64,000 nt of DNA from NCBI GenBank assembly GCA_902522865.1, contig CABYXC010000002.1, forward strand, positions 62,001 through 126,000. The letters run 5' to 3'. A model generated the notes under the pieces. It saw nothing but the letters and a program-made list of their open reading frames with translations, was not told where the DNA came from and searched no databases. The stretch is from an uncultured Alphaproteobacteria bacterium. GTDB taxonomy: Bacteria; Pseudomonadota; Alphaproteobacteria; HIMB59; GCA-002718135. A program made the translations under genes and the position numbers. Below, piece by piece: positions 1 to 64,000 of this stretch (position 1 is the first letter of the stretch; every line of letters begins with the position of its first letter).

Positions 1-1
1 A

Positions 2-387
<386 letters not shown>

Positions 388-388
<1 letters not shown>

Positions 389-786
389 TGGCAACAATTT
401 CTTTTGATTTAGTTTCTCCAGAAAACCTCATCTTTAATGATGATGTTGGAACTATTATTGTTCCAGGTAAAGATGGTGATCTGGGTGTCTTACCTGGACA
501 TAGTCAAGTAATGTCCTCATTAAGACCTGGTAGAGTGATGGTTTATAGTGAGGATAAAAATTTAGTTAAATCATTTTTTGTATCAGGTGGTTTTGCTGAA
601 ATTAATCCAGAGAAATGTATCGTTCTTGCAGAAAGTGTAGTTGAACTAAATTCTTTAGACAAGTCTTCAATTGAAAAAGAAATTGAAGAATTAGGTAGTA
701 AGGAAAGTAAAGAGTCAGAAGAGCAACTGTCGATAGCAAAAGCTAAATTAGAAGCTATAACTGTAAGTTTTTATGATAAGATTTAA
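388..786 (+). CDS. atpC: ATP synthase F1 epsilon subunit
   Basis: The epsilon subunit belongs to the central rotor stalk of F1 and can inhibit ATP hydrolysis. The protein has 132 residues, normal for the family. The N-terminal beta-sandwich (about residues 1-85) carries the typical GDLGVLPGHSQVMSSLRPG stretch near residues 30-48. The C-terminal third is a charged, helical region rich in Glu and Lys. It starts inside the atpD stop codon (TAATG). Its last four bases overlap the end of the convergent amidohydrolase gene, so no terminator separates the two transcripts. Confidence 0.95.
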
Positions 787-1817
787 TTTCTAGAATTAAC
801 AGAGTCTATTAAATTTTTTGCATTATTATAAAAAAGATCCTGCTTTTCACTTACCGTTATTTTGCTATTTCGAATTCCTCTTTTCATTGCTCTTAATTGT
901 TCGTATCTAATAAATGTCATTCGATCATCACAATGACTTAGAGCTAAATTATGATTATCAGAATTTATTGCAGACCAAGCTTTCCCAAAAGTAATATATT
1001 TCCCTCTCATTCTCCCTATCATATCATCAGATCCATACATTATTTTTTCAAGACCAACACCTTGATACAGAGCATCAATTGAATCAGATTCACATACTGT
1101 AGAACAATCATACCAAATATTTTTTAAATCTCTAATTTTCTTAATTCCTTTTTCTAACGCCCAAGCAGAATAACTTCTAGCACAGTGAGCAAGTATCCAT
1201 TTAACGTTAGGATATTTATCACTCAAATAAATTAGGTCATTAATATTATCATCATCGGCAATTGCATCCTTTTTTGCTAAATGCATCATAATGATAAGTC
1301 CAAATTTATCTGCAATTTCTATTTGCTCTTCAGTTATAAAATCTAAAATTTTGCAATTAATTGTATCCTTTGTTTTTGAATAAAATCTATATGGTTTAAA
1401 GCCTTTAATGTTATTTTTTAATAAAAGCCCTTCAATATAATTTTTATCCATATTTGGGTTAATTAAAATTAAGCACTTATTTTCAGTAAGTGTTTTAGTT
1501 TGTTCTAAAATATATTCATTTGAACCTTCAAAGTTACATGGATATTTGAATGGAAAAGGAAAACTTAATCTGTTTACAACTCTATTAGGCATAAGTAATT
1601 GATCTACTTGATCTGCAAATCTCATAGATACTTCACTAAAATATTTTCCTTGAAAATTTCTTTCACCAATATCTTTTTTAGGATCTTGATTAAAGCTCCA
1701 TTTATAAATATGGGTATGAACATCAAAAATATTTTTAGGAACAAAGTTTTCTAACTCTTCATCCCATATTTGTTTATCTAAGCTTGTGATTATTAATTCA
1801 GGATTTTCATTAAACAT
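783..1817 (-). CDS. Amidohydrolase-family metal-dependent hydrolase (COG2159-like)
   Basis: This 344-residue protein looks like a TIM-barrel amidohydrolase. Visible metal or catalytic residues are the HxH pair at His34 and His36 (FDVHTHIYKW), His179 (MMHLAKK), His211 (LAHCARSY) and Asp264 (YGSDDM), in the expected order. The substrate cannot be told; relatives hydrolyse or decarboxylate small carboxylic acids or act on lactones. It is the last gene of the minus-strand run that starts at rplU, and its ATG overlaps the rppH stop by eight bases. There is no signal peptide, so it should be cytoplasmic. Confidence 0.75.
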   Translation of the reverse strand: MFNENPELIITSLDKQIWDEELENFVPKNIFDVHTHIYKWSFNQDPKKDIGERNFQGKYFSEVSMRFADQVDQLLMPNRVVNRLSFPFPFKYPCNFEGSNEYILEQTKTLTENKCLILINPNMDKNYIEGLLLKNNIKGFKPYRFYSKTKDTINCKILDFITEEQIEIADKFGLIIMMHLAKKDAIADDDNINDLIYLSDKYPNVKWILAHCARSYSAWALEKGIKKIRDLKNIWYDCSTVCESDSIDALYQGVGLEKIMYGSDDMIGRMRGKYITFGKAWSAINSDNHNLALSHCDDRMTFIRYEQLRAMKRGIRNSKITVSEKQDLFYNNAKNLIDSVNSRN

Positions 1818-2280
1818 CTGTTAGAACTTTTTTAAATTCACTTTGAATTTTCTGATAAACATTTTTTTTAAATGGCACTGCATTATGAGTAATTTCGTCG
1901 TAATTCATCCATTTCCAATCACTAAATTCAGGATTTTCTGTTCCTACATTTATATCTCTATCATCTCCATTAAAGTTAAATAAAAACCATTTTTGAATTT
2001 GACCCATATACTCATTTCCCCAGGGTAAAGTGCTTAAAATTTCACTTGGTATGTCATAGGATATCCATTCTTTAGATGAAGCAATTAAGGATGCTTTATT
2101 AGTTCCAATTTCTTCCATCATTTCTCTCCAAACTGCTTCTTCAGGATTTTCATTTTCATCAATACCACCTTGCGGCATTTGCCAATACCCGCTGGGATTA
2201 TCTAATCTTTTGCCAACTAAAACCTGATTTTTTGTGTTGAGAATCATCATTCCCACACATTTTCTATATTTTTTTTGCAT
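1810..2280 (-). CDS. rppH: RNA pyrophosphohydrolase (Nudix)
   Basis: RppH removes pyrophosphate from the 5' triphosphate of mRNAs and so starts 5'-end-dependent decay. The Nudix box is complete: Gly38, Glu44, then REMMEEIGT at residues 52-60, matching Gx5Ex7REUxEExGU. The stretch GYWQMPQGGID before it is typical of the RppH/NudH group. I chose the ATG at 2280, giving 156 residues, because it lies one base after the ctp stop and gives the usual RppH N-terminus (MQKKYRKCVGMMI). A longer frame reaches 2352 but would overlap ctp and add a non-homologous extension. Confidence 0.92.
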   Translation of the reverse strand: MQKKYRKCVGMMILNTKNQVLVGKRLDNPSGYWQMPQGGIDENENPEEAVWREMMEEIGTNKASLIASSKEWISYDIPSEILSTLPWGNEYMGQIQKWFLFNFNGDDRDINVGTENPEFSDWKWMNYDEITHNAVPFKKNVYQKIQSEFKKVLTDV

Positions 2281-2281
2281 T

Positions 2282-3577
2282 TTATTCTTGAATTTCATTA
2301 AAGAGACTGACACCTTGTACAAGATCAAAGGCTCTACGAAGTTGATAATCAAGCTCTAAACGTTTTTCAAATTCACTTAATTCATTATCTTCATTATCTT
2401 CTAATTCTTCTTCGTTATTTTTATCAAGGGAATCTTTTAAATCTGACTCAGAAAATCTTTTATAATTAAAAGATTCAAATTCTCCTTGCTCAATAATTAT
2501 ATCTGGAACAATACCCTTACCCTGGATTGATTCACCTGAAGGGGTATAATATCTAGCTGTAGTTAATCTTATACCAGTGAGATTATCGCTATTTGAAACT
2601 TGAAAGGGAATTATTGTTTGTACTGATCCTTTACCAAAAGATTGTGTGCCTATAATGATTGCTCTTTTATGATCCTGTAGGGCGCCTGCAACAATTTCAG
2701 ATGCAGATGCAGAACCTCCGTCAATAATTACAACAAGTGGTTTACCATTAGTTCTATCAGACTTCTTTGCGCGATATCTTCTAATATCTTTTTTATCTCT
2801 ACCTCTTGTTGAAACAATTTCTCCTCTTTCCAAGAATATATCTGTTACCTTAACTGCTTGAGTAAGAAGACCGCCTGGGTTAGACCGTACGTCTAAAACA
2901 TAACCTTTTATTTGGTTTTCTTTTTCAATTTTTTTTATTGCATCAAGAAGGCCACTTTCTGTTTGTTCGTTAAAAGATGTTATTCTCAAATATCCAATAT
3001 TATTAAGTACTTCACTTTTTACTGATTTAATTTTTATATAATCTCTAATAATTTCAATCTCAAAGGGCTCAGTATTTGCTCTCGAAATAGTAATTACTAT
3101 TGGTTCACCTTTTTTACCTCTCATTAATTCAACGGCTTCATTTAGAGTTAGACCAAAAACAGGTGTTTCATTTATTTGAATAATGTAATCACCTGCAAGA
3201 ACTCCAGCTTCATATGCTGGTGTATCTTCAATCGGCGCAATGACTTTTACAAAACCCTCTTCCATGGTAATTTCAATACCTAATCCCCCAAATTTACCCT
3301 CTGTATCCATTTGCATTTCTTGAAATACTTCTTCATTCATAAAACCAGAATGAGGATCTAAACCTGACAACATTCCATCAATCGCTTTTTCAATTAACTC
3401 TTGATCCGTAACCTCTTCTACATAGGATGATCTTACCCTGTCGAATACCTGCCCAAATAGATCTAAATATTTATATTTTTCTTCTTCTGAAGAAGATCCA
3501 TATGTTTTAGGTGCAAGAAGTATAATCAGGGTGAGCAGTAGTATTACTTTTAAAAATGCATTTTTTGAAATTATCAT
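2282..3577 (-). CDS. ctpA: Carboxy-terminal processing protease (S41A, PDZ)
   Basis: A periplasmic or membrane-anchored serine protease of family S41A that trims C-termini of envelope proteins. It has 431 residues: a hydrophobic signal segment at about 8-27, a PDZ domain at about 95-180, and the catalytic core with the Ser motif GGSASASE (287-294) and the Lys motif SFGKGSVQ (313-320), which form the Ser/Lys dyad. The C-terminus ends in an acidic low-complexity stretch (about 385-410). It sits between rsfS and rppH, an arrangement common in alphaproteobacteria. Confidence 0.93.
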   Translation of the reverse strand: MIISKNAFLKVILLLTLIILLAPKTYGSSSEEEKYKYLDLFGQVFDRVRSSYVEEVTDQELIEKAIDGMLSGLDPHSGFMNEEVFQEMQMDTEGKFGGLGIEITMEEGFVKVIAPIEDTPAYEAGVLAGDYIIQINETPVFGLTLNEAVELMRGKKGEPIVITISRANTEPFEIEIIRDYIKIKSVKSEVLNNIGYLRITSFNEQTESGLLDAIKKIEKENQIKGYVLDVRSNPGGLLTQAVKVTDIFLERGEIVSTRGRDKKDIRRYRAKKSDRTNGKPLVVIIDGGSASASEIVAGALQDHKRAIIIGTQSFGKGSVQTIIPFQVSNSDNLTGIRLTTARYYTPSGESIQGKGIVPDIIIEQGEFESFNYKRFSESDLKDSLDKNNEEELEDNEDNELSEFEKRLELDYQLRRAFDLVQGVSLFNEIQE

Positions 3578-3582
3578 ATATT

Positions 3583-3918
3583 TTAAGCTAGTTTAGTTTG
3601 TGAAGAATCAAAGCTAACTTCCCATAATTTTTCTAAAGCGTATAATTCTCTAATTTCTTGTCGAAACAAATGAACAATGATCTCACCTGCATCAACAATT
3701 ATCCAGTCACATTGAGGTCTTCCTTCAGGATTCGGACATTTTATCCCTGCTTTTTTTAATTTTTTTACCATTTCGTCTGCTGTAGCATCTGAATGTCTAG
3801 TTGATCTACAGGTAGCAATCACAAAGGCATCAGCAACGGATGATTTGTTTGATAAATCAATAACTTTTATATCTTCAGCTTTTGCATCACTTAGTATTGA
3901 TATAATATTTTCTGTCAA
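3583..3918 (-). CDS. rsfS: Ribosomal silencing factor RsfS
   Basis: RsfS binds ribosomal protein L14 and blocks subunit joining when nutrients run low. The 111-residue protein shows the family's conserved order: KVIDLSNKSSVADAFVIATC, then HSDATADEM, then GRPQCDWIIVDAGEIIVHLF and REIRELYALEKLW at the end. No ATG exists upstream in frame; the likely start is TTG at 3918, 13 bases after the nadD stop, with an ATT further up as a poorer choice. The nadD-rsfS pairing is conserved across bacteria. Confidence 0.93.
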   Translation of the reverse strand: MTENIISILSDAKAEDIKVIDLSNKSSVADAFVIATCRSTRHSDATADEMVKKLKKAGIKCPNPEGRPQCDWIIVDAGEIIVHLFRQEIRELYALEKLWEVSFDSSQTKLA

Positions 3919-3931
3919 TGAAGTAATTTTA

Positions 3932-4510
3932 TTAATATTTGCCTCTTAATTTATTTCTTTGATTTCTAATTTCAGATGATGAAATTTTAATTTCTTTATT
4001 TTGTATCAAAGTCCATGCAGGAGTTTTTTTTGAAACATGTTCTATGTCTTGCGCTATATATTTATGATGAATAAATTTTTTTGCTGCAACACTTTTCAAA
4101 GCATTTGTATTATATCCATGTCTTCTGAAAATAACAATAGAGATAATATGAAAAATTGATTGCCATTTTTCCCATTCGTGAAAATTAACTAAATTGTCTG
4201 CACCCATTAACCAAAAAAATTTAATATTTTTATAATATTGAATAAGAAATTTAATTGTTTGATAAGAATATTGAGATTTAATTTTTTTTTCTACTTCTAA
4301 TATTTTTATAGGAAAATTTTTTGTAATTTGTTTACAATTTTGTAATCTTTCTTCGTATGTTGCAGGTTTTGAAATCTTCAAAGGGTTCTGAGGTGTAACT
4401 AGCCACCAAATTTCATCTAGATGTAATACTTTTTTAGCTTCATTTGAAATAAATAGATGCCCTCGATGTGGCGGATCAAAAGATCCTCCCAGAAGTCCAA
4501 TCTTTTTCAA
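3932..4510 (-). CDS. nadD: Nicotinate-nucleotide adenylyltransferase
   Basis: NadD adenylates nicotinate mononucleotide in NAD synthesis. The 192-residue protein starts with the nucleotidyltransferase signature GGSFDPPHRGHL (residues 8-19, holding the HxGH motif) and ends with ISSSEIR, the family's second ATP-binding motif. The start codon is TTG, placed directly after the proA TAA stop. No ATG lies upstream in frame that would not invade proA, and this start puts the signature at the normal distance from the N-terminus. The gene sits in the proB-proA-nadD-rsfS run. Confidence 0.93.
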   Translation of the reverse strand: MKKIGLLGGSFDPPHRGHLFISNEAKKVLHLDEIWWLVTPQNPLKISKPATYEERLQNCKQITKNFPIKILEVEKKIKSQYSYQTIKFLIQYYKNIKFFWLMGADNLVNFHEWEKWQSIFHIISIVIFRRHGYNTNALKSVAAKKFIHHKYIAQDIEHVSKKTPAWTLIQNKEIKISSSEIRNQRNKLRGKY

Positions 4511-5760
4511 TTAAGGTCTTTCCTGACCATTACCATTAACTACATATTTAAATGTAGTTAAATGTTTTGTTCCCACTGGTCCTCTTACATGTATTTTGTC
4601 TGTTGAGATTCCTATCTCAGCACCAAAACCAAATTCACCGCCATCCGCAAATTGCGTAGATGCATTTTTAAGTATTATTGCGCTGTCAATTTTATTATAA
4701 AATTTTTCAAAGGTTTTTTCACTTTCTGTAATTATACTTTCTGTATGACCAGAAGAATAATCATTTATATGCTTAACTGCTTCATCAACTCCTGAAACAA
4801 TTTTTACTGATAAAATTTTATCTAAATATTCTAAAGACCAATCTTCTTCACTTGCAGTTTTAAAATCACTATCTAAAGACTGAATATATTCATCGCCTCG
4901 AATTTCACAGTTTACTTCTTTTAGAGGTTTTAATATTTTCATTGCTTCGTCTTTAATTTTTTCATCAATTAAAAGTGTTTCTGCAGCACCACAAATTTCA
5001 GGACGCCTCATTTTACTATTAAAAACTACTTTTTCTGCAATGCTTAAATCAGCATCTTTATCTACATACACATGACATATACCGTCTAAATGTTTGATAA
5101 CGGGTATTTTGCTTGCTGAATTAATTTTTTCAATCAAACTTTTTCCACCTCTAGGAATAATGACGTCAACATAATCTCTCATGCTTAGTAAATGATCAAC
5201 CGCTTCTCTTTCAGGTGTATTAATCATTTGGACACAATGTTCTGGGAGGCCAGCTTCCGTGAAAGCATTTGTTATATTATTTACTAACTCCTTAGAGGAA
5301 TAAAAACTATCGCTACCACCTCTTAAAATTATACAATTGCCAGATTTTATGGAAAGACAAGACGCATCAACAGTGACGTTCGGTCTGGATTCATAAATCA
5401 CACCTAATACACCAAGCGGTGTTGAAATTTTACGAAACTGTAAACCATTAGGCCTTTCCCATTCTTCTAATGTAATGCCAATTGGATCTGGTATTTCGAT
5501 TATATCTTCAATTGATGTAATCAATCCATCAATAGATTTTTCAGTTAATGTAAGTCTATTTATTAAAGGCTTAGCTAAAGATTTTTTTTCACCATTTTCT
5601 AAATCTACTTTATTTGCTTCAAGAATTTTATTTCTATTTTTATCTAAATTTTTAGTGAGTTTTGTTAAAGCAAGATTTTTTTGATCACTGCTACAGACTT
5701 TCATATTTAGAGAGGCAGATTTTGCTCTTTTGCCTAATTCAATAATATTATTTTCAATAC

Positions 5761-5764
<4 letters not shown>
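4511..5764 (-). CDS. proA: Gamma-glutamyl phosphate reductase
   Basis: ProA reduces gamma-glutamyl phosphate to glutamate semialdehyde with NADPH, the second step of proline synthesis. The 417-residue protein has the aldehyde dehydrogenase-like fold with the catalytic Cys258 in RRPEICGAAETLL. Conserved stretches include GVIYESRPNVTVDA (121-134) and the C-terminal FADGGEFGFGAEIGIST. Its ATG overlaps the proB stop as ATGA, so ProB and ProA are probably made in step, as expected for enzymes that channel an unstable acyl phosphate. Confidence 0.96.
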
Positions 5765-7858
<2,094 letters not shown>

Positions 7859-7872
7859 TTAATTAATTAGGA

Positions 7873-8130
7873 TTATTGTTCTGTGGGAACAACTGATACA
7901 AAAGTTCTTACTCTTGTTTTTTTAAAAGCTACTTTTCCATTTATTGTAGCAAATATTGTGTGATCTTTACCTATGCCAACATTATCACCTGGATGAAACT
8001 TTGTGCCTCGTTGCCTAATAATAATGTTTCCTGCTATTACGTTTTCACCGCCAAATTTCTTAACCCCAAGTCTTCGACCTGCCGAGTCTCTTCCATTCCT
8101 AGAACTACCACCTGCTTTTTTCGTTGCCAT
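7873..8130 (-). CDS. rpmA: 50S ribosomal protein L27
   Basis: L27 lies near the peptidyl transferase centre. The 85-residue protein has the standard N-terminus [20 protein letters not shown], so the first residues that reach toward the tRNA ends are present and no cleavable extension is seen. [20 protein letters not shown] is the family core. Its ATG overlaps the rplU stop as TAATG. Confidence 0.98.
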
Positions 8131-8651
8131 TATTTATCTTCTTTTTTAGTTTTAACAGTTTTTTTAACAGTTTTCTTTACTGATTTTTTCTTAGTAGGTG
8201 AAGCTTTATTTACTGCTTTTTTTGCAACTGTCTTCTTTTTTGCAACTTTTACTTCTTTAGAGTCAATTTTTTCTTTACTAACTTTAGTTTCAGTTTTTTT
8301 AACTTTTTTTGTTTCAGGTTCAGCAGTGGACTTTTTTCCACCATAAGAAATTGATTCTATTCTTAATACAGTTAGATATTGTCTATGACCTTGTGTTAAT
8401 CTGTAATTTTGTCTTTTTCTTTTTTTAAAAACTATTATTTTTTTATCTCTGATTTGATCAACAATTTTTGCTTCAATTGAAGCATCTTTTAGTAATGGCT
8501 CGCCTAAGCTATTTGTGCTTTGATCACTGATCGCTAACACATCAGTAATAGACACTTTATCACCTTTGGATCCCTCAAGTTTTTCTACTTTAAGTATCTG
8601 ACCAGCTCTTGCTGAGTATTGCTTTCCACCAGTTTTGAAAATTGCTAACAT
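8130..8651 (-). CDS. rplU: 50S ribosomal protein L21 with long lysine-rich tail
   Basis: L21 binds 23S rRNA. Residues 1-103 are the normal protein ([18 protein letters not shown] at the start; [16 protein letters not shown] near 76-91). Residues from about 104 to 173 form an added tail made almost wholly of Lys, Val, Thr, Ala and Glu, with repeats such as KKTVKKTVK, resembling a histone H1-like or AlgP-like basic tail. Such tails occur in some alphaproteobacterial L21 proteins, but this one nearly doubles the core length. The tail is in frame with no sign of a frameshift. This gene heads the long minus-strand operon. Confidence 0.96.
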
Positions 8652-8668
8652 ATCTTTTGATGGCGGGG

Positions 8669-8695
8669 TTTATAGTGAACTATGCTAATAGTCAA
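8669..8695 (-). promoter_or_regulatory. Candidate promoter of the rplU operon
   Basis: On the minus strand TTGACT (8695-8690) and TATAAA (8674-8669) lie 15 bases apart, about 20 bases before the rplU ATG. This is the only good sigma70-like pair in the short gap between gloB and rplU. The spacer is shorter than ideal. Confidence 0.45.
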
Positions 8696-8731
8696 ATTAA
8701 AAATATGGCGTAAATACTGGAAATAAAGACC

Positions 8732-9484
8732 TTAAAAGCTATCCTTTGCTTTTCGCAAATAGGCAAATAATTCAAAGTCTGTAAAACCAAGCTCTTTCTT
8801 AATTATAGTACCTAATTTTGAATTTTGATTCAGGAATAAGTTATATTGTTTTTCATCTTCTAATAAAAAAGGTACGGATTTTCCTTTATTATTTAAATCA
8901 TCATTAATTTTGTTTCTAACTGTCAAATAAGCACTTTCTTTTTTGAGTGTTTTCTCAAGAAAATTTAAATTGCCTATTGTATATTCATGACCACAAAAAA
9001 TAATTGTATTATTACTTAACTCATTGATTTTTTTTAAACTGTTAAACATTTCATTTAATGTTCCTTCAAACACACGACCACAACCAAGTCTGAATAGTGT
9101 ATCTCCACAAAATAAAATACCATTGTTTTCATCATAGTAAATTATATGATCTAATGTATGCCCAGGTGTTTTTATTATTCTAAATGTATTTAAGCAGGAG
9201 TTGACTTCATCTCCATCACGTAAAACGAATCTTGTATTTTCAATCTGAGAACTTGGTGAGTGTATATTAACTTCTGGAAAAGCATTAAGTATTCCTTTTA
9301 CACCTGATGTGTGATCTTTATGATGATGTGTAATAAATATATCTTCTATGGTTAAATTGTTTTCAAGAGCATAATTTAATATAGGATTACTATCAGCAGG
9401 ATCTATAACACAGCTCTTAAGTGTGTCATTATATAAAACAAAAGAGTAGTTATCTTTTAATTGATTTATAATTTCAACTTTCAT
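8732..9484 (-). CDS. gloB: Hydroxyacylglutathione hydrolase (glyoxalase II)
   Basis: GloB hydrolyses S-lactoylglutathione to lactate and glutathione, the second step of methylglyoxal detoxification. The 250-residue protein is a metallo-beta-lactamase-fold enzyme with the signature THHHKDH at residues 52-58, TPGHTLDH further on, and GDTLFRLGCGR and CGHEYT toward the middle. It follows metW by seven bases, so it appears to be the third gene of the metX operon and under the same riboswitch. A glyoxalase I gene lies at 53.1 kb. Confidence 0.93.
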   Translation of the reverse strand: MKVEIINQLKDNYSFVLYNDTLKSCVIDPADSNPILNYALENNLTIEDIFITHHHKDHTSGVKGILNAFPEVNIHSPSSQIENTRFVLRDGDEVNSCLNTFRIIKTPGHTLDHIIYYDENNGILFCGDTLFRLGCGRVFEGTLNEMFNSLKKINELSNNTIIFCGHEYTIGNLNFLEKTLKKESAYLTVRNKINDDLNNKGKSVPFLLEDEKQYNLFLNQNSKLGTIIKKELGFTDFELFAYLRKAKDSF

Positions 9485-9491
9485 CTAATAA

Positions 9492-10175
9492 CTAATTTGC
9501 AATAACAGAATTTTTTGCAAAAACTTTTTTTGATGATTTAATTTTTATTGGTTCAAAATTTTTATAACTTAATAAAAAGATAGCTTCGTGAGTGAAAAAA
9601 TTAACTCCAGTAACTGATTCACTTATATCAAATTGCTTACCTTTTGATGTTAGTCCAATACTTTTTTCAATCACAATATTCATTTCATTACACAAATTCA
9701 AAAAATCCTTAATTGTAAAAAAATGAATGTTAGGTGTGTCATACCATGTATAAGGTAAACTTTCTGTTACCGGCATTTTTCCAGACATTAAAAGCTGTAA
9801 TCTTATTTTCCAATGTCCAAAGTTAGGAAAAGAAACTATTGCTTTTGATCCTATTCTTAATAATTCAGACAGAATATCTTTGGGCTTCATCATTGCTTGT
9901 AAAGTTTGACTTAAAATTACATAATCAAAACTATTATTTGAATATTGGGACAAATCTAATTCGGCATTTCCATGTACAACATTGAAACCTCTTGCGATAG
10001 CATTTGCAGCTAGATCTCTATTTAATTCAATGCCATGAGTTATCGCATTACGATTATTTTCTAATTGTTCCATAAGACCTCCATCACCACATCCAATATC
10101 TAAGATTTTTCTATCTTCTGCGATAAGTGTTTCAATAAGAGACCAATCTTTTCTTATGCTATTAATTTTATTCAT
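9492..10175 (-). CDS. metW: Methionine biosynthesis protein MetW
   Basis: MetW is a small SAM-methyltransferase-fold protein that partners MetX in homoserine acetylation or succinylation. The 227-residue protein shows the SAM-binding loop ILDIGCGDGGLMEQL near residues 24-38, and the MetW-typical stretch PNFGHWKIRLQLLMSGKMPV with LPYTWYDTPNIHFFT after it. Its ATG overlaps the metX stop by eight bases. The C-terminal extension after about residue 205 is basic and not conserved as far as I can tell. Confidence 0.93.
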   Translation of the reverse strand: MNKINSIRKDWSLIETLIAEDRKILDIGCGDGGLMEQLENNRNAITHGIELNRDLAANAIARGFNVVHGNAELDLSQYSNNSFDYVILSQTLQAMMKPKDILSELLRIGSKAIVSFPNFGHWKIRLQLLMSGKMPVTESLPYTWYDTPNIHFFTIKDFLNLCNEMNIVIEKSIGLTSKGKQFDISESVTGVNFFTHEAIFLLSYKNFEPIKIKSSKKVFAKNSVIAN

Positions 10176-11316
10176 CTATCTTCGCAAAGTTTTTTGTTAG
10201 GAAACCTTTTATTACATCATCTAACTGCGGTTCCTCTAATAAAAAACTATCATGTCCTTTATCAGTATCAATTTCTAGAAAGCTTACTTCTCTTGATAGA
10301 GAATTTAATTGATTTACAATAATTTTACTTTCTATTGTAGGGAATAACCAATCTGAGGTAAATGAGACAATTAAATATTTTAAATGGTTATTTGGATTAT
10401 GACTAAACTCAATATTTTTTCTAAATGTTTCATCATGATCAAAATAATCCATAGCCCTTGTTAAATAAAGATATGAATTTGCATCAAATCTTTCAACAAA
10501 TGATTTACCTTGATATCTCAGATAACTCTCAACTTGAAAATCAGCATCAAATCCAAAAGAAATAATATCTCTTGATTGAAGTTTTCTTCCAAATTTTCTA
10601 TGCATCGCATTTTCGGATAAATATGTGATATGAGCAATCATTCTTGCTACTGATAGACCTCTTTCAGGCACTTCATTATTTTCAAAGTACTTTCCATTTC
10701 TCCAAATAGGATCACTCATTATTGCCTGTCGCCCAACTTCATGAAATGCAATATTTTGAGCTGAATGTTTTAAAGCGCCTGCAATATGTATTATATTTAA
10801 AATTTTATCTGGAAAATCGATTGCCCATTGAAGTGCTTGCATTGCGCCCATCGAACCACCAATGACAGAAAATAACTTCTCTATATTTAAACCTTCAATC
10901 AATAAAGATTGAGCCTTCACCATATCTTTTATTGTTACGGAAGGAAAATTACCACCATATGCAACATCACTTCCATTTTGTAACTCTTTAGGACCAGTTG
11001 AGCCAGCACAACCGCCGAGTACATTTGAACAAATTACAAAAAATTTGTTTGTATCAATTGGTTTATTAGGCCCAACCATTCTAGACCACCAACCTTCTCT
11101 CCCAGTAATGGGATTATTCCCAGCAACATATTGATCTCCAGTTAAAGCATGGCAAACAAGAATAGCATTAGTTTTATCAGTATTTAATTTGCCATATGTT
11201 TTGAATGCTAGTTTAAAACTATCTATTGTATCTCCTGATTCTAGTTTTAAATTAATATTCTCGAAATAGGCTATTTCGCTTTCAAGTTTTGTGTCAGTAG
11301 TAAATTTTGTTTTCAT
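10168..11316 (-). CDS. metX: Homoserine O-acyltransferase MetX
   Basis: MetX activates homoserine by O-acylation (acetyl or succinyl; sequence alone does not settle which) for methionine synthesis. The alpha/beta hydrolase fold is clear: nucleophile Ser155 in GGSMGAMQ, Asp in FTSDWLFP near 320, and His in KGHDSFLLE near 355. The N-terminal HALTGDQYVAG and GPNKPIDTNKFFVICSN stretches are typical. Length 382 residues is normal. A promoter and SAM-II-type riboswitch lie just upstream, so expression should fall when SAM is abundant. Confidence 0.95.
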   Translation of the reverse strand: MKTKFTTDTKLESEIAYFENINLKLESGDTIDSFKLAFKTYGKLNTDKTNAILVCHALTGDQYVAGNNPITGREGWWSRMVGPNKPIDTNKFFVICSNVLGGCAGSTGPKELQNGSDVAYGGNFPSVTIKDMVKAQSLLIEGLNIEKLFSVIGGSMGAMQALQWAIDFPDKILNIIHIAGALKHSAQNIAFHEVGRQAIMSDPIWRNGKYFENNEVPERGLSVARMIAHITYLSENAMHRKFGRKLQSRDIISFGFDADFQVESYLRYQGKSFVERFDANSYLYLTRAMDYFDHDETFRKNIEFSHNPNNHLKYLIVSFTSDWLFPTIESKIIVNQLNSLSREVSFLEIDTDKGHDSFLLEEPQLDDVIKGFLTKNFAKIDE

Positions 11317-11359
11317 ATCTTTTTAGTCTAACACTATTTGAAAGAATGAAGGAGGAGTG

Positions 11360-11413
11360 TAAACGCTTTAGCTGATTATTGCTCCACCCGCAAGCTGTCT
11401 CAAATCGGTGATA
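11360..11413 (-). promoter_or_regulatory. SAM-II-type riboswitch upstream of metX
   Basis: Read on the minus strand, the metX leader holds the SAM-II hallmarks in order: a short P1 arm UCACC (11411-11407), the loop start GAUUU (11406-11402), GCUUGC (11395-11390), the returning P1 arm GGUGG (11388-11384), and the strictly conserved GCUAAA (11372-11367). GCUU at 11395-11392 can pair with AAGC at 11368-11365, giving the expected pseudoknot. P1 is five pairs with one G-U. SAM-II elements are known before metX/metA genes of alphaproteobacteria, which fits the context. Confidence 0.8.
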
Positions 11414-11419
11414 ATCGGT

Positions 11420-11447
11420 CTTATATTCATATATCTTTCTAAGTCAA
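11420..11447 (-). promoter_or_regulatory. Promoter of the metX-metW-gloB operon
   Basis: TTGACT (11447-11442) and TATAAG (11425-11420) on the minus strand are separated by 16 bases. Transcription would begin near 11413, so the SAM-II aptamer would lie at the very 5' end of the RNA. Confidence 0.65.
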
Positions 11448-11525
11448 TAAATCGTCATTTTTTAAATTAAATACTACTTTATTTTGATTTATCGTAAGAT
11501 AGTTTGTAAAGAAACGTCCAAAATT

Positions 11526-12875
11526 ATGAAAAATAAAGAATTAGACAATTTAAGAAGCAAAATTAATAACATTGATGATGAAATTTTATCTTTATTATCT
11601 AATCGATCTAAAATTGTTTTAGAAATAGGAAAACACAAAAAAGATAATTCTGTTGTTGATCTAGATAGAGAACAAAAAATTCTCGACAGATTAAGCTCTA
11701 AATTTACAGGGTCTTATCCAAAAGATACCATTGTTAGACTTTGGAGAGAAATTTTTCAATCTTCTGAAAAGCTTCAGAAGTTAACTAAAGAAAATATTCA
11801 ATCAAAAAGATCTATAGAAAACATTAATGTTTATAAAGGGGGTAAGGCAAAGTTAAATAACAATAAAAGAGTTATCAAACTTTCTTCAAATGAAAATCCT
11901 TATGGTGCTTCACCCAAAGCAATTGAATTATTAGAAACAAAAAATATTAATAATGATTTACATAGATACCCAGAAATTGATGGATCATCATTAAGAGAAG
12001 CAATAGCTAAAAATTTTTCTATTGATAGTAATAGAATTATTCTTGGCTCTGGCTCAGATGAAGTTTTATTATTTGCAGCTTTGGCATTTTGTCAAGATGG
12101 CGATGAAATTCTCCACGCAAACAATGGCTTTGAGATGTATTCAATTGTGAGTAAAGTAGTTGGTGCAGTTCCAAAAAAAATTAAGGAAGATGTAAATTTC
12201 AATTTAAATATTGAAAATCTTATAGATCAAACAAATGACGCTACTAAAGTAATTTATATTGCATCACCTAATAATCCAACTGGAACTTATTTGTCTAGAG
12301 ACCAACTTGTTAAATTAATGAATAGTATTTCTAAAAATATTATAGTTGTTATAGACGGGGCATATGTCGAATATGTGCAAAAAGACGATTATGATAAAGG
12401 ATTTAGTTTAACGGATGAATATGAGAATATTATTTTAACAAGAACATTTTCAAAAACATATGGACTTGCAGCTTTAAGAGTAGGCTGGTGTTATACCAGT
12501 CAAAAAATAGCTGATATAATTAATAAAATAAAACCTCCTTTTAATACGACAACTATTTCACAGTCTCTTGCAATTAAAGCTTTGGAGGATAAAGAACATA
12601 TTGAAAACTCTGTTAAATTAAATTCTGAAATTAAAGATTGGTTTGAAAAAGAGCTCAAACTTCTAAATATTAAAACCAGACAAACTGAAGGTAATTTTAC
12701 TTTAATTGAAACTTCAGAAGAAGAAGCTGAGAAAATTAGTAATCATCTTATGAATGATGGCATTATTATAAGGCGTTTAAATAGTTATAATTTGCCCAAT
12801 TTCTTGAGAATTAGTATTGGTACAAAAGAAGAAATGAATTTGACAGTTGAAAGTTTGAAGAAATTTAATGTCTAA
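11526..12875 (+). CDS. Fused chorismate mutase and histidinol-phosphate-type aminotransferase
   Basis: This 449-residue protein joins two enzymes. Residues 1-90 are an AroQ-type chorismate mutase (LRSKINNIDDEILSLLSNR, with Arg10, Lys38 and Glu51-like positions). Residues about 105-449 are a fold-type I PLP aminotransferase of the HisC group: LSSNENPYGASP at 119-130, SPNNPTGTYLS near 248, and the PLP Lys310 in FSKTYGLAALRVGW. With tyrA directly downstream, the likely job is chorismate to prephenate and then transamination of an aromatic keto acid. It could also serve histidine synthesis. I chose ATG 11526; an in-frame TTG at 11484 would add 14 unlikely residues. Confidence 0.87.
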   Translation: MKNKELDNLRSKINNIDDEILSLLSNRSKIVLEIGKHKKDNSVVDLDREQKILDRLSSKFTGSYPKDTIVRLWREIFQSSEKLQKLTKENIQSKRSIENINVYKGGKAKLNNNKRVIKLSSNENPYGASPKAIELLETKNINNDLHRYPEIDGSSLREAIAKNFSIDSNRIILGSGSDEVLLFAALAFCQDGDEILHANNGFEMYSIVSKVVGAVPKKIKEDVNFNLNIENLIDQTNDATKVIYIASPNNPTGTYLSRDQLVKLMNSISKNIIVVIDGAYVEYVQKDDYDKGFSLTDEYENIILTRTFSKTYGLAALRVGWCYTSQKIADIINKIKPPFNTTTISQSLAIKALEDKEHIENSVKLNSEIKDWFEKELKLLNIKTRQTEGNFTLIETSEEEAEKISNHLMNDGIIIRRLNSYNLPNFLRISIGTKEEMNLTVESLKKFNV

Positions 12876-13779
12876 AATAACTTATGATTCAGCTCTGGTC
12901 ATTGGTATGGGATTAATTGGATCATCCATAGCAAGGGCTCTGAAGGAAAAACAATTATCAAAAAAAATTTTTGCTATTGATAAGGACAGTGAGGTAATAA
13001 GTATTTCAAAAAATTTAAATCTTGTGGATGCAATAGAGAGTGATTTAAATAAATATAATCAACAATTTGATATTATTTTTATTTGTACACCTTTGAGTTC
13101 ATATAGCGACATTTTTAAGCAATTGAATAGCTATGTTAATGAAACAACACTAGTAACTGATGTTGGTTCAACAAAAGTAAGTGTTATAGAAGATTTTAAA
13201 GAATCAATTAATAATAAAAAAATTTTATTTGTTCCTGCCCACCCTATTGCTGGATTAGAGAAAAGTGGACCAGAATTTGGTTTCGCAAAGCTGTTTGAGA
13301 ATAGGTATTGTATTTTGACCCCAACAGAAACTCAGAGTGAGATAACAAGATCAATTTCAGATATTTGGGAGTCATTCGGAATGAATATAGAAATCATGGA
13401 ACCTAAACGTCATGACAGAGTACTAGCTATGACATCTCATATTCCACAACTCATTGCATATTCTGTCGTAGGAACTGCAACAGAGCTTGAATCTCAAATG
13501 AAAGATGAAGTAATTAAATATTCAGCTGCAGGTTTTAGAGATTTCACAAGATTGGCAGGTAGTGATCCAGTAATGTGGCGTGATGTTTATGAAAAAAATA
13601 AAGAAGCCGTTTTAGAAATGCTTGGTCGTTTCAGTGAAGATCTACTTACTTATCAAAAAGCAATAAGAAATAATGATTTAAAATATTTGGAAGAAAAATT
13701 TATAAAATCAAAAGAAATTAGAAAAATTATTGAAGAGATTGGTCAAGCAGGAACTTTTGATCCCACAGAAAAGAATTAG
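12868..13779 (+). CDS. tyrA: Prephenate/arogenate dehydrogenase
   Basis: TyrA oxidatively decarboxylates prephenate or arogenate in tyrosine synthesis. The NAD-binding motif VIGMGLIGSSIAR is at residues 11-23. Other typical stretches are VTDVGSTKVSV, the VPAHPIAGLEKSGPE motif near 127-141 with the active-site His, and AMTSHIPQLIAYS near 192. At 303 residues it has no ACT domain. The start overlaps the preceding fused aminotransferase gene by eight bases, so the two form a two-gene aromatic amino acid operon. Its stop overlaps that of plsC, which runs the opposite way. Confidence 0.93.
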   Translation: MSKITYDSALVIGMGLIGSSIARALKEKQLSKKIFAIDKDSEVISISKNLNLVDAIESDLNKYNQQFDIIFICTPLSSYSDIFKQLNSYVNETTLVTDVGSTKVSVIEDFKESINNKKILFVPAHPIAGLEKSGPEFGFAKLFENRYCILTPTETQSEITRSISDIWESFGMNIEIMEPKRHDRVLAMTSHIPQLIAYSVVGTATELESQMKDEVIKYSAAGFRDFTRLAGSDPVMWRDVYEKNKEAVLEMLGRFSEDLLTYQKAIRNNDLKYLEEKFIKSKEIRKIIEEIGQAGTFDPTEKN

Positions 13780-14483
13780 TTATCCAATAATAAATTTGAA
13801 GCAGTTTCTATTCTATTCTGAACTTCGTTTAATAAAACTTTTTTATCTAAACCTTCATCAATTGTCGGTAAAAATTTTATAGTAATTAATCCTTTTTCTA
13901 ATACCCATGATTGTTTTGGCCAACATAAACCTGAATTTAAAGCTACAGGAAGGATTTTTCTTTTTGTATGATTATAAATTCCAATAAAACCTGTCTTATA
14001 ATCAGGTTTACTACCAGGCAGCTTTCTTGTTCCTTCTGGGAAAATAATAATTGAAGATCCAAAAGATAATTTTGATTGAACTTTTTGTAACATATCTCTC
14101 ATAGCTTTTGTTCCACCATCTCTATTAATCGCAACCATATTAGACTTGAATAAATATTGTCCAAAAATTGGTATAAAGAAAAGCTCTCTTTTATGGACAA
14201 AGAAACAATCTTTTAAATAGTAATAGAGTGCGAGTGTCTCAAAAGCGGACTGATGTTTAGACGCAATTAAGACACTTTCTTTTGGAATATTTTCTAAACC
14301 CTCAATTTTATGTTTAATATTACAAATAAGATTAAGAAAAACAAAAATAACACGTATCCAAAGTTTTGTTGGATATTTAAGTAAATAACTCGGTAATAAG
14401 AGAAAAGGTAAACATAAAATACCCATCAACACAGTCCATATAACTAAGGAAATATAAAATATTATACTTTTTAAAATTAACAT
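13776..14483 (-). CDS. plsC: 1-acyl-sn-glycerol-3-phosphate acyltransferase
   Basis: This PlsC-type enzyme would acylate lysophosphatidic acid to phosphatidic acid at the inner membrane. It has 235 residues, with an N-terminal hydrophobic segment (about 5-35), acyltransferase block I as His77-x4-Glu82 (KHQSAFET) and block III FPEGTR at 148-153. The usual block I is Hx4D; Glu in place of Asp is a known variant in alphaproteobacterial relatives. It faces away from the zinc-ribbon gene, with a 50-base divergent gap. Confidence 0.9.
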   Translation of the reverse strand: MLILKSIIFYISLVIWTVLMGILCLPFLLLPSYLLKYPTKLWIRVIFVFLNLICNIKHKIEGLENIPKESVLIASKHQSAFETLALYYYLKDCFFVHKRELFFIPIFGQYLFKSNMVAINRDGGTKAMRDMLQKVQSKLSFGSSIIIFPEGTRKLPGSKPDYKTGFIGIYNHTKRKILPVALNSGLCWPKQSWVLEKGLITIKFLPTIDEGLDKKVLLNEVQNRIETASNLLLDN

Positions 14484-14533
14484 ACTTAATGATTTTGTTT
14501 TATATACTAGCCTGACTGATCTATATATAATTT

Positions 14534-14977
14534 ATGTTCATTGTTTGCTCTAATTGTGAATTCAAGTATTTAGTAAATTCTGCAGATCTTAAACCAAATG
14601 GTAGAATGGTTGAATGCGCAAATTGTAATCATCAATGGTTTCAAGAATTAGATGATACTGATATTACATCATCAGTCCCGTCTACAAAAAAAGAAGAATT
14701 AGATCAAAATTTAAAAAATAATAAACAAAAAGAAAAATTAGAAAAAGGTTCAGTCAGAAATTTACCAAGTACTGTTGTAAGACAAGAAAAACCAAGTGTT
14801 GTTAATTCAACCATAGTAATTGCTCTAGCTATAGTTGTAATTTTAGCAATATGGATTTATCGATCTTACGGTGAAAATACTTTTATTATTATTGATTTCT
14901 ATATTAGGGAATTTTTCTTTAATTTAAATTTGATAATTTCAGACTTAGCTAAAATTATACACAATACTTTAAATTAG
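14534..14977 (+). CDS. Zinc-ribbon (MJ0042-type) single-pass membrane protein
   Basis: The first 35 residues are a small zinc ribbon with Cys5, Cys8, Cys28 and Cys31 (CSNC and CANC), matching the MJ0042-type finger common in alpha- and deltaproteobacteria. A polar Lys/Glu-rich linker follows (about 45-90). One transmembrane helix lies at about 94-113 (STIVIALAIVVILAIWIY), and a short hydrophobic C-terminal tail ends the 147 residues. The function is unknown. It ends one base before the lysA stop on the other strand. Confidence 0.85.
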   Translation: MFIVCSNCEFKYLVNSADLKPNGRMVECANCNHQWFQELDDTDITSSVPSTKKEELDQNLKNNKQKEKLEKGSVRNLPSTVVRQEKPSVVNSTIVIALAIVVILAIWIYRSYGENTFIIIDFYIREFFFNLNLIISDLAKIIHNTLN

Positions 14978-16219
14978 TTACAACCAACTCGGAATAATAT
15001 CAGCTTCAATTGTTTTCTCAATTTTCTCTGGAGAATAAATAATTGCATAATTATCATTGTGTACTAAAATTTCAGAGGGCAATGGCCTGGAGTTATAATT
15101 TGAAGACATTACTTTTCCATAGGCTCCTGTATTTTTTATAACTAGTAGATTACCAATTTTTTGTTTAGCCAATTTAATATTTTTTAAAAAAACATCTGAA
15201 CTTTCACAAATAGGACCAGCAATAGCATAATCCATAAATTCCTCTGAGTTTACATTTATCGCTGATATTTCATGATGTGCACCGTACATCGCTGGACGTA
15301 TCAATGTATTCATACCAGCATCAACAATTAAATAATTTATACCTCCATTATTCTTAATTGTAAGAATAGAGGTAACTGTAACTCCAGCCTCAGCAATTAA
15401 ATATCGACCAGGCTCAAACGATAATTCATAGTTTGTTTGCGTAAAACAATTATCAAGCTCTTCTTTTACCTTCTTGATATTAAAGTCAGGATCAGAATCT
15501 TCATATTTAACATGAAAACCTCCTCCCAAATCTACATGTTTAATATTAATACCTGATTCAATAAATTTATCTGCAGCCATTTTCATTTGAGAAAATGTAT
15601 TTTTATAGGCCTCATTTTTACTAATTTGACTTCCAATATGACAACTAATACCAATTAAATTTAAACTTTTGCAACTTTTAACTAATTTGATAATTTTATC
15701 TATGTTATCGAATTCTATACCAAACTTATCAGTTTTTTTTCCTGTTGAAATTTTACTTAAAGTTTCACCATCAACATCTGGATTAAGTCTAACACCAATA
15801 TCAACGATTTTATTTTTTTCATTTGCTAAATTATCGAGAAGTTTTATTTCTTCTAAAGATTCAGTATTAATTAAACGTATATTTTTATGTATAGCATAGA
15901 GTAAGTCTTGATCAGATTTTCCAACACCTTCAAAAATTATTTTATTTGGATCGAAACCAGCTTCCAAAGCTCTTTTTAATTCACCAACTGACACTACATC
16001 TGCTCCAATATCTAACGAGTTCATTAATTTCAAAATAGCTTGATTTGAATTAGACTTAATTGAATAAAAAATATTGTTACCTAATATTTCTTTAGTTTTA
16101 TTAACTTGATTAATAATTTTTTCTTGTGAATACACGTAAAAAGGTGTTTCACAAACTTTCACCAAGTCATATAGAGAGGTGCCCTCAATATATGGGTCAT
16201 TATTTTTATAAGTGAGCAT
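14978..16219 (-). CDS. lysA: Diaminopimelate decarboxylase
   Basis: LysA decarboxylates meso-diaminopimelate to lysine using PLP. In the 413-residue protein the PLP-binding Lys55 lies in FYSIKSNSNQ. The HIGSQI motif is near 194, the glycine-rich phosphate loop VDLGGGFHV near 222, EPGR near 268, and the catalytic Cys in GPICESSD near 343. It follows lptM directly, with no gap, in the operon argH-lptM-lysA. That arrangement is common in proteobacteria. Confidence 0.96.
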   Translation of the reverse strand: MLTYKNNDPYIEGTSLYDLVKVCETPFYVYSQEKIINQVNKTKEILGNNIFYSIKSNSNQAILKLMNSLDIGADVVSVGELKRALEAGFDPNKIIFEGVGKSDQDLLYAIHKNIRLINTESLEEIKLLDNLANEKNKIVDIGVRLNPDVDGETLSKISTGKKTDKFGIEFDNIDKIIKLVKSCKSLNLIGISCHIGSQISKNEAYKNTFSQMKMAADKFIESGINIKHVDLGGGFHVKYEDSDPDFNIKKVKEELDNCFTQTNYELSFEPGRYLIAEAGVTVTSILTIKNNGGINYLIVDAGMNTLIRPAMYGAHHEISAINVNSEEFMDYAIAGPICESSDVFLKNIKLAKQKIGNLLVIKNTGAYGKVMSSNYNSRPLPSEILVHNDNYAIIYSPEKIEKTIEADIIPSWL

Positions 16220-16405
16220 TTATTCAGTGTTTATAATAACGGATTGTTGGCGTTTTTTCTCTTCTTCTAATTTCTCTAAACAGGCTTCATCACATGGATA
16301 TGTAATTACCGATTTGTCTACTTGATCTTCTGGTAAACTTAAAGGACCAACTTTACCACAGCTAAAAGTAAACAACAAAGATGATAATAATATTAATCTG
16401 ATCAT
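16220..16405 (-). CDS. lptM: LptM-like small lipoprotein
   Basis: A 61-residue lipoprotein with a short signal peptide and a lipobox ending at Cys16 (LLFTFSCGKVGPLSLPED). The stretch CGKVGPLSLPE closely follows the LptM (YifL) consensus CGqkGPLyLPe; in E. coli LptM helps the LptDE LPS translocon mature. Its position between argH and lysA is typical. Two further Cys residues lie near 38 and 42 (CDEACLEK), which is unusual for such a short protein. The start overlaps the argH stop as TAATG. Confidence 0.85.
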   Translation of the reverse strand: MIRLILLSSLLFTFSCGKVGPLSLPEDQVDKSVITYPCDEACLEKLEEEKKRQQSVIINTE

Positions 16406-17787
16406 TATAAGTATTTTTTTATAACAAGTTTTATTATTTTTTTAGTAATTTCAGGGGCTGTACCCCCAAAACTTGATTTTGATTTAACACTGTTGATAGT
16501 TGATAGCACTTTTTTTGCGTCAGCTGTTATATTTTTGTCAAATTTTTTTAATTCTCCAAGAGATAATGAATCTATGCTTCTATCTTGTTTTGAACAATAA
16601 GAAACAATCTTTCCTGTAACAACATAAGCATCTCTAAATGAATATTTAAGATTTTGAACCAACCAATTAGCCAAATCGGTAGCGGTTGCATTTGAATTAT
16701 CAATCAACTCTTTCATTCTAATTTTGTTGTATGTAGATTTTGATAAAATTTCATTCATAACTTTTATACACAAAGAAACATTGTCGTATGAATTAAATGT
16801 TATTTGTTTATCGTCTTGTAAGTCTTTACTATAAGAAAGTGGTAACCCTTTAATAATATTAAGCATTGAACTTAAATTACTAATGATAATACTTGTTTTT
16901 CCTCTAACAAGCTCTGCACCATCTGGATTTTTTTTCTGAGGCATAATTGAACTACCAGTTGAAAGATCATCTGGTAAATTAATAAAATTAAATTGTTGAT
17001 TTGACCAAAGTACTATTTCCTCTGCTATTTTTGATAAATGAACAGCAATTAGTGATAGAACAAATAAAAATTCTGTTACAAAGTCTCTATCTGAGACAGT
17101 GTCCATAGCATTTTTTGTTGGCTCTCTAAATCCCAACTCTTTAGTTGTATATTTTCTATCAATATTAAAAGAAGTCCCTGCAAGTGCAGCTGCACCTAAT
17201 GGGTTTTCATTAAGACGATATAAACAATCTTCAAGTCTTGATCTGTCTCTACCAATCATTTCAACGTAAGCTAAAACATGATGAGCCAATGTTATTGGTT
17301 GAGCGATCTGTAAATGAGTGTAACCTGGCATAATTGTTTCAGTATTTTTTGTTGCAATATTAATTAAAGTTCTCTGAAATTTTTTTAGTTCACTATCTAA
17401 AATTTTAGATTCTTTTTTAACCCATAATTTTAAATCAGTTACTACCTGATCATTTCTAGATCTTGCAGTATGAAGCTTTCCTGCAATTTTTCCAATTTTC
17501 TTAAATAATAAACTTTCAATGTTCATATGAATATCTTCAAGTTTCTTTGAAAATACGACCTTGTTTTTTTCAATATCTCTTTCAATTGCTTTAAGTCCAG
17601 AGACTATTGCACTTTGTTCTTTTTTATTTATTATTTTTTGTTTACCGAGCATTCTAGCATGCGCTATTGACCCAGTTATATCTTCTTTATACAGACGTTG
17701 ATCGATATCTATAGACGTATTAATTGCATCTAAAATCTCACTAGGTCCTTTTGAAAAATGGACATTTCTTGAAGGATTTTTTTTCAT
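16405..17787 (-). CDS. argH: Argininosuccinate lyase
   Basis: ArgH splits argininosuccinate into arginine and fumarate. The 460-residue protein carries the superfamily signature GSSIMPQKKNPDG near residue 280, whose Ser is the catalytic acid/base. HTARSRNDQV near 107 and PGYTHLQIAQP near 150 are also conserved. It is the first gene of argH-lptM-lysA and is divergent from the beta-oxidation operon, with about 100 bases between them that should hold both promoters. Confidence 0.96.
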   Translation of the reverse strand: MKKNPSRNVHFSKGPSEILDAINTSIDIDQRLYKEDITGSIAHARMLGKQKIINKKEQSAIVSGLKAIERDIEKNKVVFSKKLEDIHMNIESLLFKKIGKIAGKLHTARSRNDQVVTDLKLWVKKESKILDSELKKFQRTLINIATKNTETIMPGYTHLQIAQPITLAHHVLAYVEMIGRDRSRLEDCLYRLNENPLGAAALAGTSFNIDRKYTTKELGFREPTKNAMDTVSDRDFVTEFLFVLSLIAVHLSKIAEEIVLWSNQQFNFINLPDDLSTGSSIMPQKKNPDGAELVRGKTSIIISNLSSMLNIIKGLPLSYSKDLQDDKQITFNSYDNVSLCIKVMNEILSKSTYNKIRMKELIDNSNATATDLANWLVQNLKYSFRDAYVVTGKIVSYCSKQDRSIDSLSLGELKKFDKNITADAKKVLSTINSVKSKSSFGGTAPEITKKIIKLVIKKYL

Positions 17788-17891
17788 TTTGCGCGCCTAT
17801 AAGAGATATTTATATTAATTTCCACCCTTATGCTTAAATTATTTTCATACGGCAAATTTTTCTTATATAAGCTCACCTTTATAGAACTCAT

Positions 17892-20126
17892 ATGAATATT
17901 AAAAAAGTAGTAGTAATAGGATCTGGCACCATGGGCAGTGGAATCGCAGCCCAAATAGCAAATGCTAATATTGATGTTACACTTCTAGACTTACCTTCAA
18001 AAGAAGGATCTAGAAACCAAATTACAGAAAACGCTAAAGAAAGAATTAAAAAATCACGACCTCCACTTTTAGTAGAAAAAAACAAAGCAGAATTAATTAA
18101 GGTTGGAAATATTGAGGATGACTTTAATGAAGTTGCAGAAGCTGATTGGGTTGTGGAGGCTGTTGTTGAGAGAATAGATATTAAACATAACATTTATGAT
18201 AAAATTCAGACTACAAGAAAGAACAATTCTATAATTTCATCTAATACATCTACAATTCCATTGAAAATCTTATCTGCAAATATGTCAGATGAAATGAAAA
18301 AAAATTTTTGCATTACCCATTTTTTTAACCCAGTTCGATATATGGCATTGCTCGAGATAGTAACTGAAGAAGTTAATGACATTGAAAAAATAAATTTATT
18401 AAAACAATTTTGTGATGAAAAACTTGGTAAAGGTGTAATTATTTGTAATGACACTCCAGGATTTATTGGAAACAGAATTGGAGTTTATGCAATGCAAGTT
18501 GCTATGACTGAAGCTTTTAAAATGAAGATATCAATTGAAGAAGCTGATGCAGTATTTGGAAGACCAATGGGTATCCCGAAGACTGGAATTTTTGGGCTAT
18601 ACGATTTAATTGGTATCGATTTGATGGCTGATGTTTTAAAAAGTTTTATCAAAGAACTCCCAAAAGAAGATCCTTTCCACGAGGTTGCACAAGAAATTCC
18701 ATTGGTCACAAAACTTATTGAAACTGGGTATACAGGAAGAAAAGGTAAGGGTGGTTTTTATAGAATGAATAAATCTGATGGTAAAAAAATTCTTGAAGCA
18801 ATTAATTTAGAAACTGGCGAGTATCACCCAAGTCAGAAAATTAATTTAGGTATGGGAGATAAAATTGACATAAATAAACTCATTCAAAGAAAAGACAAAT
18901 ACGGTGAATATGCAAAATCAATTCTGACAAAAGTAATTAGGTATGCTGCATATTTAATCCCTGATGTATCATCAAAATATATAGACATAGATGATGCACT
19001 AAGATTAGGTTTTAATTGGACTGTTGGCCCTTTTGAAATGCTTTCAAATATTGATACAAAAAATTTTATTGATCAAAATACTGATATTAACTTCTTTAAA
19101 GATCTAAAGGGAGTTTTTGAATTTAATAAAAGACCTGGATATTTAGATTCAAGTATTGATAATTTAAGATCGTTAAATTTGCAAAAAACTTTTGAGAACC
19201 CTTCTGCTAATGTTAAAAATGCTGCATCATATCAGGTTGTTGAATTTACTACTAAGGCAAACGCTTTAGATACTGACTCTATGTTAGCTTTAAAAGAAGC
19301 TGCGCAAAATAATAAAAGCACAATTGTAATTAATGATGCAATGCAATTTTCTGCTGGTGTAAATTTAAATTATGTCATGGAATTTGCTAAAAATAATGAA
19401 TGGTCTAAAATTGAAAAATTTATAATTGATTTCCAACAAACGTGTAAAACAATAAAATATGCAGATAAGCCTTTTATTGCTGCCCCATCAGGACTTGCTA
19501 TTGGCGGTGGTTTTGAAGTGGTATTGCATTGTGATTATAACGTTGCTCATACAAATGTTGTTCTTGGACTAGTTGAATCTTTAGTTGGACTCATTCCTGC
19601 TGGTGGGGGTTGTAAGGAAATGCTGTGGCGTTGGTTACAAACTCCAAAAGGTAAAGAAAATTCTGAACATGCGTCTATGAAAGTTTTTGATCTTATTGGT
19701 TATGCTATTACTGCTACCTCACCAAATGAAGCGCTTCCAAATCAATTCTTTTTAGAAAAGGATAAGGTGGTAATAAATAGAGACAGACAATTATCAACGG
19801 CTATCGATTTATTAAATAATATTGAGGGAGGTTATGAAAAACCATCTCAACCTAAATTCAATTTAGGCGGTAGTGCTGTCAGAGATAAAATGTTTGAAAA
19901 ACTTGAAGCACTATATAATGAAAATAAAATTTTAGACCACGGATTAGAAGTAGGTAAGCAAATTGCTTTTGTACTTAGCGGCGGAAATACAAATATTGAT
20001 AATGAATTAAGTGAAGATGATCTTTATAATCTTGAATTGGAAGCTTTCATGAGACTTATCCAGATGCCTAAAACTCAAGAGCGAATAAAACATACACTTG
20101 AAACTGGAAAACCATTAGTAAATTAA
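17892..20126 (+). CDS. 3-hydroxyacyl-CoA dehydrogenase/enoyl-CoA hydratase (FadN-type order)
   Basis: A bifunctional beta-oxidation enzyme of 744 residues. The NAD-binding 3-hydroxyacyl-CoA dehydrogenase part comes first (GSGTMGSGIAAQIA at 10-23; SSNTSTIPL near 117; THFFNPVRYM near 141; NDTPGFIGNRIG near 184). The crotonase-like hydratase part lies C-terminal (about 440-640), with AIGGGFEVVLHCD near 536 and GLVESLVGLIPAGGGCKE. This order is that of FadN, opposite to E. coli FadB. It opens an operon with an acyl-CoA ligase, a MetY-type enzyme and an alpha/beta hydrolase; no thiolase is in the window. Confidence 0.92.
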   Translation: MNIKKVVVIGSGTMGSGIAAQIANANIDVTLLDLPSKEGSRNQITENAKERIKKSRPPLLVEKNKAELIKVGNIEDDFNEVAEADWVVEAVVERIDIKHNIYDKIQTTRKNNSIISSNTSTIPLKILSANMSDEMKKNFCITHFFNPVRYMALLEIVTEEVNDIEKINLLKQFCDEKLGKGVIICNDTPGFIGNRIGVYAMQVAMTEAFKMKISIEEADAVFGRPMGIPKTGIFGLYDLIGIDLMADVLKSFIKELPKEDPFHEVAQEIPLVTKLIETGYTGRKGKGGFYRMNKSDGKKILEAINLETGEYHPSQKINLGMGDKIDINKLIQRKDKYGEYAKSILTKVIRYAAYLIPDVSSKYIDIDDALRLGFNWTVGPFEMLSNIDTKNFIDQNTDINFFKDLKGVFEFNKRPGYLDSSIDNLRSLNLQKTFENPSANVKNAASYQVVEFTTKANALDTDSMLALKEAAQNNKSTIVINDAMQFSAGVNLNYVMEFAKNNEWSKIEKFIIDFQQTCKTIKYADKPFIAAPSGLAIGGGFEVVLHCDYNVAHTNVVLGLVESLVGLIPAGGGCKEMLWRWLQTPKGKENSEHASMKVFDLIGYAITATSPNEALPNQFFLEKDKVVINRDRQLSTAIDLLNNIEGGYEKPSQPKFNLGGSAVRDKMFEKLEALYNENKILDHGLEVGKQIAFVLSGGNTNIDNELSEDDLYNLELEAFMRLIQMPKTQERIKHTLETGKPLVN

Positions 20127-20164
20127 ATTAATTTCTTGTAGTATTTGATCCTTTTAGGAAACAG

Positions 20165-21796
20165 ATGAGTAATTTTGATACAAACCTAGATAAAAATTCA
20201 GCCAATTTTGTTCCACTATCACCATTAAGTTTTATAACTCGCGTGAAAGATATTTATCCAAACTATGACTCTTTAGTTTATGGAAAAAGAAGTTACACTT
20301 GGCTTGAAACCTATAATCGATGTACCAAGTTTGCTAGCGCATTAGCAAAAAAAGGAATTACAAAAGGAAGTACCGTTTCAATCATAGCGGCAAATACTCC
20401 AGAATTATTCGAAGCACATTATTCTATCCCAATGACTGGAGGCGTTATTAATACGATCAATACTAGACTTGATGCAGATACAATTGCGTATATTCTAGAT
20501 CATAGTGATGCAAAACTTCTTATAACTGATACTCAATTTTCACCTACAATGAAAAAGGCTTTAAAAATATATGGGAAGAATATTCCTATTATTGACATTC
20601 ATGATGATCAGGCAGTTTTTAAAGATGGTGAGGGTGAACAAATTGGAGAAATAACATATGAAGAATTTTTACAAACAGGTGATGACAATTATAATTGGTC
20701 TTTACCTGAGGATGAATGGCAAGCAATCTCATTAAGCTATACATCAGGCACAACTGGTAAACCAAAAGGTGTTGTGTATCACCACCGTGGATCATATTTA
20801 ATGTCTACAGGAAGTGTTACGGCATGGAACATGCCTAATAAATTAACATTTCTTTATACTGTTCCAATGTTCCACTGTAACGGATGGGGCTACCCTTGGA
20901 CAGCCGCTTTAATACATGCAAAGATTATTTGCTGCAGGTACATTGTTGCAAAAGATATTTATAATTTAATAGATAAATACAAAGTAACTCATTTTGGAGG
21001 CGCTCCTATAGTTTTAAGTTTAATTGCTAATGCTGATGAAAAAGATAAAAAAGAAATAAATCATAAAGTATATGTATTAACTGCTGGTGCTCCACCAACG
21101 AGTGCAATTCTTGAAAAGATGGATAACTTAGGTTTTGAAGTTATGCATGTATATGGATTAACTGAAACATACGGTCATATCCTTCAGTGTGCTTGGAATG
21201 AAGAATGGGAATCACAATCAAAATCTGAAAAAGCTGATATTAAAGCAAGACAAGGTGTTCGTTACCCAAATACTGAAGAAGTATGTGTTGCTGATCCAGA
21301 GACCTATGAAAAAGTTCCGATGGATGGAGAAACCATGGGAGAGATTTTAATTCGAGGTAATGTAGTAATGAAAGGATATTATAAAAATAAAGAGGCGACT
21401 GAAACATCCATGAAAAAGGGATGGTTTCACTCAGGTGATTTAGCGGTTGTCTATCCTGATGGATATATTCAAATAAAAGATAGATCGAAAGATATCATAA
21501 TTTCTGGAGGAGAGAATATTTCATCTGTGGAAGTGGAAAATGTTGTTGCTAAACACCCAGCTGTTTCCTTGGTTGCAGTAGTTGCCAAGCCAGATGAGAA
21601 GTGGGGTGAAACACCATGTGCTTTTGTAGAACTAGCTCCTGGAAAAAATGCCACAGAAGAGGATATAATTCAGTTTTGTAAAGAAAATATGGCTGGATTT
21701 AAAAGACCAAAGCATGTAATCTTTGGTGAATTACCAAAAACATCAACTGGGAAAATACAAAAGTTTGAATTAAGAACAAAAGCAAAGGAGTTATAA
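20165..21796 (+). CDS. AMP-binding acyl-CoA synthetase
   Basis: An acyl-CoA ligase of 543 residues that would activate a fatty or short organic acid with ATP and CoA. The P-loop-like motif YTSGTTGKPKG lies at 192-202, VYGLTET near 330, the hinge HSGDLA near 426, and the C-terminal catalytic Lys motif TSTGKIQK near 530. It resembles the medium/long-chain and methylmercaptopropionate-CoA ligase groups, but the acid cannot be named. It follows the FadN-like gene, so a beta-oxidation substrate is likely. Confidence 0.92.
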   Translation: MSNFDTNLDKNSANFVPLSPLSFITRVKDIYPNYDSLVYGKRSYTWLETYNRCTKFASALAKKGITKGSTVSIIAANTPELFEAHYSIPMTGGVINTINTRLDADTIAYILDHSDAKLLITDTQFSPTMKKALKIYGKNIPIIDIHDDQAVFKDGEGEQIGEITYEEFLQTGDDNYNWSLPEDEWQAISLSYTSGTTGKPKGVVYHHRGSYLMSTGSVTAWNMPNKLTFLYTVPMFHCNGWGYPWTAALIHAKIICCRYIVAKDIYNLIDKYKVTHFGGAPIVLSLIANADEKDKKEINHKVYVLTAGAPPTSAILEKMDNLGFEVMHVYGLTETYGHILQCAWNEEWESQSKSEKADIKARQGVRYPNTEEVCVADPETYEKVPMDGETMGEILIRGNVVMKGYYKNKEATETSMKKGWFHSGDLAVVYPDGYIQIKDRSKDIIISGGENISSVEVENVVAKHPAVSLVAVVAKPDEKWGETPCAFVELAPGKNATEEDIIQFCKENMAGFKRPKHVIFGELPKTSTGKIQKFELRTKAKEL

Positions 21797-23107
21797 ATGG
21801 ATCCAAAAACTTATAAATTTGACACACTAAGTCTACATGCTGGTTATCAACCAAGTAAAAACGCTGGCTCAAGGCAAGTACCAATTTATCAAACAACTTC
21901 ATATATGTTTGATGATGTTGATCATGCGGCAGCACTTTTTAATTTAGAAAGAGGTGGTCATATTTATAGTCGTATGTCCAACCCAACAGTACAAGTTCTA
22001 GAAGAAAGAGTTTGTGCACTTGAAGGAGGAACAGCTGCTCTTGCAACTGCATCTGGAATGAGTGCAATATTTTTAACTATTATGACCCTTTGTAACGCCG
22101 GTGATCATATGGTTGTTTCTTCTCAGCTTTACGGTGGAACTGTAAATTTATTTAGATTAACGCTTCCTAAGTTTGGTATTAAAACAACTTTTGTAAAACC
22201 AAGAGACACAGAAGGTTTTAAAAAAGCTATTCAGCCAAATACTAAAGGTATTTTTGGTGAGCTTGTTGGTAACCCGGGTAATGAATTAATGAACATGCCT
22301 GAAGTTTCAAATATAGCAAAAGAAGCTGGTATCCCACTAATTATTGATAGTACTTATCAAACTCCTTATTTGTGTAGACCTTTTGAACACGGAGCTGACC
22401 TTGTTGTACACTCACTAACTAAATGGATGAGTGGTAATGGTTCTTCTATGGCAGGAATATTAGTTGAAGGTGGAACTTTTGATTGGATGCAAAATGATAA
22501 ATTTCCTTCTATGACAGAACCTTACGAGGGCTATCATGGATTATCATTTGCTGAAGAATTTGGTCCAACAGCTTTTACAATGATGGCAAGAGCTGAGGGT
22601 ATGAGAGATATGGGGCCTTGTTTAGCACCACAAAACGCATGGAATATTTTACATGGTTTAGAAACTCTCTCTCTTCGAATGGAAAAACATTGTTCTAATG
22701 CTTTGAAAATGGTTGAATATTTATCAAATCATGAGAGTGTTGCTTGGGTTTCACATGCTAGCGCACCAGGACATCCAGATAAAGAACTTGCAGAAAAAAT
22801 TCTTCCTAAAGGAACTGGGTCAATGATTGCCTTTGGAATTAAAGGTGGAAAAGAAGCAGGTGCAGCTTTTATTAATAATGTTAAACTTGCGTCACATTTA
22901 GCAAATGTTGGTGATGCGAGAACACTAGTTATACACCCAGCATCTGCAACGCACTCACAAATGGATGAGGCAACTTTAAAATTTGCTGGATTATCTCACG
23001 ATATGATTAGATTATCCGTTGGCTTAGAAGACTTTGAAGATATTGTAAACGATTTCGAAGATGGATTCAGAGCTGCAAAAAAACCTCGTTTAGTTGCAAA
23101 CAAATAA
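21797..23107 (+). CDS. metY: O-acetylhomoserine sulfhydrylase-type PLP enzyme (MetY family)
   Basis: A 436-residue Cys/Met-metabolism PLP enzyme. The PLP Lys209 lies in HSLTKW; YSRMSNPT near 57-64 and ASGMSA near 85-90 bind cofactor phosphate. The N-terminus TLSLHAGYQP and length fit MetY (O-acetylhomoserine plus sulfide or methanethiol gives homocysteine or methionine), but methionine gamma-lyase is closely related. It starts immediately after the acyl-CoA ligase stop and is followed at once by an alpha/beta hydrolase, an unexpected setting for a methionine gene. No SAM-II element precedes this operon. Confidence 0.88.
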   Translation: MDPKTYKFDTLSLHAGYQPSKNAGSRQVPIYQTTSYMFDDVDHAAALFNLERGGHIYSRMSNPTVQVLEERVCALEGGTAALATASGMSAIFLTIMTLCNAGDHMVVSSQLYGGTVNLFRLTLPKFGIKTTFVKPRDTEGFKKAIQPNTKGIFGELVGNPGNELMNMPEVSNIAKEAGIPLIIDSTYQTPYLCRPFEHGADLVVHSLTKWMSGNGSSMAGILVEGGTFDWMQNDKFPSMTEPYEGYHGLSFAEEFGPTAFTMMARAEGMRDMGPCLAPQNAWNILHGLETLSLRMEKHCSNALKMVEYLSNHESVAWVSHASAPGHPDKELAEKILPKGTGSMIAFGIKGGKEAGAAFINNVKLASHLANVGDARTLVIHPASATHSQMDEATLKFAGLSHDMIRLSVGLEDFEDIVNDFEDGFRAAKKPRLVANK

Positions 23108-23923
23108 ATGAAGTTTAAAGTTCGCGGAATTGATACGTTTGCCTCCACTGGAGGCAGACCTTTTGATAAAAACAAACCTCTTATAATCTTCGTTCACGGT
23201 AGTGGACTAAGTCACATGGTTTGGGTTTTACAAACACGCTACTTTGCATTTCGTGGATACAGCGTTTTAGCCGTTGATTTACCAGGTCACGGACTTTCTT
23301 CTGGTGAAAGTCTAAAAACTATTGAAGAAATGGGAAACTGGGTTGGTGATGTAATTGGAGCAGTTGGATGTAAAGAAGCTTCACTAGTTGGACATTCCCA
23401 AGGATGTCTTGTAACAATGGAATGTGTTGCTCAACACCCAGAAAAAATTAAAACGTTAACTCTTATGGGTGGCGCATCTGCAATTCCAATGAATCCTGAA
23501 CTATTAAGGCTTGCTGAAGAGAGTAATCCTAAGGCTGTTGATCTTATGATGGATTTTGCGCACGGACCTGCAGGACATTTTGGAGGCCATCCTGTTCCAG
23601 GTTTATATCACTTAAATGTTGGTTCCATGATTGTTCAAAATAAAGAAATTAAAGATACTCTAGGTGTCGATTTTAGAGCATGTGATAATTATAAAAATGG
23701 ACCTGAGGTTGCTAAGAAATTGGATTTACCTACTCTTTCTATATTAGGAGCACAAGATAGAATGTGCCGTTTAAAAGATGGAAAAATTCTTGCTGATTAT
23801 ATTAAAGGATCGGAAGTAAAGATCATTGAAGATTGTGGTCATATGATGCTCCTAGAAGAAGCAGATCAAACATTAGAAATTCTAAAGAAATTTATAGCCG
23901 AACATTATCCTTTACCAAATTAG
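23108..23923 (+). CDS. Alpha/beta hydrolase
   Basis: A 271-residue cytoplasmic alpha/beta hydrolase. The oxyanion loop HGSG is at 30-33, DLPGHGLSSG at 57-66, and the nucleophile Ser97 is in GHSQG. The acid is likely Asp in GAQDRM near 217 and the base His in DCGHMM near 244. Its ATG follows the metY stop with no gap, so it is the fourth gene of the operon. The substrate is unknown; a thioesterase or an esterase on an acyl product would fit the neighbours. Confidence 0.88.
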   Translation: MKFKVRGIDTFASTGGRPFDKNKPLIIFVHGSGLSHMVWVLQTRYFAFRGYSVLAVDLPGHGLSSGESLKTIEEMGNWVGDVIGAVGCKEASLVGHSQGCLVTMECVAQHPEKIKTLTLMGGASAIPMNPELLRLAEESNPKAVDLMMDFAHGPAGHFGGHPVPGLYHLNVGSMIVQNKEIKDTLGVDFRACDNYKNGPEVAKKLDLPTLSILGAQDRMCRLKDGKILADYIKGSEVKIIEDCGHMMLLEEADQTLEILKKFIAEHYPLPN

Positions 23924-23961
23924 TAAATTTTAAAAATTTTTAGTAATTAATATTTCTGCTA

Positions 23962-24144
23962 TTACTGATTTTCTTCTTTATCAGGTCTTGTAAGTTCTTC
24001 AAGTTTACGCATTTCCTCTTCCATTTTAAGCTTTTCTTGCTCTTCACGTTTTCTTTTGCGTTCCTCAGCTTTCATTTTTAGTTTAAGCTCTTTCTGCATT
24101 TTGCGGTCTCCCGCTTTAGATTTGTGATTAAAGTGAATGCCCAT
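23962..24144 (-). CDS. Small highly charged coiled-coil protein, unknown
   Basis: A 60-residue protein built almost wholly of Lys, Glu, Arg, Met and Leu (for example KAEERKRKREEQEKLKMEEE), predicted to be one long charged helix. I do not recognise a family. A weak Shine-Dalgarno (AGG) sits about five bases before the ATG. It lies 55 bases downstream of the HIG1-domain gene on the same strand and may share its transcript. It could be a spurious frame, but codon use matches the neighbours. Confidence 0.45.
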   Translation of the reverse strand: MGIHFNHKSKAGDRKMQKELKLKMKAEERKRKREEQEKLKMEEEMRKLEELTRPDKEENQ

Positions 24145-24198
24145 ATAAACCTGGAAACTGTATACTAAATATTATAAAATTTTTCTAGAGTCTAAATA

Positions 24199-24393
24199 CT
24201 AATTTCTTGCCAGCCAGACAATTAATACAAAAACAAATATAGCTATAGCTTGAAAAAGTACTCTTAAGCGCATTAGCTTATTACTATGATTTTTATTAAG
24301 TTTGCCATTTACAGCCATTGCTATGACCCCAATAACTACGACTGCTAGAGTTGCAGCCATAAATAAAACTAGCACTATCTGCATTGTACCCAT
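24199..24393 (-). CDS. HIG1-domain twin-transmembrane protein
   Basis: A 64-residue inner-membrane protein with two helices (about 4-24 and 44-62) joined by a basic loop. The second helix begins with NKLMRLRVLFQAIAI, close to the HIG1 (hypoxia-induced gene 1) signature MRxRVxxQ found in alphaproteobacteria and mitochondria, where relatives tune cytochrome c oxidase. I chose the ATG at 24393 because a longer frame to 24438 would run into the divergent esterase gene and add a non-membrane extension. Confidence 0.82.
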   Translation of the reverse strand: MGTMQIVLVLFMAATLAVVVIGVIAMAVNGKLNKNHSNKLMRLRVLFQAIAIFVFVLIVWLARN

Positions 24394-24451
24394 ATATCTA
24401 TCTATATAAAACTTTTCTTGAATGAAGCAAGAATTCATACATAAGGTCAGT

Positions 24452-25126
24452 ATGGAGAATATATTATTAGGCCCTTCAATATCAAAACACGATAAACCTA
24501 AGAAATTAATGGTAATGCTTCATGGGTATGGTGACAATGCTGCTAATTTTATTCATTTAGCAGAACCTTTAGACCAAGATGAATGGGGAATGCACTATGT
24601 AGCTTTAAATGCCCCAAGTATTATGCCTGGCAACCCAATGGGTTATCAATGGTTTGATTTATACTTGAACGGTGTTTATATTTCGGATGTTGGTCCAAAA
24701 GAATTTGAAAATGTAAGAAGTTTAATTAATGAAAATGTTAAAAAAATTTCTAATACGTTAACTCTACTTACAAATGATTTAAATATTGAGATGAGTGATT
24801 GTTTTGTTATGGGTTTTTCCCAAGGAGGAATAATGGCGTTTGAATTGGGTCAATCTCTTAACAATAAATTAGCTGGCATAGCAATTATTTCTTCAAGAAT
24901 AATTTCGAGAGAATTTGTTCCTAAAAATTTATTTTTAGAAACACCAATATTTATTTCACATGGTGGGCTAGATAATGTCCTGCCTGTTTCAAATTTTAAT
25001 CAATCAGTTGAAATTCTAAAAAATTATAATTTCAAATTTGAATCTCACCTTTTACCAAATGATGAGCATACTATGTCACAAGAAACAATAACTTTATTTC
25101 AAAATTTTATTAAAAAAAATATTTAA
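24452..25126 (+). CDS. Phospholipase/carboxylesterase-type serine hydrolase
   Basis: An alpha/beta hydrolase of 224 residues in the carboxylesterase 2 / YpfH group. MLHGYGDNAANF gives the oxyanion region, GFSQGG holds the nucleophile Ser123, SHGGLDNVLPV holds the Asp, and NDEHTMS holds the catalytic His. I prefer the ATG at 24452, which has AAGG about seven bases upstream; an ATG at 24422 would add ten residues. The substrate is unknown. It is divergent from the HIG1 gene. Confidence 0.85.
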   Translation: MENILLGPSISKHDKPKKLMVMLHGYGDNAANFIHLAEPLDQDEWGMHYVALNAPSIMPGNPMGYQWFDLYLNGVYISDVGPKEFENVRSLINENVKKISNTLTLLTNDLNIEMSDCFVMGFSQGGIMAFELGQSLNNKLAGIAIISSRIISREFVPKNLFLETPIFISHGGLDNVLPVSNFNQSVEILKNYNFKFESHLLPNDEHTMSQETITLFQNFIKKNI

Positions 25127-25135
25127 AGTAATCGA

Positions 25136-25167
25136 ATCTTAATATTATATTACTATCTTAATATTAT
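25136..25167 (+). repeat. Two direct copies of a 13-base AT-rich word before the HNH gene
   Basis: ATCTTAATATTAT occurs at 25136-25148 and again at 25155-25167, 19 bases apart, just upstream of the HNH endonuclease start. Each copy contains a possible -10 element. It could be an operator or tandem promoter, or chance in AT-rich DNA. Confidence 0.5.
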
Positions 25168-25190
25168 GACTTGGGTGAGTAGAAACTAAA

Positions 25191-25745
25191 ATGAGTACCG
25201 CAGAAAATCCAGCTTTGGTCCTTAATGCTGATTTTCGGCCACTATCTTATTACCCACTTTCCTTATGCTCATGGCAAGATGCTATTAAAGCAGTATTTCT
25301 TGAAAGGGTTTCAGTAATTGAAAATTATGAACATCAAGTTCATTCTCCAAATCTTACTTTTAAGTTACCAAGTGTAATTGCACTTAAAGATTATGTAACA
25401 CCTCAAAGAAGACCAGCTTTTACTCGATTTAATGTATTCTTAAGAGATAACTTTACTTGCCAATATTGCACTAATCGTTTCCCTGCTAATGAACTAACAT
25501 TTGATCACTTAGTGCCTAAATGCTTAAATGGTAAAACTACATGGGAGAACGTAGTTTCTGCTTGTACGTCCTGTAATTTAAAAAAGGGAAGAAAATTAAT
25601 TCACAATACAGATATGAAACTTTTTAAAAAACCACTTCGACCATCTTCTATTCAACTACAAAATAATGGCAGAAATTTTCCTCCTAATTTTTTACACGAA
25701 ACTTGGAGAGACTATTTATATTGGGATACAGAATTAGAAAATTAA
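25191..25745 (+). CDS. HNH endonuclease family protein
   Basis: A 184-residue protein with a C-terminal HNH nuclease module: a zinc pair CQYC near residue 93, the metal-binding FDHLVPKCLNG near 106-116, the Asn in TWENVVSAC, and a second pair CTSC near 128. The N-terminal part (LNADFRPLSYYPLSLCSWQDA) is the conserved front of a single-copy HNH protein found in most alphaproteobacteria. Its role is unsettled; no methylase or immunity gene is nearby, so it is probably not a restriction enzyme. It ends four bases into the coq7 stop on the other strand. Confidence 0.88.
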   Translation: MSTAENPALVLNADFRPLSYYPLSLCSWQDAIKAVFLERVSVIENYEHQVHSPNLTFKLPSVIALKDYVTPQRRPAFTRFNVFLRDNFTCQYCTNRFPANELTFDHLVPKCLNGKTTWENVVSACTSCNLKKGRKLIHNTDMKLFKKPLRPSSIQLQNNGRNFPPNFLHETWRDYLYWDTELEN

Positions 25746-26311
25746 ATTTTTTTTGAGATAGCAATTGCTGTTTTACATCCAAGTTCAATTACTTTTGACA
25801 TAATTTTATAACCTGGAGCACTTTCTGCATCATGCTCTATTCCTATATCATGATGTTCTAGTTCATCATCTCGGAATTTAGAAATTGTTTTTTTTAAATC
25901 TTTATGATCATCACCTAAAAGATTCAATTGTTCTTGGTAGTGTTCACCAATTACTTTTTCAACAGCGACAGTGCACGCCATGGCAGCTTTCTCACCCATC
26001 AGGGCTGTAGATGCCCCAAGTGCAAAACCAGCAATATTCCATAATGGCAGTAGAGCAGTTGGTCTAACTCTATGTTCCAAGATAAGTTCATTGAATTTAT
26101 CAATATGTTCTTTTTCTTGATCTGCCATATGTCGAATTGTTTTGCCAAGCTTTGAACTTTTTCCAAATATTGCTATTTGGCCATCATAAATTTTAGTTGC
26201 ACCATATTCACCTGCATGATCGACTCTTATGATTTCTTCTAAAACCTCTCTATGAGTGCTTCTACTTGATGAAGATTTTTTTTTAGACGCTTTTTTCTTT
26301 TTTAATACCAT
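25742..26311 (-). CDS. coq7: Demethoxyubiquinone hydroxylase (di-iron)
   Basis: Coq7 hydroxylates demethoxyubiquinone late in ubiquinone synthesis. The ferritin-like di-iron residues appear in order: Glu26 region (LEEIIRVDHAGEYGA with Glu35), EKEHIDKFNEL near 67-77, then DDELEHHDIG near 150. The 189-residue protein begins with a Lys/Ser-rich stretch of about 20 residues. The start overlaps the end of dsbB by 29 bases and there is no later Met before the first ligand, so the overlap is probably real. Confidence 0.92.
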   Translation of the reverse strand: MVLKKKKASKKKSSSSRSTHREVLEEIIRVDHAGEYGATKIYDGQIAIFGKSSKLGKTIRHMADQEKEHIDKFNELILEHRVRPTALLPLWNIAGFALGASTALMGEKAAMACTVAVEKVIGEHYQEQLNLLGDDHKDLKKTISKFRDDELEHHDIGIEHDAESAPGYKIMSKVIELGCKTAIAISKKI

Positions 26312-26777
26312 AGTACTTGAATAAATAAATAGCGTTTAAAATAAAAATAACTAGTAAAACTAGTGTATTAATTGAAGCAGCAGAAATTCCAAAAAAACTC
26401 CAAATTACTTCATCGCAACTGATCACTTGTTTTGATAATATCTGTGCTTTAAGGTCTGAAGCATTCTCACTGCTGGTTAGCATTGCTGAACAACCTGCTG
26501 GTCCTTTAAGAATTTTATTTTCAACTCCTACGTGCCATATAGAATAAAAAAGCCCATAAACTGATGCAAGCTGTATTACTAAATAAAGCCAAATTTTATT
26601 TAGATTTTTAAATAAAAATATCAAAATCAAGCATATTAAAATTAAATAATATGGATGTCTTTGCTTTAAACACAACTCACATGGCTGAAGATTAAAAAAA
26701 TATTCTGCAATTAATGCTGATGATATTGAGATAAGCGAAATAATAAATAAAAGTGTTATCCAATTACGAATTATCAT
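26283..26777 (-). CDS. dsbB: Disulfide bond formation protein DsbB
   Basis: DsbB passes electrons from the periplasmic oxidase DsbA to ubiquinone. The 164-residue protein has four membrane helices, the first periplasmic pair Cys33-x2-Cys36 (PCELCLKQRHPYY), and the second pair Cys96 and Cys121. It lies between a VTT-domain gene and coq7; being next to a ubiquinone gene is fitting. Its ATG overlaps the upstream stop as ATGA. Confidence 0.92.
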   Translation of the reverse strand: MIIRNWITLLFIISLISISSALIAEYFFNLQPCELCLKQRHPYYLILICLILIFLFKNLNKIWLYLVIQLASVYGLFYSIWHVGVENKILKGPAGCSAMLTSSENASDLKAQILSKQVISCDEVIWSFFGISAASINTLVLLVIFILNAIYLFKYYGIKKEKSV

Positions 26778-27358
26778 AAAAATCTAATTATAAAAACACT
26801 TCCAACAAGTAAAATAAAAAATAAAATAGTTAAAATATTAAAATATTTATCAATAATTAACATAATTTTTTCACCAAAAAAATAAAGAAGTATTGCTATT
26901 AAATAAAATCTTAATCCTCGACCAATAATAGAAACAATAATAAACAAAAAAATATTTAATCCAAATACACCACTTGCAATTGTAATAAACTTATATGGAA
27001 AAGGAGTAATGCCAGCACCTAAAACAATTAAAATGCCAAATTCTCTGTAGTAATCTTCAAAGACACCAAAAGAATTTTCCAAATGATAAAACTCGACAAT
27101 GTAAATACCTACTGAATTGAAAAAAAAATATCCTATTGCATATCCTAGTATTCCTCCTAGTACTGAAAAGAGTGTACATATGAATGCATAAAATAGAGCT
27201 TTTGCTTTGGAAGCTAAAGCCATTGGTATAAGTAGTATATCTGGTGGAATTGGAAAAAATGAGCTTTCTGCAAATGATATTAAACTTAAATACCATTTTG
27301 CATTTTTATGTTGTGCTTTTTCTAAGGTCCAATTGTAAGTTTTTTTAAGAAAATTCAT
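26774..27358 (-). CDS. VTT/DedA-superfamily membrane protein (YqaA-like)
   Basis: A 194-residue polytopic membrane protein of the SNARE-associated/VTT superfamily. SFAESSFFPIPPDILLIPMAL near residues 28-48 is the re-entrant-loop motif, and GAGITPFPYKFITIASG near 112-128 is the second conserved motif (with Pro and Lys). Relatives are implicated in lipid flipping and membrane homeostasis. It is the first gene of the set with dsbB and coq7. Confidence 0.88.
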   Translation of the reverse strand: MNFLKKTYNWTLEKAQHKNAKWYLSLISFAESSFFPIPPDILLIPMALASKAKALFYAFICTLFSVLGGILGYAIGYFFFNSVGIYIVEFYHLENSFGVFEDYYREFGILIVLGAGITPFPYKFITIASGVFGLNIFLFIIVSIIGRGLRFYLIAILLYFFGEKIMLIIDKYFNILTILFFILLVGSVFIIRFL

Positions 27359-27433
27359 TTAATTTATTTTTTTTAATAATTTTGATTTATACTCTTAATG
27401 ATTTAAATCTAAATTATCATAAATATTTCTTAA

Positions 27434-28630
27434 ATGGAAAATATAGAAACAAAAGAATTAAAAACCGCATTTTATGCAACCTTTTCACAAGGGTTTTTTG
27501 CAACACTTACCTTCAGTATGTTCATGGTAAATACACCAATTCTTTTCGATTTGATTGATATGACAAAAACAGAATTTTCTATAGGACTTATTACTTTTGG
27601 TATTTGTAATGTAATTACAAATCAACTTACAACCCGTTTTTTACTCCCAAAAATAGGAAGCACAAATTGTTTAATAATTGCGAGATTATTGTACGCATTT
27701 ATCCCATTTTCTATTTTTTACTTCTCTTCTTATAATTTTTTTATTTTTGTATCTATGTTGTGGGGGATTTCTATTGGTATACAAGCACCAAATATATTTA
27801 CACAAGTTGCGATAATAGAAGAGAAAACAAAAAAAATCCTTAATCCAATATTTAAATCATCCTTTAATTTTGGTTTTCTTCTTGGCGCAGGAATATCAAG
27901 TTTATGTCTAGGTTTAGAAATTGACCCTGTCTATACTACTTTTATTGTAGGTTTGTTTGTTTTTATATCAACTTTGACAATGTATTTTTTTGGATTGAAA
28001 GTGAAATATGATGTAGTTAACAAAAACCCAAGATTTTCAATTCCAAATTATAAAATTATCATGTTTGCATCAATTAATATGTTTATTATCGCATTTATGG
28101 GAATAATAATTCAATGGTCACCTCTATGGCTCGTTACGGATCTTTCTGCGCCAATTTTTTTAGTCGGTTCAATTGTAATTTTTTTTAATGTAGGTGAAAT
28201 AATAAGTAATTTTTTTGCTTCAAATCTAATCGCAAAACTTGGTGAAGTAATTGTAGGTCCAGTTTTTGCAATGATTGGTTCAATAATATTAGTATTAAGT
28301 GTTTTTTCTCAAAATATATTAATAATCTTTATAGCTATAACAGTTTTTGGAATGTTAATTTCTAACGTCATGCCTATAGTATTTCGACAAGCAGTTAAAA
28401 ATTCTCAAAATCCAATCCCAGTTACTATTTCTCATATATCAAGCATTGCTTTTGTCGGAGCTATATTCGGACCTGGCGTTGTTGGGATTTCAGCTGAAAC
28501 ATTTGGTTTAACATTTAATATGTATGCTTTGGGTGTAATATTTTTTTTAATTGCATTACTAATGTTTTTTATAATGCGTGACGATAAATTGGTAGGAGTA
28601 GAGGGAATCGAACCCACACCACCGAAGTGA
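27434..28630 (+). CDS. Major facilitator superfamily transporter
   Basis: A 398-residue integral membrane protein with about twelve hydrophobic helices in two halves joined near residue 195. It lacks an obvious substrate signature. The last fourteen residues (VGVEGIEPTPPK) are encoded antisense to the tRNA-Leu gene: the stop codon at 28628-28630 lies 41 bases inside the tRNA. The functional protein presumably ends with helix twelve (FFIMRDDK), and the tail is a by-product of the stop position. No gene next to it reveals the substrate. Confidence 0.85.
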   Translation: MENIETKELKTAFYATFSQGFFATLTFSMFMVNTPILFDLIDMTKTEFSIGLITFGICNVITNQLTTRFLLPKIGSTNCLIIARLLYAFIPFSIFYFSSYNFFIFVSMLWGISIGIQAPNIFTQVAIIEEKTKKILNPIFKSSFNFGFLLGAGISSLCLGLEIDPVYTTFIVGLFVFISTLTMYFFGLKVKYDVVNKNPRFSIPNYKIIMFASINMFIIAFMGIIIQWSPLWLVTDLSAPIFLVGSIVIFFNVGEIISNFFASNLIAKLGEVIVGPVFAMIGSIILVLSVFSQNILIIFIAITVFGMLISNVMPIVFRQAVKNSQNPIPVTISHISSIAFVGAIFGPGVVGISAETFGLTFNMYALGVIFFLIALLMFFIMRDDKLVGVEGIEPTPPK

Positions 28631-28674
28631 CCGGATTTTGAATCCGGCGCGTCTACCAGTTCCGCCATACTCCC
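28590..28674 (-). tRNA. tRNA-Leu (anticodon CAA)
   Basis: On the minus strand the sequence folds as a class II tRNA of 85 bases: acceptor arm GGGAGTA with TACTCCT, three-pair D stem with the loop GAACTGGTAGA, anticodon arm CCGGA/TCCGG around TTCAAAA (anticodon CAA, reads UUG), a long variable arm CAC-TTCG-GTG, and a T arm with GTTCGATT. CCA is encoded. Two oddities are a G-U first acceptor pair and one U-U mismatch in the T stem. Confidence 0.93.
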
Positions 28675-28729
28675 TTGTCTATTTTACTTGCATATAGAAA
28701 TGTCAGTATATAACAATAATATGAATATT

Positions 28730-29584
28730 ATGAACTTTATTTCTTTTTTAAACAATAATGAAGAAAGATTCGGTATAGTATTTAATAATAAAGTAACTGA
28801 TCTTACAGGACAAATTAATAATATAAAATCTCTTAAAGAATTAATTCAATTTAATTGCCTTGAAGAAGGTAGAAATTACGCAAAAAATAATCCCGGAGAT
28901 ACTGATATTAATTCTATAAAACTTTTGCCAGTTATACCCAATCCTAGTAAGATTATATGTGTAGGATTAAATTATCATGAACATGTCAAAGAAACTGAAA
29001 AAACTATTGCAGATAACCCAGTAACATTCCAAAGATTTAATGATAGTCAGGTAGCGCACATGGAAAATATGATAATACCTAAAGCTTCAGATAATTTAGA
29101 TTTTGAAGGTGAAATGGCACTAATAATGAAAGATTCTGAAAGTCATTTAAGTGAAGATGATGCCCTAAAATATATTGCTGGTTATTCTTGCTATAATGAT
29201 GGTTCTGTAAGAGATTGGCAACGTCACACTAAATCTACATTTGGAATGGGAAAAAATTTTAAGAAAACTGGAAGTTTTGGTCCTCATATGGTTTTGGCAC
29301 AAGACATTGATGATTATAAACAGCTTACAATTAAAACATATTTAAATGGCGAAGTGATGCAAAGCGCTTCTTTAAGTCAACTAATTTTTGATCTTCCCTT
29401 TTTAATATCTTATGTTTCCAAAGCACTTCCATGGAGAGCTGGCGATGTTTTAGTTACAGGAACACCCGGTGGTGTGGGTTTTAAAAGAAATCCACCAATT
29501 TATCTTAAAGAGGGTGATAAAGTTGATATCACTATTTCTGAGATTGGAACTTTATCTAATACTCTGCAAAATGAAGTTCTATAA
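28730..29584 (+). CDS. Fumarylacetoacetate hydrolase-family protein
   Basis: A FAH-superfamily enzyme that would hydrolyse or decarboxylate a C-C bond in a dicarbonyl acid. KIICVGLNYHEHVKET is the conserved entry motif; metal ligands are in LDFEGEMALIM (two Glu) and SCYNDGSVRDWQ (Asp). The end GDVLVTGTPGGVGFKR is typical. I chose ATG 28730 (284 residues), where MNFISFLNNNEERFG matches usual FAH starts; ATGs at 28700 and 28721 and a TTG at 28688 are alternatives. It opens a three-gene aromatic-catabolism-like operon. Confidence 0.87.
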   Translation: MNFISFLNNNEERFGIVFNNKVTDLTGQINNIKSLKELIQFNCLEEGRNYAKNNPGDTDINSIKLLPVIPNPSKIICVGLNYHEHVKETEKTIADNPVTFQRFNDSQVAHMENMIIPKASDNLDFEGEMALIMKDSESHLSEDDALKYIAGYSCYNDGSVRDWQRHTKSTFGMGKNFKKTGSFGPHMVLAQDIDDYKQLTIKTYLNGEVMQSASLSQLIFDLPFLISYVSKALPWRAGDVLVTGTPGGVGFKRNPPIYLKEGDKVDITISEIGTLSNTLQNEVL

Positions 29585-29593
29585 TAAAAACAA

Positions 29594-30568
29594 ATGCCAA
29601 TAAGTTCATTAAGTTACATAGGTGTTAATTCAGATAAGATAGAGGATTGGTCAGAGTTTTCTCAAAAATGTTTAGGCATGCAACAAGTTGATCGTGCCAA
29701 AGGCGCTCTTAGTTTCAGAATGGATGATCATAAACAAAGGCTTGCTATTACTGGTGATACTGGTGACAACATGGCATTTATGGGTTGGGAAGTTGAAACT
29801 AAAAATGACATTGAATTTTATGCAAATAAGTTAGAGAAAAACAACATAGAAGTTGTTTATGCTGATAAAAATTTATGTGATAAAAGATTTGTTGAGGAAT
29901 TGATTTTTTTTTATGATCCCCAAGGTAATAGAGTTGAAATTGTTTACAATCCTATGAAGGATGAAGAGCCTTTTGTTCCAGGGCGTCCAATATCTGGTTT
30001 TAAAACAGGCCCTTATGGAATGGGGCATATTGTTATTAATGTTAAAGATGTAAAATCCCTAATCCCTTTTTATAAAGATATATTAGGTTTTAAAATCACT
30101 GATTATAGTAATACTCCAATATCACTTTGTTTTTTTCATGTTAATGGAAGGCATCACAGTTTCGCTTTTTTTGAATCTGGTAAAGAAGGATTTCATCACT
30201 TTATGGTTGAGTATAATAGTTTAGATGATGTTGGTCAGGGCTATGATCTTTTACAATACAAAAAAGATGCAATTGCTTATACCTTAGGAAGGCATACAAA
30301 TGATTATATGACATCATTCTATTCTAACACCCCATCTGGATTCTTTGTTGAAAATGGTTGGGGAGGAAGAATTATAGACCAGAATACATGGAAACCATTA
30401 GAAACATTTGATGGTCCAAGTTTTTGGGGTCATGAAAGACTTTACATGTCAGACGAAGACAGAATTAAATTCAGAGAAAAAAGATTGGATACAGCTTCAA
30501 AAGGTAAGCAAGCTCCATTATTAATTGATTGTCCTTGGCTTTATTCGAATATTCAAAATAAAAAATAA
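29594..30568 (+). CDS. Type I extradiol ring-cleavage dioxygenase (BphC-like)
   Basis: A two-module VOC protein of 324 residues resembling 2,3-dihydroxybiphenyl or catechol 2,3-dioxygenases. The C-terminal module holds the expected Fe(II) ligands: His145 (GMGHIVINV), His201 or His202 (FHHFMVEYN) and Glu253 (FFVENGWGGR). His187-His188 (GRHHSFAF) matches the second active-site His. The reaction would be meta-cleavage of a catechol. The FAD monooxygenase downstream would supply the hydroxyl, and the FAH enzyme upstream would process the cleavage product. Confidence 0.88.
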   Translation: MPISSLSYIGVNSDKIEDWSEFSQKCLGMQQVDRAKGALSFRMDDHKQRLAITGDTGDNMAFMGWEVETKNDIEFYANKLEKNNIEVVYADKNLCDKRFVEELIFFYDPQGNRVEIVYNPMKDEEPFVPGRPISGFKTGPYGMGHIVINVKDVKSLIPFYKDILGFKITDYSNTPISLCFFHVNGRHHSFAFFESGKEGFHHFMVEYNSLDDVGQGYDLLQYKKDAIAYTLGRHTNDYMTSFYSNTPSGFFVENGWGGRIIDQNTWKPLETFDGPSFWGHERLYMSDEDRIKFREKRLDTASKGKQAPLLIDCPWLYSNIQNKK

Positions 30569-30577
30569 TATTTAAGC

Positions 30578-32041
30578 ATGAATAATTTCTTTGATGTAAT
30601 TATTATAGGTTTTGGACCAACAGGTGGAACGCTTGCAAGTTTGCTTGCGAAAAGTAATTTATCAATTCTTCTGTTAGAGAAGGAAAAAAATTTATATCCA
30701 TTACCACGAGCTGTTCACTTTGATGATGAAGTTATGAGAGTATTCGAGACTATTGGTATTAAAGAGAAATTTAAAAATTATACTATAATTAATAAGGGAA
30801 CTAAATTTGTTGATTATAAAGGTAATGTTTTATTAGATTGGCCCAGACCAAAAGAAATAACTGAAAATGGATGCTATCCAAGCTACCGCTTTCATCAGCC
30901 AGATTTTGAACGTGTAATACGCAATAACTTAAAGTCATACAAAAAATTTAAATCTATACAAAATGCAAATGTAAAAAAAATTATAAATTCAAAAGATTTT
31001 GTTAAAGTAGTTTTCCAAGATACCGAAACTTTGAAGATTAATATATTTAAAAGTAAGTATTTGGTTGGTTGTGACGGCGCTAACTCAATTACAAGAAAAT
31101 CAATCAAGTCTAAATTCAGCAATTTAGGTTTTACTCAAAAGTGGGCTGTTATAGATCTTATTCTTAATAAAAAGAAAAATCTTCCTGATAGAACAATTCA
31201 ATATTCTAACCCAAAAAGACCAGCAACATATTGCAGAAATGTTGGAAAAAGGAGAAGATGGGAATTTGCATTAAAAAAAAATGAAAATGAAAAAAAAGTT
31301 CTAACAGACAAATTTATTTGGAAGTTTTTGCAGCCTTGGTTAAAACCAAATGAGGCAATAATAGAGAGAAAGGTAATTTATACATTCAAGTCTGCTATTG
31401 CAAATAAATGGCGGAAGGGAAGAGTATTTATAGCGGGTGATGCTGCTCATTTAATGCCACCTTTTATGGGACAAGGAATGTGTGCCGGCATAAGAGATGT
31501 ATCAAATCTAAGTTGGAAAATAATTAATTGTGTTAAAAAAAAACATAATGAAAAAATCCTTAATTCTTTTCAAAAAGAACGATTTTCAAATGTAAAAGAA
31601 TATATTGAAACTACAATGAAAATGGGTGAATTCATAAATGCAATGAGATCTTATAAAATATCAAATACAATATCTGATCAAGGCAATGGTTCTAAAACTA
31701 TGAAATCTATTAAACCAGAACTTGGTCCTGGGTTAGGATCTACATTGGATAAAAATAGAGGAAGAATTTTTCCTAAATTTAATATTTCAAAATCAAAATC
31801 TTTTGATGAGTTATTTTCATTTGAACCAATATTAATAGTTTCCAAAAAGTTAAAATTAAAAAAAATGTCAAACAAAATTAAAGTAGTTAAAGAAAGTTCA
31901 TACAAGGAATTAACTAAAATCTTAAAAAAATTTAATGCAGATGCAATACTTGTAAGACCTGATCGATTTATATTACAGACTTTCAAGAAAAATAACTCTT
32001 TAAATAATTTAATTATAAGTAATCTAAAAAATTTTAATTAA
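30578..32041 (+). CDS. FAD-dependent aromatic hydroxylase (MhpA/PheA-like)
   Basis: A 487-residue class A flavin monooxygenase. FAD binding is shown by IIIGFGPTGGTLASLLA at 8-24, the DG motif VGCDGANSITRKS near 165, and the GDAAHLMPPFMGQGMCAGIRD motif near 287. It resembles 3-(3-hydroxyphenyl)propionate hydroxylase and relatives, though shorter than MhpA and with a Lys-rich C-terminal third (after about 370) that I cannot match. The likely role is ring hydroxylation before extradiol cleavage. Its end overlaps the convergent BKACE gene by eight bases. Confidence 0.85.
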   Translation: MNNFFDVIIIGFGPTGGTLASLLAKSNLSILLLEKEKNLYPLPRAVHFDDEVMRVFETIGIKEKFKNYTIINKGTKFVDYKGNVLLDWPRPKEITENGCYPSYRFHQPDFERVIRNNLKSYKKFKSIQNANVKKIINSKDFVKVVFQDTETLKINIFKSKYLVGCDGANSITRKSIKSKFSNLGFTQKWAVIDLILNKKKNLPDRTIQYSNPKRPATYCRNVGKRRRWEFALKKNENEKKVLTDKFIWKFLQPWLKPNEAIIERKVIYTFKSAIANKWRKGRVFIAGDAAHLMPPFMGQGMCAGIRDVSNLSWKIINCVKKKHNEKILNSFQKERFSNVKEYIETTMKMGEFINAMRSYKISNTISDQGNGSKTMKSIKPELGPGLGSTLDKNRGRIFPKFNISKSKSFDELFSFEPILIVSKKLKLKKMSNKIKVVKESSYKELTKILKKFNADAILVRPDRFILQTFKKNNSLNNLIISNLKNFN

Positions 32042-32813
32042 TATATTCAAATACTTCTTTTACTTTTGCCTCATTATTAAGAGCTACGCTACCATCAAAC
32101 ATATGAATAGAGTTTTCAAAACCTACTCTTATTTTACCATTTAGGTTAATTGCTTTTTTAATACATTCTTTTTCTTCAACACTAAAAGCACATACAGCCC
32201 AATCACCATTTATCTGATTTTTTTTCTTAGAATCTAAAAACATAGGAATTAGTTTTGGATCACTTTTACGTCCTGTGTAATGACCAATTGTAAACATGCA
32301 CCACGTATTTTCATTTGGAAGTTCTGCTACTTTTATTAATTTTGAAAGTATTTCTAATTCTTCAGGGAAGTAACAAATATGTTGAATTTTAGTCTCTTTT
32401 TCAACTAAATATTTGTAAACTTTAATATCTTCATCTGTTGGATTCCCAGAAGGAATCATTTCTTTAATTCCTATTGAAATTCCCGGCGTATCAACATTGT
32501 AAATTAAATTTCGCATATGCTCTGGAGAGTAAATTCCAATTGCCTCAGTTGTAATTTGTAAATGCATTTTTGGAACAATCAAATTAAGCTCTGCTAGAGC
32601 TTCTTTATAAAGTCCAGAATCCAAAACATGCAAGCCATCATTATTTCTAACGTGAAAATGTATAGCTTCAGCACCTGAATTATAACAAGCTTTAGCTGTG
32701 CTACAAATTTCACTAATTGTTATAGGAATACTTTCATGATCTATTTTCATTCTTTTTGATCCGTTTGGTGCAACCATTAATTTTGGAAGATTGAAAGGTT
32801 TATAATCACTCAT
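32034..32813 (-). CDS. BKACE-family beta-keto acid cleavage enzyme (DUF849)
   Basis: BKACE enzymes condense a beta-keto acid with acetyl-CoA to give acetoacetate and a new CoA ester. The 259-residue TIM-barrel protein shows the family start PKLMVAPNGSKR, the metal-binding EAIHFHVRNNDG (His-x-His) near 44-55, QITTEAIG near 86, and RVGFENSIHMFDG near 228. It is somewhat shorter than many members (around 300). The substrate class is unknown. It is the last minus-strand gene of the cluster facing the aromatic operon. Confidence 0.82.
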   Translation of the reverse strand: MSDYKPFNLPKLMVAPNGSKRMKIDHESIPITISEICSTAKACYNSGAEAIHFHVRNNDGLHVLDSGLYKEALAELNLIVPKMHLQITTEAIGIYSPEHMRNLIYNVDTPGISIGIKEMIPSGNPTDEDIKVYKYLVEKETKIQHICYFPEELEILSKLIKVAELPNENTWCMFTIGHYTGRKSDPKLIPMFLDSKKKNQINGDWAVCAFSVEEKECIKKAINLNGKIRVGFENSIHMFDGSVALNNEAKVKEVFEYIN

Positions 32814-32849
32814 TTTTCAATTATTTTAAATTGTCTAATTAATACCTAT

Positions 32850-33926
32850 TCAAACATTATGAGCAAATGTTGAAATATCATTTAAAGTTGAATGGCATAT
32901 TTCCGGTATAGCTTTTAAACACAATACATCTGCAGCATGAAAAGTACCATTAACTGTCCTGCTATAAACTTCTACTCCTACTTTACTAAGCTTCCTATAA
33001 TAAGCTAATCCTTCATCCCGTAGTGGGTCAAGTTCATTTACTGAAATAACGTGAGGTTTCAAGTTTTTTAAATTTATTTCATCTGCCCAATATGGCCAAG
33101 CAAGAAAATCATCTTTGTAATTAGAATCGACATTGTAAACAGACGCTAAAACTGCACCAAAATTTGTATCAATAAAATAATTATCATTTTCTGTAAGTGA
33201 TGGAAGTTTTGGATCAGGATTTAAGTAATCTCCATAAATAAATGGACATAAAGCATAAGTACCTTGCACTAAATTATTTTTGTTTTCTTTATTTACCTTT
33301 AGAGACAATGCTAAACTTAGATTACCACCACCAGATTCACCAGATATTATAACTTTTGATATATTAAGCTCTTTTTTTTTATTGTTAACCCAATTGAGAG
33401 TGCTCATACAATCATTTAAACCACTTGGGTATTTATAATTACCAAGTCTTCCTGCAGAATTTCTAAAATCTACCCCGACAACTAAAAGATTTTTTGAAGC
33501 TAAATAATTTCTCCAAAATTTATAACATATAGTGTCAGCTCCCATTAAACCCATACCACCTCCATGTATATGTAATATACAAGGCAAAGAAGAATTATAA
33601 AGTTTTGGTTTACTAATATAAATGTCTATTTCATTTTTATCTTCACCAATTATTGATATTTTATCTTCATCAATATTTTCAAGTAGTTCAACATCTTCAA
33701 ATAGATTTGCCATCATCTTTTCAACATTTGGTTCCTGTTCAGCTATATTTTCATACTTTTCTTTTAAAGATGATGAAGGGGAAACTTTTATTTCATTATT
33801 ATTTTGCTCTCCTAAATTCTGTTCAATAATTAATTTTTTTAATCTATAATCGAGTCTAGAATCGTTTTCTAAAATTTGATTTGGATTCAAAAGTTTTCCA
33901 GGTAAAAGCAATTTATTTTCAGTCAT
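32850..33926 (-). CDS. Hormone-sensitive-lipase-family esterase
   Basis: A 358-residue alpha/beta hydrolase of the HSL (bacterial family IV) type. The oxyanion motif HGGG lies at 121-124, the nucleophile Ser198 in SGESGGGN, Asp in SVNELDPLRDEG near 298, and His in GTFHAADV near 331. The first roughly 100 residues are a cap-like N-terminal region. It has no signal peptide. It stands between the BKACE gene and a flavin reductase; the substrate is unknown. Confidence 0.88.
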   Translation of the reverse strand: MTENKLLLPGKLLNPNQILENDSRLDYRLKKLIIEQNLGEQNNNEIKVSPSSSLKEKYENIAEQEPNVEKMMANLFEDVELLENIDEDKISIIGEDKNEIDIYISKPKLYNSSLPCILHIHGGGMGLMGADTICYKFWRNYLASKNLLVVGVDFRNSAGRLGNYKYPSGLNDCMSTLNWVNNKKKELNISKVIISGESGGGNLSLALSLKVNKENKNNLVQGTYALCPFIYGDYLNPDPKLPSLTENDNYFIDTNFGAVLASVYNVDSNYKDDFLAWPYWADEINLKNLKPHVISVNELDPLRDEGLAYYRKLSKVGVEVYSRTVNGTFHAADVLCLKAIPEICHSTLNDISTFAHNV

Positions 33927-33980
33927 TTACCTAGAAACTAACATAAAACTTTATAAAATAAAATCATATTAAAATACTGT

Positions 33981-34586
33981 TTATGGCCTTCTTAAGTTAA
34001 ATTTTGAAGATACTGTAGTATATTCTGAGTAACCCATACGAGAGACATATCGCATTGAAACACTATCTATTCTTCCATTTTTTATAAATTTATTGTTAAT
34101 ATATATTCCAATAATCTCCCCAATAATCATGGTAGAAATTTTTTTAGTATTTGTTTTAAGTTTTAATGTTTTAAGTAACTTACACTCTAAATTAACTGGA
34201 CTATCATTAACTGATGGAGGTTTTACAAGTTTAGATTTTCTCTTTTTTAACTTTGCAGCAACAAATTCATCTTCATTAGGTTTATAGTTTGACGAACTTA
34301 TATTCATCGCATCCCTCGTCTTTGCAGTTGCAAAATTAACAACAAACTCTTTTGTTGAAAGTATATTTGTAAGTGAATCCTTATAGCCACCATAGGCAGA
34401 ATCTCCATTTGAACAAAACATTACTTGCGGAGGTTCATCTGCTACAGCATTGAAGTAAGAGTAGGGAGCTAAGTTTGGAATTCCTTTTTTACTTACTGAA
34501 GAAATCCAACCAATAGGTCTAGGAAAAACTAAAGCTTTGTATGGATCTATTTTAAATGGATGACCATTTTTAGGTTCGTAAAACAT
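33981..34586 (-). CDS. Flavin reductase-like FMN-binding protein
   Basis: A 201-residue protein of the flavin reductase-like split-barrel family (DIM6/NTAB group). VFPRPIGWISSVSKKGIPNLAPYSYFN (in two parts, about 20-46) is the characteristic FMN-binding front, and FCSNGDSAYGGYKDS follows. Relatives reduce flavin for two-component monooxygenases or act as pyruvoyl-like oxidases. It begins one base after the sufE stop, so it sits in the galE-galT-sufE run; the functional link is unclear. Confidence 0.85.
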   Translation of the reverse strand: MFYEPKNGHPFKIDPYKALVFPRPIGWISSVSKKGIPNLAPYSYFNAVADEPPQVMFCSNGDSAYGGYKDSLTNILSTKEFVVNFATAKTRDAMNISSSNYKPNEDEFVAAKLKKRKSKLVKPPSVNDSPVNLECKLLKTLKLKTNTKKISTMIIGEIIGIYINNKFIKNGRIDSVSMRYVSRMGYSEYTTVSSKFNLRRP

Positions 34587-34587
34587 T

Positions 34588-35007
34588 CTAATTATTTGAG
34601 TATGACTTTGCGTACTCTTTTATTTTTTCTAGCATTGAATACACACCATTTCTTCTTCCCGGTGTCAAGAGTGTATCCAATTCAAGAATATTTAGCATAT
34701 TAAAATCAGAGTTTTTAATCTCAACAGGATTTCTATCACCATAAATATCACATAAAATAGTCACCATTCCTTTTGATATAAAAGCATCAGAGTCATAATA
34801 AAAAGAAAGAATATTTTCATTTAATTTTGGAACAAGCCATACCTGTGCTTGACACCCAGAAACTTTAAAAGTTTCATCTCTAAATTCCTCAGGAAATTTC
34901 TTTGCATTTTTTGCTTGGTCTATTAAAAATTTGTACTTATCCATTCCATCATCAAACAAATCTAAGCTTTCTTTGTAGTAATTTATTTTTTCTTCTATTG
35001 TTTTCAT
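34588..35007 (-). CDS. sufE: Cysteine desulfuration protein SufE
   Basis: SufE accepts sulfur from the cysteine desulfurase SufS for iron-sulfur cluster assembly. The 139-residue protein has the sulfur-accepting Cys52 in KVSGCQAQVWL and the family's SDAFISKGMVTILCDIYG stretch and LTPGRRNGVYSMLEKI end. No other suf genes lie nearby. Its ATG overlaps the galT stop as ATGA, an unusual pairing of Fe-S assembly with galactose metabolism. Confidence 0.93.
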   Translation of the reverse strand: MKTIEEKINYYKESLDLFDDGMDKYKFLIDQAKNAKKFPEEFRDETFKVSGCQAQVWLVPKLNENILSFYYDSDAFISKGMVTILCDIYGDRNPVEIKNSDFNMLNILELDTLLTPGRRNGVYSMLEKIKEYAKSYSNN

Positions 35008-36053
35008 GACATAAATTTTCTTAACACTTTAGCAGAATCTTCAGGCAATACATCCATTATAAAAACACCAGCCATTGATTCTGATCCAGCTAAAATTTTT
35101 GGTTTATCCCCATGTCGTAAAGGCGGATAAAATTCTACATGAAAATGAAAGTCATTATCATTTAATTCAGGAGATGCGTGTAAACCCATTATATATGGAC
35201 ATCTTTTATTAAGAAAATTATCATATCCCTTAACGACTTGCTGAATACATTTAGAAAAATCTTCAATTTGCTCATCATTAAATTTCCAAGGACCTTCAAC
35301 TCGATTTCTAGGTATTATCCATAATTCATAAGCATATCTAGCAAAAGGTGGTACAGCTGCAATAAAATTTTTATTTTGATACACATAATATTTTTCTTCT
35401 AGTTGACTCATAATATTAAATAAAAAGTTTTCTTTTTTAAATGACCTTATTTCTTTTTCTATTGCAGGAGGAATAAAAGGGTATGCATATATTTGACCAT
35501 GGGGATGATGTAAGGTAACGCCACATTCCTCACCTCTGTTTTCAAATGGTAACACATATTTAACATCTGGTTTTTTTTGTAACTCCATATACCTATCTAT
35601 CCAAACTTTAGTTAACAATTGTATTCTTTCTAGAGGCATTTCAGAAATTGTATCAAGATGTTCCGATGAATAGACAACTACTTCACATTCCCCTTTTGAG
35701 GGTTTACTCAAAATATTTTCTAAAAATATATTTTCACCTTTATGATTAAAACTTGCCCAACGATTTGGAAAGACTGCAACTTCGAAGTTTGAAAATGGTA
35801 TTTCTGTTGGATAATTTAAATTTGCTCCTGGGCATAGTGGACAATATTCTTTTGGCGGAAATGATGTTCTATTTTTTCTTCCCGCAGAATAGGTAACCCA
35901 TTCTTCCCTTGATGGGTTCCATCTCATATGAGGTTTTGGAATTTCTGATACCTCAAGTTGTTGGCTAGGGGAATCTATATGTTCTTTATACCCATAAAGA
36001 TAAAGTTCCTTGTTATCATTTCTGATAAAAATTCTTTTATGTATTTGATCCAT
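35004..36053 (-). CDS. galT: Galactose-1-phosphate uridylyltransferase
   Basis: GalT exchanges UMP between UDP-glucose and galactose-1-phosphate in the Leloir pathway. The 349-residue HIT-superfamily protein has Cys71 and Cys74 (CPLCPG) for zinc, and the active site His183-Pro-His185-Gly-Gln (HPHGQIYAYP), with His185 the uridylylated residue. NPSREEWVTYS near 46 is also typical. The start overlaps galE by 17 bases. No galactokinase is in the window. Confidence 0.95.
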   Translation of the reverse strand: MDQIHKRIFIRNDNKELYLYGYKEHIDSPSQQLEVSEIPKPHMRWNPSREEWVTYSAGRKNRTSFPPKEYCPLCPGANLNYPTEIPFSNFEVAVFPNRWASFNHKGENIFLENILSKPSKGECEVVVYSSEHLDTISEMPLERIQLLTKVWIDRYMELQKKPDVKYVLPFENRGEECGVTLHHPHGQIYAYPFIPPAIEKEIRSFKKENFLFNIMSQLEEKYYVYQNKNFIAAVPPFARYAYELWIIPRNRVEGPWKFNDEQIEDFSKCIQQVVKGYDNFLNKRCPYIMGLHASPELNDNDFHFHVEFYPPLRHGDKPKILAGSESMAGVFIMDVLPEDSAKVLRKFMS

Positions 36054-37020
36054 TAATTTTTTCTTCCCACTTAATTGATGAATTAATAATTTCGCTTAGA
36101 TCATTATATTTAGGTTTCCAATTAATATGTTTTAATATTTTTGAAGTTTCTGCAATTAATTTTTCAACATCTCCATCTCTTCTTTTTGTAAATTTATAAT
36201 TAATTTTATTTTGTGTGATTTTATTTGCAGTATTTATAACATCCAAAACACTAAAACCATTTCCATAACCACAATTAAATAAATTAGATTCTGAATTTTC
36301 TATTAAATATTTTGCTACTTCTAGATGGATATCAGCAAGATCAGAGACATGTATATAGTCTCTAATAGCTGTTCCATCAGGCGTATCATAATCATTTCCG
36401 TATATTTCAATATGATCTCTTTTACCTACAACAACTTCAGATAAAATTTTAATTAAATGTGTCGATCTTTTAGATATTTGTCCTGCTCTTAATTTTTTAT
36501 CTGCACCAGCAACGTTGAAGTATCGTAATATTATAAATTTGAAGTCATTCTTATTTTCAAATAAAAAATTTTCTGTTTTTATTTTAGATTCAGCATATGG
36601 ATTTTGAGGATTTAAATTTGTATTTTCATCTATTAATTTATTTTCATTTACTGCTCCGTATGCAGCAGCTGTTGAAGAAAACACTATTTTATTTAATCCA
36701 TTACTTTTACAAGTTTCAAATAGTTTAGTTGCATTTTCAGTATTATTGTCAAAATATTTTTGAGGATATTTCACTGATTCCTCAACTTGAATAAAACCAG
36801 CAAAATGCATTAAAACATCAAAGTTGTTTAATTGTATAAGCTTCGAAATTACTTCTTCATTATTAATATTACATTTTGTAAATAATGCACTTTTGGGAAT
36901 AAGACTTTCGTTTCCAGTAGATAAATCATCAATAATATGAACACTATGACCAGCATCTAGAAGAGAAAGAGCTGCATGACTTCCGATATATCCTGCACCC
37001 CCAGTTAAAAGAAAATTCAT
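36037..37020 (-). CDS. galE: UDP-glucose 4-epimerase
   Basis: GalE interconverts UDP-glucose and UDP-galactose through an NAD-bound 4-keto intermediate. The 327-residue extended SDR protein has GGAGYIGSH at 7-15, the catalytic Tyr142-x3-Lys146 (PYAESK), and ILRYFNVAGAD near 157-167. It heads the minus-strand run galE-galT-sufE-flavin reductase and is divergent from the deoxy-sugar operon, with about 136 bases of AT-rich spacer. Confidence 0.95.
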   Translation of the reverse strand: MNFLLTGGAGYIGSHAALSLLDAGHSVHIIDDLSTGNESLIPKSALFTKCNINNEEVISKLIQLNNFDVLMHFAGFIQVEESVKYPQKYFDNNTENATKLFETCKSNGLNKIVFSSTAAAYGAVNENKLIDENTNLNPQNPYAESKIKTENFLFENKNDFKFIILRYFNVAGADKKLRAGQISKRSTHLIKILSEVVVGKRDHIEIYGNDYDTPDGTAIRDYIHVSDLADIHLEVAKYLIENSESNLFNCGYGNGFSVLDVINTANKITQNKINYKFTKRRDGDVEKLIAETSKILKHINWKPKYNDLSEIINSSIKWEEKINGSNT

Positions 37021-37156
37021 ATTAGTATCTAATAAATTATTATTTATTAATTTAAAATTGATATATTTTATAAATGACTAATATTATAGGCCTCTTTATT
37101 TATTGAATTCAAAATAAAGTCTGTTAATGCTAAAAAAATACATATCATTCTGACAT

Positions 37157-37894
37157 ATGAGATTAGATAAAAAAAATATTATAGTCACTGCAGCTGCACA
37201 AGGTATCGGAAGAGCAACCGCCCTTAAATTCGCAAATGAAGGGGCTAAAGTTTTAGCAACTGATATTAATGAAGATAAACTAAATGATTTAAAAAATGAG
37301 AATGAGAGTATCCAAACTATGAAATTAGATTCAACAAACAAAAAAGATGTAGAGGCCTTTTGCTCTTCTGTAGACAAGATTGATGTTTTATTTCACGCAG
37401 TAGGTTTTGTTCATCATGGAACAATTCTTGATTGTGATGAGGATGAGTTTTCACGATCAATCAATGTTAATATATTTTCTGCATATTTAATGACCTATAA
37501 TCTTTTGCCAAAAATGTTGAAAGAAAAGAAAGGTAATATCGTTATTGTTTCTTCTGCTGCATCTAATGTTAAAGGTGTTCCTAATAGGTTTATTTATGGG
37601 ACTACAAAAGCAGCATTAAATGGTTTTGTAAAAGCTATAGCTATTGATCACATTAAAGATGGAATTAGATGTAACGCCATATTACCAGGAACTGTTGAAA
37701 CACCTTCTTGGGAGGGTAGAGTTAATATGGCCGATGATCCTATTAAAGCAAGATCAGACTTTATAGCAAGACAGGCAATGGGAAGATTAGCACAACCAGA
37801 AGAAATAGCATCTCTTGCAACTTATCTAGCAAGCGATGAATCAGACTTTGTTACTGGAACATTAAACTTAATTGATGGAGGGTGGACTTTATAA
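37157..37894 (+). CDS. SDR dehydrogenase, probable 2-keto-3-deoxy-L-fuconate/rhamnonate dehydrogenase
   Basis: A classical short-chain dehydrogenase of 245 residues. The NAD motif is TAAAQGIGRA at 11-20, the adenine-binding Asp is in ATDIN, and the catalytic Tyr147-x3-Lys151 lies in IYGTTKAAL. The N-terminal VTAAAQGIGRATAL with ATDIN is characteristic of the DHRS6/2-keto-3-deoxy-L-fuconate dehydrogenase group. The stop overlaps the following FAH hydrolase as TAATG. The neighbours (DKDF-type hydrolase, LldD) support the sugar-acid assignment; fucose and rhamnose cannot be told apart. Confidence 0.85.
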   Translation: MRLDKKNIIVTAAAQGIGRATALKFANEGAKVLATDINEDKLNDLKNENESIQTMKLDSTNKKDVEAFCSSVDKIDVLFHAVGFVHHGTILDCDEDEFSRSINVNIFSAYLMTYNLLPKMLKEKKGNIVIVSSAASNVKGVPNRFIYGTTKAALNGFVKAIAIDHIKDGIRCNAILPGTVETPSWEGRVNMADDPIKARSDFIARQAMGRLAQPEEIASLATYLASDESDFVTGTLNLIDGGWTL

Positions 37895-38742
37895 TGAAAA
37901 CTTTAAGATACAGAATTGGAAATGAAGTTAAACCAGGAATACTTGATCAAGAAGGAAATATTCGAGATGTATCATCTCTAGTTAAGGATTGGGATAATAA
38001 AAATGTAACTATTAGCAAATTGAATGAAGTAAAAAAAATTGATCACACATCTTTACCTCTAGTTGAAAGCAGTGATGGATATGCACCTTGTGTTTGTAAA
38101 GAAAGTATCGGAAAATTTATTTGTATCGGCCTAAATTATTCTGATCATGCTGAAGAAACAGGTCAGAAAGTTCCACCTGAACCAATTATTTTTGCAAAAG
38201 CAACAAGTGCCGTTATTGGACCAAACGATAATGTTGAGATTCCAAAAAAATCAGTAAAGTCTGACTGGGAAGTTGAGCTTGGTGTTATTATTGGAAAAGA
38301 AGCAAAATATATTTCTGAGAGCGAATCACAATCTCATATTGCTGGATACTGTGTCATCAATGATCTCAGCGAAAGAGAATTTCAAATAGAACATTCCGGC
38401 CAATGGGTTAAAGGAAAGTCTTGTGATACCTTTGGTCCAATCGGACCATATTTGGTTACTACCGATGAAATACCAGATCCTCAAAACTTAAAAATGTGGC
38501 TTGATGTAAATGGTAAAAGAATGCAAGATGGATCAACAAGCACAATGGTTTACGGAGTAAACTTTTTAATAAGTTATTTAAGTCAATTCATGTCATTACA
38601 ACCTGGAGATATCATTTCAACAGGCACACCGCCAGGAGTTGGAATGGGAATGAAACCACAAGTATTTTTAAAAGCAGGTGATGTAATGAAACTTGGTATT
38701 GAGGGTCTAGGAGAACAAACTCAAAAAACTATTCAGGCGTAA
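37894..38742 (+). CDS. FAH-family hydrolase, probable 2,4-diketo-3-deoxy-L-fuconate/rhamnonate hydrolase
   Basis: This FAH-superfamily enzyme would split 2,4-diketo-3-deoxy-L-fuconate (or rhamnonate) into pyruvate and L-lactate. In the 282-residue protein, FICIGLNYSDHAEETGQ near 71-87, the metal ligands in SDWEVELGVIIG (two Glu) and VINDLSEREFQ (Asp), and the end GDIISTGTPPGVGMG are typical. The chosen ATG overlaps the SDR stop; a frame to 37882 begins upstream but has no advantage. It ends in a TAATG overlap with the lldD-like gene. Confidence 0.86.
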   Translation: MKTLRYRIGNEVKPGILDQEGNIRDVSSLVKDWDNKNVTISKLNEVKKIDHTSLPLVESSDGYAPCVCKESIGKFICIGLNYSDHAEETGQKVPPEPIIFAKATSAVIGPNDNVEIPKKSVKSDWEVELGVIIGKEAKYISESESQSHIAGYCVINDLSEREFQIEHSGQWVKGKSCDTFGPIGPYLVTTDEIPDPQNLKMWLDVNGKRMQDGSTSTMVYGVNFLISYLSQFMSLQPGDIISTGTPPGVGMGMKPQVFLKAGDVMKLGIEGLGEQTQKTIQA

Positions 38743-39896
38743 TGTTTGGCAATATTAATAATTGTCATAATGTTAAAGATTTTAGAAACTTAGCAAAAAA
38801 AAGACTACCTAGTCCAATATTCCATTACATCGATGGTGCTGCTGAAGATGAGATAACTTATAAAAGAAATACAGATGCCTATGAGCAATGTGACTTGATC
38901 CCAAATGTATTAAGCGGTGTTGATAAAGTTGATATGTCAACTACTGTAATGGGACAAAAGTTAGATATGCCTTTGTATTGTGCACCAACTGCTCTTCAAA
39001 GATTGTTTCATCATGAAGGTGAAATTGGAGTTGCAAAAGCTGCAGAAAAATTTGGAACAATGTTTGGAATTTCTTCTTTAGGGACTGCCAGTATTGAAGA
39101 AATATCAAATTTGGTAAAAACACCAAAATTATTTCAACTCTATGTTCACAAAGACAAAGGCCTGAACAAAGCTCTTATAGAAAGATGTAAGGAATCAAAT
39201 TTTGAAGCGATGGCTGTGACCGTAGATACTGCTGTTGGAGGAAACCGTGAACGAGATTTATATACGGGTTTTACTATTCCAATGAAATTAAAACTTAATA
39301 GTGTTTTAAGTTTTATGCTCCATCCAAAGTGGGCTGTCGATTATTTTACAAAACCTAAATGGGAATTAAGTAATCTAAAGGATCATATTAATGAAGGCAC
39401 AACAGTAATGACAACCATAGGAGATTACTTCACAAAAATGCTTGATAATTCCATGAGTTGGAAAGATGTAGAAAATATTAATAAAGAGTGGGGTCGTCAA
39501 TTTGCTATTAAAGGTGTTATGTCTGTAGACGATGCAAAAAAAGCTGTTGATGTAGGCGCCTCAGCTATAATGGTTTCAAATCATGGTGGTAGACAATTAG
39601 ATGGTTCAAGATCACCATTTGATCAACTAGCTGAAATTGTTGATGCTGTTGGAGATAAAATAGATGTAATTTGTGAAGGAGGAATCAGAAGAGGTACTCA
39701 TGTTTTAAAAGCACTGTCACTTGGTGCAAAAGCCTGTTCTGGTGGAAGAATGTATCTATACGCTTTGGCAGCAGGAGGTCAAAAAGGTGTCGAAAAAAGT
39801 TTATCTAATTTACGCAATGAAATTGAACGAGATATGAAATTAATGGGAGTTTCTAACGTAAAAGAACTCACAAGAAAAAATCTAAAATTCAGATAA
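38742..39896 (+). CDS. lldD: FMN-dependent L-lactate dehydrogenase (alpha-hydroxyacid oxidase family)
   Basis: An FMN TIM-barrel enzyme of 384 residues that oxidises L-lactate or another L-2-hydroxyacid. The start has FRNLAKKRLPSPIFHYIDGAAEDE in two parts (12-35), the phosphate-binding SNHGGRQLDGSRSP holds the catalytic His, and GGIRRGTHVLKAL follows. The length suits LldD. In this operon it would burn the L-lactate released by the FAH hydrolase to pyruvate, passing electrons to the respiratory chain. Confidence 0.9.
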   Translation: MFGNINNCHNVKDFRNLAKKRLPSPIFHYIDGAAEDEITYKRNTDAYEQCDLIPNVLSGVDKVDMSTTVMGQKLDMPLYCAPTALQRLFHHEGEIGVAKAAEKFGTMFGISSLGTASIEEISNLVKTPKLFQLYVHKDKGLNKALIERCKESNFEAMAVTVDTAVGGNRERDLYTGFTIPMKLKLNSVLSFMLHPKWAVDYFTKPKWELSNLKDHINEGTTVMTTIGDYFTKMLDNSMSWKDVENINKEWGRQFAIKGVMSVDDAKKAVDVGASAIMVSNHGGRQLDGSRSPFDQLAEIVDAVGDKIDVICEGGIRRGTHVLKALSLGAKACSGGRMYLYALAAGGQKGVEKSLSNLRNEIERDMKLMGVSNVKELTRKNLKFR

Positions 39897-39956
39897 ATCA
39901 ACAACTTTCTTAAAAAAAATATTTATTCTAATTCAATTTTATTTTACAAATTTTTT

Positions 39957-40277
39957 ATGAATGATGAAATAGAGCCAATCTTAATAGGTGAAGTTGACGA
40001 TATTGATGTTGGCTCGGTTGAAAATTTTGAATACGACGATATAAATTATGCAATTTATAGACTTGAGTCTGGCTTTTTTGCAACTGAAGGAAATTGCCCT
40101 TGTGCAGAGAAAACTTTATTAAGTGAATCTAGTATTGAAGGTGAAGAACTAGAGTGTCCAACATGCGGAAATAAATTTAGTATTGTATCTGGAGATTCTA
40201 TCTCTGATTTAGAACAAACCCCATTAAAAATATTTGATGTTACAGAAGAAGATGGAAATCTTTACCTTAATATTTAA
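39957..40277 (+). CDS. Rieske-fold ferredoxin-like protein with four Cys ligands
   Basis: A 106-residue protein with the layout of a bacterial Rieske-type ferredoxin: an N-terminal beta-rich part, then two ligand loops and a C-terminal strand (PLKIFDVTEEDGNLYL). The loops normally read CxH and CxxH. Here they read Cys47-x-Cys49 and Cys67-x2-Cys70 (NCPCAEKTLL and LECPTCGNKF), with 17 residues between, exactly Rieske spacing but with both His replaced by Cys. It might hold an all-Cys [2Fe-2S] cluster or a zinc ion. It lies 60 bases after the lldD-like gene and may be its or a dehydratase's electron partner. Confidence 0.8.
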   Translation: MNDEIEPILIGEVDDIDVGSVENFEYDDINYAIYRLESGFFATEGNCPCAEKTLLSESSIEGEELECPTCGNKFSIVSGDSISDLEQTPLKIFDVTEEDGNLYLNI

Positions 40278-41226
40278 TCAAAAATTTTTAGATTTATAAT
40301 ATTACTTTTATTTAAGTTTTTACTTTTAGTTAAAAAATCAAAAACATTTTCACACGATTCCACTGACATTCTTTTTCTACATTCTAAAGTTAAAGCAGCG
40401 TTATGAGGAGTTAACAAAGTATTATTTAAAGAAAAAAGTTTATGATTTTCTATAGGTGGTTCTTTTTCAAATACATCAACACCAGCTCCAAAAATTTTTT
40501 TATTTTTTAAAGCTTCATATAAAGCATCTTCATTAATTATACCACCTCTTGCTGTATTAATTAAAATCAAATTTGATTTAAAGGTCTCAAATTGATCAAA
40601 AGAAATCAAATTTTTAGTTCCTTCATTTAAAGGCAAATGAATACTGATATAGTCTGCAATTTTAAATCCATTTTCTTTTTCTATTGGAATATAATGCATC
40701 TTTCGAATTTCATCTTCAGAAACAAAAGGGTCGTGAATATAAACTTCCATATCAAAAGCTAAGCATCTTTTTGCTAAAGCTTTGCCAATTCTACCAAAAC
40801 CTAAAATCAGAATTTTTTTTTGATACAATTCAAAAAAATTTGGAAGATTTGTTTTTTCTTTAAATTTATTATGTTTTACTAATTGATCTGATACATATAT
40901 ATTTTTAGTTAAGCAAAGCATCATTGTCATTACATGTTCTGAAACACTAACTGAATTTGCTGTACCAGTTATTGCTAAAGCAATATTATTTTCATTCAAA
41001 AAATTAGTATCAACATTGTCGTAACCTACACCATGTCTAGCTACAATTTTTAAATTTTCAGCATTTGATAAAATATTTTTATTTAATTTAACTGTCCTAA
41101 CAACAATGCCATCAACATCTTTTAACTCTTCCTTAAGTTTCTTCTCTTCTTTATTATCTGTAACAAAATACTCAATGTTATTTTTTATCCACTTTTATGA
41201 ATCTCTCCAACAATCCCAACTTTCAT
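40274..41226 (-). pseudogene. D-2-hydroxyacid dehydrogenase with a frameshift near its N-terminus
   Basis: An intact ATG at 41226 starts MKVGIVGEIHKSG and then meets TAA at 41187-41185. The -1 frame from that point continues without a stop for over 300 residues: NNIEYFVTD, then ARHGVGYDNVD, the Rossmann motif LGFGRIGKALA, catalytic Arg in NTARGG, Glu in FEKEPP and His in TPHNAALT. The break adjoins a run of six A (41181-41186). One lost base explains it, by true decay or by sequencing error. A TTG at 40999 could start only a truncated 241-residue protein lacking part of the substrate domain. It is divergent from iolD. Confidence 0.85.
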
Positions 41227-41265
41227 AAATGATTTATATTCTAAAATTTCTAAAAAATAAATTGA

Positions 41266-41296
41266 TTAACTCTTTAAATTTTTTTTTTATTATAAT
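41266..41296 (+). promoter_or_regulatory. Candidate promoter before iolD
   Basis: A perfect -10 box TATAAT lies at 41291-41296, about 30 bases before the iolD start. The best -35 is TTAACT (41266-41271) at a long 19-base spacing, across a T-rich run; TTGATT overlaps it but is 23 bases away. Confidence 0.35.
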
Positions 41297-41317
41297 AGTA
41301 TCAATCTTTTTTTGGAA

Positions 41318-41323
41318 AAGGAG
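41318..41323 (+). promoter_or_regulatory. Strong ribosome binding site deciding the iolD start
   Basis: AAGGAG lies three bases before ATG 41327. It would be inside the coding region if the in-frame TTG at 41312 were used, so it favours the later ATG. Confidence 0.75.
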
Positions 41324-41326
41324 TCT

Positions 41327-43171
41327 ATGAAAACAGTTAGAATGTCATGCTCACATGCATTAATTAAATATTTAACAATGCAAAAAATTTTAATTAATGG
41401 AAAAAAAGAACCGCTATTTCCAGGAGCATTCGGGATTTATGGTCATGGAAATGTTGCTTGTATTGGGCAAGCTATGGAAGAATATCAAAATGAACTTCCA
41501 GGATACAGAGGTCATCATGAACAAAATATGGCACTTACAGGTATTGCATATGCTCGTGCCAAAAGAAGACAACAAATATTTGTTGCAACTTCATCTGTGG
41601 GACCTGGTTCTACTAATATGGTTACAGCTGCTGCAGTTGCTTTAAGTAATAGACTTCCAATTTTACTTTTACCAGGTGATACATTTTCTAGTCGTTTTCC
41701 AGATCCTGTCTTACAACAAGTAGAACATTTTAATTCTCCTTCAGAAACTCAAAATGATTCATTTAAATCTGTATCAAGATATTTTGATCGAATTACTAGA
41801 CCTGAACAAATTTTAACATCTTTACCTCAAGCAATTAACGTAATGCTTGATCCTGCAGACTGTGGCCCAGCTGTAATTTCTATGTCTCAAGATGTTCAAG
41901 GAGAAGCCTATGATTATCCTGAAATCTTTTTTGAAGAAAAAATTCATGAAATTAGAAGAATTCATCCTGATCCAAATCAAATACAAAAGGCAGCCGATAA
42001 ATTAAAACAATCTAAACAACCAATTATTATTTCAGGTGGAGGCGTTTTATATTCAGAAGCAGAAGAGGAAATTTCTGCTTTTGCAAAAAAACATAATATT
42101 CCTGTAACAGCAACTGTGATGGGTATTGGTTGTATGAATAAAGATGATCCCTATTATATAAGTGCAATTGGATGCTTAGGAGAAGGCTCATCAAATAACC
42201 TTGCTACTGATACAGATTTAGCTCTAGCTGTGGGAACAAAATTAGGAGACTTTACAACTGGTTCTTGGACTAATTTTGAAAATGAAAATTTTCAACTTGT
42301 ATCAATAAATACTTCACGATTTGACACTACAAAACATCGCGCTACTCCTGTTGTAAGCGATGCAAAAATTGGACTTCAAGAATTATCAAAGGCATTAGGA
42401 GATTGGAAAGCACCAGATAATTGGTACCAGCGTGCAATTGAGGAAAGAAATAAATGGGACGAATATGTTGCCAAAGAAAGTGGACCAACAAATCAAGAAT
42501 TACCATCCTATGCTCATGCTGTAGGTGCAGTCTATAGAAACTCAGACCCATCAGACATTGTAGTCACTGCAGCTGGAGGGTTAGTTGGCGAAGTGGTTCA
42601 AATATGGAAACCTAAAGAACTAAATACTTTTGAAACTGAATGGGGGTTTAGTTGCATGAGTTATGAAATATCAGGTGCACTTGGAATCAAAATGGCAAAA
42701 CCTGATCAAGATGTAATTGTATTTGTAGGTGATGGTTCATACCTCTTACAAAATAGCGATATCTACAGTTCAGTCTTATATGATAAAAAATTAATCATAG
42801 TTGTTTGTGATAATGGTGGTCACATGGTTATTAATAGATTGCAACTAGCAAAAGGTGGGAATGAATATCTTTGCAATCTCAATGCTGCAAGAGCGACAAA
42901 TGTACAATTTGTAGATTTTGAAGCTCACGCAAAAAGTATGGGGGCAAATGGTGAGACTGTTAAATCCATTTCCGACTTAGAAGCTGCTTTCAAAAGAGCA
43001 AAAGAATCAGACAAAACATACGTAATTTCTATGAAAACAGATGGATATGAATGGTTAGAAGGAACAGCTTTTTGGGAAAACCCAACACTTGAAGTAGATA
43101 ATACCGAAGGTAAGAAATCAGCTCTTAAAGAATTTTTAGAAGGAAAAAATAAACAACGTAAGGGCGTATAA
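41327..43171 (+). CDS. iolD: IolD-family ThDP-dependent trihydroxycyclohexanedione hydrolase
   Basis: IolD opens the ring of 3D-(3,5/4)-trihydroxycyclohexane-1,2-dione in myo-inositol catabolism. This 614-residue protein has the three-domain ThDP-enzyme layout: an N-terminal PYR domain with the activating Glu region (LPGYRGHHEQNMAL), a central domain, and a C-terminal PP domain with the ThDP/Mg motif VGDGSYLLQ and DNGGH. The start KTVRMSCSHALIKYL and FGIYGHGNVACIGQA are IolD-like. No iolB, iolC, iolE or iolJ is in the window, so a modified cyclitol route or a paralogous function is possible. It opens the accessory island. Confidence 0.88.
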   Translation: MKTVRMSCSHALIKYLTMQKILINGKKEPLFPGAFGIYGHGNVACIGQAMEEYQNELPGYRGHHEQNMALTGIAYARAKRRQQIFVATSSVGPGSTNMVTAAAVALSNRLPILLLPGDTFSSRFPDPVLQQVEHFNSPSETQNDSFKSVSRYFDRITRPEQILTSLPQAINVMLDPADCGPAVISMSQDVQGEAYDYPEIFFEEKIHEIRRIHPDPNQIQKAADKLKQSKQPIIISGGGVLYSEAEEEISAFAKKHNIPVTATVMGIGCMNKDDPYYISAIGCLGEGSSNNLATDTDLALAVGTKLGDFTTGSWTNFENENFQLVSINTSRFDTTKHRATPVVSDAKIGLQELSKALGDWKAPDNWYQRAIEERNKWDEYVAKESGPTNQELPSYAHAVGAVYRNSDPSDIVVTAAGGLVGEVVQIWKPKELNTFETEWGFSCMSYEISGALGIKMAKPDQDVIVFVGDGSYLLQNSDIYSSVLYDKKLIIVVCDNGGHMVINRLQLAKGGNEYLCNLNAARATNVQFVDFEAHAKSMGANGETVKSISDLEAAFKRAKESDKTYVISMKTDGYEWLEGTAFWENPTLEVDNTEGKKSALKEFLEGKNKQRKGV

Positions 43172-43205
43172 AAATAAATTTCTTTTTCTAAAATTTAAAA
43201 ATTGT

Positions 43206-44234
43206 ATGAGTCAAAACAAGCCTATAATTTTATTAGATCCCTATCCAAGAACAATGGACTTACTTTTTTCTAAAGAAAATTTAAATTACTTAAAAAAAAA
43301 TTTTAAACTCATTACAGCGCCAAATAATAATAAAAATAATTTTTATGAAAAAAATCTACCAAAGGCAGATTATATTTTTGGACAACCCAGTTTACATTCA
43401 TCTTTGATTTCTAAATCCACAAAACTTAAAGCAATATTTAATGTAGAGAGTAATTTTATGGATAATATGGACTACGATTATTGTTTTAGAAAAGGAATAC
43501 ATGTTTTAGCAACATCTCCTGTATTTGCTCAACCTGTTGCTGAAATGGCAATGGGTCTTACTTTATCGATAGCCAGAAGCATTCATATTGCTCACTCAGA
43601 CTTTATTTCAAAAAAAGAAAAATATGGTGGTGCAATAAGTCAGAATAATTTTTTAATAAAAAATAAAACATTTGGCCTAATTGGATTTGGTGATTTAGCT
43701 AAATCACTTACCCCCATACTCAAAGCATTCTCTAATAAAATTATAGCCTATGATCCTTGGATTCCTAATAAAGAAATTGAAAAATTTGATGTTAATCCTA
43801 CCAGTTTAAATTCGTTACTCAAAAATGCTGACATCATTTATGTATTAGCTTCCATTACTTCCTCTAATGAATCTATGATTAATAGCTCTAAACTTAAATT
43901 AATAAAAGATGGATCAGTGTTTGTCTTAATGAGTAGAGCAGCCATAATAAATTTTGATGATTTTTTTAATTTTTTAAAAAATAGAAATGTGTTTGCTGCC
44001 ATTGATGTTTTTCCACAAGAGCCATTTCCTAAAAATCATAAATTAAGAAAACTCAAAAATGTAATTTTTTCTCCACACAGAGCCGGCGCATTAGACAGCG
44101 CATTTAAAGAAATGGGTGAATTAGTAATTCAAGATTTAAAACTTATTTCAAAAGGCTTGCCTCCTAAATTATGCAAAAAAGCTGAAAGAGAAACTGTTAA
44201 ATATTTACGCTCAAAACCAGTTGATATTAATTAA
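43206..44234 (+). CDS. D-2-hydroxyacid dehydrogenase family protein
   Basis: A 342-residue NAD-dependent 2-hydroxyacid dehydrogenase. The Rossmann motif is LIGFGDLAKSL (GxGxxA variant), and the catalytic Arg is in MSRAAIIN, the Glu in FPQEPFPK, and the His in SPHRAGALD. It is only distantly similar to the frameshifted dehydrogenase at 40.3-41.2 kb. It follows iolD by 34 bases and precedes an ABC importer by 21, so it likely acts on a hydroxy/keto acid from the same pathway. Substrate unknown. Confidence 0.86.
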   Translation: MSQNKPIILLDPYPRTMDLLFSKENLNYLKKNFKLITAPNNNKNNFYEKNLPKADYIFGQPSLHSSLISKSTKLKAIFNVESNFMDNMDYDYCFRKGIHVLATSPVFAQPVAEMAMGLTLSIARSIHIAHSDFISKKEKYGGAISQNNFLIKNKTFGLIGFGDLAKSLTPILKAFSNKIIAYDPWIPNKEIEKFDVNPTSLNSLLKNADIIYVLASITSSNESMINSSKLKLIKDGSVFVLMSRAAIINFDDFFNFLKNRNVFAAIDVFPQEPFPKNHKLRKLKNVIFSPHRAGALDSAFKEMGELVIQDLKLISKGLPPKLCKKAERETVKYLRSKPVDIN

Positions 44235-44255
44235 AATTTATTTAAAAACACACTT

Positions 44256-45002
44256 ATGTCAGATAACTTAGTACTGGAAGCTAAATCAGTTTCAAAATTT
44301 TTTGGTACTATTACAGCTCTTCAAAATGTAGATCTTCATTTAAATAAAGGTGAGGTTCTTGGTGTCGTCGGCGATAACGGTGCTGGAAAGTCTACATTAA
44401 TGAAAGTTTTATCAGGATTATATAAGCCAAGTGAAGGATCTCTTTTTTTTGATAAAGAAAAAGTAACTTTAAATAGTCCCAGAGACTCTCAAAATTTGGG
44501 TTTAGAAATGGTCTATCAAGATTTAGCACTAGCTGGGAATCTCCCTATTGGTGATAATATTTTTTTAGGAAGAGAGCCAACAAGAAAAGTCGGCCCTTTC
44601 AATTTTTTAGATCATAAAAAAAGAAAAAAGTTAACTGAAGAGCATCTTGCAAAACTAAAAATTAACGTAAAGAGTGCTGATCAAAAGGTTGAAGAATTAT
44701 CAGGTGGACAAAGACAAGCTGTTGCAATTGCTAGAGCTACAGCTTTTAATGCAAAAATTGTATTGATGGATGAACCAACAGCTGCACTTGCTGTTAAGGA
44801 AGTGGGGAAAGTTTTAGATTTAATTTTAAATCTTAAAAAGTTAGGTGTTAGTGTAATAGTAATTAGCCATCGAATGGATGATATTTTTACTGTTTGTGAT
44901 CGAGTCATGGCACTTTTTCAAGGAACAAACTTTGCTGAGTCAGAATTAAAAAATACTTCAAGAGACGAAGTGATTGGATGGATCATGGGAAAAAAAGATT
45001 AA
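44256..45002 (+). CDS. CUT2-type sugar ABC importer ATPase 1 (single domain, FrcA-like)
   Basis: An ABC ATPase of 248 residues: Walker A GDNGAGKST at 39-47, Q-loop MVYQD near 86, signature LSGGQRQ at 148-154, Walker B VLMDEP, and the His switch VISHRMDD near 205. Most CUT2 (ribose-type) importers use a double-length ATPase; this one is single and would work as a homodimer, as in the FrcBCA fructose importer of rhizobia. Its stop overlaps the permease start as TAATG. Confidence 0.93.
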   Translation: MSDNLVLEAKSVSKFFGTITALQNVDLHLNKGEVLGVVGDNGAGKSTLMKVLSGLYKPSEGSLFFDKEKVTLNSPRDSQNLGLEMVYQDLALAGNLPIGDNIFLGREPTRKVGPFNFLDHKKRKKLTEEHLAKLKINVKSADQKVEELSGGQRQAVAIARATAFNAKIVLMDEPTAALAVKEVGKVLDLILNLKKLGVSVIVISHRMDDIFTVCDRVMALFQGTNFAESELKNTSRDEVIGWIMGKKD

Positions 45003-46009
45003 TGGATAAGAATCAAGAATCTTTATTTGTCAGACTTATTCCTTTTTTTGAAAGATATGGGATCTTATTACTTATCCTAATAATGATTGCTGTCCTGCAT
45101 TTGTTGCAACCTGATGTTTTTTTATCATGGAGAAATGTAACAAATATTTTTAAACAAGTTTCTTGGCAGTCTATGTTAGCACTTGGTGTCTTTATGGTCA
45201 TTGTAACTGCAGGTATAGATCTATCAGTCGGTTCAATTATCATGTTATCATTAATGGGACTCGCTATTGCTTCGAAGGCAGGAATGCCTTGGTATGTTGT
45301 CATGTTAGTTGCACCAGCAATTGGATTTTTGTGTGGTATGTTTAATGGTATTGGAATTACCTTACTTCGAATGCCTCATCCATTCATAATGACACTAGGG
45401 ACGCTTTATATATTTAGAGGTATTGGTAATCTTATATCCGGAGGTGTTCCAATAACAGGTTTTGCTGAACAGATTAGAGTTATAGGAAATGGTAAAATTA
45501 AACTAGATGTAATTTTTGGAGAAGGCGCTAGAGAGTATATTCCCACAAGTTTAATTTTAATGATTGTAATATTTTTTATCTTTTGGATATTTTTAAATCA
45601 TACACGAATAGGTAAATGGATTTATGCGATTGGAGGTAACCCAGGAGCAGCAAGGGCAGCAGGTATTAACGTTGATCGAATTTTGATCGTAGTTTACACG
45701 CTTTGCGGTTTCTTGGCGGGCATCGGAGGTTTAATTTTAGCTGGAAGAACGAATTCTGCTTATCCAAATGCTGGTTTACAATCTGAGCTAGATGCGATTG
45801 CAGCAGTAATTATAGGTGGAGCAAGCTTCTTTGGGGGAAGAGGAACCGTTTTAGGTGTATTTGCTGGAGTCATGATTATGGGTATACTCCGAAATGGTCT
45901 AAATCTAATGAATGTTAGTGTTTTCTGGCAACAAGTTCTTATTGGGTCAATTATTATTTTGGCTGTTTATATCGATGTTCTAAGAAGACAACTTGCAACC
46001 AGAACATAA
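45002..46009 (+). CDS. CUT2-type sugar ABC importer permease 1 (RbsC family)
   Basis: A 335-residue inner-membrane permease with eight to ten hydrophobic helices. ALGVFMVIVTAGIDLSVGSI near 55-74 is the BPD_transp_2 family hallmark, and IYAIGGNPGAARAAGINVDR near 206-225 is the conserved cytoplasmic loop that meets the ATPase. The start overlaps the ATPase stop; an upstream in-frame ATG at 44978 would only add residues inside the ATPase gene. It pairs with the ATPase before it and the binding protein after it. Confidence 0.93.
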   Translation: MDKNQESLFVRLIPFFERYGILLLILIMIAVLHLLQPDVFLSWRNVTNIFKQVSWQSMLALGVFMVIVTAGIDLSVGSIIMLSLMGLAIASKAGMPWYVVMLVAPAIGFLCGMFNGIGITLLRMPHPFIMTLGTLYIFRGIGNLISGGVPITGFAEQIRVIGNGKIKLDVIFGEGAREYIPTSLILMIVIFFIFWIFLNHTRIGKWIYAIGGNPGAARAAGINVDRILIVVYTLCGFLAGIGGLILAGRTNSAYPNAGLQSELDAIAAVIIGGASFFGGRGTVLGVFAGVMIMGILRNGLNLMNVSVFWQQVLIGSIIILAVYIDVLRRQLATRT

Positions 46010-46089
46010 TATCAAAAAATAATCACTTTCTGACAAACAGTCACTTGATTAGAATTTAATTTTTGATTAATGGTTAAAAAAAAATTTTT

Positions 46090-46095
46090 AGGAGG
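46090..46095 (+). promoter_or_regulatory. Strong ribosome binding site of binding protein 1
   Basis: AGGAGG is four bases before ATG 46100. It supports this start over an in-frame ATG at 46070 and fits the high demand for a periplasmic binding protein. Confidence 0.8.
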
Positions 46096-46099
46096 AAAA

Positions 46100-47017
46100 A
46101 TGAAATTTTTTATTTCTATAATTACTACTTCCGTATTGTTTTTTTCAGGTAGCCTTTTAGCAGGCTCACATGCTAAAACAATTATGCTAAGTACTAAAGG
46201 ACCAGGTGCTGGAAACCCTTTTTGGGCTTCAGTTGAAGCTGGTGCTAAAGATGCTGCTGAAGAATTAGGTGTAAACCTTATTATCCTTTCACCACCACAA
46301 GAGAGTGATGTTATGGCTCAGGTAGCGCAAATTGAAGACCAAATTGCTAAAGGTGTAGACGGTATAGCGATTGCACCAACTGACCCTAACGCAGTTGCAC
46401 CAATTCTTGATGATGCAATGGCTTCAGGTGTTCCAGTTGTATACATTGATACTAATGGAATTAATGAAGGTGTAACTTTCATTGGTACAAACAATATCAA
46501 TGGTGCTGCTTTAGCTGCTCAATACATTTGTGATAATGTTCCAAGTGGTTCTGATGTTGCAATCCTTCAAGGAATGATCACGCAAACTACTGGTCAACAC
46601 AGAGCTGAAGGATCACACAAAGGTCTTGAAGCATGTGGCATGAACATTGTTGCTGAACTTCCAGCTAACTGGGATACTGCACAAGGTATGTCAGTAACGG
46701 AAGATATCATCACTGGTAACCCAAATCTAAAAGCAATCTTTGCTTCTAACGATAATATGGGTCTAGGTGCTATCCAAGCATTAAAAAATGCTGATATGCT
46801 AGATGATGTTGTCGTTGTTGGATTTGATGCTAACCCTGATGCTGCTGCAAGTGTAATGGCTGGTGAAATGTCAGCAACTATTGCTCAATTCTCATACAAC
46901 ATGGGATACATGGGTGTAGAAAATGCACTTAAATTAGCTAATGGTGAGAGCATTCCAGATAACATTGATACTGGAACTGTATTAGTTACTAAAGAAAACG
47001 CTGCAGACTTTATGTAG
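46100..47017 (+). CDS. Periplasmic sugar-binding protein 1 of CUT2 importer
   Basis: A ribose/xylose/arabinose-type binding protein of 305 residues. The signal peptide is about residues 1-25 (hydrophobic core ISIITTSVLFFSG, likely cleavage near GSHA). The mature start KTIMLSTKGPGAGNPFWASV and the stretch GVDGIAIAPTDPNAVAPILD are family-typical, as is FASNDNMGLGAIQALK. It captures the ligand for the permease-ATPase pair upstream. The ligand is unknown; the iolD neighbour suggests a cyclitol or its derivative. Codons look optimised for high expression compared with its neighbours. Confidence 0.93.
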   Translation: MKFFISIITTSVLFFSGSLLAGSHAKTIMLSTKGPGAGNPFWASVEAGAKDAAEELGVNLIILSPPQESDVMAQVAQIEDQIAKGVDGIAIAPTDPNAVAPILDDAMASGVPVVYIDTNGINEGVTFIGTNNINGAALAAQYICDNVPSGSDVAILQGMITQTTGQHRAEGSHKGLEACGMNIVAELPANWDTAQGMSVTEDIITGNPNLKAIFASNDNMGLGAIQALKNADMLDDVVVVGFDANPDAAASVMAGEMSATIAQFSYNMGYMGVENALKLANGESIPDNIDTGTVLVTKENAADFM

Positions 47018-47037
47018 GTCTAAGCAAAATTATTTTT

Positions 47038-47070
47038 AAAAGGCCGTAATTTTTTACGGCCTTTTTTTTT
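47038..47070 (+). terminator. Rho-independent terminator after binding protein 1
   Basis: GGCCGTAA (47042-47049) pairs with TTACGGCC (47054-47061) around a four-T loop, flanked by AAAA and followed by nine or more T. It ends the first importer operon. Confidence 0.92.
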
Positions 47071-47109
47071 ACTATTCCATTTTTTACAATTGATTTATAG
47101 AAACAATTT

Positions 47110-48261
47110 ATGAAAAATATTGGTCTAATTGGTTGTGGTAATATAGCAGAGACCTATTTCCGGGCTCAGGAATATTTTAACAATATAAATTTTGTTGCTT
47201 GTGCTGATATTAATTTAGATGCCGCTAAAAAAACAGCTGATGAATATAATATTATTCCTTTATCAGTTGATGAAATACTTAATGACAAGAATGTAGACAT
47301 CATTCTTAATCTCACAATTCCCCAAGCGCATTATGAAATATCTAAAAGAGCTCTTGAGGCAAACAAACATGTTTATTGTGAAAAACCAATGAGTGTTAAG
47401 TTTGATGAAGCAAAAGAATTATTAAATTTAGCAAAAAAAAATAGTCTCTATATTGGGAATGCACCCGATACTTTTTTAGGAGGAGGAGGTCAACTTACAC
47501 GAAATTTAATTGACAACAATGATATTGGACAAGTTCTAACTGGTAATTTTATATTTGCTTTTCCTGGCGTTCAAGATTTTCATCCAAGTCCTGAGTCTTG
47601 GTTTCAAGAAGGAGGAGGACCTGTAATAGACATGGGTCCATATTTTTTTACCACCCTTGTTAATCTTCTAGGTCCGGTAAAAAATATAAGAGGAAGAGGA
47701 GCTAAATTTTCTGATAAAAGAGAATACAAAGCTGGTCCAAAAAAAGGAGAAACTTTTAATGTTGAAATTCCAACTTCTTATATGTTTAATATTGAGTTTC
47801 AAAATAAAGCTATCATTCAAGGTTTCATTTCATTTGATGTTTTAAATCATAAACGTAATCATATGGAGCTTTATGGAACGAAAGGTTCAATAGTAGTTCC
47901 TGATCCAAATATGTTTGGTGGTCCAGTTTCCATATCTGGTGAGTTTGGATCTGAATGGAAAGATATTAGCGTAGAAGATAAACCCCTTGGAAAAACAAAT
48001 ATTGTTAACCATAGTGGAAGAAGTAATGAGGCGCCTGAACAAGCGAACTACAGGGGTATTGGGTTAGCCGAAATGATTGACGCTATTGAAAATAATAGAA
48101 TGCATAGGTGTAATGGAGAACTTGCTCTTCACGTTTTAGATGTAATCGAGTGTGCTATGATCTCTTCAATTTATAAAGTGGAAGTAGAGCTCCGTTCTTC
48201 GTGTGTGAAGCCTGAACCAATGCATGATGATTTCATAAGGCAAATCCTAAAAAAAATATAA
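47110..48261 (+). CDS. Gfo/Idh/MocA oxidoreductase 1
   Basis: A 383-residue NAD(P)-dependent oxidoreductase acting on sugars, cyclitols or amino sugars. The Rossmann motif GLIGCGNIAETYF is at the N-terminus, the catalytic Lys92 in CEKPMSVKF at 90-98, and GGGPVIDMGPYFFT near 176-189. NRMHRCNGELALHVLDVIE lies near the C-terminus. It is closely similar, almost colinear, to the oxidoreductase at 56.3 kb, so the two are paralogues. It lies between the two importer sets and follows a terminator, so it should have its own promoter. Confidence 0.9.
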   Translation: MKNIGLIGCGNIAETYFRAQEYFNNINFVACADINLDAAKKTADEYNIIPLSVDEILNDKNVDIILNLTIPQAHYEISKRALEANKHVYCEKPMSVKFDEAKELLNLAKKNSLYIGNAPDTFLGGGGQLTRNLIDNNDIGQVLTGNFIFAFPGVQDFHPSPESWFQEGGGPVIDMGPYFFTTLVNLLGPVKNIRGRGAKFSDKREYKAGPKKGETFNVEIPTSYMFNIEFQNKAIIQGFISFDVLNHKRNHMELYGTKGSIVVPDPNMFGGPVSISGEFGSEWKDISVEDKPLGKTNIVNHSGRSNEAPEQANYRGIGLAEMIDAIENNRMHRCNGELALHVLDVIECAMISSIYKVEVELRSSCVKPEPMHDDFIRQILKKI

Positions 48262-48362
48262 ATTTTGCTTCGCAATTGAATTAGTGCGATAATTTTACAG
48301 CCTAATTCCCAATATTTCTCCTTGTTTTACATACCCATTCTTGCTAGGAAAATATTATTTAT

Positions 48363-48368
48363 AGGAGG
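48363..48368 (+). promoter_or_regulatory. Strong ribosome binding site of binding protein 2
   Basis: AGGAGG lies five bases before ATG 48374. The upstream 110-base gap after the Gfo/Idh/MocA gene must hold the promoter; I see no convincing -35/-10 pair there. Confidence 0.75.
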
Positions 48369-48373
48369 AATGC

Positions 48374-49339
48374 ATGAAAAAAATTGCTTCAATTATTCTT
48401 GCCTCTGTAGCGCTTTTTGCTACTTCAGCGAAGGCAGAATACAAATTTAACTTCGTAATGCACAGTGATACGAACAATGCTTTCTGGGCAGCTGTTCACA
48501 AAGGTTTTAAAGATGCTTGTGCACAAATTAATGCTGATTGCCAAATGTTAACTCTTTCAGGTGATGGAGACCAACAAGAGCAATTACAAAACTTAGAGTC
48601 TTCAATAGCTCAAGGTGTTGATGGTATCGTAACTACAATTACTAACCCAACTATCTTTGATGCTGCAGTTGATGAAGCATTAGCTGCTGGTATTCCAGTA
48701 ATTACAGCTAATACTGATGATCCAGAAGGTGCTGCTGGTAGTAACAGACTAGCATATGTTGGACAAGACTTAGAAGCAGCTGGTTATGAATTAACAGCTA
48801 ACCTTTCTGAAATGTTTCCTGATGGAGATATTCACGTTCTAATCGGTGTTGCAGACATGAACCAATCATGGGCATACACTAGAGGAAACGGTATTGCACG
48901 TTTCATGGAAGATTACAAAGCAGCTAACCCTGATAGAAAAGTAACTTATGAGAAAATCGAGTCAGGTCTTGATCTTTCAACTGTTGGAAACAGAGTGGCA
49001 GCTTATGTTCAAGCTAACCCAAATACAACTGCATATCTTGATGTAGGTTTCTGGGAAGCTGGTGCAGCTGCAGCAGTAAGAAACTTAGGTTACGGACCTG
49101 GTGAAATACTTCTTGCTGGTTTTGACTTAGTTGACGTAGTTTTTGAAGAAATGGACAAAGGTTATGTTCAACTAACAGTTGACCAACAACCATACTACCA
49201 AGGTTACATGTCAGTTCACCAATTATACTTAATGAACAAGTATGGTTTAAGTGCACTAGATATCAACACTGGTAAAGCTATGATTGGTCCTGATGATGTT
49301 GAAACAATCAGATCATTCAAAGGAATGTCAGTTAGATAA
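48374..49339 (+). CDS. Periplasmic sugar-binding protein 2 of CUT2 importer
   Basis: A second ribose-type binding protein, 321 residues, with a clean signal peptide (1-21, cleavage at AKA-EYKF). FVMHSDTNNAFWAAVHKGF opens the mature protein, followed by QGVDGIVTTITNPTIFDAA and AYVQANPNTTAYLDVGFWEAG. It differs a good deal from binding protein 1, so the ligands probably differ. It comes first in its operon, with a terminator right after it and the permease and ATPase beyond, the reverse of the first importer's order. Confidence 0.93.
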   Translation: MKKIASIILASVALFATSAKAEYKFNFVMHSDTNNAFWAAVHKGFKDACAQINADCQMLTLSGDGDQQEQLQNLESSIAQGVDGIVTTITNPTIFDAAVDEALAAGIPVITANTDDPEGAAGSNRLAYVGQDLEAAGYELTANLSEMFPDGDIHVLIGVADMNQSWAYTRGNGIARFMEDYKAANPDRKVTYEKIESGLDLSTVGNRVAAYVQANPNTTAYLDVGFWEAGAAAAVRNLGYGPGEILLAGFDLVDVVFEEMDKGYVQLTVDQQPYYQGYMSVHQLYLMNKYGLSALDINTGKAMIGPDDVETIRSFKGMSVR

Positions 49340-49348
49340 ATATCTTAA

Positions 49349-49377
49349 CCAGGCTCTTTAAATAGAGCCTGGATTTT
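49349..49377 (+). terminator. Intra-operon terminator/attenuator after binding protein 2
   Basis: CCAGGCTCT (49349-49357) and AGAGCCTGG (49364-49372) form a perfect nine-pair stem with a TTAAAT loop, followed by ATTTTT. It would let the binding protein be made in excess over the membrane parts. Confidence 0.88.
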
Positions 49378-49391
49378 TATTAAAAAAAAAT

Positions 49392-50372
49392 ATGAGTAAA
49401 AATTTTAGTCTTAGAAGTTTATTAGTAAGACCAGAAGTAGCAACCTTCTTAATGTTTCTAGCAATAATGATTGGATTTTATATTGCTAATGAGAGATTTT
49501 TAGATGCAAGAAATATAAGAATAGTTATGGGTATTACACCCGAATATATTATTGTTGCAATTGGGATTGCAATATTAATGATCTCAGGTGAATTTGATTT
49601 ATCTGTAGGCTCTGTTTTTGCATTAGTCCCGATGACTATTGTACAAATGGTGCATCAAGGGATACCACCTTGGTTTGCTATTTTTCTAGGATTAACGATT
49701 GGTATTATAGTTGGTTTTGTTAATGGATTTATTACCTTAAGATTTGGAATTCCTTCTTTTATTGCAACTCTTGGAATGCTCTATATTGCTAGAAGTCTTA
49801 CAACTGTAGCTACTGCAGGATTTCCACCACCATTTCCTCATATTTTACCAAATGAGTTATTTGTTTATCAATTCGAATTATTTAGAGCTTCATTGTACTG
49901 GGCTCTTTTAGTTGCCGTAGTTTTAGGTGTTATGCTCCACAGAAGTAATGTAGGTAACTGGATCTATGCAACTGGCGGAGATCAAAACGCAGCATCCTCA
50001 ATGGGTATAAAGACTGGAAACGTTAAAATGTTTTGTTTTATTTTATGTGGTTTCTTAGCTGGCTTTGCTGGAATGATTCAAACATTTAGATTGGAAGCAC
50101 CATTACCCTCCCAAGGATACTTATTGGAACTAGAGTCAATTGCTGCAGCAGTTATTGGTGGCGTCAGTTTATTTGGAGGTATTGGAACAGTTTTTGGTGC
50201 CGTTATTGGTGCAATACTAATCAGATTTTTAGAAAGTGGAATCATTATGGCTAGAATAGATGCGGAATGGTTTAGAGCAGGTTTAGGTTCTTTAATTATT
50301 ATAGCCGTAGTGTTTAATACTTATATAAGTAGAAGAGCAACACGAATTGGTCAAAACAAGGCAGAGGATTAA
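49392..50372 (+). CDS. CUT2-type sugar ABC importer permease 2
   Basis: A 326-residue RbsC-family permease. IVAIGIAILMISGEFDLSVGSV near 54-75 is the hallmark, and IYATGGDQNAASSMGIKTGN near 193-212 is the ATPase-contact loop. About eight to ten helices are visible. It starts 20 bases after the attenuator hairpin and ends two bases before the ATPase start. The Asp in GEFDLSVGS replaces nothing essential that I can see. Confidence 0.93.
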   Translation: MSKNFSLRSLLVRPEVATFLMFLAIMIGFYIANERFLDARNIRIVMGITPEYIIVAIGIAILMISGEFDLSVGSVFALVPMTIVQMVHQGIPPWFAIFLGLTIGIIVGFVNGFITLRFGIPSFIATLGMLYIARSLTTVATAGFPPPFPHILPNELFVYQFELFRASLYWALLVAVVLGVMLHRSNVGNWIYATGGDQNAASSMGIKTGNVKMFCFILCGFLAGFAGMIQTFRLEAPLPSQGYLLELESIAAAVIGGVSLFGGIGTVFGAVIGAILIRFLESGIIMARIDAEWFRAGLGSLIIIAVVFNTYISRRATRIGQNKAED

Positions 50373-50374
50373 AG

Positions 50375-51112
50375 ATGGAAGATATAATAGTTTGCGAGGC
50401 TCTAAACAAATACTATTCTGGAGTCCATGCTTTAAAAAATTTAAGTCTAAAGATAAAAAAAGATTCTGTTGTTGGTCTTATTGGCGATAATGGTGCTGGT
50501 AAATCAACATTAATTAAAATCTTATCTGGTGCACATCAACCTGATTCAGGTCATATATATTTTGAAGGTAATAAGGTTAAATTTAAATCTACAAAGGAAG
50601 CAATGAACTTAGGGATTGAAACAATCTATCAGTATTCAGCTCTGATACCAGAAATGTCTATTGCAAGAAATATTTTTATTGGACGTGAACAAACTCAATA
50701 TAATGTTGGCAATTTTGGTTTAATGAAAACTAAAACCATGCAGGACGATGCTATGAAAGCATTAACAGATGTAGAACTGCATCTTCGATCTCCAGATACA
50801 CCAGTTAACCAATTATCTGGAGGTGAAAGACAAGGTGTTGTGATTGCAAGAGCAATGTATTTTAAATCAAAAGTTTTAATATTAGATGAACCAACAAATC
50901 ACCTATCAGTGAAAGAAACAAATAAAGTACTAAGGTTTGTAGAAGGATTAAAAAGCCAAGGTGTGACATCAATATTTATTACTCACAACTTGAGTCATGT
51001 TTATCCAATTGCTGATCATTTATGTGTAATGGCTAGAGGAGAAAAAATTGCTGATATGGACAAAAAAGATACAACAATAGATCATCTCACTGATTTATTA
51101 GTGAATGGATAA
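50375..51112 (+). CDS. CUT2-type sugar ABC importer ATPase 2 (single domain)
   Basis: An ABC ATPase of 245 residues with Walker A GDNGAGKST at 38-46, signature LSGGERQ at 147-153, Walker B LILDEP at 168-173, and the His switch FITHNLSH near 206. The Q-loop reads TIYQYSAL, an aromatic after Gln where Asp is usual. Like ATPase 1 it is single-domain. It is followed at 14 bases by a PhyH oxygenase, so importer and oxygenase are probably co-transcribed. Confidence 0.93.
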   Translation: MEDIIVCEALNKYYSGVHALKNLSLKIKKDSVVGLIGDNGAGKSTLIKILSGAHQPDSGHIYFEGNKVKFKSTKEAMNLGIETIYQYSALIPEMSIARNIFIGREQTQYNVGNFGLMKTKTMQDDAMKALTDVELHLRSPDTPVNQLSGGERQGVVIARAMYFKSKVLILDEPTNHLSVKETNKVLRFVEGLKSQGVTSIFITHNLSHVYPIADHLCVMARGEKIADMDKKDTTIDHLTDLLVNG

Positions 51113-51116
51113 TTTT

Positions 51117-51122
51117 GGGAGG
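51117..51122 (+). promoter_or_regulatory. Ribosome binding site deciding the PhyH 1 start
   Basis: GGGAGG lies four bases before ATG 51127 and argues against the in-frame TTG at 51115. Confidence 0.7.
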
Positions 51123-51126
51123 AATT

Positions 51127-52062
51127 ATGATTAGTGATGCGCAAATAAAACAATATAACGAAGAAGGTTATACGATCGTTGAAAATGTTTTTAGTATGGA
51201 TGAGTTAAATCCAATATTAAATGAATTTGAAGAAATTGTTGATGATTTTGCAGAAAAAGCTTTTCAAGCTGGAAAAATTACAGACAAACATGATGATAAA
51301 GATGTTTTTAAAAGACTAGCTGCTCTCGAAAGAGATTTTAAAGGTTCTTCAGTTTTAATTCATCATAGAGGCGAATTAAAACCAGCGCTCGCTAAACTAT
51401 GGGGATCAAAAAAACTCTTAGATATGGTTGAAAATTGGGTTGGCAAAGATATCTCTGGTCATCCAGTTTGGAATATTAGATCTAAAACACCTCAGACAGC
51501 TAGGATGACAGTTCCATGGCACCAAGATTCTGCTTATTTAAAAGATGGAGCAGAAAAAACTACTCAGCCTGCTGCGTGGATTCCATTTCTAGATGTAAAT
51601 AAACATAATGGATGCATGCAAGTTGTTCCCGGTGGACATAGACCTGAAAGAGTTTTAAATCATAAATTAGAAAAGAAAGATGGTTCAGTAAAAGATTCTT
51701 GGTATTTATTTATTGAAGACAAAGATATTCCTGAGGAGAAAGTTGTTACTTGTGAAATGAAAGCTGGTTCAGTTTTGTTTTTACATCAATTAGTTCCTCA
51801 TCGATCACTTGAAAATTTATCTGATGATGTAAGATGGAGTGTTGATCTAAGATTTCAAAATCCAAAAGATGAAGCTGGTTTTCATACTGGTTTGGTTGAT
51901 CCAATCATAATGAGAAAATCAGAAGACCCAAGCTATACAGCTGATTGGGATTCTTGGTTTAAAGGTTATGAAGAAGAACATACTAAATTTAGAGGGACTT
52001 CAAAAAAAGACCAATTTGACTCCACAGTTGATGGGTCATGGTTAGAGCGTTGGGATAATTAA
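51127..52062 (+). CDS. Phytanoyl-CoA dioxygenase (PhyH) family oxygenase 1
   Basis: An Fe(II)/2-oxoglutarate oxygenase of 311 residues. The N-terminus QIKQYNEEGYTIVENVFS is typical; the iron ligands are His132 and Asp134 (PWHQDSAYL) and the distal His in VPHRSLENLSDD near 225, with Arg in VDLRFQ for 2-oxoglutarate. Small-molecule members hydroxylate or demethylate diverse substrates, so the name does not imply phytanoyl-CoA. It is in the transcript of the second importer, which suggests that it acts on the imported compound. Confidence 0.88.
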   Translation: MISDAQIKQYNEEGYTIVENVFSMDELNPILNEFEEIVDDFAEKAFQAGKITDKHDDKDVFKRLAALERDFKGSSVLIHHRGELKPALAKLWGSKKLLDMVENWVGKDISGHPVWNIRSKTPQTARMTVPWHQDSAYLKDGAEKTTQPAAWIPFLDVNKHNGCMQVVPGGHRPERVLNHKLEKKDGSVKDSWYLFIEDKDIPEEKVVTCEMKAGSVLFLHQLVPHRSLENLSDDVRWSVDLRFQNPKDEAGFHTGLVDPIIMRKSEDPSYTADWDSWFKGYEEEHTKFRGTSKKDQFDSTVDGSWLERWDN

Positions 52063-52076
52063 TTTAATTATCAAGC

Positions 52077-53060
52077 ATGGAAGTTGATCTCGATGATTGG
52101 TACAGACCAGAAGTCGACAGAAAAAAATTAAAAGCCTTAAGTAAAAGAAGAGATCTACCTGGAGTAATCCATTTCTTTTTTTATTTTTTATCTTTATTTA
52201 TTTCAGGATATTTAGCATACATTACTTTAGGCACATGGTGGACATATCTATTCTTTTTTATTTATGGTACAATTTACGCGTTCAGTGTAGCAAACTGGCA
52301 TGAAACTGTTCATCGAACTGCATTCAAGACTCGTTGGATAAATGAATTTTTTTATCACATCAGTTCTTTCATGTGTGACTTTGAAGGTTTTAGATGGCGT
52401 TGGAGTCATACTTTTCATCATTCAAAAACATTGCAAACAGAAGATGATTATGATCACGAAATTCAAGTATCAAGACCGATAGAATTATTTGCATTCTTTT
52501 TGAATTTTATACCATTTACAGATTTATTATTCCCACATAAATTAATTAAATTTGAAGTTTTAAAACATGCTTTTGGAAAATTCACTCCAGTTATTGATAT
52601 AACTGCACCTAAAGAAGAAAAGAAAAAAATTCTTTGGAACTCTAGATTATATGTCTTTATTTGGGTATCAGTAATTGTATATTCTTTTTACATAGTTTCT
52701 TTCTTGCCAATAATTTATATAATTTTACCTACTTATATTGGAAAGCCAATATGGTTTGCGGTAAATGTGACCCAACACCTAGCTGCTAAAGTTGATACAA
52801 AAGATCACCGCTTAAGTACTTACTCAGTGAGAATAAATCCAATTTTAAGTTTTTTATATTGGCACATGGAATATCATTTAGAACATCATATGTTTCCAAT
52901 GGTACCCTCATATAATTTAAAAAAATTACGAAAAGAAATTGATAAAGAACTACCACAACCGTTTACGAGTCTTTTTGATTTTTATAAAAAAGTTTTACCA
53001 GCTGTAATAGCTTTAGCTACTGATCAAAATAAATACTACAAAGTAAAATTAAATAATTAA
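52077..53060 (+). CDS. Membrane fatty-acid-desaturase-family di-iron enzyme
   Basis: A 327-residue membrane enzyme with the three histidine boxes of the desaturase/hydroxylase superfamily: His75-x3-His79 (NWHETVHR), His111-x2-His114-His115 (SHTFHHSKT) and HLEHHMFP near 264-271. About four membrane helices lie at 30-70 and 190-230. A desaturase or hydroxylase reaction is likely. Its place directly after PhyH 1 and the importer is odd for lipid synthesis and hints at a hydroxylase of the island's pathway or a lipid-linked step. Confidence 0.85.
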   Translation: MEVDLDDWYRPEVDRKKLKALSKRRDLPGVIHFFFYFLSLFISGYLAYITLGTWWTYLFFFIYGTIYAFSVANWHETVHRTAFKTRWINEFFYHISSFMCDFEGFRWRWSHTFHHSKTLQTEDDYDHEIQVSRPIELFAFFLNFIPFTDLLFPHKLIKFEVLKHAFGKFTPVIDITAPKEEKKKILWNSRLYVFIWVSVIVYSFYIVSFLPIIYIILPTYIGKPIWFAVNVTQHLAAKVDTKDHRLSTYSVRINPILSFLYWHMEYHLEHHMFPMVPSYNLKKLRKEIDKELPQPFTSLFDFYKKVLPAVIALATDQNKYYKVKLNN

Positions 53061-53061
53061 T

Positions 53062-53487
53062 TTACCAAGAACCGGTATTCTCCATTGATTTCCATGGTTC
53101 TTGTTCGGGTAAAGATTCACCTTCTTGTAAAATTTCTAATGATATTCCATCTGGTGAACGTACAAAAGCCATGTGTCCATCACGTGGCGGTCTATTTATT
53201 GTAACACCATTCTTCATTAATCTATCACAGACTTCATATATATTTTTTACACTGTAGGCTAGATGCCCAAAATTTCTTCCACCAGTATATTCTTCTGGAT
53301 CCCAATTATATGTTAATTCAAGTAATCCTGTTTTATCATCACTATTTTCAGCAGCTAAAAAAATTAATGTAAATCGACCCTTTTCATTTTCTACTCGTCT
53401 AACTTCTTTTAAGCCAAGTTTATTGCAATAGAAGTCTAATGATTCTTCTATATTATTAACTCTAACCATTGTGTGTAAATATTTCAT
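53062..53487 (-). CDS. gloA: Lactoylglutathione lyase (glyoxalase I)
   Basis: GloA turns the methylglyoxal-glutathione hemithioacetal into S-lactoylglutathione. In the 141-residue VOC protein the four metal ligands sit at the expected places: His5 (KYLHTMVRV), Glu near 57 (LLELTYNW), His near 75 (FGHLAYSV) and Glu near 123 (SLEIL). It is the only minus-strand gene in the island, convergent with the desaturase and divergent from the sulfatase. It would complement gloB at 8.7 kb and might deal with methylglyoxal from sugar breakdown. Confidence 0.9.
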   Translation of the reverse strand: MKYLHTMVRVNNIEESLDFYCNKLGLKEVRRVENEKGRFTLIFLAAENSDDKTGLLELTYNWDPEEYTGGRNFGHLAYSVKNIYEVCDRLMKNGVTINRPPRDGHMAFVRSPDGISLEILQEGESLPEQEPWKSMENTGSW

Positions 53488-53549
53488 TTCTATAATCCTA
53501 TTTAAAATTTATGTTTGTACTAAAAAATACTTAGTGTAATTTCAAGTAT

Positions 53550-55061
53550 ATGAAAACAGTTTTTTTACTTTTTGATTCTTTAAATAGAAGAATGTTAAAT
53601 TCATATGGTGGAAAGTATTTAGAAACACCAAATTTTAATCGCTTGGCTGAAAAAACTGTTCAATTTAATAATCATTATATCGGAAGTATGCCTTGTATGC
53701 CCGCAAGAAGAGATATGCATTCTGGAAGATTAAGTTTTCTCCATAGATCTTGGGGACCACTAGAACCATTTGATAATTCATTTCCCGAACTCTTAAGATT
53801 AAACAATACGTATACTCATTTAGTCACAGATCATTATCACTATTTTGAAGATGGAGGCGCAACATATCACAATCGTTTTAACTCTTATGATTTTATCAGA
53901 GGACAAGAAAGAGATCCATGGAAAGCCATGGTTCAACCACCTTTAGAAAAATTTAGAGAAAAATATCATAAATCACAATTGAATTTAGATGATAGAGAAC
54001 ATGTGTATTATTTTTATCCAATTAATAGTGAATTTATAAAAGAAGAAAAAGATTTTCCTTCAGTGAAGTGCTTTTCTTCTGGTTTAGATTTTTTGCAAAC
54101 AAATAAAGATGCGGATAATTGGTTTTTACAATTAGAAACTTTTGATCCACATGAACCTTTTTTTGCACCTGAACGTTTTAGAGAAACCATTAAGACAAAT
54201 TACCGTGGACCGCGCTTAGATTGGCCTCAATATGAAAGAGTTACTGAAACTGATGAAGAAATAGCAGAATTGAAAGCAAATTATATTGCTCTTATAGCTT
54301 TATGTGATCATTTATTAGGCAAGGTCTTAGATCATTTTGATGAAAATAATATGTGGGAAGATACATCCTTAATTTTAACTACTGATCATGGTTTTATGTT
54401 AGGAGAACATGATTGGTGGGCAAAAAATAGAATGCCCCTTTATAATGAAATAGCAAATATACCTTTATTTTTTTATCACCCAGGTTTTAAACAACATCAA
54501 GGAGAGCAAAGGAATCTTGTTACTCAGAACATAGATTTAATGCCTACATTTCTTGATATGCATAATCACTCAATTCCTTCAGAAGTGAAAGGAAAATCAT
54601 TATTAACTTATTTGGATAAAGATGCAGAAAATAAGTTTGCTGCTCTTTATGGCTATTGGGGCGGTGGTATTAATATTACAGATGGAAAATATAGTTATTT
54701 TCACTACCCAGAAAATTTTAGTCAACAAAATCCAGAGAGATATCAATATACATTAATGCCAACGCATATGAGACAGTTTTTTTCAAATGAAGAATTGCAA
54801 ACAGCTACTTTACATAAACCTTTTGATTTTACAAAAGATATACCTTTGCTTAAGATTAATAGGATCGAAAGAAAAACTGATGGTGGGTATAAAGGTTTTG
54901 AGGATACAAAAAGTGCACTTTACAATTTACAAAATGATCCAGGTCAGTTGACACCTATAGCAGATGAAAAAAAATCAAATGAATATCAAAAATTGATGAT
55001 TAATATTATCAATGAGTATGACCCTCCAAAAGAATTAATAAATAATTATTTTGAAAATTAA
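53550..55061 (+). CDS. Formylglycine-dependent sulfatase, probably cytoplasmic
   Basis: A type I sulfatase of 503 residues. The formylglycine signature Cys49-x-Pro-x-Arg53 lies in PCMPARRDMHSGR, metal Asp residues are in LLFDSLNRR (Asp9) and TTDHGFMLGEHDWW (near 277-290), and DPHEPFF lies near 200. There is no signal peptide: the protein begins directly with MKTVFLLFDS. Most sulfatases on polysaccharides are exported, so this one probably desulfates a small imported compound. The activating enzyme (FGE or anSME) is not in the window. It starts the second half of the island. Confidence 0.9.
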   Translation: MKTVFLLFDSLNRRMLNSYGGKYLETPNFNRLAEKTVQFNNHYIGSMPCMPARRDMHSGRLSFLHRSWGPLEPFDNSFPELLRLNNTYTHLVTDHYHYFEDGGATYHNRFNSYDFIRGQERDPWKAMVQPPLEKFREKYHKSQLNLDDREHVYYFYPINSEFIKEEKDFPSVKCFSSGLDFLQTNKDADNWFLQLETFDPHEPFFAPERFRETIKTNYRGPRLDWPQYERVTETDEEIAELKANYIALIALCDHLLGKVLDHFDENNMWEDTSLILTTDHGFMLGEHDWWAKNRMPLYNEIANIPLFFYHPGFKQHQGEQRNLVTQNIDLMPTFLDMHNHSIPSEVKGKSLLTYLDKDAENKFAALYGYWGGGINITDGKYSYFHYPENFSQQNPERYQYTLMPTHMRQFFSNEELQTATLHKPFDFTKDIPLLKINRIERKTDGGYKGFEDTKSALYNLQNDPGQLTPIADEKKSNEYQKLMINIINEYDPPKELINNYFEN

Positions 55062-55064
55062 TAC

Positions 55065-55343
55065 ATGACAAAGAGACAAAAAGTTTTAGTTCTTTATTTA
55101 AAGTTTCCAAGTTTAGAAGCAGAAGTCATTTCTTGGGCGACTTTTGATGGTACAGGAAAAAAACTTCATATGACTGGAGATAGTGATGAGCCACCTTATC
55201 CTACTGGTCTTGATGCTTTATTAGATGGTTGGAGATTATTTCAAGCTAGTCAAGCTATTCCAGAGTATCCTGGTCAAGAATTTAGAACTTCATACTTAAA
55301 ACATGAATTTTTTTTTGAAAAAATAGAAGAAGGAGATTTTTAA
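55065..55343 (+). CDS. Small protein of unknown function between sulfatase and PhyH 2
   Basis: A 92-residue soluble protein I do not recognise. It starts VLVLYLKFPSLEAEVISW, contains DSDEPPYPTGLDALLDGWRLFQ in its middle and ends with an acidic FFFEKIEEGDF. There are no Cys residues, so it is not a metal ribbon. It lies three bases after the sulfatase stop and one base before PhyH 2, and its 3' end carries the AGAAGGAG ribosome site for PhyH 2. The tight packing argues that it is real and functionally tied to these enzymes. Confidence 0.78.
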   Translation: MTKRQKVLVLYLKFPSLEAEVISWATFDGTGKKLHMTGDSDEPPYPTGLDALLDGWRLFQASQAIPEYPGQEFRTSYLKHEFFFEKIEEGDF

Positions 55344-55344
55344 A

Positions 55345-56265
55345 ATGCCAAAATTATTATCAACGGAGCAAATGGCAGAATTTGCAAATAGTGGCTGTCT
55401 TTTTTTTGAAGGTTTAATTGATGAAGATATCAATAGAGAGTTTTTAAATGACATAGGACATACCAATATTGATGAAGTTGATAATATTCAGCAGTACTTT
55501 CAAAACATTAAATCATCTAGTAGTATCCCTAGAATACCAGCTGGCACTCCATTAAAGGATGCTTACCCTTTAAACTCTCCTTTGGAAAAAATATTTAAAA
55601 ATGAAATTGTCTCAGGAGCAATTAATAGTTTAGTTGGTTCAAAAACGGTAGTTGATCATCAATTTCTTCACTTAACATTTCCTTCTAAATATTATGACAG
55701 AGCAAATCAAAGACAAATGTCGCAAGTTAATCATCAAGATAGCACAATTGATCCAAGGACAACTTTCGATATTCAATTGTTTTACTTTCCAACTGCTGTT
55801 ACTAAAGATATGGGTGGTACAAGATATCATCCTGGTACTCATTTAAGAATAGTGAATGAAATGGGTATTGCAAAATATCAAAATATAAAAGGACAAAAAA
55901 ATATTATTTGTAAGGCGGGGACAATAGGAATTTTTCATAGTGGTCTGTGGCATGGTGCAGGAGTTAATTTTTCTGATGATATTAGATATATGTTTAAAGT
56001 TAGATTACAGCCTAAAGAAAAACAGGAATTATTATGGGATATTGATAAAAAATATAGACCATTACCCAATAGAGCTTTGTATTGGACAGATGAAAATCAA
56101 GAAAAAACAATTAATGATATATTGATGCAATCACATCCTTGGCAAGAAGCTGATACCAATCGTTTAGATAAAATAAATACTATTAAGTTTTGGAGACAGT
56201 TAACTGGTAATAAAAATTTGGATATTGATTACTGGCTTACAAGGATTGAAAATGAATTATATTAA
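55345..56265 (+). CDS. Phytanoyl-CoA dioxygenase (PhyH) family oxygenase 2
   Basis: A 306-residue Fe(II)/2-oxoglutarate oxygenase. The iron ligands are His130 and Asp132 (QVNHQDST) and the distal His in SGLWHGAGVN near 203, with Arg in FKVRLQ after it. GGTRYHPGTHLRI lies between them. It is only weakly similar to PhyH 1, so it likely has a different substrate. It sits between the 92-residue unknown gene and the second Gfo/Idh/MocA gene, in one transcript starting at the sulfatase. Confidence 0.87.
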   Translation: MPKLLSTEQMAEFANSGCLFFEGLIDEDINREFLNDIGHTNIDEVDNIQQYFQNIKSSSSIPRIPAGTPLKDAYPLNSPLEKIFKNEIVSGAINSLVGSKTVVDHQFLHLTFPSKYYDRANQRQMSQVNHQDSTIDPRTTFDIQLFYFPTAVTKDMGGTRYHPGTHLRIVNEMGIAKYQNIKGQKNIICKAGTIGIFHSGLWHGAGVNFSDDIRYMFKVRLQPKEKQELLWDIDKKYRPLPNRALYWTDENQEKTINDILMQSHPWQEADTNRLDKINTIKFWRQLTGNKNLDIDYWLTRIENELY

Positions 56266-56277
56266 AGGAATAATTTT

Positions 56278-57423
56278 ATGAAGATAGGAATTATTGGTTG
56301 TGGAAATATTGCTGATATTTATTTTAGTAATTCCCAGAAGTATTTTAACAATTTTCAAATAGTTGCATGTGCTGATATTAAAAATGAAGCTGCAAAAAAA
56401 TATTCAGAAAAATATGGAGTAGAACAATTATCAGTAGATCAGATATTATCTAATAAAGAAATTGAGTTAATTATAAACTTAACAATACCTGATGTTCATT
56501 TTCAAGTTTCAAAATCAATTCTTGAAGCTGGAAAACATTCTTATTCAGAAAAACCACTCTCAATAAAGTTTGAACATGGTGAAGAGTTAGTAAATTTAGC
56601 TAATTCAAAAGGTTTATGTGTGGGTTGTGCGCCAGATACATTTCTTGGCGCTGGCATACAGGAAGCAAAAAAAATTATTGATCAAGATGAAATAGGTAAC
56701 ATAAATCTCGGCAGTATTTCTATGGGTGTAGCTGGACATGAAATTTGGCATCCAAATCCAGATTTTTATTACAAATATGGCGGCGGTCCAATTCTTGATA
56801 TGGGCCCATATTATTTTACAGCACTAGTAAATTTACTAGGTCCAGCCAAAAATGTTTTTACGCAATCAAGAACAGTTTATCAGAAAAGAATTATTGGTAG
56901 TGGTGATAGACAAGGGCAAGAAATAGAAGTTGAAATTCCAACAACCTTAGTTTCACAAATAGAATTTCAGAATGGAGCATTAATTGATTCATTTTTTTCT
57001 TTTGATGTTTGGAAGCATAGTAAGAATCACATTGAGTTATATGGCGATAAAGGTTCAATAAATATTCCTGATCCAAATATGTTTGGCGGTAATATTCTTC
57101 TATGTAAATCAAAAAATGGAAATTGGGAAAATATAGATACCAAAAATAACAATTTAGGTAAAATAAACATTAATAATAAATCTGAAAAAGTAAATGAGTC
57201 AGCAGGCATTGCTAACTATAGAGGTATTGGTGTGAGCGAAACAGTTGATGCAATAAAAAATAATCGTTTAAATAGATGTAGCGGAGAATTAAGTCTTCAC
57301 GTTTTAGATATACTAGATAGTATTATTTCATCATCAAAAGAAAATAAAAAAATAGAACTTAGAAGTACTGTTAAAAATTTAAATTACTTTTCTGAAGACG
57401 AGATTAGTAATTTATTAAAGTGA
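56278..57423 (+). CDS. Gfo/Idh/MocA oxidoreductase 2
   Basis: A 381-residue paralogue of the oxidoreductase at 47.1 kb. The Rossmann motif GIIGCGNIADIYF is at 4-16, catalytic Lys92 in SEKPLSIKF, and GGGPILDMGPYYFT near 175. The first hundred residues align with the paralogue with only single-residue gaps, and both share the same C-terminal GELSLHVLD-type stretch. Having both near separate importers suggests two related substrates or two steps of one route. Confidence 0.9.
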   Translation: MKIGIIGCGNIADIYFSNSQKYFNNFQIVACADIKNEAAKKYSEKYGVEQLSVDQILSNKEIELIINLTIPDVHFQVSKSILEAGKHSYSEKPLSIKFEHGEELVNLANSKGLCVGCAPDTFLGAGIQEAKKIIDQDEIGNINLGSISMGVAGHEIWHPNPDFYYKYGGGPILDMGPYYFTALVNLLGPAKNVFTQSRTVYQKRIIGSGDRQGQEIEVEIPTTLVSQIEFQNGALIDSFFSFDVWKHSKNHIELYGDKGSINIPDPNMFGGNILLCKSKNGNWENIDTKNNNLGKININNKSEKVNESAGIANYRGIGVSETVDAIKNNRLNRCSGELSLHVLDILDSIISSSKENKKIELRSTVKNLNYFSEDEISNLLK

Positions 57424-57433
57424 AAGGAATAAA

Positions 57434-58147
57434 ATGAAAAAAGCTTTAATAGTTTATGGAGGTTGGCCAGGACATGAGCCAGAAAAATGTACTGAAATAA
57501 TAAAGGGTATGCTTGAGCCTGAAGGATATGAGGTAAGAGCAGAATATCAAACTTCTGCATTTGCGGAAGATTATGTTCACGAAATGGATTTGCTTATACC
57601 TATAGTGACTATGGCTTTTCATTTTGATCCGAGAGGAGAAATAAAAAAAACTGCTGTTAATAATGTTATTAAAGCTGTTCACAATGGTTGTGGACTTGCC
57701 GGTCATCACGGAGGAATGTGTGATGCATTTAGACAATCAATTGATTGGCAGTTCTTAACTGGTGGTCAATGGGTAAGTCATCCAAATGGTATTCATGATT
57801 ACAAAGTAAATATAACAAAAAAAGATGACCCAATCATGGAAGGTATTGAAGATTTTAATTATCATTCAGAGCAATATTACATGCATGTGGATCCATTAAA
57901 TGAAGTTTTAGCAACGACGACATTTAAAGGTAACGAAGTTTGGAAGCTTGAACAAGAACCTGGTTCATCAAGTGGTGACGCATATACCACAGAATGGTTA
58001 AAGGGTGTAGAAATGCCAGTTGCCTGGAAAAGACGAATTGGGAAAGGAAAAATTTTTTATATTTCTCTTGGTCATTTTGCTCATGAATTAAACCATCCAA
58101 AAATGAATAAAATTTATAAACGTGGTTTACTTTGGGCATCAAGATAG
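57434..58147 (+). CDS. ThuA-like domain protein
   Basis: A 237-residue ThuA-family protein with a glutamine-amidotransferase-like fold. VYGGWPGHEPEKC at 8-20, GLAGHHGGMCDAF near 93-105 and the end GKIFYISLGHFAHELNHP are family hallmarks. ThuA proteins recur in trehalose, trehalulose and other disaccharide gene clusters next to Gfo/Idh/MocA oxidoreductases and sugar-phosphate isomerase-type proteins, as here, but their activity is poorly known. It follows oxidoreductase 2 by ten bases. Confidence 0.9.
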   Translation: MKKALIVYGGWPGHEPEKCTEIIKGMLEPEGYEVRAEYQTSAFAEDYVHEMDLLIPIVTMAFHFDPRGEIKKTAVNNVIKAVHNGCGLAGHHGGMCDAFRQSIDWQFLTGGQWVSHPNGIHDYKVNITKKDDPIMEGIEDFNYHSEQYYMHVDPLNEVLATTTFKGNEVWKLEQEPGSSSGDAYTTEWLKGVEMPVAWKRRIGKGKIFYISLGHFAHELNHPKMNKIYKRGLLWASR

Positions 58148-58170
58148 AGTAATATAATTTAGGAAATCCT

Positions 58171-59484
58171 ATGACAAAATACTTTAGTAAAATACCAGAG
58201 ATTAAATTTGAAGGTGAAGAAAGTACAAACCCATTCGCTTTTAAGTTTTATGATGAATCTAAAAAAGTTTTAGGCAAGTCTATGAAAGAGCATTTAAGGT
58301 TTGCTACTTGCTATTGGCATACATTTACTTGGCCAGGTCTAGATCCGTTTGGCGGTCAAACATTTGACAGACCTTGGATGCAAGCAGGTGATGAAATGAA
58401 AATGGCTGAAATGAAACTTGATGCTGCATTTGATTTTTTCACTAAAATAAAAACACCTTTTTTCTGCTTTCACGATAGAGATATTTCTCCTGAAGGTTCA
58501 AATTATGCTGAAACACAAAAAAATTTTTTTCATATTATAGATTTAATGGAACAAAAAATTAATGACTCAGGAATGAAATTATTGTGGGGAACAGCAAATG
58601 CTTTTTCTCATAAAAGATATATGAGTGGTGCATCTACCAATCCAAACCCAGAAGTTTTTGCATATAAAGCTGCACAAGTAAAAGATTGTATGGATGCAAC
58701 GATGAGATTGGGTGGTCAAAACTATGTTCTTTGGGGTGGAAGAGAAGGATACGAAACTATTCTTAATACTGACATGACCAAGGAAACAGCTAATCTTCAA
58801 AGATTTCTTGAATTAGTCGTTAATTATAAACACAAGATAGGATTTAAAGGTCAAATTTTATTGGAACCAAAACCTCATGAACCAACTAAACATCAATATG
58901 ACTTTGACTCTGCAACTTGCTTAGCGTTTTTACGAAAGGCAGGTTTAGAAAATGAGATTAAATTAAATGTTGAAGTTAATCATGCAACTTTATCTGGTCA
59001 TAATTTTGAACATGAAATTGCTTACGCTACTTCAAACAGCGCCTTAGGAAGTATAGACATTAATAGAGGTGATACCTTGATAGGTTGGGATACAGATCAA
59101 TTCCCAAATAATCCTGCCGACTTAATTATGTCATTTTATTTTATTTTTAAGAATGGCGGCTTAGGCCAAGGAGGCATGAACTTTGATGCAAAAATAAGAA
59201 GACAATCTATCGATGCTGAAGATTTATTCCATGCTCATATTGGAGGCATGGATGTTTGTGCAAAAACACTTATTGCTGTTGAAAAAATGATGAATGATAA
59301 TGTTATTCCTAAGTTTATTGAAGATAGATATGAAGACTGGAATAAAAGTTTAGGGCAGTTTATTCATAATAAAGATACTGGATTAGATGATATAAATAAA
59401 AAAGTAATCGACGAAAATATTGAACCAGAACCTCGTTCAGGAAGACAAGAATACCTGGAAAATATCTTAAATAAATATTTGTAG
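58171..59484 (+). CDS. xylA: Xylose isomerase
   Basis: A TIM-barrel aldose isomerase of 437 residues. The catalytic pair His101 and Asp104 (CFHDRD) has the same numbering as in E. coli XylA. Metal ligands are seen in LLEPKPHEP (Glu), NVEVNHATLSGH (Glu, His), SIDINRGD (Asp), GWDTDQFP (two Asp) and MNFDAKIRRQS (Asp). All key residues are present, so true D-xylose isomerase or a close epimer activity is likely. No xylulokinase is in the window. It is the last gene of the island transcript. Confidence 0.93.
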   Translation: MTKYFSKIPEIKFEGEESTNPFAFKFYDESKKVLGKSMKEHLRFATCYWHTFTWPGLDPFGGQTFDRPWMQAGDEMKMAEMKLDAAFDFFTKIKTPFFCFHDRDISPEGSNYAETQKNFFHIIDLMEQKINDSGMKLLWGTANAFSHKRYMSGASTNPNPEVFAYKAAQVKDCMDATMRLGGQNYVLWGGREGYETILNTDMTKETANLQRFLELVVNYKHKIGFKGQILLEPKPHEPTKHQYDFDSATCLAFLRKAGLENEIKLNVEVNHATLSGHNFEHEIAYATSNSALGSIDINRGDTLIGWDTDQFPNNPADLIMSFYFIFKNGGLGQGGMNFDAKIRRQSIDAEDLFHAHIGGMDVCAKTLIAVEKMMNDNVIPKFIEDRYEDWNKSLGQFIHNKDTGLDDINKKVIDENIEPEPRSGRQEYLENILNKYL

Positions 59485-59526
59485 TTACTAACCATAAGTT
59501 TCTATACTAATTGATTTATAAATATT

Positions 59527-60456
59527 ATGAAAATTTATAAATTAGACACAGCATCAGATTTTGAAAAACTAAACCTTTGTCTCGCAATAGGTAATTTTGA
59601 TGGAATACATAAAGGGCACCAAGAAATAATAAATAAAATTAAGGAGATTGCATCAAACAATAATTTATTATCTTCTATAATGAGTTTTAATCCTCATCCT
59701 CGTATTTACTTTAATCAAATTAATGACCCTTTTAGTATTTATACTCAAAATGATAAAATAAATTTTCTTGAAAGATTGGGTTTAGATATATTTATAGATT
59801 TTTCTTTTGATAACAATCTATCAGTATTATCAGCTGATGATTTTGTAACCAAAATTCTTATTGATAAATTAAACATTAAATACTTAGTAATAGGTACTGA
59901 CTTTAAGTTTGGAAAAGACAGAAAAGGTAATTTTAAAACATTAGAAAAGTACACTGAAAAAAATAATTTTAATATTCATTTAATCGAACCTATTATGCTT
60001 GCTGATAAATCTGATAAATATTCATCTTCAATAATTCGATCACAAATAAAAGAAGGTTATATTGAAGATGTTACAGAGTCTTTAGGTAGGCCCTGGCATA
60101 TGCATGGAACAATAATTGAAGGTGATAAAAGAGCTAGAGAAATAAATTTTCCGACTGCTAATATGATACCAGATCAACACATATTACCAAAAAGAGGTGT
60201 TTACTGTGTGGAAGTGCTATTAGAAGGCAAAAAATACAAAGGTGTTTCAAATTTTGGTTTAAGACCAACAGTCGATGGAAGTAAACTCCTTCTAGAGACA
60301 CATATGTTTAATTTTAGTGAAGAAATATATGGTAAAGAATTGACTGTTGAATTCCTTACATTTATTAGGTCTGAACAAAAATTTAATAATTTTGAAGAAT
60401 TAACCAAGCAAATCAACAAAGATATGAATACAGCTAAAGAATATCATCAACTATAA
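59527..60456 (+). CDS. ribF: Bifunctional riboflavin kinase/FAD synthetase
   Basis: RibF makes FMN and FAD from riboflavin. The 309-residue protein has the N-terminal nucleotidyltransferase domain (AIGNFDGIHKGHQEI at 21-35; SSIIRSQIKEG near 172) and the C-terminal riboflavin kinase domain (GDKRAREINFPTANM near 198 and KRGVYCVEV). The gene marks the return to housekeeping genes; ribF-ileS-lspA is a widely conserved order. The ileS ATG overlaps its stop as TAATG. Confidence 0.95.
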   Translation: MKIYKLDTASDFEKLNLCLAIGNFDGIHKGHQEIINKIKEIASNNNLLSSIMSFNPHPRIYFNQINDPFSIYTQNDKINFLERLGLDIFIDFSFDNNLSVLSADDFVTKILIDKLNIKYLVIGTDFKFGKDRKGNFKTLEKYTEKNNFNIHLIEPIMLADKSDKYSSSIIRSQIKEGYIEDVTESLGRPWHMHGTIIEGDKRAREINFPTANMIPDQHILPKRGVYCVEVLLEGKKYKGVSNFGLRPTVDGSKLLLETHMFNFSEEIYGKELTVEFLTFIRSEQKFNNFEELTKQINKDMNTAKEYHQL

Positions 60457-63233
60457 TGGAATATAAAGATACAATTTTTCTTCCCAAAACATCTTTTGAA
60501 ATGAGAGCTAACCTTCCAGCAAAAGAACCTGCAATAATAGAGGAGTGGGATAAAGAAAATATTTTTAAAAAGCTAAGAGATAAATCTAAAGGTAGAGAAA
60601 AATTTGTTCTTCATGATGGTCCGCCATACGCAAATGGACATATTCATATGGGAACTGCTCTTAACAAAATTTTAAAAGATGTCATTGTCCGAACACAACA
60701 AATGGCTGGTAAAGACTCTATCTATGTTCCTGGTTGGGACTGTCACGGTTTACCAATTGAATGGAAAATAGAAGAAGAATATAGAAAAAAAGGAAAGAAC
60801 AAGGATGATGTTCCAACTGTTCAATTCAGAAATGAGTGTAGAGACTTTGCAGAAAAATGGATCGAGATACAAAAAAAAGAATTTAGACGACTAGGTGTTG
60901 AAGGAGATTGGGAAAATCCTTACCTCACAATGTCAAATCAAGCAGAAGCGCAAATTGTTCGAGAACTTGGAAAATTTCTACTTGATGAAAGCTTGTATAA
61001 AGGAGCAAAACCAGTTCTCTGGTCCGTTGTAGAAAAGACAGCTTTAGCTGATGCTGAAGTTGAATATGAAGATCATACGTCCAACACTATTTATGTTAAA
61101 TTTTTAATTAAAAATTCTACAGATAAAGATTTAATTGAGTCTAATATAGTTATTTGGACAACAACTCCTTGGACTATTCCAGGTAACAGAGCTCTGGCTT
61201 ATGGTAAAGAATTAGATTATTCACTTATTATTGTTGAGGAATTAGAAGAAGATAGTCTAGCCAAAATAAATGATAAATTAATATTTGCTTCAGAACTTTT
61301 AGAAAGTGTAACTAAAGAAATTGGAATTAAAAAATTTAGTATAAAAAAGAAATTTAAAGGAGATAATTTATCTTCTTGTGAATGTGAACATCCGTTTAAA
61401 CAATTGGGATACGATTTTATTGTAAAACCATTTCATGGAGATTTTGTAAACTTAGAACAGGGAACAGGAGTTGTACATATAGCTCCTGGACACGGAGATG
61501 ACGATTATGTTTTAGGGATAGAAAATAATGTTGATATTATCCAGACAGTTCAAGATGATGGAAAATATAATCAACATGCCGTTGGTTTTGAAGGCGAGCA
61601 TATTTATAAAGTAGATCACAAAATTGCAGATAAATTAGAAGAATTTTCAAAATTATTATTTAAAGGTACTCTTCGTCATAGCTACCCACATTCGTGGCGG
61701 TCTAAAGCTCCTCTTATTTATAGAAATACTCCACAATGGTTCATTTCCATGGAAAAGAATAATTTAAGAGACATTGCTCTTAGATCAATTGATGAAACTA
61801 TTTTCTATCCTCCTCAAGGCCAAACAAGGCTTAGATCAATGATTGAAACTAGACCAGATTGGTGTGTATCTAGACAAAGAGTGTGGGGTGTACCTTTACC
61901 ATTATTTGTAAATAAAAAAACGGGTCAACCTTTAAGAGATGAAAATATTATCAATAGAATAGCAGACATATATGAAAAAGAAGGAAGCAATACGTGGTTT
62001 ACCGAAGATCCACAAAGGTTTTTAGGGGATGAATATTCACTTGAAGATTATGAACAGGTTAAAGATGTAGTTGAAGTTTGGTTTGATAGTGGTTCTACAC
62101 ATGCTTTTTGTCTAGAACAAAGAGAAGATTTGAAATGGCCTGCATCGATGTACTTAGAAGGAAGTGATCAACACAGAGGATGGTTTCATTCATCTCTTTT
62201 GGAGTCTTCTGGCACAAGAGGTAAAGCGCCTTATGAAAGCGTTCTTACACACGGGTTTGTTGTTGATGGAAGAGGACGTAAAATGTCTAAATCTTTAGGT
62301 AACGTTATTTCTCCAGATGATATATTAAAAAAATATGGAGTAGATATTTTAAGATTGTGGGTAGTTGCTTCTGATTATTATGATGATCTTAAACTTGATA
62401 ATGCTATCCTCCAATCACAAGCTGAGTCTTATAGAAGAATAAGAAATACCTTTCGTTTTTTAATTGGCAATTTAAGTGATTTTACTGAAGAAGAATCTAT
62501 TGATGAGAGTGAATTTCCAGAGTTAGAAAGATATCTTCTACATCGATTATGGGAAGTTGATAAAGTCGTTCAAAAATGTGTATCAACATTTAACTTTCAC
62601 TTAATGTTTACTACTCTACTGAACTTTTGTTCAAGTGATCTTTCAGCTTTTTATTTTGATATTAGAAAAGACACAATATATTGTGATAGTAAAGAGTCGG
62701 TTAAAAGAAGGTCTACCAGAACTCTATTAAATATAATTTTTAATCATTTAGTAAGATGGTTTGCCCCTTCTATTTCCTTTACTTCTGAAGAAGCTTGGAA
62801 AGCAATGGGAAATATAGAAAGTATACACCTACAAGATTTTTTACAATGTAAAAAAGAATATGAAGATAATCAATTAAATGAAAAATGGAATATAATTAAA
62901 AATATTAGAAAAGTTGCCACTGGAGCTATTGAAAAAATCAGAGAAGAAAAAACTATTCGTTCAAGTCTTGAAGCACACATAGATATTTTTGTTTCTGCAG
63001 AAAGTTATAAAAAACTTGAGAAAGTAATGTTTGATGAAATTACAATTACTTCATCATTTTCTTTGTTTGTTATTGACGAAAAATCCAATGGTTTCTCTAT
63101 TGAAGATATTTCTGATGTTATTGTAAAAGCATCAAAGGTAAATGGAGAAAAGTGTCAAAGATGTTGGAAATATGAGGCAAAGTTAATAAATGATGAAGTT
63201 TGTATCAGGTGTAATACTGTAATATTTAAGTGA
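60456..63233 (+). CDS. ileS: Isoleucyl-tRNA synthetase
   Basis: A class I aminoacyl-tRNA synthetase of 925 residues. The HIGH-type motif is GHIHMG at 61-66 (PPYANGHIHMG), the KMSKS motif is KMSKSLGN near 608, and the editing domain has the TTPWTIPGNRAL signature near 234. A C-terminal zinc module is CQRCW ... CIRC near 902 and 919, as in the eubacterial type. Length and order are normal. Its stop overlaps the lspA GTG start. Confidence 0.97.
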   Translation: MEYKDTIFLPKTSFEMRANLPAKEPAIIEEWDKENIFKKLRDKSKGREKFVLHDGPPYANGHIHMGTALNKILKDVIVRTQQMAGKDSIYVPGWDCHGLPIEWKIEEEYRKKGKNKDDVPTVQFRNECRDFAEKWIEIQKKEFRRLGVEGDWENPYLTMSNQAEAQIVRELGKFLLDESLYKGAKPVLWSVVEKTALADAEVEYEDHTSNTIYVKFLIKNSTDKDLIESNIVIWTTTPWTIPGNRALAYGKELDYSLIIVEELEEDSLAKINDKLIFASELLESVTKEIGIKKFSIKKKFKGDNLSSCECEHPFKQLGYDFIVKPFHGDFVNLEQGTGVVHIAPGHGDDDYVLGIENNVDIIQTVQDDGKYNQHAVGFEGEHIYKVDHKIADKLEEFSKLLFKGTLRHSYPHSWRSKAPLIYRNTPQWFISMEKNNLRDIALRSIDETIFYPPQGQTRLRSMIETRPDWCVSRQRVWGVPLPLFVNKKTGQPLRDENIINRIADIYEKEGSNTWFTEDPQRFLGDEYSLEDYEQVKDVVEVWFDSGSTHAFCLEQREDLKWPASMYLEGSDQHRGWFHSSLLESSGTRGKAPYESVLTHGFVVDGRGRKMSKSLGNVISPDDILKKYGVDILRLWVVASDYYDDLKLDNAILQSQAESYRRIRNTFRFLIGNLSDFTEEESIDESEFPELERYLLHRLWEVDKVVQKCVSTFNFHLMFTTLLNFCSSDLSAFYFDIRKDTIYCDSKESVKRRSTRTLLNIIFNHLVRWFAPSISFTSEEAWKAMGNIESIHLQDFLQCKKEYEDNQLNEKWNIIKNIRKVATGAIEKIREEKTIRSSLEAHIDIFVSAESYKKLEKVMFDEITITSSFSLFVIDEKSNGFSIEDISDVIVKASKVNGEKCQRCWKYEAKLINDEVCIRCNTVIFK

Positions 63234-63682
63234 TTAAAACAGCAGTATTCATTTTTTTGATATTATTAGATTTATTAACAAAATTTTTTATTCAGAATAA
63301 TTTATTTCTAAATCAATCAATAAAAATCAATGAATATTTTGATTTAGTTTATGTTCAGAACTTTGGTGTTTCTTTTGGTTTATTTTCTGGTTATGTTTCT
63401 CATTGGATATTAATACTTATAGCCTTAATAGTTGTTATATTAATTTTTTATTTATTTATTAAATCAGATAAACAATTAGAAAAACTGGCTTATTTCTTTG
63501 TTATAATTGGGGCTTTATCAAATATCATTGATAGATTAATAAATAGTTATGTTGTTGATTTTATCTTACTACATTATGAAAATTTTTATTGGCCAGCATT
63601 TAATCTAGCAGATATCTATATTACAATTGGAATTATCATGTTAATGATGAGCTTTTTTATAAAATCAAAAACTGTAAAATGA
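63230..63682 (+). CDS. lspA: Prolipoprotein signal peptidase
   Basis: LspA cleaves lipoprotein signal peptides at the inner membrane. The 150-residue protein has four helices. The catalytic Asp pair is in IIDRLINSYVVDF and FNLADIYITIG, with NFGVSFGLFSG near 44. The start is GTG at 63230, overlapping the ileS stop as GTGA; there is no better ATG. A lipoprotein gene follows with an ATGA overlap. Confidence 0.93.
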   Translation: MIKTAVFIFLILLDLLTKFFIQNNLFLNQSIKINEYFDLVYVQNFGVSFGLFSGYVSHWILILIALIVVILIFYLFIKSDKQLEKLAYFFVIIGALSNIIDRLINSYVVDFILLHYENFYWPAFNLADIYITIGIIMLMMSFFIKSKTVK

Positions 63683-64000
63683 AAAAATTTATCTTTGTAA
63701 CAATCATTTCCTCAATTTTTCTATCCTCTTGTAATACTATAAGAAGTAGTGCTGGTGTAGAAAGAAAAGTAATAGATGAATACAATGTAGTTGAAAATCC
63801 TCCATTGGTAATTCCACCAAATTTTAATTTACTACCACCAGATCAAATTGAATCAAAAGATATTGATGATACAGATAGCGAACTTGCTAAGGAAATCCTC
63901 TTTGGTTTGGATGAAGAAAGTGATGAAACACCTTCTGAAAATTCTGTTATTGACAATATTTTAAAAGAAACTGAAGCAGATCAAGTTGATAATAGTATCA
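63679..64000 (+). CDS. bamF: BamF-like (DUF3035) outer-membrane lipoprotein, partial
   Basis: The frame runs off the window after 107 residues. It starts with a lipoprotein signal (KKFIFVTIISSIFLSSC; lipobox Cys18) and then has ENPPLVIPPNFNLLPPDQ near 41-58, close to the conserved PLxxPPdFxLrPP stretch of DUF3035/BamF, an alphaproteobacterial subunit of the outer-membrane beta-barrel assembly machine. The rest is acidic and low in complexity. The start overlaps the lspA stop as ATGA. Confidence 0.82.
   Translation, partial: MKKFIFVTIISSIFLSSCNTIRSSAGVERKVIDEYNVVENPPLVIPPNFNLLPPDQIESKDIDDTDSELAKEILFGLDEESDETPSENSVIDNILKETEADQVDNSI

Follow-up and report, generated by a model that had tools for sequence, protein, structure and literature searches.

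The PhyH superfamily of oxygenases, which includes human PHYH, SptF, KanJ and EvdMO1, is characterised by a common domain with an HxD...H motif and an arginine 11 residues after the last histidine. We know of no described member that is linked to a small protein. Other iron oxygenases do work with a second protein: TlxI/TlxJ and TlxA/TlxC are heterodimeric non-heme iron oxygenases in which the catalytic member needs a non-catalytic second protein, and in the MNIO (DUF692) enzymes MbnBC and TglHI the iron oxygenase has a dedicated helper protein (PMC12141560). Among 2-oxoglutarate oxygenases, a limited literature search turned up few that have a helper protein; in none of these is the helper small and non-homologous. 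In the window, as we call the whole 64,000-nucleotide stretch of DNA analysed here, a predicted oxygenase termed PhyH2 shares the domain, motif and arginine of the superfamily and differs from its described members in being linked to a protein of 92 residues. The module that we propose for these two proteins would resemble the Tlx enzymes in combining a catalytic oxygenase with a non-catalytic protein, and the MNIO enzymes in combining an iron oxygenase with a dedicated helper. It differs from the former in that the Tlx helper is an inactive oxygenase homolog, whereas the 92-residue protein bears no resemblance to PhyH (a Pfam search gave no PhyH match in it, which sets the pair apart from a heterodimer of the TlxIJ type). 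It differs from the MNIO enzymes in family and in their use of peptide substrates, no precursor peptide having been noticed at the window locus.

The gene run and its sulfatase

All genes of the run lie on the forward strand. A sulfatase gene (53550-55061, 503 residues) is followed after 3 nt by the open reading frame of the small protein (55065-55343) and, 1 nt further on, by the gene for PhyH2 (55345-56265, 306 residues), which is the spacing originally reported. The run extends beyond the PhyH2 end at 56265, continuing with gaps of 10-23 nt through a Gfo/Idh/MocA oxidoreductase (56278-57423, PF01408), a ThuA-family protein (57434-58147; PF06283, 145 bits) and the xylose isomerase XylA (58171-59484; NCBIfam TIGR02630, 653 bits against a cut-off of 533) to 59484. 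To judge from the sequence alone, the stretch from the sulfatase to XylA is likely one transcript; its upstream border is a glyoxalase-like gene on the opposite strand (53062-53487). A Gfo/Idh/MocA gene is also found downstream of the small gene and PhyH2 in relatives. The small gene has no obvious Shine-Dalgarno sequence in the window, and the PhyH2 gene is preceded by a strong one, AAGGAG at 55330-55335, which lies within the 3' end of the small gene and is retained in nearly all marine loci. Further upstream the window carries a second PhyH gene of another subtype (PhyH1), followed by a membrane protein of the fatty-acid-desaturase type (51115-53060). Two sugar importers of the RbsABC type also lie upstream of the cluster (44256-51112), and their ATPases, with 248 and 245 residues, are half the usual length for this importer class.

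The sulfatase scores 108 bits with PF00884 against a cut-off of 25 and carries the CxPxR signature as C49-M-P-A-R (nt 53694-53708), the motif named in the original prediction, which places it among the type I (formylglycine-type) sulfatases. Its ATG at 53550 is the first start following an in-frame stop, and the protein opens immediately with its first core strand, MKTVFLLFDSLN. As the first possible start and the core strand leave no room for a signal peptide, the window sulfatase is predicted to be cytoplasmic and to carry no export signal, again as had been proposed. Those N-termini of other sulfatase types in the genus that were read begin alike. Choline sulfatase and the phosphonate monoester hydrolase PehA share with the window sulfatase the CxPxR signature, PF00884 and the absence of a signal peptide; however, it scores far under both NCBIfam equivalog cut-offs (PehA, 133 of 900 bits; choline sulfatase, 102 of 433 bits).

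The small protein and its probable PhyH partner

A genome scan found homologs of the small protein at at least 387 loci, of which the best 80 were kept, 43 of them from closely related marine genomes. The hosts include marine alphaproteobacteria, Caulobacter, Phenylobacterium, gammaproteobacteria, Streptomyces, Kribbella, Glycomyces, Saccharothrix and others. Because the protein is about 60% identical across phyla and has 31 invariant positions in 42 sequences, the 92-residue frame can be taken as a real gene; the invariant residues include D, E, K, R and W. Its family had not been recognisable at the outset, and database searches bore this out: the window protein matched no Pfam, NCBIfam or PHROG family and gave no significant match among PDB sequences, and a few homologs gave weak, scattered Pfam matches with a best E-value of 8.6e-4. 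A suspected resemblance to DUF4177 was not upheld by the Pfam search, and a search for viral or phage homologs found none. AlphaFold2 modelled the protein with a mean pLDDT of 82 and a pTM of 0.73, placing strands at residues 2-12, 20-27, 57-61 and 81-90 and a short helix at 48-53. Neither Foldseek (best E 0.71) nor VIA-align (best Z 4.4, to KCTD1, rmsd 3.4 over 65 residues) returned a convincing structural relative of this model. From these comparisons the 92-residue protein emerges as a member of a protein family that has apparently not been described before; the orphan reading frame has gained a defined family and, in a PhyH oxygenase, a clear partner.

PhyH2 belongs to the PhyH superfamily by its score of 43.1 bits with PF05721 against a gathering cut-off of 22. 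The predicted iron ligands H130 and D132 (55732-55740) and H203 (55951-55953), together with the predicted 2-oxoglutarate ligand R214 (nt 55984-55986), which follows H203 by 11 residues, are invariant in 43 sequences of the subtype and were aligned to human PHYH (2a1x). Since the iron triad and the 2-oxoglutarate arginine are kept, PhyH2 is predicted to be active. No NCBIfam model exists for the subtype. Intact Streptomyces members score above 400 bits with its profile, and at an E-value cut of 1e-20 the lower scores come from degraded copies only; by its sequence, PhyH2 can be regarded as a discrete subtype of the superfamily. Foldseek matches for the PhyH part include the glycoside-acting KanJ and EvdMO1, as weak matches with low TM scores.

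The original prediction had taken the small protein for a partner or product-handling subunit on account of its spacing, and had proposed a check of whether it always lies beside the sulfatase or PhyH. For PhyH the answer was affirmative. The small gene adjoins a gene of the PhyH2 subtype in 80/80 kept loci (the best 80 of at least 387), and likewise in L040-L042 and L044; in L110 the two are about 0.1 kb apart. The order is small gene then PhyH in proteobacteria and the reverse in actinomycetes, and despite this swap the spacing is mostly an overlap of 4 or 8 nt or a gap of 0-1 nt. In the reverse direction, a search of 199 Streptomyces genomes with the PhyH profile (E<=1e-20) gave 33 matches, of which 31 are practically complete in length. 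Each of the 33 is followed downstream by the small gene at a distance of 11-208 bp, measured between aligned ends. Five Streptomyces small genes stand without a PhyH gene. Four of them are fragments; the fifth, a second copy in genome G677, is intact. This intact copy (L131, 3223-3624) sits between arabinofuranosidase-like and GH31-like reading frames. Among the loci fetched for context the sole exception is L043 (genome G006), which has no PhyH2 and only a truncated small gene, a case of joint decay of the two genes. Furthermore, the distance matrix of the small protein correlates with that of PhyH at r=0.91 over 42 pairs, compared with a maximum of 0.31 in 2000 permutations, a figure to which shared ancestry contributes.

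As it is strictly linked to PhyH2, very conserved, non-homologous to it and apparently made by coupled translation, the small protein is most readily understood as a subunit or an obligate helper. We propose that it is a dedicated partner of PhyH2, most likely a non-catalytic subunit, that coupled translation would produce the two together, and that they would form a two-protein Fe(II)/2-oxoglutarate oxygenase module. That the two are functional partners is highly probable; that they form a physical complex is favoured with considerably more reserve. The other explanation to be weighed is that the small protein is a separate enzyme or carrier of the pathway, for example one that handles an unstable product of PhyH2, and makes no complex with it. 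Strict linkage would fit two consecutive steps equally well, the invariant D, E, K, R and W resemble an active site, and mean identity between actinomycetes and non-marine proteobacteria is higher for the small protein (65%) than for PhyH (50%). An AlphaFold2 model of the L099 proteins as a fused chain (stop codon TAA read through as Gly; unpaired rows, shallow alignment) is compatible with such a separate role: it reached a pTM of 0.69, contained no supported interface between the small protein and PhyH2, and gave the small part a pLDDT below that of the protein alone. Among the loci that were examined, none carried the two genes as a natural fusion. However, the protein has only 92 residues and belongs to no recognised catalytic family, and genes that mostly overlap, in both orders, are more subunit-like than expected of successive enzymes. 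We therefore consider a separate enzyme or carrier rather unlikely and prefer a subunit of PhyH2.

Sugar operons of a marine genus

The window genome belongs to a large group of related single-cell genomes. The genome AG-891-K05 (locus L056, at the same position as G110) is a genomospecies reference genome of family GCA002718135 in the order HIMB59 (PMC10734472), and through this assignment the marine genus to which the window belongs can be placed in the HIMB59/AEGEAN-169 order. We infer that the genus can probably be equated with AEGEAN-169 clade II, Ca. Indicimonas, for which the published description gives two to eight sulfatases per genome and a GH29 fucose operon in some members (PMC11366302).

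Of 101 genomes from the genus, 56 contain the sulfatase subtype of the window, 49 contain PhyH2 and 40 contain both. Of the 51 PhyH2 loci, 25 have the sulfatase directly upstream, 9 have it at a distance of up to 15 kb and 17 lack it in their vicinity, some of these 17 being limited by contig ends. The arrangement sulfatase, small gene and PhyH2 is also present in L099, which lies outside the genus set. As regards the sulfatase, then, the predicted partnership did not stand, since the small gene accompanies it only in part of the marine genus and in L099. The short spacing does speak for a small protein that serves the sulfatase as partner or product-handling subunit: the gap is 3 nt in the window and 0-3 nt in marine relatives of the same layout, and the small gene, having no obvious Shine-Dalgarno sequence, may be translated by coupling to the sulfatase. 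However, no such sulfatase is near in 17/51 PhyH2 loci, 16 genomes of the genus contain the sulfatase but no PhyH2, and almost all non-marine homologs have no nearby match to the window sulfatase. Gene context thus largely refutes a sulfatase partner, a role we regard as very improbable; the sulfatase is a pathway neighbour and not a constant part of the module of PhyH2 and small protein.

What takes the place of the sulfatase points to sugars. In L069 its position is occupied by a CUT1 importer (SBP_bac_1 with two BPD permeases) and a GHL6 hydrolase, and an importer of the same type replaces it in L087. CUT1 importers lie near the pair in L069, L087, L044 and L099, and in L087 and L044 they are accompanied by several further sulfatases. 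In L044 (3910-12593), L046, L050 and others, four to five different cytoplasmic sulfatases, together with a CUT1 importer, surround the pair. Since relatives carry four to five sulfatases at this place and the window only one, the region is a variable island.

In two genomes of the genus (G007 and G031; loci L041 and L042) the pair lies within a fucose operon. Domain searches in L041 identified a GH29 alpha-L-fucosidase (PF01120, 4.7e-95), an amidohydrolase whose best match is L-fucono-1,5-lactonase (219 bits, under the cut-off of 400), an MR/MLE-type dehydratase, a short-chain dehydrogenase, an aldo/keto reductase, a PfkB kinase, a KDPG-type aldolase and a CUT1 binding protein; by reading, L042 has the same fucose-operon genes. 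Membrane proteins of the FA_hydroxylase type are found near the pair in both. These copies of the pair thus sit in a GH29 operon of the kind reported for Ca. Indicimonas, for which the consulted passages of the description mention no PhyH (PMC11366302). The window's copy is in another sugar-related run, where the pair precedes Gfo/Idh, ThuA and XylA. Outside the marine genus the neighbours are mixed, the commonest being AraC-type regulators (11/105 neighbours), and on a Streptomyces plasmid the pair lies beside Gfo/Idh, a TIM-barrel protein and inositol catabolism genes. Because of this mixture a sugar substrate is not general; as a reading of gene context, it is firm for the marine genus only.

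On this basis we hypothesise that the module, placed in sugar-scavenging operons of the marine genus, would act inside the cell by oxidising an imported carbohydrate or one of its substituents. In the window, the cytoplasmic sulfatase would take a sulfate ester off the same imported sugar, before or after the oxygenase acts, and Gfo/Idh, ThuA and XylA would process the product. A carbohydrate substrate is moderately well favoured for the module, and the reading as a whole, with the small protein as partner of PhyH2 in a two-protein oxygenase acting on an imported carbohydrate, seems to us the probable one, the complex and the substrate being its conjectural parts. The reaction may be the removal of an O-methyl group, a guess suggested by methylated algal sugars. 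The fucose and xylose contexts would point to an unrecognised oxidative step through which an abundant clade of the ocean uses decorated sugars. It is conceivable, though we hold it only tentatively, that the pair represents a new two-component class of Fe(II)/2-oxoglutarate oxygenases in at least two phyla, in which a PhyH-type enzyme needs a small non-homologous subunit and carries out an unrecognised step of sugar catabolism such as O-demethylation.

Sulfatase maturation in the genus

PF00884 proteins occur in 83/101 genomes of the genus, with up to 8 per genome. No anSME scored above the cut-off in these genomes (TIGR03942, best 75 bits vs 349), and PF03781 matches occur in 17/101. PF03781 was not found in the window genome (73% complete), and it is absent even at E<=10 from G110, G133, G101 and G054 (90-96% complete). 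Four of the five genomes that are at least 90% complete are thus without a PF03781 match, among them G110 with six sulfatases. By these profile searches, most sulfatase-bearing genomes of the genus appear to be without a recognisable FGE or anSME.

An oxygenase encoded beside sulfatases in genomes of this kind could be an alternative maturase, PhyH2 and the small protein oxidising the active-site cysteine in place of FGE. However, 16 genomes have the window-type sulfatase without PhyH2, others have further sulfatases without it, and the module is found where no sulfatases are nearby. As sulfatases occur without PhyH2 and the small protein, we reject this role as scarcely credible.

The sulfatases of the genus may be active unmodified, another activity may make formylglycine, or a maturase may have been missed by the models. 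Choline sulfatase works unmodified, slowly. A literature search on alternative formylglycine formation yielded little; in E. coli, formylglycine is made without FGE by an activity still to be identified (PMC6189696). Cytoplasmic CxPxR sulfatases without a recognisable maturase bear on this same question of activation without FGE (PMC6189696).

Mutual exclusion of the PF03781 gene and PhyH2, suggested by the first 60 genomes, disappeared with more genomes, as G106 and G114 carry both. The PF03781 protein that was compared (229 residues; L031 and L032) is closest to SUMF2, and in the C-terminal part that was read it has no cysteine at what we take to be the positions of the two FGE active-site cysteines. 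In L032 (124-3586; genome G060) a further sulfatase, the SUMF2-like protein and a 501-residue protein without a Pfam match form a tight cluster, and a sulfatase of the window type lies near it, at G060:C9:25432-26934.
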